A DNA stretch of 64,000 nt from Candidatus Latescibacterota bacterium (GTDB lineage: Bacteria > Latescibacterota > UBA2968), in the NCBI GenBank assembly GCA_022823725.1, contig JAJEHL010000041.1, positions 62,001-126,000 of the forward strand, given 5' to 3'. A program made the translations under genes and the position numbers. Of this stretch, positions 1-64,000 are shown piece by piece. The first letter of the stretch is position 1; each line of letters begins with the position of its first letter. Below the pieces are notes generated by a model that was not told the origin of the DNA, searched no databases, and saw only the letters and a list, made by a program, of their open reading frames with translations.

Positions 1-2
1 TG

Positions 3-1502
3 CTCAACCTGTTTATTCTTAGTGGTGATCGCTATGATTCTTCCCGTGGCCAAAAGGTTGTACCCGATGATTTGAAAGTCATTCTCAAAAAATTTGTGCC
101 CCAACCGACGCCTGCAAAATTGGACGTTGAAACAGAACGCCCGGAAATTGCAAAAATTATTCGCCATAATTTTTGGACGGAGAAAAATAGGGTCAAAAAA
201 ATTCCGCTTTATCACGCGGATACCGAGCAGACGGCACAGGAAGACCTGATGTCTGTATTGCGACTGATTGAGGCAGGCAAAGTGGGTCTGACAGAGAAGA
301 CCAGACGGCCAACAGCGACCAGTATTCGTGCGATTAGCGATGTTCTTTGGGGTGGTGATTTTTATCCAGACCGCGAAAAGCGCAATGAATGGGAAGAGTT
401 GCCGGGACCGATTAAAGCACATGCCTGGCCGCTGCTCATTCACACAGCAAACCTGGCACGGTTGCAAAGCGGCAAGTTGCGGTTGACGCCTGCGGGGCGA
501 AAGGCATTGGCTGCGCCCCCTCACGAAACCAGTAAGACGCTGTGGCAGGCGTGGCTCAAAAATGCAAAGACAGATGAAATGCAACGGGTAAGTGCCATTC
601 GCGGGCAAACTGGACGGGGAAAATCGGGCATGACTTCTCCGGTAAAGCGGCGTACTGTAATTGTCAAAGCACTCCGAGCATGCCCTATCGAAAAGTGGTT
701 TGGTTTTGACGCCTTTTGCAATTTTATGCGTGCGGCGGGCTATTGGTTAATTGTGTCGGATGAGCCGTGGGAACTTTATATCGGCGATTATCACTATGGG
801 CATTTGTCCGACGATAACTGGGCTTTGCTGACGTCTCGCTATACGATGGTATTGCTTTTTGAATATGTCGCAACATTGGGGCTTGTAGATGTGGCCTATG
901 TCGATCCGGCGGATGCATCTTTAGATGTAGATTTTGCGCGAGATCTTGCGTTTTTGAGTCGCTATGATGGGTTGATGTATTTGCGTATCAATGCGTTGGG
1001 GGCTTTTTGTTTGGGGCGGAAGCGATCTTATACGCCTTCGGAAGTAGAGATTGAACATGTGCTCAAGGTGCTGCCCAATTTCGATGTGGTCGCATTCAAG
1101 CCCCTGCCGTCGGGCGATCAAATTGCGCTGGAACAATTTGCAGAGAAGACTGCTGACAATGTGTGGAAGATTCGGCCCGAACAGATGCTCAAAGGTCTGG
1201 AGAGTGGACAATCGCTCGACCACATGCGGTCATTTTTGAAGCACAAAAGCGGCGAGGAGTTACCACATTCTGTAGCTGTGCTGTTTGACGATATAGCTGA
1301 TAAAGTACCGCGTTTGCGTGCGAAGGGCACAGCGCATTTGATTGAGGTGGCAGATGCTGAGACCGCACAGTTTCTCGCGCATGACCGAGGCGTGAGTAAG
1401 CACTGCTATCTGGCAGGTGACAGCCAACTTGTCGTGCCGGAAAAATCTCTGACAGCATTTCGCAACGCACTGAGAAAAGTTGGATATATATTGCCTAAGT
1501 GA
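3..1502 (+). CDS. Helicase-C_3/XPB-like domain protein, 5' end outside window
   Basis: The frame is open from the first bases of the window, so the gene is cut at its 5' end; the TTG at 72 is only the first start-like codon inside the window. About 499 residues are visible. The last 160 or so resemble the helicase C_3 / XPB-Ssl2-type domain of bacterial helicase-associated proteins: a 'VLPNFDVVAFKPLP' strand, a 'LEQFAEK' helix, then 'LDHMRSFLKHKSG' and a C-terminal 'HYLAGD...VVPEKSL'-like segment. No Walker A or DEAD motif is seen in the visible part. Such proteins are thought to act with helicases or as DNA-binding regulators; the exact role here is unknown. The family call rests on remembered motif similarity. 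Confidence 0.55.
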   Translation, partial: LNLFILSGDRYDSSRGQKVVPDDLKVILKKFVPQPTPAKLDVETERPEIAKIIRHNFWTEKNRVKKIPLYHADTEQTAQEDLMSVLRLIEAGKVGLTEKTRRPTATSIRAISDVLWGGDFYPDREKRNEWEELPGPIKAHAWPLLIHTANLARLQSGKLRLTPAGRKALAAPPHETSKTLWQAWLKNAKTDEMQRVSAIRGQTGRGKSGMTSPVKRRTVIVKALRACPIEKWFGFDAFCNFMRAAGYWLIVSDEPWELYIGDYHYGHLSDDNWALLTSRYTMVLLFEYVATLGLVDVAYVDPADASLDVDFARDLAFLSRYDGLMYLRINALGAFCLGRKRSYTPSEVEIEHVLKVLPNFDVVAFKPLPSGDQIALEQFAEKTADNVWKIRPEQMLKGLESGQSLDHMRSFLKHKSGEELPHSVAVLFDDIADKVPRLRAKGTAHLIEVADAETAQFLAHDRGVSKHCYLAGDSQLVVPEKSLTAFRNALRKVGYILPK

Positions 1503-1548
1503 AGATATACAGGCGGCAGACTGGTGTAACCGCTGGAGTGAGTGAGAT

Positions 1549-1869
1549 ATGAATCAACAAACAAAATCTGTTCTCGATATATTGCGCCGTCAATTTGAGA
1601 TATTTTATGGTGATCGGCTGGCGCACTTGGTGTTATTTGGTTCGCGTGCCCGCGGCGATGCAGAATCCGATTCAGATATCGATGTGCTTGTTATATTACA
1701 CGGATCTGTAGATGCTGTTGAGGAAATCAGACGAACTAGTGGGATTGTATCCAATCTTTGTTTAGAATATGAAGTAGTGATCAGTTGTGTGTTTATGGAT
1801 CTTTATCGCTATGAAAACAAACAAGGACCACTACTTCGGAATATACGCAAAGAAGGCGTTGCGTTATGA
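1549..1869 (+). CDS. Minimal nucleotidyltransferase (MNT/MntA-like)
   Basis: A 106-residue protein with the polymerase-beta-type motif 'GSRARGDAESDSDIDVLV' (GSxxxG followed by DxD) around residues 31-48, which binds metal and nucleotide in MNT proteins. In the MntA/HepT toxin-antitoxin family the MNT protein adenylylates a HEPN ribonuclease toxin. Here no HEPN reading frame lies on either side: upstream is the helicase-like gene (46-base gap), and downstream a serine hydrolase begins 13 bases after the stop. It is therefore an orphan MNT. The fold assignment is firm; the biological role is not. Confidence 0.8.
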   Translation: MNQQTKSVLDILRRQFEIFYGDRLAHLVLFGSRARGDAESDSDIDVLVILHGSVDAVEEIRRTSGIVSNLCLEYEVVISCVFMDLYRYENKQGPLLRNIRKEGVAL

Positions 1870-1882
1870 AGGAGGTATAAAC

Positions 1883-2914
1883 ATGACATTCCCTGGAGCA
1901 GAATGGGAAACGAGACAGCCTGGTGATCTCGGGTTTGACGCGGAGAAACTCGCGCGGGTGCAGAGGTGGTTGCGCGAGGTGGCGGGTGACAGGTCCTTTC
2001 AAGTGGGGATTGCGCGTTATGGGTATCTCGCGGCGGAGTGGCGGCAAGGTGTTGCGGCTGATTCTTCGCCTTCGCAGGCGTCTGCTGCAAAGTCGTATTA
2101 TTCGACGCTTTTGGGGATTGTGGTGGCCGAAGGGAAGCTGGCTTCGCCGGATGAGAGGGTCGTTGATTATTTTCCAGAGATGATGGATGTGGGCGAGCAG
2201 GAGGGACCAAAGCCCGGGCGGTATGCGTTTGAGAAGGATCGCGATATTACTTTTCGGCATTTGATATGCAATGTGTCGGGGTATATGAAGCCAGGGGAGA
2301 GACCGGGGAAGGTTTTTCACTATCAGACTTATGGGATGAATATTCTGACCCACGCGATGGCTAAAATTTATGGGTGTTACGATGCAGATGATCCCGAGGG
2401 TTCGCCGGGATGTGGGAAGGTGATTGGAGAAAAATTGCGCGATCCCATTGGTGGGACCTGGACGCATTCGCATTCCAATTTTGATCTGTGGCCCAGTGCG
2501 CGGTTAAATATTTTTGGGTATTACACACAGGTGCATACCACATTGCGAGATCAGTTGCGTGTGGGACATTTGTGGGGCAATTACGGCAATTGGAATGGGG
2601 TTCAGGTCGCGCCCGAGAGTTACCTGCGCGAGGCAACGGTGACGAATGATTTTATTTTGGAAAATGACCCCGAAGAGAATTGGAAATACGGACACGGATT
2701 CTGGTGCAATGATCGCGGGATGCAGTGGGCAGATGCGCCGAGAGATTCTTTTGCTGCATCGGGGGCTGGTGCGAAGCATATCTGGATGTGTCCGCGGTTG
2801 GGGCTGGTTATCGCGCAAAATCCAGGGTTGTGGGATCAGTTCAGGGAAGAGCGGGATAAGATCGGGAGCCAGAATGAGGTGATTGCGCGAGTTGTGAATG
2901 CGGTAAAAGAATAG
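1883..2914 (+). CDS. Serine hydrolase, beta-lactamase/class C family
   Basis: A 343-residue protein of the class C beta-lactamase/penicillin-binding-protein fold. The SxxK catalytic motif is at residues 67-70 (SAAK), and 'HYQTYGMN' supplies the usual downstream Tyr. The ATG at 1883 is preferred over the upstream in-frame start at 1787 because a strong AAGGAGG lies at 1869-1875 and the longer form would overlap the MNT gene. No signal peptide is visible, so the enzyme is probably cytoplasmic, acting as an esterase or amidase of unknown substrate. It probably once preceded the M20 amidohydrolase directly (see the repeat at 2914-2972). Confidence 0.8.
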   Translation: MTFPGAEWETRQPGDLGFDAEKLARVQRWLREVAGDRSFQVGIARYGYLAAEWRQGVAADSSPSQASAAKSYYSTLLGIVVAEGKLASPDERVVDYFPEMMDVGEQEGPKPGRYAFEKDRDITFRHLICNVSGYMKPGERPGKVFHYQTYGMNILTHAMAKIYGCYDADDPEGSPGCGKVIGEKLRDPIGGTWTHSHSNFDLWPSARLNIFGYYTQVHTTLRDQLRVGHLWGNYGNWNGVQVAPESYLREATVTNDFILENDPEENWKYGHGFWCNDRGMQWADAPRDSFAASGAGAKHIWMCPRLGLVIAQNPGLWDQFREERDKIGSQNEVIARVVNAVKE

Positions 2915-2972
2915 GGAGGATATATAGATGGATACAAAACCAAAAAACCACAGGTTGTTCAGGCCGTGAAAA
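2914..2972 (+). repeat. Imperfect direct repeat, copy 1 (stub of M20 gene start)
   Basis: This stretch holds a ribosome-binding site (GGGAGGAT) and an ATG at 2928 followed by about 45 bases that match the start of the M20 gene at 4637 with roughly 80% identity and one 1-base gap. The gap shifts the frame, so this copy reads MDTKPKNHRLFRP and then stops. Similarity ends where the ATPase gene's leader begins. It looks like the 5' stub of an M20 gene or one arm of an old insertion. Confidence 0.7.
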
Positions 2973-2985
2973 GGATACTTGCGTC

Positions 2986-4560
2986 ATGCGCTTCTTCAAC
3001 ACCGCTGGCCCTATAAAGCCCGAGAGGCACTATTGCATCCCGCCTTTGGAGCGCTTAAATATGGATGAGGTGCTCGCGCTCATCCGAGACGAGAAATACT
3101 TTGTCTTGCACGCGCCTCGGCAGACGGGGAAGACTTCTGCCTTGCTGGCACTACGCGATTTGCTCAATGCTCAAGGTACCTATCGTTGTGTTTACGTCAA
3201 TGTCGAAGGTGGACAAGCCGCACGCGAAGATGTGGAACAGGTGACGCGCGCCTTTTTGGGTGAGTTGGCATCTCGGGCGCGTTTAGTGGGTGACGAATTT
3301 CTGGACGAGATCTGGTTCGACATCCTGGCGAAATACGGGGGCCATGTTGCCTTGCGCGAGGCGTTGACGCGCTGGGCACAGGCTGCTCCAAAGCCATTGG
3401 TGCTGCTCATTGACGAGATCGATGCTCTGATCGGCGATTCTCTGCTGTCCGTGCTACGGCAGTTGCGGGCTGGCTATGACCTTCGCCCGGAGGGTTTTCC
3501 GCAAAGTGTGGTGCTGTGTGGGGTGCGCGATGTGCGCGATTACCGCATCCAATCAACAGCAGAGAACGCGATCATTGCCGGTGGCAGTGCATTCAACATT
3601 CGCGCCGAGTCTCTGCGTCTGGGGGACTTCTTACAGGACGAGGTATTCGATCTCATCGCACAGCACACAGCAGAAACGGGACAGACATTCACAGCCGAGG
3701 CACTGGAGACAATCTGGATGCAGACCCGGGGACAACCGTGGCTGGTCAATGCATTGGCTTATGAAGCTTGCTTTAAGAACAAGACCGGGCAGGATCGCAG
3801 CCAGCCCATTACAGCCAACGCGATATGCGACGCACGGGAGCAACTCATCTTGCGCCGAGAGATACACCTTGACCAGTTGGCCGACAAATTGCAGGAAGAA
3901 CGCGTACAGCGCGTGATTGAACCGCTGCTGAGTGGGGCTGAGGAACGTCGCTTTATTGACCGCGACCTGGAGTATGTACGCGATCTCGGTCTTGTGGCTC
4001 AAGATTTGCCGTACCGCATTGCCAATCCGGTCTATGCCGAAGTCGTGCCGCGCGAACTGACGTGGGTGTTACAGGGAGAGTTTGAGCAGGAAACCGCATG
4101 GTATATCAATGCCGATGGTAGCCTGAATGTGGTCAAACTGATGACCGAGTTTCAGACCTTTTTCCGCGAACATTCAGAGCACTGGGTGAGACGATTTCAA
4201 TATCAGGAAGCCGGTCCGCAGTTGTTGTTGCAGGCATTTCTCCAGCGGATTGTGAACAGCGGTGGACGCATTGAGCGGGAGTATGGGTTGGGACGTGGAC
4301 GCACCGATCTGCTGATTGTCTGGCCGCAGGGCGATGAGACGCGCAAGATTGTGATTGAGTGCAAAATTCTCCACAAGGGCCTGGAGCAGACCATTGCCGA
4401 GGGTTTGGAACAGACGGCGGAGTACATGGATCGTTGCGATGCAGAGGCGGGTCATCTGGTGATTTTTGACCGCCGTGAAGGGAGGCGTTGGGCGGACAAA
4501 GTATTCCGCGATAGTCGGACATCAAGTAGCGGGGTCGAGATTGAGGTGTGGGGAATGTGA
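2986..4560 (+). CDS. AAA-like ATPase with C-terminal PD-(D/E)XK nuclease domain
   Basis: A 524-residue two-domain protein. Residues about 20-300 form an AAA-like P-loop domain: Walker A 'APRQTGKTS' (GK at 48-49) and Walker B 'LVLLIDEID' (D143, E144). The C-terminal 90 residues carry a PD-(D/E)XK nuclease signature, 'GRTDLLIV' (D441) then 'IVIECK' (E458, K460). Such ATPase-nuclease proteins occur in many copies in uncultured and sulfate-reducing bacteria and are often suspected of mobility or defence; no function is proven. It lies alone between two copies of a direct repeat that correspond to the start of the next gene, which suggests it arrived as a cassette. Confidence 0.8.
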   Translation: MRFFNTAGPIKPERHYCIPPLERLNMDEVLALIRDEKYFVLHAPRQTGKTSALLALRDLLNAQGTYRCVYVNVEGGQAAREDVEQVTRAFLGELASRARLVGDEFLDEIWFDILAKYGGHVALREALTRWAQAAPKPLVLLIDEIDALIGDSLLSVLRQLRAGYDLRPEGFPQSVVLCGVRDVRDYRIQSTAENAIIAGGSAFNIRAESLRLGDFLQDEVFDLIAQHTAETGQTFTAEALETIWMQTRGQPWLVNALAYEACFKNKTGQDRSQPITANAICDAREQLILRREIHLDQLADKLQEERVQRVIEPLLSGAEERRFIDRDLEYVRDLGLVAQDLPYRIANPVYAEVVPRELTWVLQGEFEQETAWYINADGSLNVVKLMTEFQTFFREHSEHWVRRFQYQEAGPQLLLQAFLQRIVNSGGRIEREYGLGRGRTDLLIVWPQGDETRKIVIECKILHKGLEQTIAEGLEQTAEYMDRCDAEAGHLVIFDRREGRRWADKVFRDSRTSSSGVEIEVWGM

Positions 4561-4621
4561 CGGCATCTCCCACATTGTCCATTTACTGTGTTACGCAGTT
4601 TATCTACAACAGGTCGTCATT

Positions 4622-4681
4622 AGAGAGAGGATGAAAATGGATGCAAAAACCAAAAAGTTACAGGTCGATCAGGCTGTGAAA
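4622..4681 (+). repeat. Imperfect direct repeat, copy 2 (intact start of M20 gene)
   Basis: The matching partner of 2914-2972. It includes the ribosome-binding site GAGAGG and the first 15 codons of the M20 amidohydrolase. The two copies flank the ATPase/nuclease gene, 1.7 kb apart. Confidence 0.65.
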
Positions 4682-5959
4682 TCGCAGTCGCGGCGGGCGT
4701 TTAAGCTGTCGCGGAGTATTCACGGCTGGGCAGAGCGACCGTTTCAGGAATACGAGTCGTCGAAGGCATTGGCGGCGTATTTGGAGGAGAATGGATTTCA
4801 GATTGAATTTCCATTCAAAAATATCCCGACGGCTTTTCGCGCTATATGGGGGGAGGGTAAACCCACTATTGGCATGTTGGGAGAGTACGACGCATTGCCC
4901 AATTGCGGTGCTGAGGAGGGCACCTGGGGCCATGGCTGAGGTCATAATCTTTTGGGCGTTGCCCCGGCCGCAGGTGCGGTTGCTGCAAAGACAGTATTGG
5001 AAAACTTGAAGTCGTCCGGTCAGATTATTTATTACGGCTGCCCGGCTGAGGAGACCCTGGCGGGCAAGGTGTATATGGCTCGCGATGGCGCGTTTCAAGA
5101 TTTGGATGCGGTGCTGGCCTGGCATCCGGGATCGAGTACGGGTGTTAGCAATTATGGTGGTTCGTCACTGGATTCGCTGGTCTATGAGTTTTTTGGCAAG
5201 ACGTCTCACGGCGCGAGTGCTCACAATGGGCGCAGTGCATTGGACGGGGTGATGTTGATGGATGTTGCGGCGAATTATTTGCGCGAGCACGTTCCCGAAA
5301 ATGTGCGTATTCACTGCGTGATTCGGGACGGTGGGGATGCGCCCAATGTGGTTCCGGCTTATGCGAAGGTGTGGTACTATGTGCGGGGGAAGGATCGTGA
5401 ACAGGTCAATGAAATACGCAAGCGATTGACCAGGTGCGCCAAGGGTGCGGCGATGGCTACGGAAACGACTGTGAAATGGCATCGTATTACTGCTGTGTAC
5501 CCGCGTTTGCCCAATGATGTGATGTGCGAAACCGTGCGTCAAAATCTCAAATTATTCGGTCCGCCGCGCGCTTCTAAAAAGGATAAGGAACGCGTAGTGG
5601 AATTGGGATACAAAGGTGAATTTGACGGGAAGATCAAAAAGGGGAAGGGGTCACAGGGTCGCGGGTCTTCAGATGAAGATAATGTGTCATGGCTGGCGCC
5701 GATGGGTCGGTTTCAGATGGTGTGTTATACAAAAGGCACGCCAGGTCATCACCGGGATATGACCGCACAGGCGGTCATGCCTTATGCCGAGCGCGCAGTT
5801 TTGCAAACGGCCAAGGTGTTTGCGGGATCGGCTATTGATCTGATTTTGGACAAAAAGCTGTTGCAAGCAGCATGTGCGGAATTTAAAAAGGGAACGAAGG
5901 GGTTTAAGTACGATCCGCTGATTAAAAAAAAGCAAAAGGTCCCTGTGGATCCTCCGTAA
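4637..5959 (+). CDS. M20 family amidohydrolase (AbgB-like), in-frame TGA at conserved Cys
   Basis: A 440-codon frame with one internal TGA at codon 101 (4937-4939). Both sides are in the same frame and align without gap to AbgB-type amidohydrolases. The expected motif is 'GHGCGHNLLG'; here the Cys codon is TGA, giving HG-(TGA)-GHNLLG. In M20 enzymes this loop contributes to the dinuclear metal site. Downstream motifs are intact: 'GCPAEETLAGK' (metal-ligand Glu) and the dimerisation lid 'KTSHGASAHNGRSAL'. The ATG at 4637 is 6 bases after GAGAGG. The family hydrolyses N-acyl or p-aminobenzoyl-glutamate-type amides in the cytoplasm. Either the TGA is read (selenocysteine) or the gene is a recent pseudogene or sequence error; annotation programs would split it into 4637-4939 and 4952-5959. 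Confidence 0.75.
4954..4983 (+). promoter_or_regulatory. Possible SECIS-like hairpin after TGA
   Basis: Beginning 14 bases after the TGA are a short GGGC/GCCC stem and then a CCGC-AGGT-GCGG hairpin (4968-4979) whose loop starts 32 bases after the TGA and has G at its second position. Bacterial SECIS elements are apical stem-loops about 16-37 bases after UGA with a G in the first loop positions, so the geometry is compatible. GC-rich coding DNA makes such hairpins by chance, so this is weak evidence. Confidence 0.25.
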
Positions 5960-5982
5960 GACGAATAGACGAATAGACGAAC
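5957..5982. repeat. Short tandem repeat GACGAATA immediately after M20 stop
   Basis: Nearly three copies of an 8-base unit (GACGAATA) begin at the stop codon of the M20 gene. A related motif in inverted orientation sits at the stop codon of the aldo/keto reductase at 12026. Confidence 0.6.
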
Positions 5983-6056
5983 CCCACCCAACTGCTATCG
6001 TAGATGAACTGGTCTGGAAAACGGCCAGTTGTACCCCTTCCACAGAGGAGATGGTT

Positions 6057-7049
6057 GTGAAAGCACAACGATTAATATGTACAGATGTCCGGCGGATTGA
6101 ATTGGAAGACTTTGATTTGCCGCGTGTGCCAGACAATGGCATTTTGGTGCAAAACGATTATACCGCCGTGAGCGTTGGCACGGAAATTTACAATTATGCA
6201 CATGGTGGTGAGCCGTCGCGTGCGAGGACATTTCCTCGGCCAACGGGATATTGCAATACAGGTGTGGTGCTCGAGGTGGGCAAAGATGTGAAGGGGATAG
6301 AATCAGGTGATCGCATTGCCGCGCAGGGCAATCACGCCAGTCACGCGGTTATGAGTGGGAATTTTTTTAGAGTGCCCGAGGGTGTTTCGCCCAGGTCGGC
6401 GGCTTTTATGGTTATGTGTGCTATTGCCATGCACGGGCATCGGGTTGGTCGTCCGGAGTTGGGTGAGGTTGTGGCTATTACTGGTATGGGTATTGTGGGG
6501 CAATTGGCAGCGACCTTTGCGCGGTTGGCTGGCGCATTCCCGGTTATTGCGATTGATCTGGATGATTTTCGGTTGGGTAAAGCGAGGGACAGGGGGGCAG
6601 ATGTTTGTATTAATCCCAATACTGCAGGGGATGTCGCCGAAGCCGTGCGCGAGCATTGCGTGGGTGATGGGGTCGATCTGGTCATTGAAGCGACGGGTAT
6701 TCCCGCGGTTTATCCCATGGCGCTGACTTTGCCCCGATTGGGTGGCCGTCTGGTCGCGCTGGGGTCTCCGCGGGGGACCGTGGAAGTGAGTTTTTTGCCC
6801 GAGATTCACTTGCGCGAGATTACGATTCTGGGCGCGCATCAGCCCAAGACGCCGGATAATGACCATATTTATTATCCGTGGAGCAAGAGTAGAGACCGCG
6901 AGCTAATTTTGCGTTTGATGGCTGCGGGCAAGTTGTCCATTGAGGATCTGATTACCCATATCGGGAATCCCGCCGATTGCCAGACTATCTACGATATGCT
7001 CGCCGATAATCCCAAAGAAGTGTTGGGCGTGGTGTTTGAGTGGGTTTGA
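6057..7049 (+). CDS. Medium-chain dehydrogenase/reductase (zinc alcohol dehydrogenase-like)
   Basis: About 330 residues of the MDR fold: an N-terminal GroES-like domain ('VSVGTEIYNY...') and a Rossmann domain with 'ITGMGIVGQLAA' near residue 145 for NAD(P) binding. The usual catalytic zinc Cys is replaced in 'VSVGTE', as in the BchC/threonine-dehydrogenase-like subgroup that occurs beside sugar or cyclitol catabolism genes. The GTG at 6057 is preferred over the ATG at 6051 because GAGGAG (6045-6050) directly abuts that ATG and is 6 bases from the GTG. It follows the M20 gene by 97 bases. The substrate cannot be told from sequence. Confidence 0.8.
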   Translation: MKAQRLICTDVRRIELEDFDLPRVPDNGILVQNDYTAVSVGTEIYNYAHGGEPSRARTFPRPTGYCNTGVVLEVGKDVKGIESGDRIAAQGNHASHAVMSGNFFRVPEGVSPRSAAFMVMCAIAMHGHRVGRPELGEVVAITGMGIVGQLAATFARLAGAFPVIAIDLDDFRLGKARDRGADVCINPNTAGDVAEAVREHCVGDGVDLVIEATGIPAVYPMALTLPRLGGRLVALGSPRGTVEVSFLPEIHLREITILGAHQPKTPDNDHIYYPWSKSRDRELILRLMAAGKLSIEDLITHIGNPADCQTIYDMLADNPKEVLGVVFEWV

Positions 7050-7065
7050 TCTCGCCTGCTAAAAT

Positions 7066-7099
7066 AAATCCCTGTCAGATATGGTTCTGATGGGGATTT
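7066..7099 (-). terminator. Rho-independent terminator between convergent genes
   Basis: Stem AAATCCC...TCAGA / TCTGA...GGGATTT. On the minus strand it is followed by TTTATTTT, so it most likely ends the PIN-domain gene transcript, and may also serve the dehydrogenase. Confidence 0.5.
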
Positions 7100-7163
7100 C
7101 TAATGTAATGAGATGGTCACAAATTTGGTCTTAATAAGACGATGAATAATCTCCTATTTCGAT

Positions 7164-7658
7164 TCACATTTCATCACTTTCGCTATCCGTGTTGGATAAA
7201 TCAGCTTGATTGGACAGTGGTTGAAGCGGATTGATGGCTTCCAAAAAATCAAACGTCTTAAAATCATCAACATTCACAGTGTAAAGCCCTGATATGCCAT
7301 TGTCTTTCAAAGTAGCTGCCAGGACCGTATCGAACACTTTCTTGCGTGTTGTGCTGCTGTCTAAAAGTTCCAGAAGGGTCTGAATCTGTGTTTCTCGCTG
7401 ATGAATGATTGGGATGCCCATGTCCCTATAATCCCGAACGACACGGACCGCTTCGGTTATAGACAGTGGCTTTTCAACACGCTGCCAGGTTATGACATGC
7501 ACAAATTCTGATAAGACCTGGGTGGGCAGGCAAATCTTATGTTGTCCCTTTTGATCGTGTTCATTTGTCACTTGAGAGACGAATGCAGCCGCCTGTTTGT
7601 GAAATTTCGAGTCTGTATTATGTGCATAGACAAGCAAGTTGGTGTCAATGGCAAACAT
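7164..7658 (-). CDS. PIN-domain protein (VapC-like ribonuclease)
   Basis: A 164-residue PIN protein. It begins 'MFAIDTNLLVYAH' (first acidic residue D5), has a mid-chain 'VLSEFVHV' Glu, 'KKVFDTVLAATL' and 'YTVNVDDF' acidic positions, so all four usual metal ligands appear present. VapC-type PIN proteins cleave RNA. The 24-residue acidic tail after 'FDFLEAI' is an extension. It starts 2 bases after the stop of the 251-residue gene upstream (7661-8416), so the two are surely cotranscribed. No ordinary VapB of about 80 residues is nearby. Confidence 0.8.
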   Translation of the reverse strand: MFAIDTNLLVYAHNTDSKFHKQAAAFVSQVTNEHDQKGQHKICLPTQVLSEFVHVITWQRVEKPLSITEAVRVVRDYRDMGIPIIHQRETQIQTLLELLDSSTTRKKVFDTVLAATLKDNGISGLYTVNVDDFKTFDFLEAINPLQPLSNQADLSNTDSESDEM

Positions 7659-7660
7659 AA

Positions 7661-8416
7661 TTAGTTTATTCGTTCATTATACAGTTGATCGCGGTCTGCA
7701 TGGACTTCTTCACCCAGACTGAATTTACGCACGGTGAACCTTTTCTTCGGTGCAGGCGAGGTAGCATTGTCTGGAATCCTCTCCCATACCGGTTGGCCGT
7801 TTTGCATCACTCTTATGCCACCGAGATTAGTCAAATCAGATATCGATTTGTCCAACATGCACTCCAATACAACAGGGTATAGCTCCCCGTGCTTTTTCTG
7901 AAATTCATACTTGATAAGGTACGGTACTTTAACGCGGCCAGTCCTTATATCTGCACCAAATTTCGCTTGCAATCGCTGCCTACTTTCTGTGCTGAGTTCA
8001 AAATATCGATATTCTTCGTCCTGTGTTTCAATAATCTCAAGAGGTGGTGGCTGTGATATATTTCGATCAAGCAACTCTTTACGCACAGGATTTGCAAAGT
8101 CATTCTCTTTATGTGGCACCTCAGACTGCGGCTGGACAAAGATAGTACAGCGAGCAACGACGGTGCTTCCTCGTGTGAGCTTGAACGGCTTGAGAGGAGG
8201 AAGTGTCGTAAAAGGAGCCTTGGGAGACAGGAATGAAATCCATGCCCAAGCTACCCCCCCCTCATTCGGTGGGCTCCAGAGTTTTGCATGCATTGACCAG
8301 GGTGCCGCATCTTCCTTACTGTCGGTCAGATGTGCCTCAGCTCTTAAAACCGTCTTCGGCCAGATGTCTTGTCGTTTTGGAGAAAAACGTATCCTTGCAA
8401 AAAGTTTTTGCTTCAT
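7661..8416 (-). CDS. Unrecognised protein paired with PIN gene
   Basis: A 251-residue protein I do not recognise. No signal peptide or membrane segment is apparent. The first 110 residues are rich in Pro, Trp and Phe with alternating hydrophobics, suggesting a beta-sandwich; the C-terminal 25 residues ('FTVRKFSLGEEVHADRDQL...') are charged and could be a partner-binding tail. A good ribosome-binding site (GAGGTGAAG) precedes the ATG at 8416. The 2-base gap to the PIN gene suggests joint function, possibly as an atypical antitoxin or a substrate-binding partner; this is inference from position only. Confidence 0.6.
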   Translation of the reverse strand: MKQKLFARIRFSPKRQDIWPKTVLRAEAHLTDSKEDAAPWSMHAKLWSPPNEGGVAWAWISFLSPKAPFTTLPPLKPFKLTRGSTVVARCTIFVQPQSEVPHKENDFANPVRKELLDRNISQPPPLEIIETQDEEYRYFELSTESRQRLQAKFGADIRTGRVKVPYLIKYEFQKKHGELYPVVLECMLDKSISDLTNLGGIRVMQNGQPVWERIPDNATSPAPKKRFTVRKFSLGEEVHADRDQLYNERIN

Positions 8417-8625
8417 GGCTTCACCTCGGATAGGTTCGCGCCTTCTAATTGGTCAAAGCACTAAAAATATATCCATATAGAGCTAACAAGTCCAGTAGGG
8501 ATTTGAGAATTAGACTGTCGCAATTTGTTACATGGCTTTTTTCTTTGACAAGTTGCTTTTGGGGCGCAATTATAGGGGATGTAAAAATGCAGAGTCAATG
8601 TTCAAAATATTTTAAGAGGTGATCA

Positions 8626-9123
8626 ATGGCTTTCAAAACTACTGATTTGTGTGATGAGCACGAAACCGATCCAGCACTTCAAGTTGCTGAGCCGATATTT
8701 AATGACTATGGCGGCGTCACGGCATTTTGCGGTCCGATTGCCACGGTCAAAGTGCGCGAAGACAATGTGCTCGTGCGCGAGATACTCGAAACGCCGGGCG
8801 AGGGGCGCGTGCTTGTCGTCGATGGCGAGGGTTCGACGTGGTGTGCGCTTTTGGGGGATATGGTTGCTGAAATCGCCAGTGATAACGGCTGGTCTGGGAT
8901 TGTCATAAATGGCGGTGTGCGCGATGTATCTGAACTTGCACAAATTGAAATAGGCGTCAAAGCGCGCTTTGCTGTGCCGCGCCGCAGCCGAAAAGAGGGC
9001 AAGGGCCGCCCAAATACGCCTCTTGCTTTTGCCGGTGTCGCCTTTCTCCCGGGCGATTATCTCTACGCCGATGAAGACGGTATTTTGATCGCTACGCGAG
9101 ATTTGTTAGAAGCGCAGGTTTGA
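8626..9123 (+). CDS. RraA-family protein / 4-hydroxy-4-methyl-2-oxoglutarate aldolase
   Basis: A 165-residue RraA-fold protein. Family motifs include 'TTDLCDEH' at the start, 'VLVVDGEGSTWCALLGDMVAEIA' around 62-85, and the diagnostic 'NGWSGIVINGGVRDV' (88-102), which carries the pyruvate-binding Arg-Asp. Family members are either HMG/CHA aldolases acting on 2-oxo acids or inhibitors of RNase E; the aldolase role fits the catabolic neighbours better. The ATG at 8626 follows AGAGGTGA. A sulfatase starts 34 bases downstream and an aldo/keto reductase follows, making a likely three-gene operon. Confidence 0.85.
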   Translation: MAFKTTDLCDEHETDPALQVAEPIFNDYGGVTAFCGPIATVKVREDNVLVREILETPGEGRVLVVDGEGSTWCALLGDMVAEIASDNGWSGIVINGGVRDVSELAQIEIGVKARFAVPRRSRKEGKGRPNTPLAFAGVAFLPGDYLYADEDGILIATRDLLEAQV

Positions 9124-9157
9124 CCTGCAATACAACCTTATATCATGGAGACAAACT

Positions 9158-10525
9158 ATGCCGCAGACAGATCGACCCAATATCCTCTTTATTATGGATG
9201 ACCAGCATCGTTTTGATTATATGGGCTGTGCAGGTGCTGATTTTGTTCGCACGCCCAATATTGACCGTCTGGCAAAGCAGGGGGTGCATTTTACCCAATG
9301 CACGACAAATTGCCCGGTTTGCGCGCCTTCGCGCATTGCACTGGCTTCTGGTATGCAGCCCTCGCGCCTCGGGTGCGTTGGGAACAATTGCTTCTTGCCT
9401 CGCAGCCAACCGACTTATTACCAGCAATTGCGCGATTACAATTATTACGTGGGTTGTGTGGGCAAGCTCGATCTGGCCAAACCCGACGGATACAATGGAC
9501 GCGATGGCGACAGGCCCGCTACGTATATGTGGGGCTTTACCCATCCGGTCGAATGCGAGGGCAAAATGCACGCCGGGCATTCCAAAACACCGCAGGGGCC
9601 TTATAACCACTTTTTGGAGGAAAGAGGGTTGCTCGGTGCTTTTGTCGATGATTATACTCGTCGCTCCAAAGAGGGCTATCACGCTTCCTGCCACGATTCG
9701 GTTTTGCCCACCGAAGCGTTTGAAGATGTGTATATTGGGCAGCGATCTGTCGAGTGGATTGAGAATATTCCCGGGGATTTTCCGTGGCATTTATTTGTGA
9801 GCTTTGTGGGGCCTCACGATCCTTTTGATCCGCCAGCCGAATATGGAGAGAAGTACCGCGATGCAGAGATGCCACCCGCCACGCCTGCAAATTTGCCGGG
9901 CAAACCCGCTTACTTAAAAGATCGCATCAAAGATATGACCCCTGAAAAAATCGCGGAGACACGGCGCCAATATTGCGCGGCAATTGAAGTTATTGACGAT
10001 CAAATCGGCGAGATGCTCGCGGCAGTGGAACGGCGAGGGATGGCGGATAATACGTATGTCATCTTTTCCAGCGACCACGGAGAAATGCTGGGCGATCACG
10101 GTTTGTACACCAAAAGCGTGCCTTACGAAGCGTCGGTACACGTTCCGCTTATTGTTGCGGGACCCGGTATTGAAGGTGGTCGCGTCTCAGATGCGCTCGT
10201 TGAACTCATTGACATGAATCCAACGATATGTGATCTTGCTGGCGTGCCTCCTCTTTCGGATATCGATGCGCGATCAATTGGTGCGGTGCTTCGTGGAGAG
10301 GCAGAGGAACACCGCACGGAAACCGTGAGTGGCATACAAAATTTCAGGTGTGTCCGCACGCGGGAGTACAAATTGGTGGAGAACTACAACGATGTAACCG
10401 AACTCTACGATCTGATCGCTGATCCCACGGAAGAACACAATATTGCCGAACAGGAGCCAGAGGTGCGGCGCGAATTGTCTCGCCGCCTCTCAGCGCGTTA
10501 TTTAGAAGGCACATGGTATCGGTAG
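9158..10525 (+). CDS. Cys-type sulfatase
   Basis: A 455-residue alkaline-phosphatase-superfamily sulfatase. Metal ligands 'IMDDQH' (D14, D15), the formylglycine motif 'CAPSR' with C55 as the residue to be oxidised, and 'FSSDHGEMLGDHG' near residue 305 are all present. No signal peptide is seen, so it is probably cytoplasmic, acting on imported sulfated sugars or choline-sulfate-like compounds. A formylglycine-generating enzyme is needed and is not in the window. It is followed after 9 bases by an aldo/keto reductase. Confidence 0.9.
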   Translation: MPQTDRPNILFIMDDQHRFDYMGCAGADFVRTPNIDRLAKQGVHFTQCTTNCPVCAPSRIALASGMQPSRLGCVGNNCFLPRSQPTYYQQLRDYNYYVGCVGKLDLAKPDGYNGRDGDRPATYMWGFTHPVECEGKMHAGHSKTPQGPYNHFLEERGLLGAFVDDYTRRSKEGYHASCHDSVLPTEAFEDVYIGQRSVEWIENIPGDFPWHLFVSFVGPHDPFDPPAEYGEKYRDAEMPPATPANLPGKPAYLKDRIKDMTPEKIAETRRQYCAAIEVIDDQIGEMLAAVERRGMADNTYVIFSSDHGEMLGDHGLYTKSVPYEASVHVPLIVAGPGIEGGRVSDALVELIDMNPTICDLAGVPPLSDIDARSIGAVLRGEAEEHRTETVSGIQNFRCVRTREYKLVENYNDVTELYDLIADPTEEHNIAEQEPEVRRELSRRLSARYLEGTWYR

Positions 10526-10534
10526 GAGGGAGTC

Positions 10535-11518
10535 GTGAAATACACCAAACTTCCCGGTACGGATATCGATGTCTCTGTTATTGCTCTGGGTTGCTGGCCT
10601 TTTGCTGGTGGTGATGTTTGGGGCGAGCAAGACGACGATGTGTCTATCGCCACGGTGCATGCTGCGCTCGATGCGGGTATCACCTTTTTTGATACGGCAG
10701 AAGGCTATGGCAAGTCCGAACGTGTGCTCGGGCAAGGTCTCAAGGGTCGTCGGCAAGACGCGGTGATCGCCACTAAAGTTGGCGGCGGCCATCTTTCTTC
10801 CGATGATTTGCCCAAAGCATGCGAGCAAAGCTTGAAAAGTTTGCAAACCGATTATATCGATTTGTACCAAATTCACTGGCCCAATCACAATATTCCCATC
10901 GCAGAAACGGCAAGCGCGCTTCAGCGTCTCCGCGATCAGGGAAAAATTCGGGCTATTGGCGTTTGCAATTTTGCTTGCGGTGATCTGCGCGACTTGCTCG
11001 CTGTTGCCGATATTGTCACCAATCAGTTGTCCTATAGCTTGCTCTGGCGCGTTATTGAACGCGAGATTCAGCCGATGTGTTTGGAAAACAATATTGGCCT
11101 GATATGCTATAGCCCGCTGATGCAGGGGTTGCTTACCGGACGTTATGCCTCTGCGGATGATGTGCCAGATGGTCTGGCGCGAACCCGCCTGTTTTCGGAT
11201 GATCGCCCCATGTCCAAACACGGCGAGGTAGGCTGCGAGACCGAAGTGTTTGACGCGATAAAAAAAATTCGCGCTGTTGCCGATGAAGCAGATATCGCAA
11301 TGGCCGAGCTTGCCCTTGCCTGGGCACTGCAACAACCCGGCATTACATCGCTTCTGGTGGGCGCGAGAAATCCCGATGAAGTGCAATGGAATCTTCCTTC
11401 GGTTGATCTCACATTGTCGGAGGATATCTTGCAACGCTTATCTGAGATCACAGAAGGTGTTAAAGACAAACTCGGCAATAATCCCGATATGTGGATGTCG
11501 GAGTCGAGGATGAGGTAG
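10535..11518 (+). CDS. Aldo/keto reductase
   Basis: A 327-residue (beta/alpha)8 NADPH-dependent oxidoreductase. The catalytic tetrad is visible: Asp and Tyr in 'FFDTAEGYG', Lys in 'ATKVGGG', His in 'QIHWPNH'. The GTG start at 10535 follows TAGGAGGG with ideal spacing. The C-terminal 'LVGARNPDEVQWNL' segment is the usual cofactor-binding loop. It is the last gene of the RraA-sulfatase-AKR unit and probably interconverts a sugar aldehyde or ketone released by that pathway. Confidence 0.88.
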   Translation: MKYTKLPGTDIDVSVIALGCWPFAGGDVWGEQDDDVSIATVHAALDAGITFFDTAEGYGKSERVLGQGLKGRRQDAVIATKVGGGHLSSDDLPKACEQSLKSLQTDYIDLYQIHWPNHNIPIAETASALQRLRDQGKIRAIGVCNFACGDLRDLLAVADIVTNQLSYSLLWRVIEREIQPMCLENNIGLICYSPLMQGLLTGRYASADDVPDGLARTRLFSDDRPMSKHGEVGCETEVFDAIKKIRAVADEADIAMAELALAWALQQPGITSLLVGARNPDEVQWNLPSVDLTLSEDILQRLSEITEGVKDKLGNNPDMWMSESRMR

Positions 11519-11593
11519 TTTTTCGAAACAAATTTTACTCGAATTTGTCTCATTTTTTAGATACGCTACGTTAGAAAAGATCAGGAGGTTCCC

Positions 11594-11941
11594 ATGGCTC
11601 ATCTTCAGATTGACGATCCCGAAACATTTTTTCGCACCTTTGCAGATCTTTTGGCTGCTGGCGAAGACGACAAGCACATGGCCCGAAAATTGGGATGCTC
11701 GCGGGGCGAAAGCAAGCGCAGGCGGCAGGCATTTCAAAAGGGGGGCATTGTGACGAAAGACGGCGTATCTAAAGAAAAATTGGATGCGTGGCTGTCTTCA
11801 AGTGACGGTCAGCGCGCACAACGCCAGTGGGAAGGCCATCACAAGCGTCAACAGGCGATGGGGGCAACGGGTACCAAACCGCAAAAGGGTTTTCGCAGAC
11901 AGCCCGAGGTCAAGCGCGGTTGGATGCGACAGAAGATTTGA
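11594..11941 (+). CDS. Small basic protein of unknown function
   Basis: A 115-residue protein with a strong ribosome-binding site (AGGAGG, 11583-11588). The middle ('HMARKLGCSRGESKRRRQAFQ') looks like a helix-turn-helix with an Arg/Lys cluster, and the last 40 residues are strongly basic with many Gln and Arg. This suggests nucleic-acid binding, but no family is recognised. It lies alone between the AKR gene (75-base gap) and a bidirectional terminator. Confidence 0.65.
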   Translation: MAHLQIDDPETFFRTFADLLAAGEDDKHMARKLGCSRGESKRRRQAFQKGGIVTKDGVSKEKLDAWLSSSDGQRAQRQWEGHHKRQQAMGATGTKPQKGFRRQPEVKRGWMRQKI

Positions 11942-11967
11942 GGTAGTACACAATATATCAGTTTAAT

Positions 11968-12002
11968 AAAAAGGCCGATGAGTAATGTCCATCGGCCTTT
12001 TT
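11968..12002. terminator. Bidirectional rho-independent terminator
   Basis: Perfect 13-base stem AAAAAGGCCGATG / CATCGGCCTTTTT with a 9-base loop and T-runs on both sides. It separates the convergent gene at 11594-11941 and the long minus-strand operon ending at 12026. Confidence 0.9.
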
Positions 12003-12012
12003 ATTTTTTCTG

Positions 12013-12034
12013 CGAATCTATTCGTCTATTCGCG
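12013..12034. repeat. GAATAGACGAATAGA motif overlapping AKR stop codon
   Basis: Read on the minus strand, the stop codon of the aldo/keto reductase is embedded in CGAATAGACGAATAGATTC, matching the tandem motif after the M20 gene at 5957-5982. Confidence 0.55.
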
Positions 12035-12994
12035 TTTCAAGTCCAGCCAATCGAGTTCTTCCGATGTGAGTTTCAAATTGAGGGCCTCAATATTGGCTTT
12101 GCACTCATCGGGATGGAATACGCCGATTAATGAAAAGAGATTCAGGGGTTGATTCAGGTTAAATGCCAGCGCGATTTGCGGTACGGTCAGCCCTTTTTCT
12201 TTTGCCAGTTTTCCCGCGCGGTCCAGACGTTTGAAATTTTGTTCGTAACAATAGGCTTCAACACAGGAACCCGGTAGATTTGCTTTGTGGTCTTCATAAG
12301 TTTCGCGCGTAAATCTGCCAGAGAAAAATCCCTGTGCGAGACTCGACCAGGTAAACAGGGGCATGTTTTGTTCTGCATACCACGCGCGGTCCGCCTCGTT
12401 GTTGGGGCCACTGATGCTGATACAGCCTCTCCAGGGTTCTTTCACCTGTTCTGCAAGGCTGTAATTGGGACTGCTCACGGTGAATGGCTCCAGGTTGTGC
12501 TTATATGCGTATTCGTTGGCTTCTTGTATGCGCGGCACGGTCCAGTTCGATCCGCCAAATAGTCCGATCCGGCCTGCTGCTTTGTGCTCGTTTAGTATCT
12601 CTACTATTGGCCCAACTTCGACATTGAGATCGTCGCGGTGTAATACATAGATGTCGATAAAATTCGTTCGGCAACGCTCCAATGAGGTGGTCAGGTCTGC
12701 TGTAATATCAACTGGCGTAACTTTGTTTTTTTTCCCAGTGTGGTGTGCGCCCTTTGTCAATATGACGGCTTCATCGTGCAGGCCGCGCTCGTCGAGCCAT
12801 TGTCCCAAAACGCGCTCACACTGCCCGCCGCCGTAAATATATGCTCCGTCAAAGCCGTTGACGCCGAGTGCCCACACACCGTCTAATAGGTCAAAGGATC
12901 CTTGCAGGTCGTCTTCCCGCAACATCATTGTACCTTGTAAAATGCGCGAAATTTTTTTGTTCATTCCTTCTATTGTGCCGTATTCCATTGGCAT
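12026..12994 (-). CDS. Aldo/keto reductase
   Basis: A 322-residue aldo/keto reductase; tetrad residues appear in 'GFDGAYIYGGG', 'ILTKGAHH' and 'VLHRDD'. It is distant from the 10535 copy. The ATG at 12994 has AAAGGGAA 8 bases upstream; an internal ATG (residue 11) is less well served. It starts 4 bases after the Gfo/Idh gene, so the two are cotranscribed as the last genes of a seven-gene minus-strand run. Substrate unknown. Confidence 0.87.
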   Translation of the reverse strand: MPMEYGTIEGMNKKISRILQGTMMLREDDLQGSFDLLDGVWALGVNGFDGAYIYGGGQCERVLGQWLDERGLHDEAVILTKGAHHTGKKNKVTPVDITADLTTSLERCRTNFIDIYVLHRDDLNVEVGPIVEILNEHKAAGRIGLFGGSNWTVPRIQEANEYAYKHNLEPFTVSSPNYSLAEQVKEPWRGCISISGPNNEADRAWYAEQNMPLFTWSSLAQGFFSGRFTRETYEDHKANLPGSCVEAYCYEQNFKRLDRAGKLAKEKGLTVPQIALAFNLNQPLNLFSLIGVFHPDECKANIEALNLKLTSEELDWLDLKRE

Positions 12995-12998
12995 AATA

Positions 12999-13985
12999 TT
13001 ATTCCCTTTCCATTGGATATTTCAATCCCCATTGTTCTCGAATCGCGTCCAGTGTCTGCATATTGGCAAGCGTATCGTCGTGTGGCATGAGATCGCTTTC
13101 CAGTTTGCCTTCTCTTACGCAGTGCGCTACTTCGGCGGCTTCACACTCGTATCCATTTCCAGTGCATTCCAGTGTTATGACTTCCTCTTTGCCGCCAGCG
13201 GACAGGGTTGCCGTGCGGGCATCCCAAAACTGCGGTACTGAGATCATGCCATCTGTGCCCAGGATTTTTGCCTCGTGTGGCGTTTTGACTCGCACACCGC
13301 ACGAGATCAATGCGAGTTGCCCTTCTTCATAGCCAAATACCATAGCCGCTTGTTCATCTACTCCGGTCTCGCCAATATGCGCCTGGCTCGAAATGGTGGC
13401 GGGTTGTGTGCCGAAGATCATGGACGCATAGGAGATGGGATAGATTCCAATATCGAGCAGGCCACCGCCGCCGAGTGCGAGATCGAACAAGCGACCTTTG
13501 GGATTGAGACGAGCGCGAAATCCAAAATCGGCATATAACATCCGCACTTCGCCAATTGCGCCGTCTGTGACCCAGGCCTTTACCTGTTTGGTGATGGGCA
13601 AAAATCGGGTCCACATGGCTTCCATTAAAAACACGCCTTCGCTGCGGGCAACTTCGATGACTTCTCTGGCTTCGTGCTGGTTGATTGTAAATGGTTTTTC
13701 GCACAACACGGGCTTGCCCGCTTTCAGGCATAAGATACTATTCTCTTTGTGAAAGGGGTGGGGCGTTGCCACATAAACCGCATCGACTTCTGGATCTTCG
13801 GCGAGTGCTTCATAAGAGGCGTGGCGATTGGGTACATCATACGTGTCGGCAAAGGCGTCGGCGCGATCCTGGCTGCGCGATCCCACGGCGACGAGTTGTG
13901 CATCGTCGAGTGCGCGCAATCCCGTGGCGAACTTATGTGCGATACTACCGGGGCCTATAATACCCCAGCGAAAGACATCACTCAT
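12999..13985 (-). CDS. Gfo/Idh/MocA family oxidoreductase
   Basis: A 328-residue NAD(P)-dependent sugar or cyclitol dehydrogenase. The N-terminal Rossmann domain reads 'WGIIGPGSIAHKFATGL' and the signature 'VLCEKPF' (near 95) supplies the catalytic Lys. The open frame runs 156 codons further upstream, but that portion is antisense-like sequence across the TauE gene; the ATG at 13985 with AAGGATC upstream is the true start. It lies in an operon between TauE and an aldo/keto reductase and probably oxidises the sugar freed by the neighbouring sulfatase. Confidence 0.9.
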   Translation of the reverse strand: MSDVFRWGIIGPGSIAHKFATGLRALDDAQLVAVGSRSQDRADAFADTYDVPNRHASYEALAEDPEVDAVYVATPHPFHKENSILCLKAGKPVLCEKPFTINQHEAREVIEVARSEGVFLMEAMWTRFLPITKQVKAWVTDGAIGEVRMLYADFGFRARLNPKGRLFDLALGGGGLLDIGIYPISYASMIFGTQPATISSQAHIGETGVDEQAAMVFGYEEGQLALISCGVRVKTPHEAKILGTDGMISVPQFWDARTATLSAGGKEEVITLECTGNGYECEAAEVAHCVREGKLESDLMPHDDTLANMQTLDAIREQWGLKYPMERE

Positions 13986-14002
13986 TGTTGATCCTTTTCT
14001 TA

Positions 14003-14731
14003 TCAGGAGGTGAAAAATAGAACGTACAAAATCATGCGTACGGCGAGCAGTGTTACCAGCCACCGCAAAAGCACGCGAAAATGGTGCTCGGGCACGCGCC
14101 CGCGAATCAGGGTTCCCAGGTAAGACCCGAGAGATGCCGAGGCGATCATGCCAACGACCAATTTCCAATACGGTGCAAAGACAAAACCCAAAAAACCGAA
14201 TGTCAAAATTTTCATCGCATGGCTCGATGTCATCTGAACCGAATGCGTGATTACCGTGTGATCTCGGGGCAGGTTTTCTCGCAAGAGAAATGGCATATTG
14301 AGCGGACCACTTACACCCAAAAACAAGGACAAAGCGGTTTGAAAAGCACCCAGAAGTGTGAATTTTGCGGGTAAATCGGGCGCGCGAGAAAATTTGGGCA
14401 TCCATGTAATGAGTAAAATAAAAATGCCCAACAAGAGAGGCATGGTTTCCCATTTAAAGTCGGTAATAAAACGAGAACCCAATGCGGCGCCAATCACTGC
14501 TCCGACCGCGTATTGCCCCACAAGACGCCATTCGGTATGCTTGAGACCAATGAGCGCGCGGCTCAAATTGCTGGCGATTTGCACCAGTCCGTGAACCGGA
14601 ATAATCGCTGTTGCGGGGAGGAAACCCGGCATAATCGCGATGAGAACAACACCACCGCCAACGCCGCCAACTGCCGCGATCATCGATGTTATACAGGCCG
14701 CCCCGATCAAGAACCAATCTGCTATCTCCAT
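14003..14731 (-). CDS. TauE/SafE-family sulfite/sulfonate exporter
   Basis: A 242-residue, very hydrophobic protein with about 7-8 membrane segments and the family's Gly-rich first-repeat motif 'AAVGGVGGGVVLIAIM'. A second half-repeat starts near residue 130 ('FLGVSGPLNMPFLL'). TauE/SafE proteins export sulfite, sulfoacetate or similar anions. Placed directly after a sulfatase, it may clear sulfur oxyanions; that link is inference. Starts 8 bases after the sulfatase stop. Confidence 0.85.
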   Translation of the reverse strand: MEIADWFLIGAACITSMIAAVGGVGGGVVLIAIMPGFLPATAIIPVHGLVQIASNLSRALIGLKHTEWRLVGQYAVGAVIGAALGSRFITDFKWETMPLLLGIFILLITWMPKFSRAPDLPAKFTLLGAFQTALSLFLGVSGPLNMPFLLRENLPRDHTVITHSVQMTSSHAMKILTFGFLGFVFAPYWKLVVGMIASASLGSYLGTLIRGRVPEHHFRVLLRWLVTLLAVRMILYVLFFTS

Positions 14732-14738
14732 GCACTCA

Positions 14739-16175
14739 TCACCAGGTCATATAGTGCGTCACAGGCTCACCCTGTTTGGCGGTAAAGCGATCATACTTCG
14801 GATGGGTGAAATCTTCGGTTGCATCCATGTGGGCGTAAAATACTTGCTTCATCTCTTTCCTTTTTTGCGGCTGCGTATCGTATAAGTTGTCCAGTTCATA
14901 GGGATCGTCGATTAGATTGTACAATTCACCGTAATTTTTTGCCGGGTAGTGAATATATTTCCATTCCCGCGTGCGGATGCAGCGTTTATCGACTGCTTCG
15001 GCAAAAATTATGTCTCGTATTTTAGATTGTTCGCCGTTCATCAGCGGCGATAAATCCATGCCCTGCACGCATTCGGGCGCGTCAAAACCCGATAGCTGAG
15101 TGATTGTGGGAAATAGATCTACAGTTTCGATCAGGGCGTCGCAGTCGCTACCGGCACGACCGGGCACGGCAATAAAACACGGTATGTGTAACATGCAGTC
15201 GAGGAGAAATGGCGCTTTGGCCGGGATACCGTGATCGCCTAAAAATTCACCGTGGTCCGATAGAAAGACCACGATGGTCTCGTTCGCCACGCCTTTTTTT
15301 TCCAGTGTTTCAAGGATTAGTCCCACCTGATGGTCAATTTGCGATACCATGCCGTAATACGCCGCCTTCATCTTGCGAAATGTCTCGTCGGAAGCCTGGT
15401 CAAACCCGCGGTATTTGTGGTGTTCTGCTTTGAAATACAAACCGTATTCAGGCGGCTTTTTTGCAATGTCGTCTTCCGCGCGTCGAAAGGGGGGCATCGC
15501 GTTGGGATCGTACATATTTGCAAAGCGCCCAGAGGGGACATAGGGATGGTGGGGTCCGTAGAATCCCACCCATAAGAAAAAGGGGTTGCTCGTTTCCAGG
15601 CTTTCGAGGTATTCAATGCTTTTCATTCCCACATAGGCATCGATGTGGCAATCTTCGGGGAGATCGGATGGTACGGCACCGAGGTTTTTGCGAAAATCGG
15701 GCAGGGCGTATCCCGTTTTATATTCGTATCCCCGATCGCGAACATATTGTTCAAATGGATTGGGATCGGTGACTGTATAATTTCCATCTGCGCGCTCTTT
15801 CCATCCCCGCCGTATTCCCACGGCGTCCATGTGGTTGAGTTTTTCCCGAAAACGCTGCTGTCCAATGCCGTGTTTGCCCACGCTGGCAGTTGTGTAGCCC
15901 TGGTTTTTGAATGCCTCTACCATTGTAATTTCATTTTCGTTGAGCTTTGACCCATTCCATTTTACGCCGTGATTTTTGGGATAACGCCCGGTCATAAATG
16001 TTGCACGCGACGGAGAACATACGGGATTTTGCACAAAGCATTTTGAAAATCGCATGCTCCTTTCAGATAGGGCGTCAATCGCAGGCGTTTGTATGACGCG
16101 ATCTTCCGTGTATCCCAGCGTGTCATATCGCAAATGGTCAGTTGTTATAAATACAATATTGGGCCGTTTAATCAT
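14739..16175 (-). CDS. Cys-type sulfatase
   Basis: A 478-residue sulfatase when started at the ATG at 16175, which has TGAGGT 6 bases upstream; the alternative at 16187 has no ribosome-binding site and overlaps the previous gene's end. Motifs: metal site 'ITTDHLRYD' near residue 10, formylglycine site 'CSPSR' with C53, and 'FLSDHGEFLGDHG'. The C-terminal 'RTREWKYIHYP...LYNLIDDPYEL' is typical of heparan/choline-type bacterial sulfatases. No export signal is seen. Confidence 0.9.
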   Translation of the reverse strand: MIKRPNIVFITTDHLRYDTLGYTEDRVIQTPAIDALSERSMRFSKCFVQNPVCSPSRATFMTGRYPKNHGVKWNGSKLNENEITMVEAFKNQGYTTASVGKHGIGQQRFREKLNHMDAVGIRRGWKERADGNYTVTDPNPFEQYVRDRGYEYKTGYALPDFRKNLGAVPSDLPEDCHIDAYVGMKSIEYLESLETSNPFFLWVGFYGPHHPYVPSGRFANMYDPNAMPPFRRAEDDIAKKPPEYGLYFKAEHHKYRGFDQASDETFRKMKAAYYGMVSQIDHQVGLILETLEKKGVANETIVVFLSDHGEFLGDHGIPAKAPFLLDCMLHIPCFIAVPGRAGSDCDALIETVDLFPTITQLSGFDAPECVQGMDLSPLMNGEQSKIRDIIFAEAVDKRCIRTREWKYIHYPAKNYGELYNLIDDPYELDNLYDTQPQKRKEMKQVFYAHMDATEDFTHPKYDRFTAKQGEPVTHYMTW

Positions 16176-16183
16176 CGCATACC

Positions 16184-16924
16184 TCATAGCAAATCGTTAC
16201 TTAAAATTGTTGGGCACCAGAATTTTTCAATAAACGATATTACCAATTGCGTGCCCGCTTCATGGCTCACATAAGGCGGCTTTGCCGGATTGTACATCGC
16301 ATCGGTCAAATCTCGAATCAGCGCGACCTGGATGCCCCAGCGTGTCATTTGTTTGATTGCAAACGTGCGATTCAACACGCACATGTTGGTATGTACGCCC
16401 ATGATGAGCATTTTGTCGATTTCTCGATGCTGCATATAGCTGTAGATTTCGTGTCCCTGATCGGAAATAATATCCCGTTCCTGGTCAATATCTATCCCCG
16501 CGTGTTGCCGCGTCCAGACTTGCGTATTAATTTTATTGGGATCTTCACCCGTGTCTGACCCGCCATCCGAATCGTCGATTGGTAACGGGGGATCAGAGAG
16601 ATCTAAATTTTCGGGCGGCTCAACGGATGGGACATCCAATACCCGTCTTCGCGCAGGCGTATTGGCATAAACATCGAGTGTGCCCGAGGGGGCGTGAATA
16701 ATGGTCACACCTTGCTTTCGAGCGCTTTGCACTACGGCGTGCATGCGGGGAATCATTGCTTCTAATCGTTCGACTGCACCGCGACACCAGTGGTTGTTCC
16801 ACACATCGCATAATAACAGGACTGTTTGCTCGGGGGGCCAATAGACCCGTTCTGTTATTGTTTCCCAAACCGTGTGTTCACTGTCATCCCACAATAAGGT
16901 CTGATGCTGCACGGTTAGATTCAT
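16184..16924 (-). CDS. Isochorismatase-family cysteine hydrolase
   Basis: A 246-residue cysteine hydrolase. 'VLLLCDVWNNHW' gives the catalytic Asp and 'LIMGVHTNMCVLNRT' the nucleophile Cys. The ATG at 16924 has GGAGGGC directly upstream; longer starts up to 17062 run into the phosphoesterase gene. Members cleave N-carbamoyl, nicotinamide or isochorismate-like bonds. An unusual Asp/Ser-rich loop ('PPLPIDDSDGGSDTGEDP') is inserted in the middle. It is cotranscribed with the metallophosphoesterase (20-base gap) and the sulfatase (8-base gap). Confidence 0.82.
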   Translation of the reverse strand: MNLTVQHQTLLWDDSEHTVWETITERVYWPPEQTVLLLCDVWNNHWCRGAVERLEAMIPRMHAVVQSARKQGVTIIHAPSGTLDVYANTPARRRVLDVPSVEPPENLDLSDPPLPIDDSDGGSDTGEDPNKINTQVWTRQHAGIDIDQERDIISDQGHEIYSYMQHREIDKMLIMGVHTNMCVLNRTFAIKQMTRWGIQVALIRDLTDAMYNPAKPPYVSHEAGTQLVISFIEKFWCPTILSNDLL

Positions 16925-16944
16925 CGTGCCCTCCATATCAAAGA

Positions 16945-17766
16945 TCAGGTTTCCCACACCAACCGAGGCCCCTCGTCCATCCCGCATACCATCCCCCATT
17001 GTCTTTCGCGCTGATAGCCCAGACAATGAGAAATATACGTCACACCCTCGATTTCTCGACACCGATTGCGATGCTGATGGCCGTATATGTGAATCGATGA
17101 ACCGAGTTTTCGCAATAGGCGGTCTAAGGCCCTTGTGCCAGCCACCCGACTGAAATTGAAATTCGACGCGCTCGTCAATGGGCGCGGGCGGGGAGCGGAA
17201 TGGGATCTGCCAAAGATCAACTCCCGTCTGGGCAAAAAGTGGCTAAAGGTAATGACTGGCCCATCGCCCTGAACAGGCGCGGTATTTTGAGCGAGCATAT
17301 AGCGCGCAATGGATCGCTCACCCTCGGTCCAGCGAATCAGACGGTTGTCCGCCCACATGTGCAAGGCTACGTCTTCTCCTTCCTGGGGCACGTACAAACT
17401 GTCGGTACTTTCTTCGGGTTTTTCATACCACGACAAAAGCGGTACAATTTGTACACCCGGCAATTGCGCCCACGAGGTTTCTATGTCCAACACGTTACAC
17501 AAAGCCATAAGCGCGTGGAATTTCTCCAACGAGTCGCATCGCTCATTGGGCCTCACCCACAAATCGTGATTGCCCGGTACAAAAAAAACGCGTGCAAATT
17601 TTTGCTTCAGTTCGCACAGGATATCGCGCATCGGGTCGGCGCGGTCAGTTACATCTCCGGCCACAATCACCACATCATTGGTGAAATCGCAATTGGAAAG
17701 CCGTTGCACCCACCGCTGGTTCTCCTTGTAATCGACGTGCAAATCAGAAATGGCAAAAACGCGCAT
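16945..17766 (-). CDS. Metallophosphoesterase
   Basis: A 273-residue calcineurin-like phosphoesterase with all metal motifs: 'DLHVD' (residues 8-12), 'GDVTD' (37-41), 'GNHDLW' (about 66-71), a downstream 'TFSHF' and C-terminal 'IYGHQHRN'. Cytoplasmic, since no signal peptide is present. Substrate unknown; family members act on phosphomonoesters, diesters or cyclic nucleotides. Confidence 0.87.
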   Translation of the reverse strand: MRVFAISDLHVDYKENQRWVQRLSNCDFTNDVVIVAGDVTDRADPMRDILCELKQKFARVFFVPGNHDLWVRPNERCDSLEKFHALMALCNVLDIETSWAQLPGVQIVPLLSWYEKPEESTDSLYVPQEGEDVALHMWADNRLIRWTEGERSIARYMLAQNTAPVQGDGPVITFSHFLPRRELIFGRSHSAPRPRPLTSASNFNFSRVAGTRALDRLLRKLGSSIHIYGHQHRNRCREIEGVTYISHCLGYQRERQWGMVCGMDEGPRLVWET

Positions 17767-17822
17767 GGAATATCCAGTTTAAATAGCCACAGAAGGCATA
17801 AAAATCACAAAAGAAATCACGG

Positions 17823-18617
17823 TCAGTACCTCACATCGACTAGCCACGCATTTTTTGGATTTTTTTCCCAGTGTTGGCGCAATACCTGTTCGTTTGGGCA
17901 AAATTCACCGCGATAGGCGACGCCACCATGAGAAATATTAAAGCTCATGGCGACTTCATCTTCACCCGCATCAACCCAGTGGGGTGTTAATAACTGGTTC
18001 CACAGCAAATCGCCGGGTTGCATGTCATAGGTCAAAATATCTGCTGGATCTATTTGGGGGATATCAATGCGCGTGACGCCCGTTCGATCTTCCACGAGTT
18101 TTTGAACAGGTTCGCGTTTTTCAGGTTCTAAAAACCCGTGGAAATGTTTTTCCCCATAAACTTGCCACGCGAGCACATGCGAGGAATCTGCGTGATATGT
18201 TGAGCGGCACCCTTTTCCAGAGATAAATATAATGGGATAACATCTTTGCCACGTAAATCCGAGTTGAGATAGAAATGTGCGCCAGGGAATCATTACACAT
18301 TCTTGAAAGTGTTCGAGAAATTGTCCCGCGCCATAAAAGTTTTGCAGATGAAAATGGGCCAGACTAATCGGCATCTCGACGGCTTTTTCTATGGGTGCAG
18401 CCTTAAATTTTTCGACCAGATTATTTTGTTCTGCATCGCTCAAGTTGTCATCTAAAAACTGAATACGGGCCTCGGAATCACGCCGCAAAATATCTATGAC
18501 TTTTTCGACGGGCGCGAGTGGCATTTCAAATTTGAACAACTCGGAATCGATGAGAAAATTGTGCTCGCCATTCCAAAATTGGCGAAAATTGTCTGCTGTC
18601 CTGGCAATCAGGTGCAT
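17823..18617 (-). CDS. JmjC/cupin-like Fe(II)/2-oxoglutarate oxygenase
   Basis: A 264-residue protein with a cupin/JmjC-type core: 'STYHADSSHVLAWQVYGEKHFHGF' region supplies the HxD iron ligands and a following Lys for 2-oxoglutarate, and 'MQPGDLLWNQLLTPHWVDA' gives the distal His. Cupin-8/JmjC-like hydroxylases act on proteins, peptides or small molecules. It probably opens the minus-strand operon that continues to 12026 (56-base gap to the phosphoesterase). Confidence 0.7.
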   Translation of the reverse strand: MHLIARTADNFRQFWNGEHNFLIDSELFKFEMPLAPVEKVIDILRRDSEARIQFLDDNLSDAEQNNLVEKFKAAPIEKAVEMPISLAHFHLQNFYGAGQFLEHFQECVMIPWRTFLSQLGFTWQRCYPIIFISGKGCRSTYHADSSHVLAWQVYGEKHFHGFLEPEKREPVQKLVEDRTGVTRIDIPQIDPADILTYDMQPGDLLWNQLLTPHWVDAGEDEVAMSFNISHGGVAYRGEFCPNEQVLRQHWEKNPKNAWLVDVRY

Positions 18618-18632
18618 TGTTGGCTCCTATGG

Positions 18633-18667
18633 GAAGTGAGAAGTAAGAAGTGAGAGGTGAGAAGTCC
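18633..18667. repeat. Degenerate heptamer tandem repeat (GAAGTGA)
   Basis: Five consecutive 7-base units: GAAGTGA, GAAGTAA, GAAGTGA, GAGGTGA, GAAGTCC, in the divergent intergenic region. A similar period-7 stretch lies at 37779-37808. Confidence 0.7.
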
Positions 18668-18756
18668 ACCCCACACCACCCCTGGGCAGGTACCTCTCTA
18701 ACATACATCATCACCCAAAGAGATTCAAGCGATCAAGATAGGGCGGCATGTAGTAC

Positions 18757-18785
18757 TTGACAGCAAATTTTCTTGCATTCATTAT
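18757..18785 (+). promoter_or_regulatory. Sigma-70-type promoter
   Basis: TTGACA at 18757-18762 is a perfect -35, followed after 17 bases by CATTAT (18780-18785) as -10. It sits 33 bases upstream of the enolase-superfamily start codon at 18818. Confidence 0.55.
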
Positions 18786-18817
18786 GTACTATCAATCCCC
18801 ACATACAGGAGGCTAAG

Positions 18818-20041
18818 ATGAAAATCACCGATATTGAAGCCATCCCTATTGCGATGCCTTTGGCAAAACGCTATGACAACCACCACGGACGCACGCGTAT
18901 GTATGATATCGATCAGCATGTGGTGGTCAAAATCCATACGGATAATGGGCTGATTGGCTATGGCGATTACGAAGACAGTTTTGCGATTGCGCCCGAGGAA
19001 ATAGAGCCGTTGATCGGCTGCAATCCCTTTGACTTTTTACACAATAATTTCAATATGGCTCTTGGCATGGCGCTCTACGATGTCATGGGCAAATACCTCG
19101 AAGTGCCTGCCTATAAGCTCCTGGGGCAAAAGGTGAGAGATGCCGTGCCTGCGGCGGCATGGACGCGGCCCTGTTCGCCCGAAGTGTTTGCCGGAGAAAT
19201 CCAGCGCGCTGCCGATCAGGGGTATCGCATTTTCAAGATGCACTCCGATGCACGATATGATGTTATTGAACAAACGCGAGCCGCTGCCGAAGTTGCGCCA
19301 GAGGGCTTTAAGCTTCACTGGGATTTCAACCACAACCGCACAATGGGTGTTGTGCTTCCCATTGTTGCTGAACTCGAACGCAATTATCCGGTGGTCGGTT
19401 TTATCGAAGACCCACTGCCCTGGGCCGATATCGATGGCTGGCGCACACTGAGACAAAAAACGCAACTGCCGCTTATTATGCACAATCCTCAACTCGGCGG
19501 TATGCAGGAGGTCTTACACGGCACTGCTGATATTTATATGATTGGCGGTCGCATTGGCGAGACTATGCGAAAGGGATTTGCTTATGGTCAGGCCAATATC
19601 CAGACGCTTCTGCAGCAATCGGGCAATACCCTGATGAAAGCTTTTACGTTGCATCAGGCGGCGGTTTTGCCCACGGCAACTGCGCATATTATCACTCTGG
19701 ACGATCAATACGAAGACGATATTACCACATCGCAACTGCTACCGACCGAGGGCTTTTGCCGCGTGCCCGAGGGCCCGGGGCTTGGCGTTGAGGTCGATGA
19801 AGAGAAACTCAAGCAGGCCGCCCAACGCGAACATATTCCCAAACTCGATGTCATTGGCGTGCTCCACCTGCCTTATGGGCGCAAGTATTATACTCGCGGC
19901 GAACCCAATGTTCAAAATCTTACTGGCTTTGAGGAAGGCGCGTTGCGCGGTATTCATTGCGAACGTCTCGTCAGAGGCGAATCTCCCGACTTTGAGCGCG
20001 TTCAAAAGCGGCTCGAAGAGGAGGGGCCATTTGTTGAGTAA
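18818..20041 (+). CDS. Enolase-superfamily (mandelate racemase/muconate lactonizing) enzyme
   Basis: A 407-residue protein with the N-terminal capping domain ('MKITDIEAIPIAMPLAKRY') and (beta/alpha)7 barrel of the enolase superfamily. 'FKMHSDA' occupies the catalytic-Lys strand, 'LHWDFNHN' gives the first acidic metal ligand and 'FIEDPLPW' the second. At the third position the sequence is 'LPLIMHNPQ', with no obvious Glu/Asp, so the metal site is atypical. The ATG at 18818 follows CAGGAGG. Members dehydrate or racemise sugar acids, fitting the region's apparent uronate and sugar-acid catabolism. Confidence 0.8.
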   Translation: MKITDIEAIPIAMPLAKRYDNHHGRTRMYDIDQHVVVKIHTDNGLIGYGDYEDSFAIAPEEIEPLIGCNPFDFLHNNFNMALGMALYDVMGKYLEVPAYKLLGQKVRDAVPAAAWTRPCSPEVFAGEIQRAADQGYRIFKMHSDARYDVIEQTRAAAEVAPEGFKLHWDFNHNRTMGVVLPIVAELERNYPVVGFIEDPLPWADIDGWRTLRQKTQLPLIMHNPQLGGMQEVLHGTADIYMIGGRIGETMRKGFAYGQANIQTLLQQSGNTLMKAFTLHQAAVLPTATAHIITLDDQYEDDITTSQLLPTEGFCRVPEGPGLGVEVDEEKLKQAAQREHIPKLDVIGVLHLPYGRKYYTRGEPNVQNLTGFEEGALRGIHCERLVRGESPDFERVQKRLEEEGPFVE

Positions 20042-20048
20042 AAAAATT

Positions 20049-20080
20049 AACAGGACATCTCTATAGAGAAATGTCCTGTT
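20049..20080 (-). terminator. Rho-independent terminator of the symporter operon
   Basis: Stem AACAGGACAT / ATGTCCTGTT with an internal CTCTATAGAG palindrome. On the minus strand it is followed by AATTTTTT, so it ends the transcript of the symporter gene; it also lies just after the convergent enolase-superfamily gene. Confidence 0.75.
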
Positions 20081-20123
20081 GTGCGTTGGACGAGGAGGCA
20101 CAGGGGCGTGTTATACCTCTAAT

Positions 20124-21569
20124 TTAAAAGAAACGATCTGCATCACGAGGTGGCGTGGTGGCGAAAGATACGAGGATGAGAATGAGCGCGGAAACAGGGA
20201 CGATAATACCGGCGGGGATTAAGCCCGTGCCGCCAATACTATACGCACCTTCTGCGTTCAGGGAATCTGCATAAAAAAATAGCCATAGACCAATTACACT
20301 CAGGATTGCTGCGGTTGCACCCTGCTTTGTACTGCGCTTCCAGTACAGTGCGCCGACGAATACGGGTACCAATCCCGCGAAACCCGTGAGTGACCATGCG
20401 CCGAGTTCAAAAATTGACCGCGTTGTAAATAGCGATGCGACAAAGGCCAGGACGAGGAATGCGGCGACAAATAGACGCCCGAACAAGACCTGCTGTTTTT
20501 CGGACAACTGGTTGTCAAAACCGTAAAATCGCACAATATCTTCGGTAAACATCGCGCCCAGGGCAAGGGTTTGGGAGTCGAGCGAAGACATAATTGCCGC
20601 AAAAACACCTGCCGCGAGGCATCCCGCCAGCACGCCGCCCGTATGTGCCAGAATCAATTCAATTAAAATGGGGCCGTTCAGCGGTGCTGTAAAATCGACG
20701 CGCCCGACCATTCCGAGGGTGACGCTGGGCACCCACACGGCGGCGATACACAGGGGATAGAATACTATGGGCGTTTGAAATGACCGGGCGGTTCGAGCGG
20801 AGAGCCAATGGCCGTAAATATGGGGAAATGCCGCGACACTGATGGGCAGCATGAGATAGGAGAGCATTTTGAATACGGTATAAGAGCCGCTGCCAAAAAC
20901 CACAAATTCGGGGTGCGTATCGCGCAGCGTTGCCATAGCTTCGCCGATCCCGCCGTAGTGATCCATGATGACGAGATAGGCAATGATGCCCACGAGCATA
21001 AATACTGTTGTTTGAAAGGTATTTGCCCAGGCGGTACTTCGCATCCCACCATAGGTTACGTACAAAAATGTTACGCCACACACGAGCAAACTGCCTGCCC
21101 AACCAGGCCACTCACCGCGCGTGATTGCCGCGAGTGCATCACCGCCACCTTTGACCCCTATCAGGATGTAGGGCAGCATCAACAACACCACGACGACAAA
21201 TAACAGCGTTCCCAATGCTGGCGAGGTATAGCGGTCCCGGATCATCTGGATTTGGGTGACATAGGAAAATCGTTTGCCCAACCACCAGCTTTTTGTGCCG
21301 AGATAATAAAAGAGAAATGGTATCAGGATGGACGAACTCGCGCCCATCAGGCCGAAGACGACAATTCCCAGACGATAGGCTTCTCCAGATGCCCCCAGCA
21401 TTGTAAATGCCGTTAGATTGGTGCCCAGCAGTGTCATCAGCAGGACTACAGGACCAATGCTTCGGCTTGCGACAAAGTAATCTTCTGCGGTATTGCGAAA
21501 CAGCCGATGCCCCAGGGTGCCGACCACGATAACCAGCCCCAGATAAATTGCGACAACCGCAATAATCAT
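20124..21569 (-). CDS. Sodium:solute symporter (SSS family)
   Basis: A 481-residue membrane protein with about 13 hydrophobic segments, starting 'MIIAVVAIYLGLVIVVGTLG', with the SSS features 'YFVASRSIG', 'LLGTNLTAFTMLG' and the conserved 'SSLDSQTLALG' in TM8-9 that contributes to sodium binding. The ATG at 21569 overlaps by ATGA with the stop of a small membrane-protein gene. SSS carriers import sugars, uronates, amino acids or pantothenate with Na+. Its operon (TonB-like, SMP-30, small protein, symporter) suggests sugar-acid uptake. Confidence 0.9.
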   Translation of the reverse strand: MIIAVVAIYLGLVIVVGTLGHRLFRNTAEDYFVASRSIGPVVLLMTLLGTNLTAFTMLGASGEAYRLGIVVFGLMGASSSILIPFLFYYLGTKSWWLGKRFSYVTQIQMIRDRYTSPALGTLLFVVVVLLMLPYILIGVKGGGDALAAITRGEWPGWAGSLLVCGVTFLYVTYGGMRSTAWANTFQTTVFMLVGIIAYLVIMDHYGGIGEAMATLRDTHPEFVVFGSGSYTVFKMLSYLMLPISVAAFPHIYGHWLSARTARSFQTPIVFYPLCIAAVWVPSVTLGMVGRVDFTAPLNGPILIELILAHTGGVLAGCLAAGVFAAIMSSLDSQTLALGAMFTEDIVRFYGFDNQLSEKQQVLFGRLFVAAFLVLAFVASLFTTRSIFELGAWSLTGFAGLVPVFVGALYWKRSTKQGATAAILSVIGLWLFFYADSLNAEGAYSIGGTGLIPAGIIVPVSALILILVSFATTPPRDADRFF

Positions 21570-21781
21570 TCCGCATCCTCCGCATCTAAATGATGAGGCC
21601 AGGCCAGGCGCACTATTACGAGCATAGAGAGTGTGGTCAGGACGCACAGGACGATGTGATAAAGCAAATTGATCGGCAGTCCCAGGATTAGTGCGTCGTT
21701 GTCCCACATCCAGGTATTAAAAAATAGAATTAGCAGGACGAGCAAAATACTCAGGGGCCAGATTTTTGTCTGTTGTGAAAT
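21566..21781 (-). CDS. Small membrane protein, symporter partner (DUF3311/YhdT-like), ATT start
   Basis: A 71-residue frame with two hydrophobic segments ('SILLVLLILFFNTW' and 'LPINLLYHIVLCVLTTLSMLVIV'), the architecture of small proteins encoded just before SSS symporters such as PanF. Its stop overlaps the symporter start (ATGA). No ATG, GTG or TTG occurs between the upstream stop and the first membrane segment; the only start placed correctly is ATT at 21781, 6 bases after AGGAG. ATT is a rare but genuine initiator, as in E. coli infC. A mutated start is the alternative. It lies between SMP-30 and the symporter and is easily missed because it lacks a standard start. Confidence 0.65.
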   Translation of the reverse strand: MSQQTKIWPLSILLVLLILFFNTWMWDNDALILGLPINLLYHIVLCVLTTLSMLVIVRLAWPHHLDAEDAE

Positions 21782-21808
21782 GGATTTCTCCTTTTTATTT
21801 GCTCGAGA

Positions 21809-22780
21809 TTACGGCCTCTGCGCGCCTTTGGCTTCGAGGTACACTGAGTACAAACACATGCCGCCGGTCATGAAGAGGCGGTTTTTCTTTTGTCCGCCAA
21901 AGCAGAGATTGGAACACACTTCGGGCAGGTGAATTTTGCCTATGAGGTCGGCATTGGGCGCGAAAATTTTGACGCCGTTATCTTCGGGGTTGCCCCAGCC
22001 CGAACTGCTCCACAGGTTGCCGTCAATGTCGCAGCGAATGCCATCGGCAAATCCGGGTGCCATATCGACAAAGATGCGACTGTTTTTGAGATGACCATCT
22101 TCCACATCAAATGCGCGAATATGTGCGGGACCTCCCAGCCCATGGGAGGATCCGGTATCGGTGATGTAGAGAATTTTTTCGTCGGGTGAGAAACACAGCC
22201 CGTTGGGGCGCACAAAATCGTCGGCAACGACTGTGGCATTTCCAGTATTGGGATCGAGGCGATAGACGTTGGTGGGCAACTCGCTTTCGGCAATGTTGCC
22301 TTCGTAGTCGAGCATGATGCCGTATCCCGGATCGGTGAACCATATACTGCCATCGGAATGCGAGGTGACGTCATTGGGGGCGTTGAGTGGTTTGCCCTCA
22401 AAGCTGTCGATGAGGACGGTGATGGTTCCATCGTATTCGGTGCGGGTGACGCGCCGCGTGCCGTGTTCACAGGTAATCAGACGTCCTGTTTGGTCGCGGG
22501 TGTGACCATTGCAATAATTGGAAGGTTGGCGATAGACGCTGAGGCTGCCATCGCTTTCGTTCCAGCGCATGATGCGATTGTTGGGGATGTCGCTGAAGAG
22601 CACACAACGCGCGTCTCCAAACCACACCGGACCTTCGCCCCAGCGCAGGCCAGTACAGAGACGTTCGACCGCGGCGTTGCCTATGGCGTATTTTTCAAAG
22701 CGCGTGTCCAGAATTTCGATGGCGGGATCGGGATAAGGGACAGGGCTGCCGTCCCAGGGACGGGTTTTCCAATCGGACAT
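21809..22780 (-). CDS. SMP-30/gluconolactonase-like protein
   Basis: A 323-residue six-bladed beta-propeller of the SMP-30/gluconolaconase/LRE family. Metal-site motifs are visible: 'GEGPVWFGD' (Glu), 'LNAPNDVTSHSDGSIWFTD' (Asn) and 'GFADGIRCDIDGNLWSS' (Asp). These enzymes hydrolyse sugar 1,4- or 1,5-lactones to aldonic acids. No signal peptide. It sits between a TonB-type gene (15-base gap) and the symporter pair, supporting a role in sugar-acid utilisation. Confidence 0.88.
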   Translation of the reverse strand: MSDWKTRPWDGSPVPYPDPAIEILDTRFEKYAIGNAAVERLCTGLRWGEGPVWFGDARCVLFSDIPNNRIMRWNESDGSLSVYRQPSNYCNGHTRDQTGRLITCEHGTRRVTRTEYDGTITVLIDSFEGKPLNAPNDVTSHSDGSIWFTDPGYGIMLDYEGNIAESELPTNVYRLDPNTGNATVVADDFVRPNGLCFSPDEKILYITDTGSSHGLGGPAHIRAFDVEDGHLKNSRIFVDMAPGFADGIRCDIDGNLWSSSGWGNPEDNGVKIFAPNADLIGKIHLPEVCSNLCFGGQKKNRLFMTGGMCLYSVYLEAKGAQRP

Positions 22781-22795
22781 TTTTTTATCGTGCCT

Positions 22796-23548
22796 CTATT
22801 GCCGCTTCAGTGAAAATTCTATCGGCATAAACATCCAGACTTTGCGGCGTTCTCCCTGGTGTTTGCCGGGGCGGAATCGATATTGCCGCGCTGCCTCTAA
22901 TGCCGCTTCTTTGAAAATTTCCGGGCCGTGTACAAACTGGACGTCTTCTACGTTGCCTACCTTGTCAACCAGTACTTTGACCATGGCTTTGCCTTCGAGG
23001 CCCTTTTTTCGCGCTTCAGCGGGATATTCCGGCACGACAATTCGACTTGGATGTGGTTTGTAGTCAATCTCAGTATAGTCCAGTGGTTCGTCTAAGTCCA
23101 TCCCCTTTGTGGTTGTCAAATTGGGGATAAATATTTTGTCGAGGTCCAATTCCGTTGATTCAATGGTCACATCTTCGGGTACCTCGTCGCCTTCAACGGC
23201 TAGAGGTACTTGAGGGCGCGGGGGTGGTGGCGGGCGTTTTTGTTGACTGGTTTCGGGAATATCAATAGTGGGAATATTGATGGCGGTTTTCGTCAGATGT
23301 ACGGTGGGATGGTATTCGGGATAGAGCAAAGCAACGACAATGAAGAGTATGAGATTCAACAGGCTCGCACGCATCATGTTCGGCCAGTAGGGCAACTTTA
23401 AGTCGGCATCGGGTTTTTTTGAGCGCGTTTCTATCTGCACATCGCAGGGCTGGGCAGATAGTCTTTTTTGAAATTCGCGCTGAGCCTGGCGCGCCTGATA
23501 AATTTGACCACTTAACGTATTTCCAAATCTAATCTGGACGAGGTTCAT
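22796..23548 (-). CDS. TonB-family energy transducer
   Basis: A 250-residue TonB-type protein: a cytoplasmic N-terminal stretch of about 60 residues, one membrane helix ('LLNLILFIVVALLY'), a Pro-rich periplasmic linker ('KRPPPPPRPQVPL'), and the TonB C-terminal domain from about 165 ('YPAEARKKGLEGKAMVKVLVDKVG...' through 'YRFRPGK'). It transmits proton-motive force to outer-membrane transporters. ExbB/ExbD and a TonB-dependent receptor are not in the window. The long cytoplasmic N-terminus is unusual for TonB. GGGAG precedes the ATG at 23548. Confidence 0.87.
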   Translation of the reverse strand: MNLVQIRFGNTLSGQIYQARQAQREFQKRLSAQPCDVQIETRSKKPDADLKLPYWPNMMRASLLNLILFIVVALLYPEYHPTVHLTKTAINIPTIDIPETSQQKRPPPPPRPQVPLAVEGDEVPEDVTIESTELDLDKIFIPNLTTTKGMDLDEPLDYTEIDYKPHPSRIVVPEYPAEARKKGLEGKAMVKVLVDKVGNVEDVQFVHGPEIFKEAALEAARQYRFRPGKHQGERRKVWMFMPIEFSLKRQ

Positions 23549-23766
23549 GCGTCTCCCGTTTAATAAACAGTTTTGATCAGTCAGGTATTCTTTAAATTTT
23601 CAACGGAGAATAAAGTTCCATTTCCAAGGATCAGAGAGGACAACAATTTATATGAGTCTGTGGCGTTTGTCCAGACGAATCCGTATCAAACCAGTTGTGT
23701 TTTGGGGCAATGGATTGTAATATAAAAGAGATAGTTGGGTGATGACAAAACTTATTGGAGGAAGAA

Positions 23767-24768
23767 ATGAATCGTCAGATTACGCTGGCAGCACGCCCTG
23801 AAGGTTTTCCCGTGCCAGAGGATTTTAAGCTCGTTGAAACACCTGTTCCAGAGCCTGGGGAAGGCGAAGTGTTGTCGAGAACGCTGTTTATGTCGGTTGA
23901 TCCCTATATGCGCGGGCGGATGAATGATCGGGCATCGTATGCGGCAAATGTGCAAATTGGCGATGTGATGGTGGGCGGCACGGTGGGGGAGGTGATCGCG
24001 TCGAATGATTCCAATTTTGAGGTCGGCGATATTGTCCAGGCGCAAATCGGGTGGCAGGCTTATGGCGTGTCTAAGGGATCGAATTTGCGCAAGGTCAATC
24101 CCGATCTCGCACCTGTATCAACGGCTTTGGGGGTGTTGGGTATGCCCGGGCTTACGGCGTATTTTGGATTGTTGGAAGTTGGGCAGCCCAGAGAAGGCGA
24201 GACTGTGCTGGTGACGGGTGCTGCGGGTGCTGTGGGATCTATTGTGGGACAGATTGCCAAAATCGTGGGGTGCCGCGTTGTGGGTGTGGCGGGATCTGAT
24301 GAAAAGATTGCCCATGTGGTTGATGAACTGGGTTTTGACGCTGCATTTAATTACAAGGAAGTCGATGATTACAGTGCCGAGTTGCAAGGCCTGTGTCCCG
24401 ATGGTATTGATGTATTTTTTGATAATGTGGGTGGCGCGGTTTCCGATGCGGCCTTTCCACTGATGAATGTGCGCGGTCGCATTTCCGTTTGTGGGCAAAT
24501 ATCGCAATACAATTTGACTGCTCCAGAACAGGGCCCGCGGATGATGTGGTACTTTATTTCAAAAAGATTGACGATGCGCGGATTCCTGGTTTTTGACTTT
24601 GAAGACCAGCACGCCGAAGCGCTCAACCAGATGGCTATTTGGGTCAATGAAGGGCGGATTAAATACCGGGAAGATATCTGGGAGGGATTGGAGAATGCCC
24701 CCGAGGCATTTATCGATATGATGCGGGGTGGTAATGTTGGGAAGCGCGTCGTAAAGGTAGCAGACTGA
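23767..24768 (+). CDS. NADP-dependent oxidoreductase (MDR, CurA/leukotriene B4 dehydrogenase-like)
   Basis: A 333-residue zinc-independent MDR enzyme. 'MSVDPYMRGRM' near residue 47 is diagnostic for the prostaglandin-reductase/CurA branch, followed by the NADP motif 'VTGAAGAVGSIVGQIAK' and 'FDNVGG'. These reduce alpha,beta-unsaturated ketones or aldehydes. The ATG at 23767 follows GGAGGA; an earlier TTG lies inside the ribosome-binding region. A PhyH-type gene follows after 7 bases. A decayed relative of its 3' end lies at 29818-29941. Confidence 0.9.
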   Translation: MNRQITLAARPEGFPVPEDFKLVETPVPEPGEGEVLSRTLFMSVDPYMRGRMNDRASYAANVQIGDVMVGGTVGEVIASNDSNFEVGDIVQAQIGWQAYGVSKGSNLRKVNPDLAPVSTALGVLGMPGLTAYFGLLEVGQPREGETVLVTGAAGAVGSIVGQIAKIVGCRVVGVAGSDEKIAHVVDELGFDAAFNYKEVDDYSAELQGLCPDGIDVFFDNVGGAVSDAAFPLMNVRGRISVCGQISQYNLTAPEQGPRMMWYFISKRLTMRGFLVFDFEDQHAEALNQMAIWVNEGRIKYREDIWEGLENAPEAFIDMMRGGNVGKRVVKVAD

Positions 24769-24775
24769 GATAGAT

Positions 24776-25534
24776 ATGACAGATTATCAGATTGAACATT
24801 TTCATCGCAATGGGTTCTTTTTTGTTCCAAATCCGTTGGACGATGATGCTATATTCGAGATTGACCGACGCCAGCGCGCGGTTGAACCGGAATGGTTACA
24901 GGCTGAGTGGGCAGAGGGGTTTAACCGGGGGGCTTGCCAGTTTTTTATGGTGGGCGAGCCGTTGTTGCAGGCGGTGGAGTGCCCGGAATTTGTGGGTATG
25001 GCGCGGCGCATTTTGGGGTGTGAAGATGTGCATGTGGGCGCCTGCGGGTTGGGCGATGCGTCAAAAATTGTGTCGGCAGATGGGCGTTTGCTCCAACAAG
25101 TCCACTGGCACGCGGATGGGGGCCCCGATGTACGGCAGGTGTCGATGCGTACGGCATTGGATAGACACGATCCATCCAATGCGCCGTTGCGCGTATTGCC
25201 CGGGACCCATGTCAGATCGCGCGAGGAGGTCGAAGAAGAATTGCGACAAATCGAAATAGCGACCGGGCAGCACGATGAGATGCCCGAGTTGTTATTTGCC
25301 TCACATCCCCGCGAAGTGGAAGTGATTCTGGATCCGCGATGGACGCTGGTGTGGACGCCGAGTTGCTGGCATGCGACGGGCGTGAAGACAGCCGCTGGTC
25401 CAAGGCGTGCGATGGCGTGGAATTATTTCCCGAGCGGTGGTCGCAAGCGGGATGTGGAGGCGCTTAAGTACGTGATTGAAGATTGGGAGGATTGGTCCGA
25501 TGATCGGAAGCGGTTATGGGGGCTTGTGACGTGA
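24776..25534 (+). CDS. Phytanoyl-CoA dioxygenase (PhyH) family protein
   Basis: A 252-residue Fe(II)/2-oxoglutarate oxygenase. HxD ligands are in 'VHWHADGGP' (near residue 105), the substrate-loop 'LRVLPGTHV' is typical, and the distal His and 2OG-binding Arg are in 'WHATGVKTAAGPRRAM' (about 200-215). It is cotranscribed with the NADP-dependent oxidoreductase. Its last 21 bases overlap the 3' end of the convergent MFS gene. Small-molecule hydroxylation is likely; substrate unknown. Confidence 0.88.
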   Translation: MTDYQIEHFHRNGFFFVPNPLDDDAIFEIDRRQRAVEPEWLQAEWAEGFNRGACQFFMVGEPLLQAVECPEFVGMARRILGCEDVHVGACGLGDASKIVSADGRLLQQVHWHADGGPDVRQVSMRTALDRHDPSNAPLRVLPGTHVRSREEVEEELRQIEIATGQHDEMPELLFASHPREVEVILDPRWTLVWTPSCWHATGVKTAAGPRRAMAWNYFPSGGRKRDVEALKYVIEDWEDWSDDRKRLWGLVT

Positions 25535-26665
25535 ATTTACCAGCGCGCCGATGGCATATATTCCACCGCCAATGAGAAAAATCCAGTCCGACGGCAAATG
25601 TACCTGCTGCGTCATCCATCCGAGCATGGGACCTGTTGCAGAGCCGAGGTCAGATGCTGTTACGTATCCGGCAACTGAACGCGAACCGCGCATTCCCGCC
25701 TCGGCGTGCATTATTACCGTTGCGCCAACACCACATAAAAAAAATATCACCACGCACAAGATCAACAATCCCGTATTTGATGTGATTGACGCCGAGAACA
25801 GAGCCAACATCCCGATGCCAAAATAAATGGTCCCACTCATCTTTCGTCCCAGCCGATCACTGATATGGCCCAGGAAGGGGGCACCGAGTGCATCGGCAAT
25901 CCACCGTGAAGATAGCAACAGGCCGTTTAATGTGGCTACGCCGATGATCATACCCCACAGGTTCAGGGATGTGCCCACGGTTTCGACGAGGATGACTCCC
26001 AGGGTGGACATTAAAATGCCCGGCCCAACGCACCCGATCACAAATCCACAAATCATTAATTCGGGTACCCAGCCCGAGTCTTCAACACTTTCTTTTGCTC
26101 GATTTTCAGGTAAAATGGCGCGTCGAGCTAACCATCCCAGGGGCGTTCCTGTCAACGAGATGATGGCAAACAAAAAGAGTGTGAGTGTAAATCCAATGAT
26201 GTCGTGGGCCAGCCCGCCTAAAAAATTGCCTCCCAACGATCCCAGACGCGATACGCCGTTGTAAAATCCCATCCTCTGACCGATCATAGATGGTGGCGTG
26301 GTATCTACGACGGTCATCAAACCAATCTGGCGTATAAATGACCAGGATAATCCCCAGAGCATGCGCGCGATAAGCAAGATGGGAAAAGAGGTGGCAACGC
26401 CGTAAACCGCGGTCAATAAGGCTCCGAGAATAAGGGAGCCTGTCATCAAAGCCGTCAGATTATAGCGCTGACACAATTTTTCGGCCAGGGTGTTCGTTAT
26501 CAGGCGCACCCAGCGATTTATCGAGAGAATGATGCCGACCTGATAAGGCATCAGTCCAATTTTGGCATAATGCGTTGGCAACACGGAGTATAGCATCTGG
26601 TCGCCCAATAGCGAAAATGCCGTGGCCAATGCAATGAATACGACCGCGTGTGACGATTGCATCAT
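25514..26665 (-). CDS. Major facilitator superfamily transporter
   Basis: A 383-residue membrane protein with about 11-12 hydrophobic segments. The MFS loop motif appears in the second half as 'HISDRLGRKMSG' between TM8 and TM9. The open frame extends 58 codons upstream in Arg-rich out-of-phase sequence; the ATG at 26665 overlaps the creatininase stop (ATGATGA), which fixes the start. Substrate unknown; the creatininase partner suggests a nitrogenous small molecule. Confidence 0.87.
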   Translation of the reverse strand: MMQSSHAVVFIALATAFSLLGDQMLYSVLPTHYAKIGLMPYQVGIILSINRWVRLITNTLAEKLCQRYNLTALMTGSLILGALLTAVYGVATSFPILLIARMLWGLSWSFIRQIGLMTVVDTTPPSMIGQRMGFYNGVSRLGSLGGNFLGGLAHDIIGFTLTLFLFAIISLTGTPLGWLARRAILPENRAKESVEDSGWVPELMICGFVIGCVGPGILMSTLGVILVETVGTSLNLWGMIIGVATLNGLLLSSRWIADALGAPFLGHISDRLGRKMSGTIYFGIGMLALFSASITSNTGLLILCVVIFFLCGVGATVIMHAEAGMRGSRSVAGYVTASDLGSATGPMLGWMTQQVHLPSDWIFLIGGGIYAIGALVNSRHKPP

Positions 26666-27387
26666 GGATGATGTTCGACATTTTCTCCGCGATGTTCGCC
26701 GTCGATAAATGCCTGCGTAAATGCCGTTACCTGTGTAATCGCATCTTCGACGAGTGCTGCACCGGCTTCTGCGGTGGCTTCCAGTGGTTCCTTGTCTGTT
26801 TGATCCTGCATTGCATCGTGGCGCACGTTTTCGGGCCACAGTGCCAGCGCAAATGCCGTTTCAAATTCCTGTGCGTGTCCCGGATATCGTTTTGTTTTCA
26901 AATTTTGTTCGGCCACATCTTTTGACATGAGATCCCAGTAAGAAGTCCATTGCAGATTTACGTCGGGGCGGTCAATCTTGAAAAACAACCGCCATTGACC
27001 AAATATGCCCCGCAAGGGCGCTACATTGCCGCCGTGGCCATTTAGTACAATGACATTTTTTACGCCATGACGCACGAGGCTTTCGACTGCGTCGAATAAC
27101 ACGGCCAACCACGACCCGGGTTTGGCTGTCACAGTTCCTTTGTGTACCATGTGGTGTTCGGAGATGCCTACTGCCATCGGCACATTGACAATTACCTGGG
27201 GATATAATCGTTTGGCGGCCTCCACTGCGACATGGGTTGACGAGGCGGTGTCGTGCTCCATTGCCAGGTGCTCTAAATGCTGCTCGTTGCTTCCCACCGG
27301 TATAATCGCTGTTTGAAATTCTCCGCGTTCCAGTGCTTCCCGAAACTCGCGTCGCGTCAATTTTGCCAGCAGAACTTGCTCGCTCAT
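26662..27387 (-). CDS. Creatininase-family amidohydrolase
   Basis: A 241-residue protein with the creatininase metal motifs: 'PVGSNEQHLEHLAMEHDT' (Glu, His, Asp; residues about 31-48), 'GISEHH' and 'VLNGHGGN' (about 115-122). Members hydrolyse creatinine, formamides or related cyclic amides in the cytoplasm. It overlaps by ATGA with both the upstream M50-like gene and the downstream MFS gene, a tight three-gene operon. Confidence 0.9.
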   Translation of the reverse strand: MSEQVLLAKLTRREFREALERGEFQTAIIPVGSNEQHLEHLAMEHDTASSTHVAVEAAKRLYPQVIVNVPMAVGISEHHMVHKGTVTAKPGSWLAVLFDAVESLVRHGVKNVIVLNGHGGNVAPLRGIFGQWRLFFKIDRPDVNLQWTSYWDLMSKDVAEQNLKTKRYPGHAQEFETAFALALWPENVRHDAMQDQTDKEPLEATAEAGAALVEDAITQVTAFTQAFIDGEHRGENVEHHP

Positions 27388-28121
27388 TGCGTCTCTCCTT
27401 GTGTTGTTTGTGAGTAATACTCCTCGGGCTGGTCAGATGGTCCCTCTGTGCCATTTTGTATCTTGTGACGGATTAATCCCTGCATCGCCTTGTACATGAC
27501 GTAAATCGAAATAGCTGCCCAAACAAATGCAATTGGATATGCCAGTATCTCTATGCCGAAATACCGCGCCAAAATCCCCGCATCGGTGCGTTCTGTCTGC
27601 ATCCATAAATCCGTGCGAAAATCGTACAGACTGTACAAACACAGGACAATACCCGTCCAGATCGCCAACACATGAGATAAACGACTAAATCGAATCGTTA
27701 TAAGAATCAACAGGAGGCCGCAGAGCGCGCCAAACCAGAAGTCGAGTGTCCCAAATGGCGTGTACAGTACAGCCATTCCTATTTGTAAAGTACCAACCAG
27801 GCCGAGCAATATTCTTTGCGTGCCCAGCCATCGGCCCGTGTAAATTAGCAATGCCCCGAGAATGGCCGATCCCACATAACCCGCTGAACTGATGAGTGGA
27901 AATATGCCCCCTCGGCTGATCACATGCCCCGACTCATTCCACCGCACGCGCAGTTCCTCTACTTCTCCACCTGTTGCAATCGCCATACTCGCATGGCCCA
28001 TTTCGTGTATCCACACCACAAATACGCGAAAGGGTTTTATCACGGGTGTGTCCCACAAGGCCAGAGCGACAACCGCCAATAGCAGATGGAGCCAGAATGT
28101 TCTTATTATGATCATTTCCAA
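27384..28121 (-). CDS. M50-type membrane metallopeptidase-like protein
   Basis: A 245-residue integral membrane protein with about 7 hydrophobic segments and a zinc-protease motif 'WIHEMGHASMA' (HExxH, residues about 39-43), as in the M50B family. A second conserved motif (xxPDG) is not obvious, so activity is uncertain. The TTG at 28121 has AGG 6 bases upstream; an ATG at 28115 lacks spacing for one. It starts 7 bases after the aldo/keto reductase stop and overlaps creatininase by 4 bases. Confidence 0.75.
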   Translation of the reverse strand: MEMIIIRTFWLHLLLAVVALALWDTPVIKPFRVFVVWIHEMGHASMAIATGGEVEELRVRWNESGHVISRGGIFPLISSAGYVGSAILGALLIYTGRWLGTQRILLGLVGTLQIGMAVLYTPFGTLDFWFGALCGLLLILITIRFSRLSHVLAIWTGIVLCLYSLYDFRTDLWMQTERTDAGILARYFGIEILAYPIAFVWAAISIYVMYKAMQGLIRHKIQNGTEGPSDQPEEYYSQTTQGETQ

Positions 28122-28128
28122 TGCAAAC

Positions 28129-29103
28129 CTATCGTCCAGATTCCAGATTTACGGAAACGGCGTCCAATTTTTCTCGCAATGCGGCATCCAGTACCCATCC
28201 CACGCCCCCGATATTGTCTTCTAAATGCGCGATGGTGTCGCCACCCGTAATTGCCACGGTTACTTCGGGGTGCGACAGGACCCAGGATAGAGCGACTTGT
28301 CCCGGCGTTTTGTCCAGTTCATCGGCTATATCAAATAGGGTTGTTAAAACTTTTCCCTCTGCGCCTGCCATCATGGTTTCGTATTGGTCCATTCGGCGTT
28401 TTGCCCACAGCGAACCTTCGGGAGGCGGTGCGTCGGGTTTGTAAAATCCGCTCAACATCCCGACGGCTAATGGACTGTAAACCATTATTCCCAGACCCTC
28501 GCTTCGCACAAAGGGAAAAATTTCTCGCTCCAATGCGCGGTGTAGCAGATTGTATGGATTTTGCATGCACATATAGGGCACCAGATTCAATGCGTGTTGA
28601 ATCCAGAGTGCTTTGCACGCTTGCCAGGCCGAATGATTGCAACACCCGATATAGCGTACTTTGCCCTGATGCACCAGGTCGTCCAATGCGCGTGCGGTTT
28701 CTTCAATCGGTGTCGATTCATCGAAGTTGTGTACGAGATATACGTCGATACAATCGATGTCCAATCGGTTTAGAGAACGCTCCACTTCCCGCATGATGTG
28801 GTAGCGGGATAGTCCCTGATCATTTGGTCCCGTGCCTATGCGGCTAAATACTTTCGAGGTAATGACCATATCGTCTCGCTTGCCCTTCAAAGCTTTGCCC
28901 AACACGACCTCTGATCGCCCGATATGCGTGCGATCATCTCCTGGCCCATAGGTATTGGCGCAGTCGATCAGGTTTATGCCCAGGTCTATCGCCCGCTCAA
29001 TAACCCTTTGCCCTTCTGCCTCGTCTGCCTGTCCGCGAAATCCCAGACCGAGTGCCAGCCGACTTACTTTCACACCCGCTGAACCAAAGTTGACATATTC
29101 CAT
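28129..29103 (-). CDS. Aldo/keto reductase
   Basis: A 324-residue reductase beginning 'MEYVNFGSAGVKVSRLALG', the usual opening of this branch. Tetrad residues occur in 'LIDCANTYGPG', 'VITSKVF' and 'YLVHNFD'. The ATG at 29103 has AGGAG 9 bases upstream; the longer frame from 29187 is not supported. First gene of the AKR-M50-creatininase-MFS operon. Confidence 0.88.
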   Translation of the reverse strand: MEYVNFGSAGVKVSRLALGLGFRGQADEAEGQRVIERAIDLGINLIDCANTYGPGDDRTHIGRSEVVLGKALKGKRDDMVITSKVFSRIGTGPNDQGLSRYHIMREVERSLNRLDIDCIDVYLVHNFDESTPIEETARALDDLVHQGKVRYIGCCNHSAWQACKALWIQHALNLVPYMCMQNPYNLLHRALEREIFPFVRSEGLGIMVYSPLAVGMLSGFYKPDAPPPEGSLWAKRRMDQYETMMAGAEGKVLTTLFDIADELDKTPGQVALSWVLSHPEVTVAITGGDTIAHLEDNIGGVGWVLDAALREKLDAVSVNLESGR

Positions 29104-29272
29104 AAAATCTGCTCCTATTAGTTGTTCATATTTTCGCCAATAAAATAGAAAGGTAATCATACCCTTTTGATTTTTTAGACTCGACAAAGAGCCTATAATT
29201 CTCGATATTTATTTTAGGGAAATACAATGAATTGCTGTACAATAGAAAAGTCATTTGGGGTATGAGGTCATT

Positions 29273-29494
29273 ATGAAAGAAATATCTTGTGTTCATTCCG
29301 ATCCAGATATTATGAGTGGTGTGCCCGTTTTTCGCGGTACGCGTGTGCCGGTTCAAACCCTTTTTGACTATTTGGCCGATGGATGTAGCATATCGGAATT
29401 TCTCGATAATTTTCCCACCGTCTATCGAGACCAGGCACTACAAGTACTCACCCACGCTTCGTCGCACTTCTCGAAACGCGAAGCGTCCCAATGA
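29273..29494 (+). CDS. DUF433 antitoxin-like protein
   Basis: A 73-residue DUF433 protein: 'HSDPDIMSGVPVFRGTRVPV' followed by 'LFDYLADGCSISEFLDNFP' forms the winged-helix DNA-binding core. DUF433 proteins typically pair with DUF5615 PIN-like toxins. The ATG at 29273 follows TGAGGT. Its stop overlaps the next start (ATGA). Confidence 0.87.
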   Translation: MKEISCVHSDPDIMSGVPVFRGTRVPVQTLFDYLADGCSISEFLDNFPTVYRDQALQVLTHASSHFSKREASQ

Positions 29495-29799
29495 GAATTC
29501 TCATTGATGAAAATTTGCCTCGCTATCTCAAGCGCGTCCTTTCAAAATATGATGTTCAAACCGTTCAGGACATGGGATGGCATGGTGTCAAAAACGGTAC
29601 ACTTTTGAATTTTGCAGAATCTGTTTTCGATATTTTTCTCACAGCCGATAAAAATTTGCCATATCAACAAAATTTATCGGAGAGACAGCTTAGTATTGTC
29701 GTATTTCCGTCAAATAAGTTGAGTGTTGTGAAATCCATAGAAGAACAATTGAAGGCTAAAATTAGAGTTCTCAAAGTCGGAGATCTTGTCGAGCTTTAA
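29491..29799 (+). CDS. DUF5615 PIN-like protein (toxin candidate)
   Basis: A 102-residue DUF5615 protein: 'MRILIDENLPRYLKRVL' at the start and 'DIFLTADKNLPYQQNL' mid-chain are the acidic-site motifs of the Mut7-C/PIN-like fold. With the overlapping DUF433 gene it forms a presumed toxin-antitoxin pair. Confidence 0.85.
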   Translation: MRILIDENLPRYLKRVLSKYDVQTVQDMGWHGVKNGTLLNFAESVFDIFLTADKNLPYQQNLSERQLSIVVFPSNKLSVVKSIEEQLKAKIRVLKVGDLVEL

Positions 29800-29817
29800 T
29801 TGACTTTGACTCCATTT

Positions 29818-30970
<1,153 letters not shown>

Positions 30971-31161
30971 GACCATTTCCTTTCACTGTTGGTGTTTTTG
31001 CCATTTTCATCGCTGCCCAATATATGCAGACCGGATGCGACATGCCATAAAAAATCTATCGCCAATAGCGCGGTCTAAATAGCTTTTGGGAAGCTGTGCT
31101 CTTGCATATATTTAAGAATGACAAAAGGCAATCACTACCTGGCATACCGGGAGGCTCTGCT

Positions 31162-32268
31162 ATGACTTGTTGGAAAATTCTCGTTGTTATCCTGTTGATC
31201 GCACCACCTCTGTTTGCTCAGGAGCAAGCTGAAAATCGCTACCAGCGCGCGGCGGAGCGTTTTTTTGCGCGCAATGACAAAAATAAAGACGGCAAATTGT
31301 CGCGGGAGGAATTTCCCGAACGACAGCGCCGTCTGTTTGAGCGAATTGACACAAATAAAGATGGTTTTGTCACACTCGAAGAAGATATTTTTTATCGCAA
31401 CAATCGACGGAGGAATACCGTGAATATTCCAGAAGGTGTAACTGTCCACCGAGACCTGATCTACGGACGGGCTGGGGAAAGAGAGCTTCCCCTCGACCTC
31501 TATCTTCCGCCCGATACATCATCCCCTGTGCCTGTGGTGATATGGGTTCACGGAGGTGGTTGGCGTGGGGGATCTAAAGGCAATGGCGGGCGGGCGCTCA
31601 ATATGACCACACGCGGATTTGCCGTCGTTGATGTGGAATATCGGCTCAGTGGCGAAGCCCTTTTTCCCGCGCAAATTGAAGACTGCAAAACAGCCGTGCG
31701 CTGGGTGAGAGCAAATGCCAAGAAATACAATCTCGATCCCGACCGCATCGGCGCGTGGGGATCGTCTGCTGGGGGGCATCTCGTGGCGATGATGGGTTTA
31801 ACGCACGATGAAAATGTGTTTGAGACGGATGACCACAGCCAATATTCGAGTCAGGTTCAGGTGATTTGCAACTGGTTTGGCCCCACTGATTTTTTGCGTA
31901 TGAATGATTTTGAAGGCAGAATTGATCACGACGCAGCCGATTCGCCCGAGTCCAGGTTAATTGGTGCTCCTATTCAGGAAAATGTGGAGAAAGTCGCTGC
32001 GGCCAATCCCATCACTTATGTCAGCAAGAACGATCCGCCTATGCTGATTATGCACGGAGAAAAAGATCTGTCGGTTCCGTATAACCAGAGCGAGTTGCTT
32101 TATGCTGCGATGCAAAAAGTGGGTCTGGACGTTACGCTCTACAAGGTTGTCAATGCCGATCACGGCTTTCGCAATGCCACGCAAGATAGCCAGGCATCGC
32201 TGGTTGAAATGTCTGTTCAATTTTTAGAAAAACATCTCAAATCTCAAACTGATGCTGCGTCGCCATAA
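31162..32268 (+). CDS. Secreted alpha/beta hydrolase with EF-hand domain
   Basis: A 368-residue exported protein. An N-terminal signal peptide ('[16 protein letters not shown]') is followed by two EF-hand calcium loops, '[13 protein letters not shown]' and '[12 protein letters not shown]' (about 38-75), and an esterase domain with oxyanion motif 'HGGGW', nucleophile elbow 'GSSAGGH', and a C-terminal '[10 protein letters not shown]' Asp and 'DHGF' His. It resembles BD-FAE-type esterases that act on acylated sugars. The ATG at 31162 follows GGGAGG. Confidence 0.88.
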
Positions 32269-32287
32269 AAGTATCATGTGAATGAAT

Positions 32288-32317
32288 AAGCCCTGGAGAT
32301 CGAGTTCTCCAGGGCTT
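32288..32317. terminator. Rho-independent terminator
   Basis: Stem AAGCCCTGGAGA / TCTCCAGGGCTT followed by TTGTTTTT on the plus strand; ends the EF-hand esterase transcript and lies just past the convergent lipoprotein gene. Confidence 0.85.
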
Positions 32318-32352
32318 TTGTTTTTAGAAGTGATAATTCATACCGGAGCAAA

Positions 32353-32958
32353 TCAACGAAACTCCAAACTCGCCACAATTTGTTCATATTCGGTTAGTGG
32401 ATAGCCTGCATCCCGGCTGCCATTGCCGATCATGTAATACCCCACCTGATTGTGGATGGCTATGGCTACCAGAAATCGGGTGCCGGGATAATCTCGATTG
32501 GATCTTTCCAGTTGAGAATAGCGGAATTGCCATTGAATTGCCTCGCCTACATTGAGCCGGATGCGCTGTTTTTCGCCAATAACTCGATATTCATCAAATG
32601 CGAGCATTAGATACTGCTCTTCAAACGCCTGAACGATCTCATCCAGTGTCATTGTGACAAAGCGATCTGGTAGTGCTTGTGGGTACAAGTGCATTTGCGG
32701 ACGAAAGTCACTTGTAATCCCAGGACTGAGAATGCGTACAGTTACAGGTGATAAACCATTGATATCTCTTTGTGATGTAAGAGTTGATACATCGATACCC
32801 CACTGGTCGCTGGGACGACTGACTCGAAATCCCCATGAGTTGTTGGTATAAACAAGCCCGTCTAAACTGGGTTCAGGCTCTGTGGGGATTGGTTTGCATC
32901 CAAATGTTGCCAGCAGGCTACACAGCGCGAGCGCGCAAAATATTCGGGCGTGTATCAT
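32353..32958 (-). CDS. Putative lipoprotein of unknown function
   Basis: A 201-residue protein with a lipoprotein signal ('LCSLLATFGC', Cys at about 21) and no recognised domain. The mature part starts with a Pro/Glu-rich linker and then a compact alpha/beta region ending 'YEQIVASLEFR', reminiscent of PsbP/surface-stress-type folds, though I cannot confirm this. The ATG at 32958 follows AAGGAG. It lies 42 bases downstream of the 972-residue fusion gene and may be cotranscribed with it. Confidence 0.7.
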   Translation of the reverse strand: MIHARIFCALALCSLLATFGCKPIPTEPEPSLDGLVYTNNSWGFRVSRPSDQWGIDVSTLTSQRDINGLSPVTVRILSPGITSDFRPQMHLYPQALPDRFVTMTLDEIVQAFEEQYLMLAFDEYRVIGEKQRIRLNVGEAIQWQFRYSQLERSNRDYPGTRFLVAIAIHNQVGYYMIGNGSRDAGYPLTEYEQIVASLEFR

Positions 32959-33000
32959 ATCAATCTCCTTCTCGATCAATCGCGAAATCGGACAAGTACT

Positions 33001-35919
33001 TTATTTGACGCCAGATGGTTTGAGCATGTTCCTGTCGCGTTGGAACAATTCTGGATGCAGGCGATAAAATAATGATTCCGTGTGTTTCAGACCTTCTGCT
33101 TGCACCACAAAACGGCCATCGATTACCACAGCGGGTAAACTCGCTACGCCGAGTGCCCGAGCAGTGGCGCGTATTTCTGTTCCGTTGTCTGTTCCGCTGA
33201 CAGTTATGCCCATTTGCTTTAAGCAGTTTTCTACAGAGGATGTGTCGGAAGACGCTTTCTGTTTGTGGCATAATAGCACGTCAATGATTCGCTCTGGAGC
33301 GATTTGTTGTGCCTGCCGAAATAGCGCGTTTTGCTTGTCGTTGCCTGCAAAATGCAGGCGCAAGCGCTCCGGTGCCTGGCCTTTTTTGCCCCATTGCAAG
33401 AGTCGTTCTGCTATTGACAATGATATGGATGTTTTCACATCCAGGAACAGGTCCATACCCTGCAGGTCGCGTTCTTGAAAAATTCGAGCAATTGGTGTCA
33501 ATAGCGGGCTTGGCAAAAAATGGTCGCCGACCCGCTGCACCATATGTGCAAGCCGATTAAAACGGGCTGTTTTCTCAAAATCATTATTTAGCACATAAGC
33601 CGGCACCCGGTCCAGGCCATAACGCGCAATCAGGTCCTGTCCCATCTCGCTGTTCACATCTACGGTTTGGAAATCAGCACCGGGAAAGAGTGATAGTGTG
33701 GATCGAATAAACGGATAGGTATCACATACCTCGCAGGTCGCGTCGTTGAGGATGGTCGTTTGAAAGGGGATGGGGTCGTGTACTTCGCATCGCGCATGGG
33801 GCGTTCCGCCGTTTAAGCACAGGCCAACTTTGCCCGGATGTACACAGTCCCGATCACTCTGGCACTCGGGAACATCTGCACAGAAGGGTAAATTTTTATT
33901 ATCGCGACAGATGAACTGCGACACCTCGTGAGAAGAGGTTCTGACATCGCGCCCATTTACGCGCAATGTGGGCGATGCGTTGATCCCCAGCAGATTGGCT
34001 CGGCGGATATTTTCGGCAAATAATGTTTCACCCGCTTCGCTTTCGGATAAATCGGCGATTTTGTCTGCATCCATGTTCACCTGTGTTGCACAAACGCGCC
34101 AGTCGGTTGCAATGCCCGATTTATTGCGACACAAAATATAATCCCAGAACCGATCGGGATACAGCGACATCACAACGGTTTGCCGAATGCCTTCGGCTAT
34201 TTCTCTATCGCCGTGCAAACTGCGAAAGCGGCCCGACCCCGTCGAGGTGGTCGCCTGACATCCAGGCTGTGTTGTCCGTGTCGTGCGTGCGGCGGGGAGA
34301 GACGATACGACATCCTTTGCGTTCGCTTCATCTGCGATAAAATACAGATGAAAGTCGATTTGATCCTTCACTTTGCGAAACAGAGGGGCAAGGGTTTGTT
34401 CTGCATGTATGCCATAGGGACAATCTGCCATCACAAATAGCTCGACGAGAGGGCGACCATCTCTGCTCTGTCCCATATCCCCGTGCTCTTCCGATTTGGT
34501 TATTGCGTGAGGAGAACCGTGTCCCTTGTGATTCACTTCTGCCAGCATATCGGCAAATCGGGTGTCAAAGTCGGGCGTCTGGTTTGCATCGTGACAGCGC
34601 TGGCACAAATCGGGAGATGGCGTGCGGCGAATATTGCGGACCTCGGGACGCCGCGCGTGTTGTTCTCCCGGCCCGTGGCACACTTCGCACTGTACATTTG
34701 TAAGTCGTTTGACATCTTTGCCAATTCGGAACCCCGTGGGATATCCAAATCCCGTGGTATGACAGGTTACACAGTCGGGTTGATAGTGTTTTTGTTTTTG
34801 CAACAAGCGATTAAATGCATTCGCATGATGTGACTGTTCCCAGTCTGCAACCTCGGCTGCATGGCATCCACTACACGTCTCTACCCCCACATATCTATTG
34901 GTGCCCTGACGCACCTGATCTTCCAGGGCAAAACCCGCAAATCTCGGTCGTGCCGTCTGCTGCAATGCCGAATTTTTCTGAACCAGATTGTAGAATTCAT
35001 CCACTATTCGTTTCACTGTGCGGTCTTCGCCAATGGATTCTGAGAGCAATACGGAGGTGATTTGTTCTGCTTTCACCTGTCTATTTTCTACGGTCAATAT
35101 CGCTTGTCCTATTGCTTTGCCCTGAGACTGGGTGCCCAGCAATAGGGTATTGCCAATCCGATGGGTTGTCTCAGTTGACCGCGTGCTGATCACGATATCT
35201 ATATCGGCGATATGTTCTACGAGGTCGCGTTCTGCTTCTCGATCCAAATCGCTCAATACAATTATGAGATCGGTCTTTTGATGCATAGATGCGATTGCTT
35301 CTTGTATGCCATTGAGTCTGACATCTACACCATCGGGTATATTTATGTGTGAGGGACCTGCCCCCATTGCCATTCCGTGTACTTCAATCTCCCGTTCACC
35401 CGCCACGCCTATGATTCCTACGCGCACACCGCCTGCATCCAAAATTTGCATTGGGATACCCATTTGCACGCCATTTATTTTCAAGTTTGCACTTACAAAA
35501 GGGACGCCACCCGAATCGCGCATGGTTTCAAAGAACGCTTGCCCAAACCGCAGTTCTCCCACACCGACATTGGCCGCGTCGTAATGTATGGCTTTCATGG
35601 CTTTCAAATGTATTTTACAACGCAATTGGTCCAATACGGTATCGCCCGCAAATAAACCGCCAGCATCTAATAACAGGGCATTGGGATACGATTGCTTTAA
35701 GTCATTTACCATTGTTGCGCGCCGCGCAATGCCGCCGAGCTGATTGTCCGCGCAGCCACACACTTCCAGGAAGCTCTGAGTGTCTCCCGTGTAAAGCAAT
35801 ACCACCTCTGCCGCTCTGCTTTGTCCGATGAGACTAAAGACAGCTAATAAGAGACACAAAACGAGGGGTGCTCCGGCTATTGATCTTTCACAATCCCATC
35901 TGTACCCATCTGTGTTCAT
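33001..35919 (-). CDS. Periplasmic fusion: metallophosphatase-like, tetrahaem cytochrome c, thioredoxin-like domains
   Basis: A 972-residue exported protein. A signal sequence ('LVLCLLLAVFSLIGQSRA') precedes a 5'-nucleotidase/UshA-like domain (about 37-320) with 'YTGDTQSFLEVCGC' and 'LDAGGLFAGD'. Four haem-c motifs follow: CSGCH (349-353), CVTCH (383-387), CEVCH (411-415), CQRCH (439-443), as in cytochrome c554-type proteins. The C-terminal half has thioredoxin-like segments: 'LFVMADCPYG' (near 500), a Cys-rich linker, 'CEVC' (729-732) and a last segment 'VASLPAVVIDGRFVV'. A role in periplasmic redox or sulfur chemistry is inferred. The upstream start at 35976 falls inside a terminator hairpin, so the ATG at 35919 is chosen; no clear ribosome-binding site is seen. 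Confidence 0.8.
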   Translation of the reverse strand: MNTDGYRWDCERSIAGAPLVLCLLLAVFSLIGQSRAAEVVLLYTGDTQSFLEVCGCADNQLGGIARRATMVNDLKQSYPNALLLDAGGLFAGDTVLDQLRCKIHLKAMKAIHYDAANVGVGELRFGQAFFETMRDSGGVPFVSANLKINGVQMGIPMQILDAGGVRVGIIGVAGEREIEVHGMAMGAGPSHINIPDGVDVRLNGIQEAIASMHQKTDLIIVLSDLDREAERDLVEHIADIDIVISTRSTETTHRIGNTLLLGTQSQGKAIGQAILTVENRQVKAEQITSVLLSESIGEDRTVKRIVDEFYNLVQKNSALQQTARPRFAGFALEDQVRQGTNRYVGVETCSGCHAAEVADWEQSHHANAFNRLLQKQKHYQPDCVTCHTTGFGYPTGFRIGKDVKRLTNVQCEVCHGPGEQHARRPEVRNIRRTPSPDLCQRCHDANQTPDFDTRFADMLAEVNHKGHGSPHAITKSEEHGDMGQSRDGRPLVELFVMADCPYGIHAEQTLAPLFRKVKDQIDFHLYFIADEANAKDVVSSLPAARTTRTTQPGCQATTSTGSGRFRSLHGDREIAEGIRQTVVMSLYPDRFWDYILCRNKSGIATDWRVCATQVNMDADKIADLSESEAGETLFAENIRRANLLGINASPTLRVNGRDVRTSSHEVSQFICRDNKNLPFCADVPECQSDRDCVHPGKVGLCLNGGTPHARCEVHDPIPFQTTILNDATCEVCDTYPFIRSTLSLFPGADFQTVDVNSEMGQDLIARYGLDRVPAYVLNNDFEKTARFNRLAHMVQRVGDHFLPSPLLTPIARIFQERDLQGMDLFLDVKTSISLSIAERLLQWGKKGQAPERLRLHFAGNDKQNALFRQAQQIAPERIIDVLLCHKQKASSDTSSVENCLKQMGITVSGTDNGTEIRATARALGVASLPAVVIDGRFVVQAEGLKHTESLFYRLHPELFQRDRNMLKPSGVK

Positions 35920-35921
35920 CT
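35891..35921. repeat. Dispersed-type repeat motif (GATGAACACAGATGG)
   Basis: On the minus strand the sequence around the chosen start reads CGCAGATGAACACAGATGG followed by a second ACAGATGG unit. This motif is familiar from intergenic repeats in several uncultured phyla. It supplies the first codons of the fusion protein, so the true start may lie a little downstream. Confidence 0.4.
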
Positions 35922-35959
35922 GCGGTTGCTTTCTGTTTTCTGAATTTTGTCTGCAAAAA

Positions 35960-35984
35960 AAGGCCCGATATTTCATCGGGCCTT
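35960..35984 (-). terminator. Rho-independent terminator of signal peptidase gene
   Basis: Stem AAGGCCCGAT / ATCGGGCCTT with a 5-base loop followed on the minus strand by TTTTT; 20 bases after the signal peptidase stop at 36005. Confidence 0.85.
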
Positions 35985-36004
35985 ATAAATACCATTTTTT
36001 TCGG

Positions 36005-36670
36005 TTATTCTAACAAGCCCAACCTGCTCCAACGGATTTTTTCAAAAATGTTCCACAATGGCTTTTGACTATCCCAGGAATAATAAATAAATAATGGGTG
36101 TGCTTTTACTTTTTCCATGGAAACCATCCCCCAAAATCGGCTGTCGTAACTGCTGTCGCGATTGTCTCCCATTACAAAAATGTGTCCCGGTGGCACTGTG
36201 CGAGGTCCGTAGTTGTCGCGGGGGCTATGCTGTTTGTGTTCTACTCTGGGGTCTTCGTGCTTAACGCCTTCTGGATTTTCAAATCGCTTTCCATCTACAT
36301 ATACAATTTTGTTTTTGATTTCCACTGTTTGCCCTTCAACCGCAATACACCGCTTGATAAAATCGCGCGACTCATCCCGGGGGAATTCAAAAATCACCAG
36401 ATCTCCCGGTTGAGGGGTTGAAAATCCCGGTACGCGAAATGAGGGCAATTTGGTATTCAGTATGGGCACGCGGTCAGGTATTTGCGTGCCAAAGGTCAGT
36501 TTATCGCCCAGTACATAATCGCCTTCTAATAGCGTATCTTCCATCGAACCCGAGGGAATGTGATACGCTTGTACCAGCGTTCCCCGGATCAAAATGGCTA
36601 AAAATATGGCGATTCCAAGTTCTCGCAGCATGCTCCGTTTGCGCTTTTTTTTGATATTTCTTTTTAGCAT
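36005..36670 (-). CDS. lepB: Signal peptidase I
   Basis: A 222-residue type I signal peptidase. One N-terminal membrane helix ('LGIAIFLAILIRGTLVQAY') is followed by the Ser motif 'IPSGSMEDTL' (S42) and the general-base Lys in 'DFIKRCIAVEG' (K106); 'GDNRDSSYDSRFWG' is the conserved box E. It cleaves Sec and Tat signal peptides on the outer face of the inner membrane. The ATG at 36670 has GGAAGGA upstream; the longer frame to 36979 is spurious. Confidence 0.95.
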   Translation of the reverse strand: MLKRNIKKKRKRSMLRELGIAIFLAILIRGTLVQAYHIPSGSMEDTLLEGDYVLGDKLTFGTQIPDRVPILNTKLPSFRVPGFSTPQPGDLVIFEFPRDESRDFIKRCIAVEGQTVEIKNKIVYVDGKRFENPEGVKHEDPRVEHKQHSPRDNYGPRTVPPGHIFVMGDNRDSSYDSRFWGMVSMEKVKAHPLFIYYSWDSQKPLWNIFEKIRWSRLGLLE

Positions 36671-36782
36671 AGTCCTTCCATTGTGAATTGAGTTGTTTAT
36701 CCGCTCCCTCAAGGGGCTGGGGGTTAGGGGCTGGAAAAACCAGTCCCAGTCCCCGGCCGGGTGGTGGATTAGGCTTTTTCTT

Positions 36783-37760
36783 TCAACGATTTTGTGAAAA
36801 ATAAGTTCGCTCGGGTTTGCCCGTTTCAGCAGATTTGTTTGCCGCGAGTGAAATATCGAGGCTACGCAAACCGTCTTCAAAGTCAGACAAAATTCCCGAT
36901 CCATCTCCCGAGCGAATTGCAGCCATAAATACTTCGTCAATATCTCCTGATTCGGATATTTCACCGACTTCGGCCGCATCGCCTGGAAATACAGTTACAC
37001 CATTTCCATCGACGGTCGCTCGCATATCGCGCATGATTATATCGATGCCATTTGAACCACCGCCATTGCGGAGAACGCATGTAGAACTCAGCGTGCCCAC
37101 AGCACCATTTTCAAATTGGAGCGATAGAGCATATACATCGGGGATATCGAGATTTTCGACATCGTTCAATGCGCGGGTGGCATAATACGCGTGTACTTCT
37201 GCAACATCGCCCACGAGGTAACGCAATAAGTCGATCTGATGCGTGGTCTGTTCAACAATCTGTCCACCCGACTGCGCCATCACGCGCCACCAGGGCGTGC
37301 CCGGCAGGCCGCCCCAGCGATAGGCCAAGACCATGGCGACGGTCTTGTCTTTCAAAAATTCACGCCCCTGTTTTGCCCAGCCCGTATATCGCTGTTGATA
37401 GCCTACCGATGTCAGTACACCCGATTTTTGAACGGCTTCCAGAATTTCCAATCCCTTTTCCATTGACGGCACAACGGGTTTTTCCAACAACATGTGTACG
37501 CCCTGTTGCGCCGCCAGGATCTCTGCATCGTAATGTGCGAATGTCGGCACGACCACATACATCGCGGTCAAATTTTCACTGTCCAGCATCACGCGATAGT
37601 CGGTATAAGCCGTGCCACCAAATTCTGAAGTTGCGCTTTGCGCGGTTTCTTCTTTTATGTCACAAATTGCAACGATCTCGACATCTTCTATATTGGCTAA
37701 CGCGCGCATGTGCGATCGCGCACGTCCACCAGCACCCACAAAACCCACATTTATGCTCAT
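36783..37760 (-). CDS. Gfo/Idh/MocA family oxidoreductase
   Basis: A 325-residue NAD(P)-dependent dehydrogenase. The Rossmann motif is 'VGFVGAGGRARSHMRAL' and 'MLLEKPVV' (about 91-98) provides the catalytic Lys; 'GGQIVEQTTHQIDLLRYL' holds the conserved His of the active site. GGAGG precedes the ATG at 37760. Not closely related to the 12999 copy. It stands between lepB and a PhyH-type gene; substrate unknown, likely a sugar or cyclitol. Confidence 0.9.
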   Translation of the reverse strand: MSINVGFVGAGGRARSHMRALANIEDVEIVAICDIKEETAQSATSEFGGTAYTDYRVMLDSENLTAMYVVVPTFAHYDAEILAAQQGVHMLLEKPVVPSMEKGLEILEAVQKSGVLTSVGYQQRYTGWAKQGREFLKDKTVAMVLAYRWGGLPGTPWWRVMAQSGGQIVEQTTHQIDLLRYLVGDVAEVHAYYATRALNDVENLDIPDVYALSLQFENGAVGTLSSTCVLRNGGGSNGIDIIMRDMRATVDGNGVTVFPGDAAEVGEISESGDIDEVFMAAIRSGDGSGILSDFEDGLRSLDISLAANKSAETGKPERTYFSQNR

Positions 37761-37778
37761 TTAGATCCTCCATTCAAA

Positions 37779-37845
37779 AGGTGAGAGGTAAAAGGTTAAA
37801 CGTAAGAGGACCACCTGACTCACCAGTTTCCGCCCCTCACCTTTC
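37779..37845. repeat. Heptamer repeat with inverted-repeat ends
   Basis: Four degenerate 7-base units (AGGTGAG, AGGTAAA, AGGTTAA, ACGTAAG; 37779-37806) are followed by CTCACCTTT at 37836-37844, which can pair with AAAGGTGAG at the left end. The stretch fills most of the gap between the two flanking genes. Confidence 0.55.
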
Positions 37846-37904
37846 AAAAATAGACTGCATGACCAGAACTGTCAAGAGATACGCCCATTATGTGGCCCTT
37901 TGCA

Positions 37905-39650
37905 TTATTTTTTTGCCACTGGACCCTTTGGCGCCTCCTTGCTGTACAATGTACTGCCTCGCTCGTAAGACGCGACGACTGAACCATCGGCAATTTCTAA
38001 CCTGGGCACGTTCTTTTCGAACACATCGCGGTCTGGTCCGCGCATGACTGCTATCTGTTCATCGGTCATGCCCGAGACGAGATCGCCCCACCGCTTTTCC
38101 GGATGGGTCAATTCTCCGCCACTGCGATTGAAGTTGCGCGATGAGTATTTGTGCAAGATTCCCCGCCGCGAGATGTCGCTTTTCCACGCCAATGTGCCGT
38201 GTGTGGTGCCGCCATCCATGAAGAAGAGCACGTCGCCCGCTTTCATTTCTACGTGTTTTACAAGGCCCATGTGGTCGTCGCAGGAGCGTACACCCTGGGG
38301 GAGTGAATAATACGCTTTGTGCGATCCCGGCACGCATGCAAACCCACCGTCGGCTTCGGATACATCGCGCAATTGCCAGGTTACGGTTACGGCTTCGCAA
38401 TAGCTCCGCCCATTTTGATAGATATATCCTCTCCCCGGATTGAGCGGCTCATTGGAGTCGTGCAGGGAATGGCCCGATGTGCCTTTGACCGCGCAAAATG
38501 CCGTTCCCCCGCCCGTGCGACCACCACTGGCTCCCATCCAGTTTAGCCGATGTTCAACAACCGGGTGGGCGAGCATTCGCCGGAATGGGTCGCAATAGGG
38601 GCTGGGCAACTGGGTCAGCCCGCCTAACAGGGGTCTGCCAGTGCCCGCGAGGCTTTTTGACCCGCGTGCGAGTTCTTCGCCAACGACGATTCGATCCTCA
38701 AATTTGTCAATGGCGGTATTGGCCTGTGCCAGCCATTCTTCATCCATGATCCCACGTAGCACCAGGTACCCGTTCAGATCCCAAAAGTAAAACTCTTTTT
38801 CGTCAATGCTCGAGTTTGGATTTTTTATCAGGAAAGACGGATGAAAAATTTCGCGAGATTCGTCCAATGCGATTGTCTCACCATCTGTTTTTAATGTGGG
38901 TGGCGGCGTGGTATCGCGATATCCAGGGCGATATAGAGATGCGCGCTGTTCTGGAGTCATTCCCGCCATTGAGTCGGATACTGGCATCTTTTCTAATTCA
39001 GGGGCAGGTCCCGCAGAACGGATCACGCCGCGGCCTACATATTCGTAGGATAGCAAGTGCTGCGGTCCCTCGCCTTGCCACGGGCGCATGCCCTGTACGA
39101 CGCTCAGGCCGACGATGAGCAGGTCGCCCGCTTTTAGTTCGGGTTGAAAAAGATAATCCGAGTCATCTTCGCCGGTTAATATATCTTCTGGCGTTTCTAC
39201 ATTTGACTTGTGGGTACACGGTACAAATGCAAACCCGCCGTCGCCAGCTTTTACGTCCGAGAGTGCCCAGATTACGCGCACGCCTTCGCAAAATCTTCGA
39301 CCGTTCTGGTAATAATATGCCAGGGCGGGGTCTCTCGGCTCATTGCCGCCTGTCAGGGGGGCAGAGGTGTCACAGGTTTCGTCGCATAGTATTTCGGGTG
39401 CGCGGTCGAGTCTGAAACCGTGTCCGACAATTTGATTCAGATACCACACGAGTTGGGGATGGATCAGCAAATCGCGGAATGGCTCGCGCAAATCGCCTTC
39501 CCAGCCGAGCATGCCCTTGAGCGATTCGGCCCGATCAATCGCATCGTTTAACCGCGCGATTTCGGGGCGGGGCAGGACTCCCGGTATATGCAAATAACCC
39601 GTTAAATCAAAGGCGTAATTCTCTTCGTTTGTCATGGTTTCCCTGTCCAT
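37905..39650 (-). CDS. Tandem-duplicated phytanoyl-CoA dioxygenase-like protein
   Basis: A 581-residue protein made of two PhyH-like halves (about 10-240 and 300-530). Both share 'YxQNGRxxCE', a V.W.L.DV strand and 'DGGFAxVPxxHK'. In the second half 'MDGGTTHGTLAW' supplies the distal iron-binding His; the equivalent in the first half is 'VGLSVVQGMRPW', with no His, so the first copy is probably non-catalytic. The ATG at 39650 is 7 bases after AAGGAG. Fused pairs are unusual for this family, whose members normally have about 250-300 residues. Confidence 0.82.
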   Translation of the reverse strand: MDRETMTNEENYAFDLTGYLHIPGVLPRPEIARLNDAIDRAESLKGMLGWEGDLREPFRDLLIHPQLVWYLNQIVGHGFRLDRAPEILCDETCDTSAPLTGGNEPRDPALAYYYQNGRRFCEGVRVIWALSDVKAGDGGFAFVPCTHKSNVETPEDILTGEDDSDYLFQPELKAGDLLIVGLSVVQGMRPWQGEGPQHLLSYEYVGRGVIRSAGPAPELEKMPVSDSMAGMTPEQRASLYRPGYRDTTPPPTLKTDGETIALDESREIFHPSFLIKNPNSSIDEKEFYFWDLNGYLVLRGIMDEEWLAQANTAIDKFEDRIVVGEELARGSKSLAGTGRPLLGGLTQLPSPYCDPFRRMLAHPVVEHRLNWMGASGGRTGGGTAFCAVKGTSGHSLHDSNEPLNPGRGYIYQNGRSYCEAVTVTWQLRDVSEADGGFACVPGSHKAYYSLPQGVRSCDDHMGLVKHVEMKAGDVLFFMDGGTTHGTLAWKSDISRRGILHKYSSRNFNRSGGELTHPEKRWGDLVSGMTDEQIAVMRGPDRDVFEKNVPRLEIADGSVVASYERGSTLYSKEAPKGPVAKK

Positions 39651-39886
39651 GTCAGTCTCCTTGACTGTGATGTACCTGTTTGCCTGCCGGCACTCAGGCA
39701 TGAATGTGGCGGTTTATTCATGAAAGGTTCAAACTGATATAAAAAACAAGTACAAAATACGCCCCCTCTCGACCGATTGCTTGACGCGCTTGATTTGGCT
39801 CTGTAAATTGCGCCTGTTCTCTCTCTGACGCTTGCTTTACCCGGATCACTAAAATTTTTCTGTTGTGAGTAATAAAAGGCATTCCA

Positions 39887-41314
39887 ATGTCAAAGTCTCG
39901 TCCCAATATTGTGCTTGTGATGTGCGACCAGATGCGTTGGGATGCGGCTGGTTTTGCGGGTAGTTCTGTTGTTCAAACGCCCCATCTGGATCGTCTGGCC
40001 GAGGGGGGCGTGTGCTTTGAAAATGCCTATTGCGCTTCTCCTGTTTGTTCGCCTGCTCGGGCGAGTTGGTTGACCGGGTGCTATCCCCATGCTCACTTGC
40101 AATTGCGAAATTACGGGCCACAACGAGGAAAAGACTGGGGGTGTTATCTGCCGGAGGACCGCGTTACAATGGGCGATGTCTTGAAACGCGCGGGATATCG
40201 CTGTGGCATGGTTGGCCCATGGCATCTGGGCGATGACCATGCGCCACAGCACGGGTTTGAGGATTTCTGGCAGACCTATCGATATCTCGGCGACGAATAT
40301 ACAGATCCTCTTTTCGATTATTTTGAACGCGAGGGAGTACCCAATATCTACGGCGATGAGAAAGCCAGTACCCAGTACGGAAATATTCTGGCGTTTACGA
40401 CATTTACAGATCCGCGACAGCAGCGTACGACCTGGACGGTTGACCGCGCGATTGATTTTTTGCGCCAGCAAGAGGACGATCCGTTTTTTCTTTTTGTGAG
40501 TGTTAAGGACCCGCATCCCCTCATCGTCGTTCCGCCAGAATTGCTCAAGTACTATCCGATAGATCAAATGCCTTTGCCGGATTCTCTGCGAGATCCTCTT
40601 GAGGGAAAACCACATTTTCAGAACCGTACAAAATTTCGCATGCCCAATACGGTGACAGACCGGCAGTTCCGCGAGATGATTGCGTACTATTATGCTTTGA
40701 TCACCCATATTGACGCGCAAGTTGGACGTCTGATTGATGTTCTCGAAGAACAGAATATGCGCGACAATACGCTCGTGGTTTTTATGAGTGACCACGGCGA
40801 ATTGCTCGGCGATCACGGTTGCACAGAAAAGTGTCTGATGTACGAGGCCTCGGTCAGGGTTCCCTGTCTGCTTTCGTGGCCGCGCGCGCTCCCAAAGGGT
40901 TTGCGCGTGACGACTCTGCTTGCTGGTGTTGATTTAATGCCGACCTTGCTCGATCTGGCAAGGGAGGTGCCACCTGAGAAAATTGATGGTCGTTCCGTTG
41001 CGGACGCGATCCTGAATGGTCGGCAACCCAAACCGCAACCCATTTTCGCCGAGATCGCCAGCCAGGAAGTCATTTATTGGGGTTCAACAGAAAGAGAGCA
41101 GTTTGCCGCGCATGTGATGAATCTCGATGGTCGCTGGAAGTATGTTCGCAATCGCTTTGATATCGACGAGTTGTACGATTTGGAAACAGATCCGGGCGAA
41201 ATGCAAAATCTCGCGCAGCTTTCCGAATATCAACCGCGCATTACAACTATGCGTCAGCAAATCGCCGAGATGATTTGCCATACGGGTCCCGGTCCTTACG
41301 ACTGGTGTTTGTAA
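39887..41314 (+). CDS. Cys-type sulfatase
   Basis: A 475-residue sulfatase with metal site 'VLVMCDQMRWD', formylglycine motif 'CSPAR' (C54; Ala replaces the common Ser) and 'FMSDHGELLGDHG' near 305. No signal peptide. Followed after 29 bases by a glycosidase-like propeller, suggesting paired action on a sulfated carbohydrate. No good ribosome-binding site precedes the ATG at 39887. Confidence 0.9.
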   Translation: MSKSRPNIVLVMCDQMRWDAAGFAGSSVVQTPHLDRLAEGGVCFENAYCASPVCSPARASWLTGCYPHAHLQLRNYGPQRGKDWGCYLPEDRVTMGDVLKRAGYRCGMVGPWHLGDDHAPQHGFEDFWQTYRYLGDEYTDPLFDYFEREGVPNIYGDEKASTQYGNILAFTTFTDPRQQRTTWTVDRAIDFLRQQEDDPFFLFVSVKDPHPLIVVPPELLKYYPIDQMPLPDSLRDPLEGKPHFQNRTKFRMPNTVTDRQFREMIAYYYALITHIDAQVGRLIDVLEEQNMRDNTLVVFMSDHGELLGDHGCTEKCLMYEASVRVPCLLSWPRALPKGLRVTTLLAGVDLMPTLLDLAREVPPEKIDGRSVADAILNGRQPKPQPIFAEIASQEVIYWGSTEREQFAAHVMNLDGRWKYVRNRFDIDELYDLETDPGEMQNLAQLSEYQPRITTMRQQIAEMICHTGPGPYDWCL

Positions 41315-41343
41315 GTGTAGATAGTGCATAAAAAGGAGAACTG

Positions 41344-42291
41344 ATGAGAGAACCAACAGGACTTGCCCAGAAAGATCCCATTCCATTTGAGGTTTTTGCG
41401 GGTTTCGAGCGGCTTGAGGATGTTAACCCTATCATTGCCTGCGAGCCGCCAGAGTGGGCTGCTGCCACCCATGCGTTTGTGATGGATGATACGGTGCATT
41501 ATTTGTGGGGGAGAAGAAAAGAAGGCAACTATTGGATTTTGATGCATAGTACGGCTCCGGTGAACGATCCGGCACAGATTGCGCACGATCCGCGCAATCC
41601 CGTACTTTTGCCTTCGAGCGAGGGATTTGATGATTATACTATCGAATATCCTTTTCCTTTTTGGAATCCCGCCGATGGCAGGTTCTATGTTTATTATTTG
41701 GGACGACGACAAAAGCCGCCAAAGCAGACGGGCCTATTGGTGGGGGATGGCGATTTTGGCAAGTGGACGCGCGTTTGTCAGACGCCTGTGATTGCCTCAG
41801 ATACCGCGCACGAGCGGCAGGGTTCATCGCATCCTTCGGTTGCGGTGGTAGATGATACCATACACATCATTTATACGGGGGAGTCGGCTGATCCTCCGAC
41901 TTTATGCCACGCGACTGCGCCGACCAGCGATCCCGCGGCTGTTACTAAAGATCCCGCCAATCCCATTTTTAAGGGTAGCGGGGAAGTGTGGGACAGTTGT
42001 GGTGTCCGAGAGGCTGAGATTTTTAAGGGTCCACAGTATTTCCATCTCTTTTACGGGGGTTCCGATGGCGAGGCCTGGCGGATTGGACATGTGCGGACGC
42101 GCGATTTTCGCACCTTTGAACCCAATCCGTACAATCCAATTTTTTCGCCTTCGCCAGATCCCGATGCATGGGACTGCGACGGGATACTAACGCCTCAGGT
42201 GATTGAGATTGACAACTGTTACTACATGGTCTATGCGGGTATGAGAGGGAGGGAGTGGCAGACGGGTCTTGCGGTGGCTCGATCTCTATGA
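41344..42291 (+). CDS. Five-bladed propeller glycosidase-like protein (GH43/GH130-type)
   Basis: A 315-residue protein with repeated 'DDTVHYLWGRR', 'DGRFYVYYLGRR', 'DDTIHIIYTGES' and 'CYYMVYAGMRG' blade strands, typical of the GH32/43/62/68/117/130 five-bladed propeller. Acidic residues in 'YTIEYPFPFW' and 'VREAEIFKGP' are candidates for catalysis. No signal peptide. AAAGGAG precedes the ATG at 41344. The specific GH family cannot be decided here. Confidence 0.72.
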   Translation: MREPTGLAQKDPIPFEVFAGFERLEDVNPIIACEPPEWAAATHAFVMDDTVHYLWGRRKEGNYWILMHSTAPVNDPAQIAHDPRNPVLLPSSEGFDDYTIEYPFPFWNPADGRFYVYYLGRRQKPPKQTGLLVGDGDFGKWTRVCQTPVIASDTAHERQGSSHPSVAVVDDTIHIIYTGESADPPTLCHATAPTSDPAAVTKDPANPIFKGSGEVWDSCGVREAEIFKGPQYFHLFYGGSDGEAWRIGHVRTRDFRTFEPNPYNPIFSPSPDPDAWDCDGILTPQVIEIDNCYYMVYAGMRGREWQTGLAVARSL

Positions 42292-42292
42292 C

Positions 42293-43393
42293 TCAATCTC
42301 TCCGAATGCGATTGGGCGTGTACTGGTTTGTATAGTGACGCATGTTTCCTGTGGCGTTGTTCTGCTTTATGGCGTCGGTCGGAGTTGTATGGAGAAACCA
42401 GTTGTTGTAGATTTCAGCACTTTCCTGGGGGATGCCGCGAATGACTACGGCGGGTACACTGGTGGCGTGAAAGGTGTTGTGGTGGATTAACATAAGATCG
42501 CCGGCGATGTGCGTACCGTCACCGCGATCCCGGCCGCCGTGCATGTCAAAGCTGTGGCTGTTGGCGTTTTCCAGAATCAGATTGTAACGGGCTTCGTAGC
42601 TGGTGCCGGGTCTCCCGGTGCCAGCAATGTGGTGGCGGCACCAGTCGAACAAATTGGCCTCAATTAAGGCGGTGGATTGGTCCATTACCACGCCGTAGCC
42701 CAGGCCCTGGCGCTGGTTGTGGTGAAAATAGTTGTGATGGATGTGGTTGTCCGTTGAGCCGGCACGCAGGAAGATCGCGCCGTGGCTCCAGCCCCAGAGT
42801 TCGCAATTATCGACTTCGAGGTTGGGATATTCGGTCTGAATAGCGCGGGAGTTGGGGATGCTGTAGTAGCGTCCTTCTGCGTGTAGTTGTCTCATCTGTT
42901 CGGTGCGTCTGAGGGTGTCTGGACCCTGAAAGCGAAGGCCGGTGATGCGAACGTTGGGCCCGGTGGCGACAAAGAGTGGCAGGGTTTCGAGTTGTTCGGA
43001 GTAGAGCAGGGCACCCTGAGAGCCGGGTTTGCCCCGGCCACTGGCGAGTGTGACGCCGCCGCGTATGGCGATGTTCTGGTGTCCGGTCAGGTCGATTCTG
43101 ATGGTATCTACTATATAGACTATCTGGTTGGGACCGGCGAATTCGAGGGCGTCGAACAGTTCCATGCGGTTCGTGACCAGGAATTCGGATGGGTCAACCA
43201 GGCGGTTATAGCCCTCACCACCGCCGATGGGATTGCCAGTGGGGTTGATGTCGGCACCAAATTTGTCATCTGAAAGTAAGGGTTTTTCCTGCTGGTCGTT
43301 GCCATCTGGGGTATCGGGAGTGAGTGGCTTTTCTTTGCCAGAACAGGCGAGTAGAAGGAGCAGGACCGTGAGATATCGGAGTGTTCCTGACAT
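42293..43393 (-). CDS. Parallel beta-helix lipoprotein (pectate lyase-like)
   Basis: A 366-residue lipoprotein ('LTVLLLLLACSG', Cys at 17) with a right-handed beta-helix: stacked segments such as 'NVRITGLRFQG', 'NLEVDNCELWGWSHGAIFLR', 'DNHIHHNYFHHN', 'IEANLFDWCRH' and 'LMLIHHNTFHA'. This fold occurs in pectate lyases and related polysaccharide-binding proteins. The stop is 1 base from the convergent propeller gene. It starts 17 bases after HigA, so it may be transcribed with higBA. Confidence 0.8.
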   Translation of the reverse strand: MSGTLRYLTVLLLLLACSGKEKPLTPDTPDGNDQQEKPLLSDDKFGADINPTGNPIGGGEGYNRLVDPSEFLVTNRMELFDALEFAGPNQIVYIVDTIRIDLTGHQNIAIRGGVTLASGRGKPGSQGALLYSEQLETLPLFVATGPNVRITGLRFQGPDTLRRTEQMRQLHAEGRYYSIPNSRAIQTEYPNLEVDNCELWGWSHGAIFLRAGSTDNHIHHNYFHHNQRQGLGYGVVMDQSTALIEANLFDWCRHHIAGTGRPGTSYEARYNLILENANSHSFDMHGGRDRGDGTHIAGDLMLIHHNTFHATSVPAVVIRGIPQESAEIYNNWFLHTTPTDAIKQNNATGNMRHYTNQYTPNRIRRD

Positions 43394-43410
43394 GTCAATC
43401 TCTTTCTCTG

Positions 43411-43710
43411 TTAAGTCGCCGGAGCAGTATGAGTTAACGGCTCAATTTGAAGATCGCCGATCTTTTGTTGCGCGTGCCATAGGTCGTATTGCAGTTGCAA
43501 ATTCATCCAGAAAACGGGTGTTGTTCGAAACGCTTTGCTCAACCGAATCGCCATTTCCGGGCTTACGCCAGCCTTGCCATTGACAAGCTCTGAAACAGTC
43601 TTTCGCGCCACGCCGAGCGTCTGTGCCACTTCTGTCACCGTCAGGTTCAGTGGGATTAAACAAAGTTCTTTTAAAATTTCACCTGGATGAGCTGGGTTGT
43701 GCATTTCCAT
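43411..43710 (-). CDS. higA: HigA-type antitoxin (XRE HTH)
   Basis: A 99-residue HTH antitoxin: '[41 protein letters not shown]' region is the classic HigA XRE domain, followed by '[25 protein letters not shown]'. It would bind the operon promoter and neutralise HigB. It follows higB by 11 bases, the usual toxin-first order. Confidence 0.93.
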
Positions 43711-43721
43711 AAAAATACCTC

Positions 43722-44000
43722 TCAGTGATAGTCCACGAGATCCACATCAAATACGATACCATCTTCAATTCTGAAAATGACCCGCCAATTGCCACTCACT
43801 GAAACCGCCCAGAACCCCTTTCGATGACCTCGCAAGGGATGAAGGCGCAGTCCCGGAAGATTCATGTCCCGAACCATTAATGCCCGGTTCAGAGCCGTCA
43901 GAATCAATCGCAACCGTTTGGCCTGAGCAGGTTGAATGCCGGACGTGTTTCCCGTTCTAAAAAATAGTTCCAAACCTTTATGCCGAAATTTTTCGATCAT
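43722..44000 (-). CDS. higB: HigB-type RelE-family toxin
   Basis: A 92-residue ribosome-dependent mRNA interferase of the HigB family: '[10 protein letters not shown]' near the start, '[11 protein letters not shown]', '[30 protein letters not shown]' core, and C-terminal 'DVDLVDYH' containing the catalytic His. The start at 44000 gives the usual family length; the frame continues 11 codons upstream. Confidence 0.9.
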
Positions 44001-44127
44001 AAATAATGTAACCTGTAACGTGTCAGGTGTCAACTCATGTATGCGCGATGAATGATTTACAATGCAATTTTCGTGCCACTTGCAAAAAGCTTAGAATTTC
44101 GGCATTTTTAACTCCTGTGCATAGATA

Positions 44128-44152
44128 GGTTGAACATGTCGTTCAACTTACC
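44128..44152. other. Hairpin upstream of queC
   Basis: AGGTTGAAC-ATGTC-GTTCAACTT nearby-inverted repeat in the gap between divergent higB and queC. No T-run follows. It does not match a preQ1 riboswitch. It may be an operator for HigA or an incidental structure. Confidence 0.35.
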
Positions 44153-44192
44153 ACTCTACATTTTGTAAATCCTGTTCTCGGATAGATTAAAT

Positions 44193-44876
44193 ATGAAAAA
44201 GAAAGCGGTTGTCTTGCTCAGCGGTGGGTTGGATTCTACTACAACTTTGGCTATTGCCACAAATCGGGGTTATGCCTGTTACGCGATCACATTTCGCTAT
44301 GGGCAGCGGCACGAAACCGAACTCGAATGTGCGAAAAAAATTGCCGCTCATTTTGGCGTGCGAGATCACGTTATTGCCAATATTGATTCGCGCGCCTTTG
44401 GTGGTTCGGCATTAACCGATGATATCGATGTGCCCAAAAATCGGGATGAGAGCGAAATGTCCGACGGTATCCCGGTCACTTATGTCCCCGCTCGCAATAC
44501 GATTTTTCTTTCTTACGCGCTTGCAATGGCCGAATCTCTCGATATTCGCGATATTTTTATTGGCGTCAACGCGATTGATTACAGCGGTTATCCCGATTGC
44601 CGTCCCGAATATATCGCCGCGTTTCAAACCATGGCAAATTTCGCCACCAAAGCCGGTGTTGAAGGGAATGCGTTCACCATTCACACGCCGCTTATTGATC
44701 TGACCAAAGTCGAGATTATCAAACGCGGGTTAGAACTCGGCGTTGATTACGCTATGACCTGTACCTGTTACGACCCCGATACAGAGGGCCGTGCGTGCGG
44801 GCAGTGCGACGCCTGCCTGTTGCGGTTGCAGGGTTTTGCTCAGAATGGGATAAAAGATCCAGTGGCGTATCGGTAA
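44193..44876 (+). CDS. queC: 7-cyano-7-deazaguanine synthase QueC
   Basis: A 227-residue enzyme. The PP-loop '[15 protein letters not shown]' is at 6-20 and the zinc site 'CTCYDP...CGQCDAC' is near the C-terminus. '[13 protein letters not shown]' and 'DYSGYPDCR' are QueC-specific. It converts CDG to preQ0 with ATP and ammonia on the way to queuosine or archaeosine-type deazaguanines. QueD, QueE and FolE are not in the window. Confidence 0.95.
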
Positions 44877-44976
44877 GGGGTGAAACCATAACGCCAAAGT
44901 CAGCTTGCTAAATACATGCGGATTTACGATCTTACGGACAGCTATTGGCTCCATTCACCTTCAAAGAATTGTGTTT

Positions 44977-46314
44977 ATGCCTGCTCTATCTCTTGACCAA
45001 CTTATCGCCGATTATTGCGATCAAAACGCACAATCGCAGCACCTTTTCAAACGCGCACAAGAAATTTTGCCCGGTGGCAATACGCGCACCGGCGTTTTTG
45101 TCAATCCCTTCCCGATTTACGCTGACCGGGGTGAGGGTGTTTATATCGATGATGTCGATGGCAACCGCCGTCTCGACTTTGTCAATAACGCCACCGCCCT
45201 CATCCTGGGTCACGCCCATCCCGCTGTGAGCGATGCCCTGCGTGAACGTATCAATAGTGGCACGGCCTTTTTTGGTCCTACCCAACTCGAGATCGAATGG
45301 GCAGAACTCCTGCGCGAGCGCGTCCCTTCCCTCGAACATCTGCGTTTTTGTAGTTCGGGTACCGAGTCTGTGGGCAATGCCTTGCGCGTTGCCCGCGCCT
45401 TTACGGGTCGTGAAAAAATTGCCAAATTTGAGGGTGCGTATCACGGTATTGACGATCCGGCACTCGTAAGCTATGTGCCACCTGTTACGCCTGACCTCGG
45501 TCCTGAAGATGCGCCCCATTCGGTGCTTTCTTCTGCTGGCCTGGCACCCGCAACGGCTGAAAATGTCCTCGTTTTACCCTTTAACAATGCGCGTGCTTGT
45601 GAACATCTCATTCGCCAGCACGCCGAAGAACTCGCGTGTGTCATTATTGACCCGCTTTCTACGGCTGCGGGCATGGCTTTACCGAATCCCGAATTTCTCA
45701 CGCTTTTGCGCGATGTGACGCGAGAACTCGGTATTCTTCTCATCTACGACGAAATTGTCAGTTTTCGAATGACGTCGGGTGGCACGCAGGCGGCGTACAA
45801 TATTACGCCCGATTTGACCTGTTTGGCGAAGGTCATTGCTGGCGGTACTCCGGCAGGTGCTTTTGGCGGTCGAAAAGATGTGATGGCTCTGTATGATCCC
45901 ACTTCTGGATCGCCCGCCATTCCACAATCTGGCACGTACAATGGCAATCCGCTCGTGGCTATGGCTGGTCTTATGACGCTTAAAACCATGGACTCAGATG
46001 CATATCGCCATATCGACTCGCTCACCGAATACATTGCCGCTGGTCTCAATGATGCTTTCAAGAGTGCCGATATCCCGGCGACAATTGTTACTGCTGGTTC
46101 ACTTTTTCGCATCTACTTTCTCGACTTTGCGCCTGTCAACTATCGCCAGGCCGCACAAGACAGCAGCGAAAAACACCGCTGGCTCTATTTCTATCTTTTG
46201 AACCACGGTATTGTTATTCGTCAAGGTGGCTGTGTTTCTCTTCCTATGACGAGCAAACACGCCGATGATTTGATCAACTGTGTGCGTGAAGGACTGCGCG
46301 TTTGGCCCTATTGA
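44977..46314 (+). CDS. Class III aminotransferase (glutamate-1-semialdehyde aminomutase-like)
   Basis: A 445-residue PLP enzyme. 'ILPGGNTRTGVF' at the start and 'FCSSGTESVGNALRVARAFTGR' (cofactor phosphate-binding) are typical of the HemL-like branch; 'LIYDEIVSFR' holds the PLP Asp and 'CLAKVIAGGTPAGAFGG' the Schiff-base Lys. HemJ lies two genes downstream, but the PhyH gene between them and the divergent sequence suggest a paralogue acting on another amino acid or sugar. The ATG at 44977 is chosen by alignment sense; its ribosome-binding site is weak. Confidence 0.85.
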   Translation: MPALSLDQLIADYCDQNAQSQHLFKRAQEILPGGNTRTGVFVNPFPIYADRGEGVYIDDVDGNRRLDFVNNATALILGHAHPAVSDALRERINSGTAFFGPTQLEIEWAELLRERVPSLEHLRFCSSGTESVGNALRVARAFTGREKIAKFEGAYHGIDDPALVSYVPPVTPDLGPEDAPHSVLSSAGLAPATAENVLVLPFNNARACEHLIRQHAEELACVIIDPLSTAAGMALPNPEFLTLLRDVTRELGILLIYDEIVSFRMTSGGTQAAYNITPDLTCLAKVIAGGTPAGAFGGRKDVMALYDPTSGSPAIPQSGTYNGNPLVAMAGLMTLKTMDSDAYRHIDSLTEYIAAGLNDAFKSADIPATIVTAGSLFRIYFLDFAPVNYRQAAQDSSEKHRWLYFYLLNHGIVIRQGGCVSLPMTSKHADDLINCVREGLRVWPY

Positions 46315-46337
46315 TATGGTGAGAATGGAGTCCTGAT

Positions 46338-47138
46338 ATGGTCGATCCTCTTCCTCTTGTCGCCTATGATACACTTGCAGAGCAAACCGAAGCTCTGTAC
46401 CGCGATGGCTATGCTTATCTACCAGGTGTATTGACGTCCGATCAAGTGGCAATACTCCGCGATCACATGGATACGCTTACACCGATTTCGGAAAGTTTTG
46501 ACAAAAATGGGCGTCCTGAAGATGTCGGCTTTATAAATAAACACATCAATAATGCCTTTAACCGACACGCTCACTTCTTGCAATTTCTCGACCGCCCCGG
46601 TGTGATTGAGATCGCTGAAGCCATACACGGCGACGATTGCCACTGTATTGGCATGACCGCCTGGATGACTGGTCCTGGTCGCCCCGACCAGAATCTCCAT
46701 ACCGACTGGCTTCCTTTAAGTCTGCCCGCAGATATACTTGAGGATTCTCGGGTGCGTATCCCCATTTTTATTACTACGGCGCATTTTTATCTCGACGATA
46801 TCACCGAGGCCCTTGGTCCCACTAATTTCATCCCCGGTAGCCACCTTTCGGGCAGAAGTCCCGATGGGGATACGACCTGGAGAGGTCAAACTGAAAAGTC
46901 CATTATGTGCAATGCTGGTGATGTGGTCATTTTCCGCAGTGAGGTCTGGCATCGCGGCACGGCCAATACCAGCGATAAAACGCGCTATTTGCTTCAAGTC
47001 CACTATGCGAAACGCATGATTACGCAAAAATACCCACCCTATCTCAACCGTTTTCAGTTTGATCCTGAAATTCTCGAGCAGGCGACCCCACGCCAGCGCC
47101 GCCTGATGGGCGATCACAAAAGCAGCAATTACGATTGA
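46338..47138 (+). CDS. Phytanoyl-CoA dioxygenase (PhyH) family protein
   Basis: A 266-residue Fe(II)/2OG oxygenase. HxD ligands lie in 'NLHTDWLPLS' (near 120), the 'GPTNFIPGSHLSGR' loop follows, and the distal His plus 2OG Arg are in 'VWHRGTANTSDKTRYLL' (about 210-226). GGAG precedes the ATG at 46338. It lies 23 bases after the aminotransferase and 10 bases before hemJ, so all three appear cotranscribed. Confidence 0.9.
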   Translation: MVDPLPLVAYDTLAEQTEALYRDGYAYLPGVLTSDQVAILRDHMDTLTPISESFDKNGRPEDVGFINKHINNAFNRHAHFLQFLDRPGVIEIAEAIHGDDCHCIGMTAWMTGPGRPDQNLHTDWLPLSLPADILEDSRVRIPIFITTAHFYLDDITEALGPTNFIPGSHLSGRSPDGDTTWRGQTEKSIMCNAGDVVIFRSEVWHRGTANTSDKTRYLLQVHYAKRMITQKYPPYLNRFQFDPEILEQATPRQRRLMGDHKSSNYD

Positions 47139-47148
47139 GGAGTACACT

Positions 47149-47589
47149 GTGAATTTTCTGATCGGATATTATCTGTGGCTAAAAGTTGTACATCTCATCG
47201 CCATGATTGGCTGGATGGTTGGTATTTTGTATTTGCCGAGGCTTTTTGCCTATCACGCCGATGCTTCTGCGGATTCTGATACAGATACGGTATTTCAACA
47301 GATGGAATACAATCTTATGCGGCTTCTGCTTATGCCCTGTATGATTGTCGTTTTTATTACGGGCATTCTTTTGATTGTTGCAACGGGGAGCCTGGCGAAC
47401 GGGTGGCTTCACACCAAAATTCTACTTGTGCTCATGCTCGCCGGATTACACGGTATGATGTCGCGCCAGCGCAAGAATTTCCAACGCGGCGAAAATACCA
47501 GAAGCGCGGCGTACTTTCGCACATTTAGCCACGTTACAACGCTTATAGTGATTCTTGTTGTCGCGCTGGCTGTTCTAAAACCTTTTTAG
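47149..47589 (+). CDS. hemJ: Protoporphyrinogen IX oxidase HemJ
   Basis: A 146-residue membrane protein with four hydrophobic segments. 'LKVVHLIAMIGWMVGILYLPRLFAYH' region carries the conserved His, and 'GWLHTKILLVLMLAGLHGMM' the conserved Lys and second His of the HemJ (UPF0093) family. It oxidises protoporphyrinogen IX in haem synthesis. GTG start at 47149 after GAGGAG. Confidence 0.88.
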   Translation: MNFLIGYYLWLKVVHLIAMIGWMVGILYLPRLFAYHADASADSDTDTVFQQMEYNLMRLLLMPCMIVVFITGILLIVATGSLANGWLHTKILLVLMLAGLHGMMSRQRKNFQRGENTRSAAYFRTFSHVTTLIVILVVALAVLKPF

Positions 47590-47613
47590 CATCCTTTTAA
47601 GTGGGAGTGAACT

Positions 47614-48363
47614 ATGGCAAACGACGAATTTGTGATTCCGCTAAGATTGATCAATTCGGATCGGGAAGAAACACCGAGGTCCTTGTTGGATCTGATTGAA
47701 CAGGGACCATTCGATTTGGATACGGCGGCGTGGTGGATGTCGCATGTGACGAATGGGGCATCGTGGATCGTGGGGTCGGGACCGGGTGGAATTGGGAAAT
47801 CGACGACGATGCGTTCCTTTTTGAGCGTTGTACCCGGGGACCGGGCATTTGCGATCGCGATGCCGGGAGAGATCCCCCCGCTCGCTGATCAGAAACGCTG
47901 CACGATTGCGCTCGAGTTGAGCGATCATCGGCCACCCGGCTACCTTTGGGATCAGGACTTGCGTGACTTCTTCGACTTATCAAAGGCGGGACATCAGCTT
48001 GTGGGGAATGTCCATGCGGATACGGTGGAAGAGACGCGTGAACAGATCGTCGGGGCGTGCAGCGTTCCCGAGGAGCAGTTTCATCACATCAATATTATTG
48101 CATTCGTCTGGTTGGAAGGTCATGAACGCGGACAAAGCAGGCGGATCAAGGATCAGACGTCGCGGCGGTTTCTGACAAGCGTACACTACACCGATGGTTC
48201 AGGTGCTCACGAGCAGGTCTATTCAGAAGGATCAGGACTCTCGCCCAACGCACCGAGGGATGTGGCGCACGAAGCAAAGTGCCGAGCTTTTTTGGAGGAG
48301 GCACTGGGAGAAACTTCACGGGATATGGATGAATTGAGAGAGCGATATCTGGCCTGGTGTTAG
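47614..48363 (+). CDS. Orphan P-loop ATPase, secretion-ATPase-like
   Basis: A 249-residue protein with Walker A 'GSGPGGIGKSTTM' near 55-66 and 'GHQLVGNVHADTVEETREQI' near 127-145. The latter resembles the His box ('TLHTN' type) of GspE/PilT/VirB11-family ATPases. The usual N-terminal domain and full Asp box are absent, so it is at best a short relative. No pilus or secretion genes are nearby. G+C is visibly higher than in the genes to its left. Role unknown. Confidence 0.6.
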   Translation: MANDEFVIPLRLINSDREETPRSLLDLIEQGPFDLDTAAWWMSHVTNGASWIVGSGPGGIGKSTTMRSFLSVVPGDRAFAIAMPGEIPPLADQKRCTIALELSDHRPPGYLWDQDLRDFFDLSKAGHQLVGNVHADTVEETREQIVGACSVPEEQFHHINIIAFVWLEGHERGQSRRIKDQTSRRFLTSVHYTDGSGAHEQVYSEGSGLSPNAPRDVAHEAKCRAFLEEALGETSRDMDELRERYLAWC

Positions 48364-48386
48364 GAGCGGTGGATTCCTTTTTTGAA

Positions 48387-49517
48387 TCAGGCCTGGATCT
48401 GCTCCAGCCAGCCTTCCAGGGTGTAGCGCGGGTCGCCGATCTCCTCCGGGAGGAGGCACGATAGGTCGGCGCGGTGTATGGGTCGGATGCCGAGGTCAGG
48501 AAGGGTGGCGCCGCGCTGGTGGAGGTCGGTGCCGTAGAGTTTTTCCAGAGTGACGCCGTTGGCGTCGCACCAGTCGCCCGAGTTGAGGGTGGGTAGGCTT
48601 TCTTTGGGGTCGAAACTGGGGGCACCGAGGTGGCGGTGGATCCATTCTATGGCGATGGTGTAGCCAAAGTAGGGCCGATGTCCTCCCGCTGGTTCGAACC
48701 AGCAAGCGATGTGGCCGTCCGGGAAATTCGGCGCTGCGCTGGCCACGGCGTTCCGGGTACCTTCCCACGCGGCGCCGTCTCCCTCTGTGTCGATGATGAT
48801 GTCGGCGTCGCCGTTGAGAATGAGGACGGCGCAGTGGGGCGCAGCCAAGGAGAGGAATTCCGGCCAGGTACAGAGGGTGCGCAGGCGCTGATTTGGGACG
48901 CGGGTGCAGAACTTGCCGGTGACCGTCATGGTATCACACAGCGCCCAACCGGAGACCAGAGCCAGTTTGAGGCGGGTGTCAAGGGCCAGCATCCAGGAGG
49001 CTTTGGCGCCGCCGAGGGAGTTTCCCGCTACACCGATGCGTTCCCGGTCGATGTCGCTCCGGGTGAAGAGGAAATCAATGCCTCGCATCGTGTCGAAGAC
49101 GAGCTTGCCCATGATGAGCCGACCGGCCCCATCGGCGCAGGTGTGGACCTCTTCGGGGTCGTGCGCTCGGGTACCCATGTCGCCACGGATGTGTCGCTCT
49201 TCTTCTCCGACCGGGTCCAGAACCAGGCAGGCCAGCCCGAGTTTGGCGTAGAGTTGGGGGATGTAGGTGTACTGCCACTGGCTTTTGCTGCCGCCGTGGC
49301 CACAGGTTATCACGATGGATGGCATGGGTGCGGTGGGGTGTGCCGGTCGATAGAGTACGGAGGGGACACGGGAACCGGGTTCGCTCGTCCAGATCCATTT
49401 TTCGACGACGATTTCATCCCGTTCGATCTGTCCGCGGAACTCCGGAGCCGGGTCGCAGCGGACCGTGGGGATGCCCAGGAGGTCGTGCAGGGCGCGGCGC
49501 AGGGATTCGGTTTGCAT
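48387..49517 (-). CDS. Alpha/beta hydrolase (acetyl-xylan-esterase/dienelactone-hydrolase-like)
   Basis: A 376-residue hydrolase. 'VITCGHGGSKS' gives the oxyanion region, 'GVAGNSLGGAKA' the nucleophile Ser, 'LILNGDADIIID' the Asp and 'FEPAGGHRPYFG' the His. The frame continues upstream to 49640 but that portion is the 3' end of tmRNA; the ATG at 49517 is used. G+C is higher than the surrounding region. It lies directly beside the 3' end of ssrA, a common island insertion site. Confidence 0.85.
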   Translation of the reverse strand: MQTESLRRALHDLLGIPTVRCDPAPEFRGQIERDEIVVEKWIWTSEPGSRVPSVLYRPAHPTAPMPSIVITCGHGGSKSQWQYTYIPQLYAKLGLACLVLDPVGEEERHIRGDMGTRAHDPEEVHTCADGAGRLIMGKLVFDTMRGIDFLFTRSDIDRERIGVAGNSLGGAKASWMLALDTRLKLALVSGWALCDTMTVTGKFCTRVPNQRLRTLCTWPEFLSLAAPHCAVLILNGDADIIIDTEGDGAAWEGTRNAVASAAPNFPDGHIACWFEPAGGHRPYFGYTIAIEWIHRHLGAPSFDPKESLPTLNSGDWCDANGVTLEKLYGTDLHQRGATLPDLGIRPIHRADLSCLLPEEIGDPRYTLEGWLEQIQA

Positions 49518-49586
49518 GGGAATGCTCTTTAGCTGGACAGGGGGATGGCGAAGGCGGTGAAGGTCCGGCCTGTAGATAGGAAAGAA

Positions 49587-49971
49587 TGGTGGAGGCGGCG
49601 GGAATCGAACCCGCGTCCGAAAGCGGTTTGACAACGGCATCTACGTGTGTAGTCTATTCACTTGGGATCTCGCACCTCGCGCCCCAACAGACAGGGTCGC
49701 TGAGATGCCAGCTCAATGGTTGGGGCTGTGGCCCACTCTTATCCGGAGGCCCTCGAGCGGAAACCCCCGCACCAGCCTGCTCTCGTCGGCGCTCTGCCCA
49801 GACCACGCAGGCCAGATCTGAGAGAACGGACTGCGTAACGGTTAGTTAGGCAGCCATTGCGTACGTGTTATCGTCCGCAGTTGCGTTTTTTCCCAATTGT
49901 TTTACGAGGTGATTGGGCACCTCGACACGCAGCTATTATCTCCCCACCCCCGTCGAAGCCGTGTCGCCCCC
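49587..49971 (-). ncRNA. ssrA: Transfer-messenger RNA (tmRNA)
   Basis: A 385-base tmRNA. The 5' end GGGGGCGACACGG pairs with the 3' end CGCCTCCACCA to form the tRNA-Ala-like acceptor with a G3-U pair, CCA is encoded, and the T-arm GGGTTCGATTCCC is present. The internal frame (about 49854-49892 on the minus strand) reads ATADDNTYAMAA and ends in TAA, giving an AMAA-terminated degradation tag. Confidence 0.97.
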
Positions 49972-50021
49972 AGCACGTTAAAAAATATATCTAAGTTAGT
50001 CCCTTTCGTCAAGCAATCAGC

Positions 50022-50957
50022 CTAAATTTCCCTGAACCATTCAATTGTCTGTCGCAATCCCTGCTCTGGCGTCACTTTGGGTTCCCATCCCAGAAGTTTT
50101 TTGGCCAGGGTGATATCGGGTTGGCGCATTTGGGGATCGTCGCCGATTTGCGCGTTGGGCATGAGCGCGATTTCACTATTGCTTTCGGTTAGTTCAACAA
50201 TCTTTTTTGCCAGATCTAACATCGAGGTTTCACTCGATGGATTGCCGATATTTACGGGCGCGTGATAATCGGTGTGCATCAACCGATAGATCCCCTCAAT
50301 CAGGTCTGAAACATAACAAATGCTGCGCGTTTGGCTGCCGTCGCCATATACTTTCAGTGATTCACCTGCCAGTGCGCGATTGACAAAATTGGGAATGGCT
50401 CGTCCATCGTTTTTGCGCATGCGGGGACCATAAGTATTAAAAATCCGCACAATCCGCGTATCGACGCCGCATTCGCGGTGATAGGCCATTGTCATGGCTT
50501 CGGCAAAGCGTTTGGCTTCGTCATAGACGCCACGCACGCCCAGTGTATTGACATTGCCCAAATACGATTCTGGCTGTGGATGCACCAGCGGGTCGCCGTA
50601 AATCTCCGATGTTGAAGCCAGGAAAAATTTCGCCTTTTTGGCACGCGCCACACCGAGCGCGTTGTGCGTACCGTGCGCGCCCGCTTTCAGGATGCGGATT
50701 GGATAGCGCGAAAAATCATCGGGGCTGGCCGGGCTGGCAAAATGCAATACATAATCCAGCGGTCCCTTCACATAGATGTATTGCGTCACATCGTGTTTGA
50801 TAAATGTAAAGCCATCTCGTCCAAACAGGTGTGCGATATTTTTTGCACGTCCAGTCAACAGGTTATCCATGACAATTAGTTCGTGCCCTTCATCCAGCAA
50901 ACGATCACACAAGTGCGACCCCAAAAACCCCGCGCCACCTGTTAGTAATATACGCAT
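50022..50957 (-). CDS. UDP-glucuronate decarboxylase-like NAD-dependent epimerase
   Basis: A 311-residue extended SDR. '[14 protein letters not shown]' binds NAD, '[11 protein letters not shown]' has the catalytic Ser/Thr, and '[10 protein letters not shown]' is the YxxxK motif. '[11 protein letters not shown]' and '[10 protein letters not shown]' are typical of UDP-glucuronate decarboxylase (UXS), which makes UDP-xylose. It begins 10 bases after the UDP-sugar dehydrogenase stop, fitting a UDP-GlcA to UDP-Xyl pathway. Start ATG at 50957. Confidence 0.88.
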
Positions 50958-50967
50958 ATAGTTCCTG

Positions 50968-52308
50968 TTACAGTTTAAAGACGTGATCTTTCTTTCCAGA
51001 TACAGCCTGCGTGGCATTGCGCGTATCGACAATACAGCGCGCGTGCCTTACAATCCATTCATAATCCCAATCGCTGTGATGTGTCACGATCACCGCACAA
51101 TGGGCACCAGTTATATTTTTTTTATTTAAAGTAATGCCCTTCAAGTCCAGGCTTTCTGTCTGCAAGTGATCTACAAACGGATCACAATACGAGACCTTAG
51201 CGCCTTTCTCCTGAAGCATTTCTATAATATCCAATGCCGGTGACTCGCGAATATCGCGTACATCGGGTTTGTATGTCACGCCCAATACCAGGATGTTCGA
51301 GCTTTTCAAACACCGTTCGTATTCGTTGAGTGCGTCAGTGATTTTTTCGACCACATAGCCCGGCATGCTGCGCGTCACTTCGCTGGCCAATTCGATAAAG
51401 CGCGCATTGTAATTCAAGGTCTTCAACTTCCAGGCCAGAAAGTGCGGATCAACCGGGATGCAATGCCCGCCCAATCCAGGACCGGGATAAAACGGCATGA
51501 ATCCAAACGGCTTGGTCGCTGCGGCATCAATTACTTCCCAGACATCTACTCCCAGACGATCACACATCAGTGCCACTTCATTGACCAGGCCGATATTTAC
51601 ACTGCGAAATGTATTTTCCAGCAACTTGGTCATTTCTGCTGCCTGGGTCGATGAGACCGATACGACTTCGCCGATCAGTTGTCGGTAAAAATGCGTGCCT
51701 ATTTCTGTGCAAGACGGGGTAATACCACCCACGACTTTGGGCGTGTTGGTGATGGTGTAAACCCCGTTGCCCGGATCGACGCGCTCTGGAGAAAATACGA
51801 GAAAGAAATCTCGACCAACCTTCAATCCGCTTTCTTCGAGCAGTGGCAATACGAGTTCATGAGTCGTCCCTGGATACGTGGTGCTCTCTAAAATTACCAG
51901 TTGTCCACAGCGCAGTCGGTCTTTGATTGTCTCACAGGCTTGCAAAATAAACGAGACATCCGGGTCGCGTGTTTTATTTAAGGGTGTGGGCACGCATATC
52001 ACAACCACATCGGCCTCATTGAGCACATCGCATTCTTGCGTGGCTGTCAATTTCCCCACAGCTTTGAGACCCGCTACTTCAAATTCCGATACACCCTGCA
52101 CATCGGACTTTCCCGATTCCACCAGATCTACTTTGCGCGCCGATGTATCGATTCCCGTGACGGAAAATCCCACCTTGCCCAATTCCACGGATAGGGTCAA
52201 TCCCACATATCCCAATCCCATCACCGAGATCCGCGCTTCGTGCGATGCGATTTTTTCCTCCAGCATCTGTCTGGGATTGGGGATTTTCCGAGGTATTCTT
52301 TCGGCCAT
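50968..52308 (-). CDS. Nucleotide-sugar dehydrogenase (UDP-Glc/GlcNAc 6-dehydrogenase family)
   Basis: A 446-residue dehydrogenase: '[19 protein letters not shown]' Rossmann motif, 'VPTPLN', 'ESTTYPGTT', catalytic Cys in '[11 protein letters not shown]' and '[17 protein letters not shown]' in the UDP-binding domain. The sequence leans to the WbpA/Wbp0-like UDP-N-acetyl(hexos)amine 6-dehydrogenase branch. Its ATG at 52308 overlaps the transcarbamylase stop (TAATG). It makes uronic-acid sugar nucleotides for surface polysaccharide. Confidence 0.9.
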
Positions 52309-53231
52309 TATGTTATCCGCTCTGGTCCGATCATTTGAAGCAATACGGCCTTTTGAATGTGCATGCGATTCTCTGCTTGATCCACAGCAATGCATCGCTC
52401 GCTTGCCATAACCTCATCCGTCACTTCGTATCCCTTATGTGCTGGCAAGCAGTGCATCACATAAGCGTCTGTCTTTTTGAGCAAATCGACATTGATTTGA
52501 TATGGCATGAATACTTTGGTGCGTCGCTTTTTTTCTTCTGCAAATTCTGGATTGTTAAAAAATTCCATATCAATCCACGTATCGGTATAAACAAAATCTG
52601 CATCGGCAACAGCGGCTTCCAGATCCAGCGTTTCTTGAAACAACCCGGTTGCACGCGCTGTTTTGACCAGTTCGGGGTCTGCCGATGGCTTATTGATCTC
52701 TGGCGTCACAGCCGTTATGCGTACGCCGGCTTTTGTACACGCTGTCACCAGCGAATTGCACACATTGTTCCAGATACCCACATAAACCACATGCGTTCCC
52801 GCTAACTTGCCTCGCACTTCCAGGATCGATAGCAGATCGCCCAGAGCCTGGCAGGGATGATAGCGGTCGCAACATCCGTTGATCACAGGGACTTCAGAGC
52901 CAAGGGTCAGCCGCAGTAAATCCTCGTGTTTGAGCATGCGCGCCATAATCACATCTGCATATCGCGATAGGACCTGTGCTTCATCGCGTACATCGGCCAA
53001 TCCAAAATTGGTGGTCATCCAGTCCAAAAATACGGCCTGTCCTCCCAATTGATGCATGCCTACTTCAAAAGCTACGCGGGTGCGCGTTGATGTTTTCTGA
53101 AATAACATCGCCAAAGTTTGTCCCTTTAGCAAACCTTCATAGCGCTCGGGATTCTTTTTGATCACCAGACCCATTTCTACCGCACGCAAAATATCATCTG
53201 GCGACCACGTTTTCAGTGTCAAAAGATCCAT
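52308..53231 (-). CDS. Ornithine carbamoyltransferase-family protein
   Basis: A 307-residue transcarbamylase. The carbamoyl-phosphate motif 'TSTRTR', 'HPCQALGDLL' and 'HCLPAH' are present. The ornithine-binding 'SMG' loop is replaced: at the equivalent site the sequence is 'DTWIDMEFF'. The dinucleotide-type turn reads 'VGIWNNVCNSL'. It may be a divergent argF product or act on another amine. Its stop overlaps the start of the UDP-sugar dehydrogenase, tying it to sugar-nucleotide metabolism. The ATG at 53231 has AAGGA 7 bases upstream. Confidence 0.78.
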   Translation of the reverse strand: MDLLTLKTWSPDDILRAVEMGLVIKKNPERYEGLLKGQTLAMLFQKTSTRTRVAFEVGMHQLGGQAVFLDWMTTNFGLADVRDEAQVLSRYADVIMARMLKHEDLLRLTLGSEVPVINGCCDRYHPCQALGDLLSILEVRGKLAGTHVVYVGIWNNVCNSLVTACTKAGVRITAVTPEINKPSADPELVKTARATGLFQETLDLEAAVADADFVYTDTWIDMEFFNNPEFAEEKKRRTKVFMPYQINVDLLKKTDAYVMHCLPAHKGYEVTDEVMASERCIAVDQAENRMHIQKAVLLQMIGPERIT

Positions 53232-53321
53232 ATCCACTTCCTTTCTGTTGAACCGCTACTACGGCCTGCCCCTGCCGGAATCGTGCAGGGGTTTGTCAGG
53301 CCAGGGGGAGTTTACACCGAT

Positions 53322-54275
53322 TCACAATTGTTCGCGCACAAGAGATAGTAAACGCGCTTGCACTTGACCGACAGAGCCTTTAATCTCGCATCCCGATGCG
53401 CGGATATGGCCGCCACCATCAAATTGACGGGCAATGCGATTGACATCTACTTTTCCCCGCGACCGCAAGCTCACGCGCTGTTGTCCCGGCTCTTGTTCTT
53501 TAAAAAATAGTGCGACTTCAACTCCGTCAATCGACATCGCGTGATCGACCACCCCGTCTAAATCGCCATTCATCGCATGTGTTTTGTGATCGACGTACAA
53601 TGTGCTGATCTGTCCGTTTTCGTGTAACATTAGGTTCGACAGCGCGAATCCCAGGGTTTTCACTGTTTGATATGTCTGGTGCGAAAACATGTTTTCTGCA
53701 ATTTGCTGCGGGTCAGCACCGTGCCCAACGAGTTCTGCGGCGGCGCGCAGTGCGCGTTCTGGATGCGAATGTTTAAATAGCTTTGTGTCAAATACAATTC
53801 CAGCATATAAACACGTCGCGATTTCGGGTGTAAATCCCGAATTACTACCATACCAGTTTATGAGCGAATAGATCAATTCACTGGCGGAGCTGGCATCTGT
53901 ATCGATCACCCGTACATCGCTCTCTTCGTCTGCATCCACATGGTGATCGATAACCAGCGTTTTGGTCGCAGGCCCAATCAGCCTCGCGACATCGCCAATG
54001 CGTTTTTCCGATGTTGTCGTATCCACAACCACGAGGCGCGGCACAGGAGTTGCCAGTCCAGAGTTGTACACCGATTCTATGCGATCATAGCCCGGCAAAA
54101 ACCGATATTTGCGATCTGGTATCTCGTCCGCCACCACGATGCGGTGCTTTTGGTCCTGCAACCAATGGCTCAAGCCCAACAGAGCACCGAGGCCATCGCC
54201 ATCGGCATTCACATGCGTTGTTAGCACGAGTTCATTGCCTGATAATAAAAAATTTAGAGCCGCTTGAAAGTCCAT
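53322..54275 (-). CDS. nrnA: DHH-family oligoribonuclease/pAp phosphatase (NrnA-like)
   Basis: A 317-residue DHH-DHHA1 phosphoesterase: 'LTTHVNADGDGLGALLG' near 20-35, 'VVDTT', 'LVIDHHVDAD' and the DHHA1 'FDGGGHIRASG' near 285. NrnA degrades nano-RNAs and dephosphorylates pAp. Probably last gene of the ftsE-ftsX operon. Start ATG 54275; a TTG 4 codons upstream is possible. Confidence 0.9.
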   Translation of the reverse strand: MDFQAALNFLLSGNELVLTTHVNADGDGLGALLGLSHWLQDQKHRIVVADEIPDRKYRFLPGYDRIESVYNSGLATPVPRLVVVDTTTSEKRIGDVARLIGPATKTLVIDHHVDADEESDVRVIDTDASSASELIYSLINWYGSNSGFTPEIATCLYAGIVFDTKLFKHSHPERALRAAAELVGHGADPQQIAENMFSHQTYQTVKTLGFALSNLMLHENGQISTLYVDHKTHAMNGDLDGVVDHAMSIDGVEVALFFKEQEPGQQRVSLRSRGKVDVNRIARQFDGGGHIRASGCEIKGSVGQVQARLLSLVREQL

Positions 54276-54320
54276 TGTTATATCCAAATGTACATATCAA
54301 CGCAAGAGGATAGCTATTCG

Positions 54321-54872
54321 TCAACGTTTTAAAATCTGCTCGTGCTGGCGTTTGCGTTGCAGCAAAATTTGCTGTCGCCGTTTCTGCGAACTGAGTATGG
54401 TGAACAGAATATTTACCCGTTTGCGCGCCGCTCGCAATACCTGAACATCCCGCTGGTCCTGATCCCTTAATCGGGACAAATACAGCAGGCGCTGGGCTGC
54501 ATCTCGTAGCGACTTCGCCGAAAACAATACTGATAGTATTCCCTGTCGTCCTATTTTGTATATTTCACGCGTACGTTGCGCTATATTTTGCTCGCGATTT
54601 TTAAGTTGTGACTGAGCCTGTAGAAGCTGTTGCTCGGTACGGCCGATTTCATCATTCAGACTATTGATTTCATCAGCGATATTTAGAGATGTGTTTTCAT
54701 CGGGTTGAGCCGATGCTTCCCGCGAAGGTAGAGGATTCAAGTTTAAGCTGTCCATCGCCGCTCGCTCAGCTTTTAGACGCGCTTCCAATGTCGTTATTGT
54801 CTGCGCGCTTCCATCGGGCGATAATGCGATTAGAAAAGCCAGGATATACAATATATACACTGGTTTTTGCAC
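54321..54872 (-). CDS. Exported coiled-coil protein in ftsEX operon (EnvC-like, no peptidase domain)
   Basis: A 183-residue exported protein: signal peptide ('VYILYILAFLIALSPDGSA') followed by two long coiled-coil helices (about 23-175) with 'QLKNREQNIAQRTREIYKIGRQG' resembling EnvC/murein-hydrolase-activator coiled coils. It ends right after the second helix and lacks the C-terminal LytM (M23) domain. GTG at 54872 has GAGG 6 bases upstream. It is the likely periplasmic partner of FtsX encoded 17 bases upstream. Confidence 0.75.
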   Translation of the reverse strand: MQKPVYILYILAFLIALSPDGSAQTITTLEARLKAERAAMDSLNLNPLPSREASAQPDENTSLNIADEINSLNDEIGRTEQQLLQAQSQLKNREQNIAQRTREIYKIGRQGILSVLFSAKSLRDAAQRLLYLSRLRDQDQRDVQVLRAARKRVNILFTILSSQKRRQQILLQRKRQHEQILKR

Positions 54873-54889
54873 GCTATACCTCAACCATT

Positions 54890-55747
54890 CTACGCGATTT
54901 CTCTTAACATGTGGTTCAGGGATGCCCAACTGCCTATCGCGCCCAGCACGGTGCCCAATACCACCAGACCGAATGCCAGTTCAATCGTTGGTGTGACCGT
55001 CAAATCCGGTACGCGAACAGCCCACCAGGGTGATATATAAGCCATCATCAGAGGTGCCAAAAATCCACCGACAGAGCCTTGTAGTGCCCCCCCAACTCCA
55101 AAGATCATCCACACAGTCGTATTTGTCGCGCCAACCAACCGCATAATCTCAAGGGCATCGCGTTGCGCCAGCACCATCAACTTGGTTGCATGGCTCACTG
55201 CAAATGCACACGCAAAACACAGCAGACACCCAAGTGCGAGCCCAATTCTGGTGATTACTTCAATAAAATGCTCTAAAGAGTCCACCCAAACTTCACCTAC
55301 GTTTACACCTTCTACAGCACTATGGCTGGCTACAGATCTTGCAACGGCTCGAGCGCGGCGCGGCATATTCTCGCCGGGAGAAATGCGTACTCTAAGCGAA
55401 GCGGGCAATGGATTGCTCGAAAGCGCATCGACAGTACCCAAACCAAATCGTGACCGAAATTCTTTGGCAGCCGCTTCCTGATCCATATACACAATCCCGC
55501 CTACCTCGGGTCTCGCTTCTAACCTGCGCCGCAATGCGAGTATTCGCTGAGATGAAACACCATCTTTCAGGTAAATGTCTATCTCCACCCGCGCGCGCAA
55601 TCGGTTAGCCAGCGCGGTTCCACTCTCAATCACCTGCCAAAAGAATCCCAATACCAGCAGTGAGGCTCCAATGGTCACCACTGAAATCACACCTGCGATT
55701 CCCGTGCGTCTGATCCCTTGCAATGCCTCGCGCAATACTAGATTCAT
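54890..55747 (-). CDS. ftsX: Cell division permease FtsX
   Basis: A 285-residue permease: N-terminal membrane helix ('GVISVVTIGASLLVLGFFW'), periplasmic domain (about 50-160), then three more membrane segments ending 'LGAIGSWASLNHML'. 'AQRDALEIMRLVGATN' is the FtsX coupling motif. FtsX anchors FtsE and recruits a peptidoglycan-hydrolase activator. Start ATG at 55747 after AAGGTG; FtsE precedes it with about 29 bases between. Confidence 0.92.
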   Translation of the reverse strand: MNLVLREALQGIRRTGIAGVISVVTIGASLLVLGFFWQVIESGTALANRLRARVEIDIYLKDGVSSQRILALRRRLEARPEVGGIVYMDQEAAAKEFRSRFGLGTVDALSSNPLPASLRVRISPGENMPRRARAVARSVASHSAVEGVNVGEVWVDSLEHFIEVITRIGLALGCLLCFACAFAVSHATKLMVLAQRDALEIMRLVGATNTTVWMIFGVGGALQGSVGGFLAPLMMAYISPWWAVRVPDLTVTPTIELAFGLVVLGTVLGAIGSWASLNHMLREIA

Positions 55748-55776
55748 TTCACCTTTCCATTTGCTCAATTTGCAAT

Positions 55777-56430
55777 CTATTCAATGACCTCATTTTCCAA
55801 TTGCAATATTCGCCGCGAATATCGGTCTTCTAACGCTGTATCATGTGTCGCTATGATCACAGTTATTCCGCGTACATTTATTTTTTGAAAAATAGCCATC
55901 ACCTGTTCTGCTGCTTCTGAATCCAAATTGGCGACTGGTTCATCTGCCAACAAGATAAGGGGATCATTCACCAGTGCCCGCGCTATTGCTACCCGCAGCC
56001 GTTCATAGGCCGACAACTCATCTGGATACGCATTGCGTTTGTAAAGCAAATCCACATCTGATAATATTGCCTGAGTTTTGCTCTTGATCCTGCGCCGCGA
56101 AATGCCTGTTACTTCAAGCGCGAAGGCCACATTTTCAGATACGGTGCGATGGTGCAATAATTTGAAGTCTTGAAATACTACGCCTACTTGCCTTCGCAAC
56201 TGCGGAATGTCTGTTTTTCGAATTTTCTGCGAGTCGTATTTTCCCACAGATACTACGCCCGAACTGGGTAGATCCTCAAATATAATCAGCCTGAATAGCG
56301 CGCGTTTTTCCGCCTCTGTGTGTCCAGTCAGATAGACGAACTCGCCCCGATTGATCTCTGTGTTGGCATTGAGCAATATCGGCTGGCCTCGCTGCTCGAC
56401 CCGCACGTTTTGTAATTTAATCACTGGCAT
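55777..56430 (-). CDS. ftsE: FtsE-like ABC ATPase with degenerate Walker A and signature
   Basis: A 217-residue FtsE homologue located immediately before ftsX. Q-loop 'VVFQDFKLLHHRTVSENV', Walker B 'LILLADEPVANLD' and switch 'ATHD' look normal. Walker A is 'GHTEAEKRA' (about 36-44) instead of GxxGxGK(S/T), with Glu in place of the Gly before Lys and Arg in place of Ser/Thr. The ABC signature is 'LSAYE' instead of LSGGE. ATP binding or hydrolysis should be impaired. The frame is otherwise intact, so this is not ordinary decay. Start ATG at 56430 chosen; a TTG at 56457 is possible. Confidence 0.88.
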   Translation of the reverse strand: MPVIKLQNVRVEQRGQPILLNANTEINRGEFVYLTGHTEAEKRALFRLIIFEDLPSSGVVSVGKYDSQKIRKTDIPQLRRQVGVVFQDFKLLHHRTVSENVAFALEVTGISRRRIKSKTQAILSDVDLLYKRNAYPDELSAYERLRVAIARALVNDPLILLADEPVANLDSEAAEQVMAIFQKINVRGITVIIATHDTALEDRYSRRILQLENEVIE

Positions 56431-56472
56431 GATGTACAACTGTTTCAGCAGTTCCAATATTCATCTCTTGAA

Positions 56473-57222
56473 CTATTTTTTTAGAACAAAATGCACCCGG
56501 TCCGAAAATTTTGTCGGCGGTGCATATCCAAATCCGCCGTAAGCTCCTACCCTTTCAAAAGGCGATTTATCGACAATTTCTTCAATCACTGCCAAAGAAT
56601 AGATCCGCTGTTGATGTACTTCTTTGACCACTTCATCCTTGTCTTCAAAGTGAATGTCAAATTTGTTGTATTGTACACCCTGTTCGTAATAACTGTGCCG
56701 CCGATATGAAAATCCATCTCCCGAATCTTCTGACTCCATATTGCTGAAGTATTGCCTCGAATTGCTCTCTGTACAGATATCGACTACAAAGACCCCGTTG
56801 GGATTTACAATGCGATGCACTTCATTCAGAGCACGCGCGATCAATTCAGGTGACATCAGATAGTTGATGCTATCGTACAAACACAACACCGCATCACACG
56901 GGGGCAAATCGTCTAAATCGAGCAAATTGCGATGGTAAAATGGAATGGGATAGTGGAACTTACGCGCCTTTTCTATAGCCACATCCAGCATTTCCCGGCA
57001 ACCATCTGCACCCATTACATCGAATTTCTGACGGTATAACTCAATTGCCAGACTGCCCGTGCCGCAGGCCAGGTCCAATACGCGGTTGGGTTTGATTTTG
57101 TGTCGTGCGAGCAGTGATGAGACATAACGCGCCCAATGCACGTAATCCACATGCCGCATTACATAATCGTAAATGGTCGCCAGGCGGCTATACGGGGTTG
57201 CCTCAGTTTCGAAGTTTTGCAT
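56473..57222 (-). CDS. Class I SAM-dependent methyltransferase
   Basis: A 249-residue methyltransferase: 'RVLDLACGTGSLAIEL' (motif I, near 47-62), 'VMGADGCREML' (Asp of motif II), 'CDAVLCLYDSINYL' and 'VFVVDICTE'. Substrate unknown. It lies 42 bases upstream of ftsE and follows the S4 gene's terminator. Confidence 0.88.
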   Translation of the reverse strand: MQNFETEATPYSRLATIYDYVMRHVDYVHWARYVSSLLARHKIKPNRVLDLACGTGSLAIELYRQKFDVMGADGCREMLDVAIEKARKFHYPIPFYHRNLLDLDDLPPCDAVLCLYDSINYLMSPELIARALNEVHRIVNPNGVFVVDICTESNSRQYFSNMESEDSGDGFSYRRHSYYEQGVQYNKFDIHFEDKDEVVKEVHQQRIYSLAVIEEIVDKSPFERVGAYGGFGYAPPTKFSDRVHFVLKK

Positions 57223-57231
57223 AAAATGAAA

Positions 57232-57255
57232 AACGGCCAGCCCGTGCCGGCCTTT
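57232..57255 (-). terminator. Rho-independent terminator after S4-domain gene
   Basis: GGCC-centred stem (AAGGCC.../...GGCCGTT) followed on the minus strand by TTTTT. Ends the mfd-prsA-surA-S4 operon just before the methyltransferase. Confidence 0.65.
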
Positions 57256-57291
57256 GCCTTTCTATTTTTTTAGTTCTGACGGGATCGCGTT

Positions 57292-57564
57292 TTAAAAAAA
57301 CTCTGGTGCCTGTGCTTCATCTCGAATAACGCGATAATATTCAGGTGCTCGCTTCCGCGATACATTACCTCGTGGAATCGCCAATACTTCAAATTCCAAC
57401 AGACGATCGGAAAACGCAATGCTCACCCTTTGCCCTGCGCGCAAAACGCGACTCGCTTTGGCTTCTTGCCCATCTACTGTCACAATCCCATTGTCACACG
57501 CTCGTTTGGCTTCTGAACGCCGTCGCACCAGACAACATGTATTTAGATAGATATCTAATCTCAT
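57292..57564 (-). CDS. S4-domain RNA-binding protein (HslR/RqcP-like)
   Basis: A 90-residue S4 protein: 'MRLDIYLNTCCLVRRRSEAKRACDNGIVTVDGQ' S4 core and C-terminal 'PRGNVSRKRAPEYYRVI'. Family members bind tRNA/rRNA on stalled 50S subunits. Starts 6 bases after the SurA-like gene. Confidence 0.9.
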   Translation of the reverse strand: MRLDIYLNTCCLVRRRSEAKRACDNGIVTVDGQEAKASRVLRAGQRVSIAFSDRLLEFEVLAIPRGNVSRKRAPEYYRVIRDEAQAPEFF

Positions 57565-57570
57565 ACTATC

Positions 57571-58812
57571 CTATTCCAACCGCACATCCACATATAATTT
57601 CGCCCGCGTTTCTGCCAGTTTCTCACGGAATAATTCCTGCAAGCGTTCCAGTCTGGCAATTTCCTCTAATGCAGTGGCCTCGTCATTGATCCGGAACAGA
57701 TTCCAACCGCCTTCCATTTTTACGGGTAAACTCACATCGCCCGGCTTGAGTGCCCGCACCACATCTGCAAATTGGGACGGGAGATCAGACCTGGGAATAT
57801 TCTGCCAAAATCCGCCGCGCGATGCTGTTTCTTCAAAGTCGGAATGCTCGCGCGCAAGTTCGGCAAAATCCGCCCCATCTCGAATCTGTTGATACAATGC
57901 CATTGCCTTTTGCTGCGCGACTTTTTCGTCTTTTTGCAATAAAAACAAAATATGACGCGCCCGCACCTGATCGCCCGAAATTTCCTCGACGAGAATAATG
58001 TGAAAGCCAAACTGCGATTGCACGAGGTCGCTTACTTCGCCGACTTTGAGACTAAAGGCAACGTTTTCAAATGCGGGCACCATGGTACCGCGCCCAAAAA
58101 ACCCCAAATCCCCGCCTTGAGACGCGCTGCCTGGATCTTGTGAGTATTCTTTTGCCAGCGCTGCAAAATCTTCACCTGCCCGAATGCGTTCCAAAACCGC
58201 TTCTGCCTGGGGGCGAATTTTGTCCTGCTGTTCTGTCGATGCAGCAGGCTCAATAAAAATATGACTTAGCGAAACAAAACTTGATTCGCCGCGGCGGTAT
58301 TTTTCTTGAAATTCCTTCATGTCCCGGGGCGACACACTAACCTGTTGCGCCAGCATTTGACGCATGCTGTCTTCTAAATACTGATTGCGGATTTGCTCCC
58401 TGTATTGATCTCGCATCTGTCGCTCGGTCAATCCCTCCTTTTTTAGTTCTTCGGCAAATGTCGCCGCGCCAAACTGTTCCTTAACGTAGCGAATTTGCGC
58501 GCGCACCGTCTCTTCCACGCGCTCGTCATCTACCTCAATGCTGTCTTCTCGCGCTCTGACCAGTAATAAGTTGCGCTGAATTTCATTTTCCAGAACCTTA
58601 TTAAACATATTCTCAAGCTCTGCTTGTGGCACGGTGCGCACATCAACTCTTCGAGTGATCAATTCCATGCGTAGCTTGTTTTCCACATCGGATCGCAACA
58701 CAATTTTGTCATCTACCACTGCTATAATTTTATCCAATAAGATAGGCTCTGCACGCGCTGTGCCCGCGATCAGGAATAACCCAATTAGCACGTTGATAAA
58801 TAGCGTTTTCAT
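57571..58812 (-). CDS. SurA-like peptidyl-prolyl isomerase
   Basis: A 413-residue periplasmic chaperone. Signal peptide ('[18 protein letters not shown]'), SurA-N helical domain (about 22-150), and two parvulin domains ('SHIFIEP...' about 175-275 and 'ARHILFLL...' about 285-375). Assists outer-membrane protein folding. Start ATG at 58812 with GAGGAA upstream. Confidence 0.9.
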
Positions 58813-58850
58813 ATCGATAAATTCCTCGAAATTGGTGAGAAGCCCAATGC

Positions 58851-59708
58851 TCACTGTTCTCTATTCAATTGCTTCCAATCCACTGACCATTCAATTCGCT
58901 CTTTGAGTTCGGCCATTAATTTGGCGCGTTGCTCGCGTCGTCGTTCGGTCAGGATGCGTTGCTGAATCTCGCTGCGCACATCGACCAAATCGCGTATTGA
59001 ACCCTCGTCGTCCCGATCCATTACCTCGATGATATGGTAGCCCAATTCAGTGTGCGTGCGTATCCGGTGCCCCAATTTGGCGTCCCGACAGGCCTCCCAG
59101 AAAGAGGAGGTGACCATATCTTCGGTAAAATATCCCAGATCGCCGCCATTTACAGCCGACTGATCGATAGAAACTTCGCGTGCCACCTGCTCAAAAAATT
59201 CACCCTTTTGCAGCCGGTCCCACGCCCGATTCATTGCATTCCTATCTGCCACAACGAGATGCCGCACTCTGAGTTCGAGTTGATTGCGTTCAAAATCCGC
59301 CCGATGTTCTTCGTAATAGGCGAGAATTACATCCTCTGAGATCGCGGCGTCGCGCGCGTATGTGCGGGTCATTAATTCGTTTGCCAACAGTTGTCTAACA
59401 GCGCGATCAATGCGATCCGATAGTTCGGAATCCCGGTCGAGTTTTTGTCGCAGGGCTTCCTGGTGGAGGAGTTCTTCCTCTATCCAATTTTCGACCAATC
59501 TTTGTTTTTCTTTAGGCGAAAGTGTGCCTGCAAACGGGGCGGGAATACGCTTCTCCAATGCTTCTATGGTCAGATAGCGATTTCCCACTTGTGCCACGAC
59601 GGAAGCTTTTTGTGACCTCTCACAACCCCAGATGCCAATCAGGCAGATTATTAAGCCGATTTTCAAACACCGCGCTCGTTTCAAAACGCGATCCCCCATT
59701 GCGGTCAT
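58851..59708 (-). CDS. PrsA-like lipoprotein peptidyl-prolyl isomerase
   Basis: A 285-residue lipoprotein ('[11 protein letters not shown]', Cys 29) with SurA-N-like helices and one parvulin domain ('RVRHLVV...GGDLGYF...LGYHIIEV'). Acts on exported protein folding. Located between mfd (64-base gap) and the SurA-like gene. Confidence 0.87.
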
Positions 59709-59772
59709 ATCCCCGCATGTGGCTCTAAACTATTGACAATAAAAAAGGTTCCGACTAATCGAATATACGCCT

Positions 59773-62700
59773 TCAAATTAGGCTCTGCAACACATTTTTA
59801 GCCGATTCTAACCGCGATTGTGGTCCCTTGCCCATTAGCGCGACTTCGATTTTTGGCGGATCTCCCAGAGCAAATTCCAGGGGGAGTGGTGATTGTGTCA
59901 CCATCCGTTCAATATCTGTTCGCATCAGCGGTTTGTCCGGCGACAGGGTCATTGTCATGATCTGTCCGATTTGCAACTGCGACAGCCTGAGTTGGCGGGC
60001 CAGGATTTTGACCTGTAAGATGTCTAATAATGCAGCAGTGGGATCGGGCAAAGGTCCAAAGCGATCCGCGAGTTCTTCCTCTATTGCCAGGACTTCCACA
60101 GTTTGCCGTATCTGGCCCAATCGCTGATAAAACTGCATTTTTTGATCTGTATCCGGAATATAGTCGTCCGGAATATAGGCCGAAACGGATATCTGTACAT
60201 CTGGCTCAATCGCGGGTTCGGTCTCATCGCCCTTAATCTGCCGCACGGCTTCGTCCAGCAATCGCGTGTATAAATCAAATCCCACGGCTGCGATATGTCC
60301 GTGCTGCTGTGATCCAAGCAAGTTGCCCGTGCCCCGAATTTCCATATCCCGCATTGAAATGTGGAAACCCGATCCCAAATCCGAAAATTCTTCGATGGCC
60401 CGCAATCGCCTTACCGCTGGTTTTCTGAGTGCTTGCCACGAGGGTACAAATAAATACGCATACGCCCGCTTATTCGATCGCCCCACCCGACCGCGCAATT
60501 GATACAACTGCGCCAATCCGAGGCGATCTGCCCGATTTACGATTAGCGTGTTCGCGTTGGGAATGTCCAGTCCGGATTCCACGATCATGGTGGAAACCAG
60601 AACATCGTATTTGTGCTCGAAAAAGTCCAGCATCACTTTTTCGAGTTGCCGTTCGGGCATCTGGCCGTGTCCCATACCAAAACGCACCTGTGGCAATAGG
60701 CGAGTGAGAAAACCCATCATCGCGTGCATGGACTGGACCCGATTGTGTACAAAATAAACCTGCCCATTGCGATCTACTTCCCGTAAGATCGCTTCGGCTA
60801 TGCGGTCTTCTTCAAAGGCCAGCACTTCAGTCTGAATTGGCAATCGGTCTTTGGGCGGGGTTTGTATGACCGACATATCGCGTGCGCCCATCAGCGACAT
60901 GTGCAGGGTGCGCGGAATTGGCGTGGCGGTGAGCGTCAACACATCCACCAGACGCCGCATTTCTTTTAACCGCTCTTTGTGCCGCACCCCAAAGCGGTGT
61001 TCTTCGTCTATGACCAGAAGGCCGAGGGATTTGAAGTTGACATCTTTTGACAATAACCGATGCGTGCCCACTACAATATCTACGGTACCTTTCTTCATCG
61101 CCTCAAGCGTTCGCATTTGTTCGGCCCGCGTACGGAAGCGGCTCAATACCGCTACATGGATGGGAAATTCGGAAAACCGTTCGCAGAATGTGCGATAATG
61201 TTGCTGCGCCAAAATGGTTGTGGGGGCGAGCACTGCTACTTGTTTGCCATCCAAGATCGCCTTAAACGCCCCGCGAATCGCCACTTCTGTTTTGCCATAT
61301 CCCACATCGCCACAAATCAAGCGGTCCATGGCGGACTGTGCTTCCATATCTTTTCGCACGGCGTCAATGGCTTCTTGTTGATCTCGGGTTTCGCGATAGG
61401 GGAACGAGGCTTCCAAGGCGTTCATTTCTGATCCATCAGGTGAAAATGCCATGCCCGGTTGCGCTTTGCGTTCGGCGTATAATGACACGAGTTCTGCCGC
61501 CATTTTGAATATCGCTTTGCGCGTCTTTTCCTTTAGCCTCTCCCAGGCTACTGTGCCCAATTTGCTCAATACGGGTACTGCGCCGTCTTGTCCGGAATAT
61601 TTTTGTACCTGATTCATCTGATCTACCGGCACAAAAACCCGATCTCCATCCCGATATCCAACGGTCAGACAATCGCTGGCTATGCGGCCTATTTCAATTC
61701 GCTCCACGCCTTCAAATCGACCGATTCCGTGATCTACATGCACGACAAAATCGCCGCGCTGAAGAGCGGATACTGTCTTGATGGGCTGTGCATCTTGAAA
61801 GCGGCGATACCGTCGTCTGCGATGTACGCGGCTGTAAATTTCGTGGTCATTGATCAAAAAGACTTTGCCGAGGCGGTATGTAAATCCGGATTGTAGGGTG
61901 CCTACGTACAGGGAGACGATATCGGCACTTTCTTCCAGAATTTCTTCCAATCGCGCTTTTTGTCCATCACTTTCACAAAGAATGACCACTTCATAAGCGT
62001 CCAACCAGTACTTTCGCAAATCTTCTTTTAATAGCTGTACATGGCCTTCGTAATGTCTCCCGCTCTGCCCACCTAGTTCTACCACTTCTTCAGATATTCC
62101 TCCCAGTGCGCGGTTCAAGACCCGGGGCATGTGGTCCAGTTGCCGAAGCATGGTTTCCGGTTGTCGGAGTACGCACCGCGCTGGCAGGGGTTCTGTTTCC
62201 GCCCGCCGTTTTTTTTGTCGCTGTGCGATTTGTTCACATGCGCGCCAGGCGTTATCCGCGGCAGTGGCGATGCCCTCCGGGTCATCGAGGACGAGATAGG
62301 ATCCTTCGGGCACGTAATCCAGCAATCCCGTTCTCTCGCCGTATAACACACTCAGGTAATGTTCCTGTCCTTCAAAAATGCCTTCGCGCTCCAATAAGTT
62401 TCGCACCTCGGGCAACTCAATGCATAGCTCTCGTTCTGCTATTTCCAGATTTTCCAAATAAATATCTGCCATTGTCAGCGGGAGTACGCTTTCCCGACAG
62501 GGCAAAATGCGCGTTTCTTCCAATTGCGCGATAGACCGCTGGGTGCTCAAATCAAATGCCCGGATGGACGAGATTTCATCGCCCCAAAATTCCAGTCTGA
62601 CCGGGTGTGCATGGCCAAATGAACAAATATCCAGGATGCCGCCGCGCATCCCGAATTGCCCCACACCTTCTACAGTTGTTACCCGTTCATATCCGATTTC

Positions 62701-63180
62701 CACCAGATGGTCCGCGAGATATAGAGGGGAAACTTCTTGATCCAGACGAAGTGTTTTTACACTCAAGTCAAAGAGGTCTGGAGGTAAGGTGTGTCCCATC
62801 AAGGCTTCGATGGGTGTGACCACAATGCCACCGGCTTTCCGGTACAACTGGTCCAGTGCCTCCATCCGCAATCCCACGACATCGAGGTGCGGCGAACGCC
62901 CGTCAAAATGCGCGACATCCCAACCCGGAAAGTAGCCCACATGTTCTTCGTCTAACAGCCGCTCCAAATCATTGCGCAATGCCTCGGCGCGGTCCTCATC
63001 TGCACTTATGACGACTACCGGGCCAGGTACGGTTTCTTCAATCCACGCGATGGCAAATGCCGATAGCGACCCGGTGCCGCCGCGCATGGTTACGACCCGC
63101 TCTCCCGATTCCAGTTTTTGCGATAGGTCTTTAAATGGCGTCGAGTTTTTAATTCTGTTGTACAATCTATCAACGGACAT
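59773..63180 (-). CDS. mfd: Transcription-repair coupling factor Mfd
   Basis: A 1135-residue Mfd. UvrB-like N-terminal module, CarD-like RNA polymerase-interacting domain ('LQRGDFVVHVDHGIGRFEGV'), helicase motif I 'ICGDVGYGKTEVAIR', 'DEEHRFG', motif 'TATPIPRTLHMSL' and 'QLRGRVGRS', then the C-terminal TRCF domain. It removes stalled RNA polymerase and recruits UvrA. Heads the mfd-prsA-surA-S4 operon. Confidence 0.97.
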   Translation of the reverse strand: MSVDRLYNRIKNSTPFKDLSQKLESGERVVTMRGGTGSLSAFAIAWIEETVPGPVVVISADEDRAEALRNDLERLLDEEHVGYFPGWDVAHFDGRSPHLDVVGLRMEALDQLYRKAGGIVVTPIEALMGHTLPPDLFDLSVKTLRLDQEVSPLYLADHLVEIGYERVTTVEGVGQFGMRGGILDICSFGHAHPVRLEFWGDEISSIRAFDLSTQRSIAQLEETRILPCRESVLPLTMADIYLENLEIAERELCIELPEVRNLLEREGIFEGQEHYLSVLYGERTGLLDYVPEGSYLVLDDPEGIATAADNAWRACEQIAQRQKKRRAETEPLPARCVLRQPETMLRQLDHMPRVLNRALGGISEEVVELGGQSGRHYEGHVQLLKEDLRKYWLDAYEVVILCESDGQKARLEEILEESADIVSLYVGTLQSGFTYRLGKVFLINDHEIYSRVHRRRRYRRFQDAQPIKTVSALQRGDFVVHVDHGIGRFEGVERIEIGRIASDCLTVGYRDGDRVFVPVDQMNQVQKYSGQDGAVPVLSKLGTVAWERLKEKTRKAIFKMAAELVSLYAERKAQPGMAFSPDGSEMNALEASFPYRETRDQQEAIDAVRKDMEAQSAMDRLICGDVGYGKTEVAIRGAFKAILDGKQVAVLAPTTILAQQHYRTFCERFSEFPIHVAVLSRFRTRAEQMRTLEAMKKGTVDIVVGTHRLLSKDVNFKSLGLLVIDEEHRFGVRHKERLKEMRRLVDVLTLTATPIPRTLHMSLMGARDMSVIQTPPKDRLPIQTEVLAFEEDRIAEAILREVDRNGQVYFVHNRVQSMHAMMGFLTRLLPQVRFGMGHGQMPERQLEKVMLDFFEHKYDVLVSTMIVESGLDIPNANTLIVNRADRLGLAQLYQLRGRVGRSNKRAYAYLFVPSWQALRKPAVRRLRAIEEFSDLGSGFHISMRDMEIRGTGNLLGSQQHGHIAAVGFDLYTRLLDEAVRQIKGDETEPAIEPDVQISVSAYIPDDYIPDTDQKMQFYQRLGQIRQTVEVLAIEEELADRFGPLPDPTAALLDILQVKILARQLRLSQLQIGQIMTMTLSPDKPLMRTDIERMVTQSPLPLEFALGDPPKIEVALMGKGPQSRLESAKNVLQSLI

Positions 63181-63217
63181 AAATTTTTAACTTTTCCTCC
63201 CAAACAGTACACGCCAA

Positions 63218-63250
63218 AAAGCTCGACACATTGTATGCGTCGAGCTTTTC
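63218..63250 (-). terminator. Rho-independent terminator of tRNA-Asp
   Basis: Stem AAAAGCTCGAC / GTCGAGCTTTTT on the minus strand, beginning a few bases after the tRNA CCA end. Lies between the tRNA and mfd. Confidence 0.85.
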
Positions 63251-63257
63251 AGCAAGA

Positions 63258-63335
63258 TGGCGGGGTAGACGGGGCTCGAACCCGCGACCACCGGCGTGAC
63301 AGGCCGGTACTCTAACCAGACTGAGCTACTACCCC
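63258..63335 (-). tRNA. tRNA-Asp (anticodon GTC)
   Basis: 78 bases. Acceptor GGGGTAG/CTACCCC, anticodon arm CCGGC-CTGTCAC-GCCGG with anticodon GTC, T-arm GCGGGTTCGAGCCCCG, discriminator G and encoded CCA. Confidence 0.96.
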
Positions 63336-63484
63336 AATGTGTAAAACAATCTCCAAATTCCATGAAGGACAGAAAATTTAACAAGGTGTCTTTTCAGTGT
63401 CAAGCAATTTTAACAAATCATGCCCCTTGTTTTTGGCATCTCATCTCATTATGTTAAGGCGAAAACTTTCACAAGGAGAATTTT

Positions 63485-64000
63485 ATGACTCGACGCGATG
63501 CTGTATGGGTTGTTTGCTTCCTGGTCGCAGGAGCGCTCGGTCTCACCTGTTATATACAGTTTTTCGATCGCGCGCTTCCCGTTGCTTCGCTCAATTTTCG
63601 CGTTGATCGCGAACAGGCATATCAATCTGCCGAAGCGTATCTCGACCGCCTGGGTTACGATCTCACAGATTACGAAAGTGCTCAGGTCTTTTCGTACTCC
63701 AGTCTGCCTCAAGTCTTTCTCGAACGCACCCTGGGCCTTGAGGAAACCAACCAGCTCGTGCGCGAATGGGTCTCTGTATGGTACTGGAATATCCGCTGGT
63801 TTAAGCCGCTTCAAAAAGAAGAACTCCGCGTGCGTATTGATCCCGGCGGGCGCATCGTAGGGTTTACACACAGTATTCTCGAGTCTGACGAGGGTGCAAG
63901 TCTTTCAGAAGAAGATGCCCGCGTTATTGCGGAAACCTTTCTGACCGATGTGCAGGGCTTTCATCTGGGTGATTACGAACCTATCGAAGCGTCGAGTACT
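63485..64000 (+). CDS. Membrane-anchored protein, cut by window end (possible CPBP-protease N-terminus)
   Basis: An open frame from the ATG at 63485 (AAGGAG 8 bases upstream) runs without stop to the window end, 172 codons visible. It begins with a membrane segment ('AVWVVCFLVAGALGLTCYIQFF'), then an extracytoplasmic alpha/beta region with 'FRVDREQAYQSAEAYLDRLG' and later 'LRVRIDPGGRIVGFTH'. This resembles the N-terminal extension of large CPBP-type intramembrane proteases, but the catalytic part is outside the window, so the family is only a suggestion. Confidence 0.65.
   Translation, partial: MTRRDAVWVVCFLVAGALGLTCYIQFFDRALPVASLNFRVDREQAYQSAEAYLDRLGYDLTDYESAQVFSYSSLPQVFLERTLGLEETNQLVREWVSVWYWNIRWFKPLQKEELRVRIDPGGRIVGFTHSILESDEGASLSEEDARVIAETFLTDVQGFHLGDYEPIEASST

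Follow-up and report, generated by a model that had tools for sequence, protein, structure and literature searches.

A gene in the window (the whole stretch of 64,000 nucleotides analysed here, from a draft assembly of a Candidatus Latescibacterota bacterium in 51 contigs) is predicted to encode a selenocysteine (Sec) form of an M20D metallo-amidohydrolase or dipeptidase close to HmrA and PM20D2. We put the probability of this reading at about 95%. According to it, UGA codon 101 is decoded via tRNA-Sec and SelB together with a downstream hairpin, and the encoded Sec replaces the cysteine of the GHxCGHN motif. The features at this locus are as follows.

4637..5959, plus strand: predicted M20D amidohydrolase selenoprotein gene, 440 codons including Sec, stop TAA at 5957-5959
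4919..4948, plus strand: metal-site motif region around WGHG-U-GHN, with Sec101 and His103 as predicted metal ligands
4937-4939, plus strand: TGA predicted to be recoded as Sec101 (counted from ATG 4637), at the invariant-Cys site of GHGCGHN
4965..4982, plus strand: predicted bacterial SECIS hairpin, with a 7-bp stem (4965-4971/4976-4982) and loop AGGU (4972-4975), 32 nt after the TGA
6051..7049, plus strand: MDR/zinc-type dehydrogenase gene (Pfam ADH_zinc_N)

Gene structure and protein identity

An original prediction, made from the sequence of the window, had pointed to a reading frame that continues on both sides of TGA codon 101 without a shift, and to a motif that departs from GHGCGHN at the Cys codon only. 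Both points hold. The frame runs from ATG 4637 (an alternative in-frame start, ATG 4631, is possible) and stays open past the TGA up to TAA 5957-5959, while the residues around the TGA read WGHG-TGA-GHNLL. Standard ORF calling splits the gene into two fragments, one stopping at the TGA and the other restarting past it. Among the TGA-interrupted frames of the window, none comes close to the M20 gene in the length of the stretches that stay open before and after the TGA with matching codon composition (159 + 340 codons).

The read-through protein matches Pfam M20_dimer and the amidohydrolase model TIGR01891 (5.5e-59), where its 200 bits against a curated cut-off of 153.75 correspond to a member of the M20D family. 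Its nearest solved relatives by sequence are HmrA (3ram) and human PM20D2 (7yh4), and an AF2 model of the Cys form has a mean pLDDT of 95 and a TM score of 0.91 to 3ram by target length. The predicted catalytic and ligand residues D85, H103, E138, E139, H163 and H371 are invariant in 47 sequences that include Sec and Cys forms, and positions 101 and 103 are invariant among the 47 homologues. In place of the metal-liganding Cys that M20D enzymes carry in GHxCGH, this gene has a UGA; Sec would be the chemical substitute for this Cys, and we therefore call the protein a variant of M20D.

The dehydrogenase gene lies just downstream of the M20 gene in most loci from the same family, other genera included. 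Some relatives, but not others, have an AAA ATPase gene (window 2986-4560) between a beta-lactamase-fold gene and the M20 gene.

Conservation of the in-frame UGA

A search of 64 genomes of the phylum yielded 24 close orthologues, and in 23 of these TGA is present at codon 101 as the sole internal stop, at protein identities of 71-100%. The remaining close orthologue, from genome G057 (66% identity), has TGC at this codon. More distant homologues, including those of Planctomycetota, Kiritimatiellota and Chloroflexota, all have Cys at the site. This distribution agrees with the expectation of the original prediction that Cys homologues would be found at the Sec site, and a check of the close orthologues for other nonsense mutations, which it had proposed, revealed none in any of them. 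Conservation in 23 of 24 close orthologues from separate assemblies excludes a chance occurrence of the TGA. Nearly all sequences compared derive from assemblies of uncultured bacteria.

In a midpoint-rooted protein tree, for which the Sec residue was entered as missing data, the 22 full-length Sec sequences form one clade with support of 95/97, and the G057 sequence branches beside this clade with weaker support (84/44). Given that the Sec forms make up one clade, a single change from Cys to Sec appears to be the simplest history. Within one class, several genera and families have kept the Sec state. An exact motif pattern run over 386 genomes gave only 23 matches, all of them members of the phylum, and a scan of GTDB contigs returned only Cys homologues outside the phylum, with one of its six patterns fixing Cys and thereby biasing the scan against distant Sec forms.

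In one family (f4, G039-G063) the Sec M20 gene has a patchy distribution, which suggests loss or transfer: three genomes of a single genus carry it, and most of the others with selA do not. As a further observation on the orthologues, all 22 full-length Sec forms terminate in TAA or TAG and never in TGA, which is the commonest stop of long frames in the window.

A constrained hairpin downstream of the UGA

The hairpin CCGC-AGGT-GCGG described in the original prediction, with its loop 32 nt after the TGA and a G at the second loop position, is present, and its stem extends to 7 bp. Its suggested compatibility with a bacterial SECIS was assessed against published constraints (PMC13188914), namely a stem of 4-16 bp, a loop of 3-9 nt, a G among the first two nucleotides of the loop, a spacing of 16-37 nt and an MFE of at most -7.5 kcal/mol. 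With 7 bp, the 4-nt loop AGGU, a spacing of 32 nt and an energy of -9.3 to -11.4 kcal/mol, the hairpin lies within every one of these limits.

The stem is preserved in every Sec orthologue counted. Moreover, synonymous divergence at codons +6 to +13 past the TGA is 0.031 versus 0.49, the lowest value in the gene (rank 1 of 433 windows along it), while in four groups of Cys homologues the same codons are no more conserved than the gene average. The freeze at synonymous sites is thus confined to Sec forms, and it indicates that the predicted SECIS is under selection at the nucleotide level in these genes. Within the hairpin element, all Sec forms have Pro at +9 (CCG) and none of the nearest Cys forms does, as if the RNA element constrains the protein at this position.

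Thermodynamic stability of the hairpin is unremarkable, with z values of -0.9 to 0.8 relative to dinucleotide shuffles. When the same peptide was recoded synonymously 300 times, 193 of the resulting hairpins were at least as stable. Two-sided covariation was not seen in the stem, where no pair changes on both sides and five of the seven pairs never vary. With stability unremarkable and covariation uninformative, the case for a SECIS rests on conservation.

Selenocysteine machinery in the same genome

The search for sel genes recommended by the original prediction recovered the complete set of selA, selB, selD and tRNA-Sec. The tRNA-Sec scores 68.5 bits and has a UCA anticodon, and selA (576 bits) adjoins selB (396 bits) on one contig. 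The selD gene (TIGR00476, 373.6 bits) has an in-frame UGA of its own.

L009:8620-9663 (G000:C25), minus strand: selD, N-terminus VSCGG-UGA-ASK, with a hairpin loop GGU downstream of the UGA

The tRNA-Sec gene, on the same strand, follows directly after the selD stop. SelD is among the established selenoprotein families (PMC13188914), and the UGA in selD therefore represents an independent Sec UGA in this genome. A search with RF00031 gave no match here and none in control genomes either, so this search is uninformative.

Among the 23 genomes with the TGA form, selA was found in 22. The exception, G032, has tRNA-Sec, and selA and selB were not found in its draft assembly of about 430 contigs. 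In G057, which carries the TGC form and whose genome is 86% complete, selA, selB and tRNA-Sec were not detected. The sel machinery, the TGA/Cys orthologues and the constrained hairpin together lend support to the first of the options put forward in the original prediction, a new selenoprotein family member.

Proposed mechanism and role of Sec101

In the mechanism that we propose, SelB with tRNA-Sec would deliver Sec at UGA codon 101, and the in-frame hairpin 32 nt downstream would direct decoding of this codon. Sec101, His103 and Glu/His residues would then coordinate the metal centre, with Sec101 probably bridging a binuclear metal site as a cysteine does in CsAga. In this M20D aminoacylase the cysteine bridges two zinc ions (PMC11511702), which makes a selenolate metal ligand likely in the predicted hydrolase as well. 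In the plant M20D hydrolase PpILR1, the Cys137Ser substitution abolished hydrolase activity (PMC8149794). The predicted ligand role is based on homology, on the M20D literature and on the AF2 model of the Cys form, and the presumed equivalence of the residues on the shared GHxCGH motif as aligned to HmrA, PM20D2 and YxeP.

Since the other predicted active-site residues are unchanged, hydrolysis is probably retained in the Sec form, and the enzyme would cleave an amide or peptide bond, for example in an N-acyl amino acid or a dipeptide. A ligand that is softer and more acidic, or one that resists permanent oxidation, would be a plausible benefit of selenium. On balance we favor the view, held with less confidence than the assignment of the gene, that the encoded Sec supplies a selenolate ligand, probably a bridging one, to the metal centre in the active site of a hydrolase, by which the use of Sec would be extended from redox chemistry to metallo-hydrolysis.

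Alternative explanations

Selenium might matter chiefly as a switch, such that the UGA mainly limits expression when selenium is low and Sec offers no catalytic advantage over Cys. Any Sec UGA makes the full-length product dependent on selenium, and there are Cys enzymes whose active-site residues are the same, whereas the retention of Sec in multiple genera and families within a class speaks against control as its main value. We consider such a purpose unlikely, and it would in any case be compatible with Sec decoding in an M20D enzyme rather than exclusive of it.

A role in redox chemistry or metal handling, taken on by the Sec enzyme in place of hydrolysis, is somewhat less probable still. 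In its favor, the majority of known prokaryotic selenoproteins are thought to have functions related to redox chemistry or metals (PMC13188914). However, the residues predicted to form the hydrolase active site do not vary among Sec and Cys forms, and the surroundings of Sec101 hold no redox motif of the CxxU/UxxC type.

UGA readthrough can happen without Sec machinery. A near-cognate or suppressor tRNA, or a general reassignment of UGA, could in principle insert another residue such as Trp or Cys at codon 101, but several observations render this improbable. The 46 open frames of at least 250 codons in the window (overlapping frames included) end in TGA 21 times, in TAA 15 times and in TAG 10 times, and UGA is therefore a common stop, as the original prediction had noted. 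In addition, Sec machinery is present, its absence coincides with a Cys codon in G057, every homologue that lacks the UGA has Cys at the site, and a SECIS-like constraint exists.

The ordinary use of TGA as a stop elsewhere in the window would also suit a nonsense mutation in a decaying gene, an option raised in the original prediction that the comparative data contradict. The same codon is TGA in 23 genomes, down to 71% identity, with no other stop in the gene, and synonymous sites are frozen just downstream. Only one pair has unsaturated dS; its dN/dS is 0.108 before the TGA and 0.057 well after it, and dN is low in the remaining pairs; because dS is saturated in most pairs, these ratios are used as a trend only. 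Where measurable, the values indicate that purifying selection acts on both sides of the TGA and continues past it, which leaves a pseudogene very improbable. Least credible is an error of sequencing or assembly in the Cys codon, another option of the original prediction; although the window comes from a draft, separate assemblies share the same TGA, including the two single-contig assemblies G037 and G038.

Relation to known systems

The M20D enzymes HmrA (3ram), human PM20D2 (7yh4), CsAga (6slf) and ILL2 (1xmb) have in common with the window protein their fold, membership in TIGR01891 and the predicted active-site residues. The window protein differs from them by a UGA, predicted to encode Sec, in place of the GHxCGHN Cys and by an overlapping SECIS-like element. 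With FdhA and SelD, selenoproteins of the UGA/SelB/bSECIS kind, it would share the Sec decoding machinery, a downstream in-frame hairpin with a G[G/U] loop and the existence of Cys homologues, but it belongs to a hydrolase family and lacks a redox motif.

Sec serves as an active-site metal ligand in [NiFeSe] hydrogenase and in Sec formate dehydrogenase (PMC13188914), as proposed here for the window protein. Those enzymes are redox catalysts that use Ni or Mo/W, whereas the window protein is a predicted hydrolase whose metal centre would be of the Zn or Mn type. YgeY offers a different parallel as a member of the M20 superfamily with a genomic association with selenium; it has been linked to selenium-dependent molybdenum hydroxylases, and PMC2276186 names it only as an M20 hydrolase in a list of co-occurring genes. 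The window protein has no match to the YgeY model NF009555.

A 2026 inventory comprises 119 prokaryotic selenoprotein families or subfamilies, among which an M20 entry is absent (PMC13188914). No dedicated selenoprotein model is found among the NCBIfam matches to the window protein, and we found no Sec-containing M20 protein in the literature, as covered by open-access papers. A paper on Campylobacter avium, considered as a lead to selenium, was dropped because it reports that selenium metabolism is absent. The protein is best called a new selenoprotein family, a variant of the M20D enzymes that is apparently unlisted.

Because a Cys orthologue occurs in a relative without detected Sec machinery, and because the switch to Sec appears to have happened once, pairs of Sec and Cys enzymes can be used to test what selenium adds. 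Prokaryotic selenoproteins, known or predicted, are for the most part thought to be redox enzymes, while this family would put Sec at the site of a predicted metal ligand in a hydrolase.
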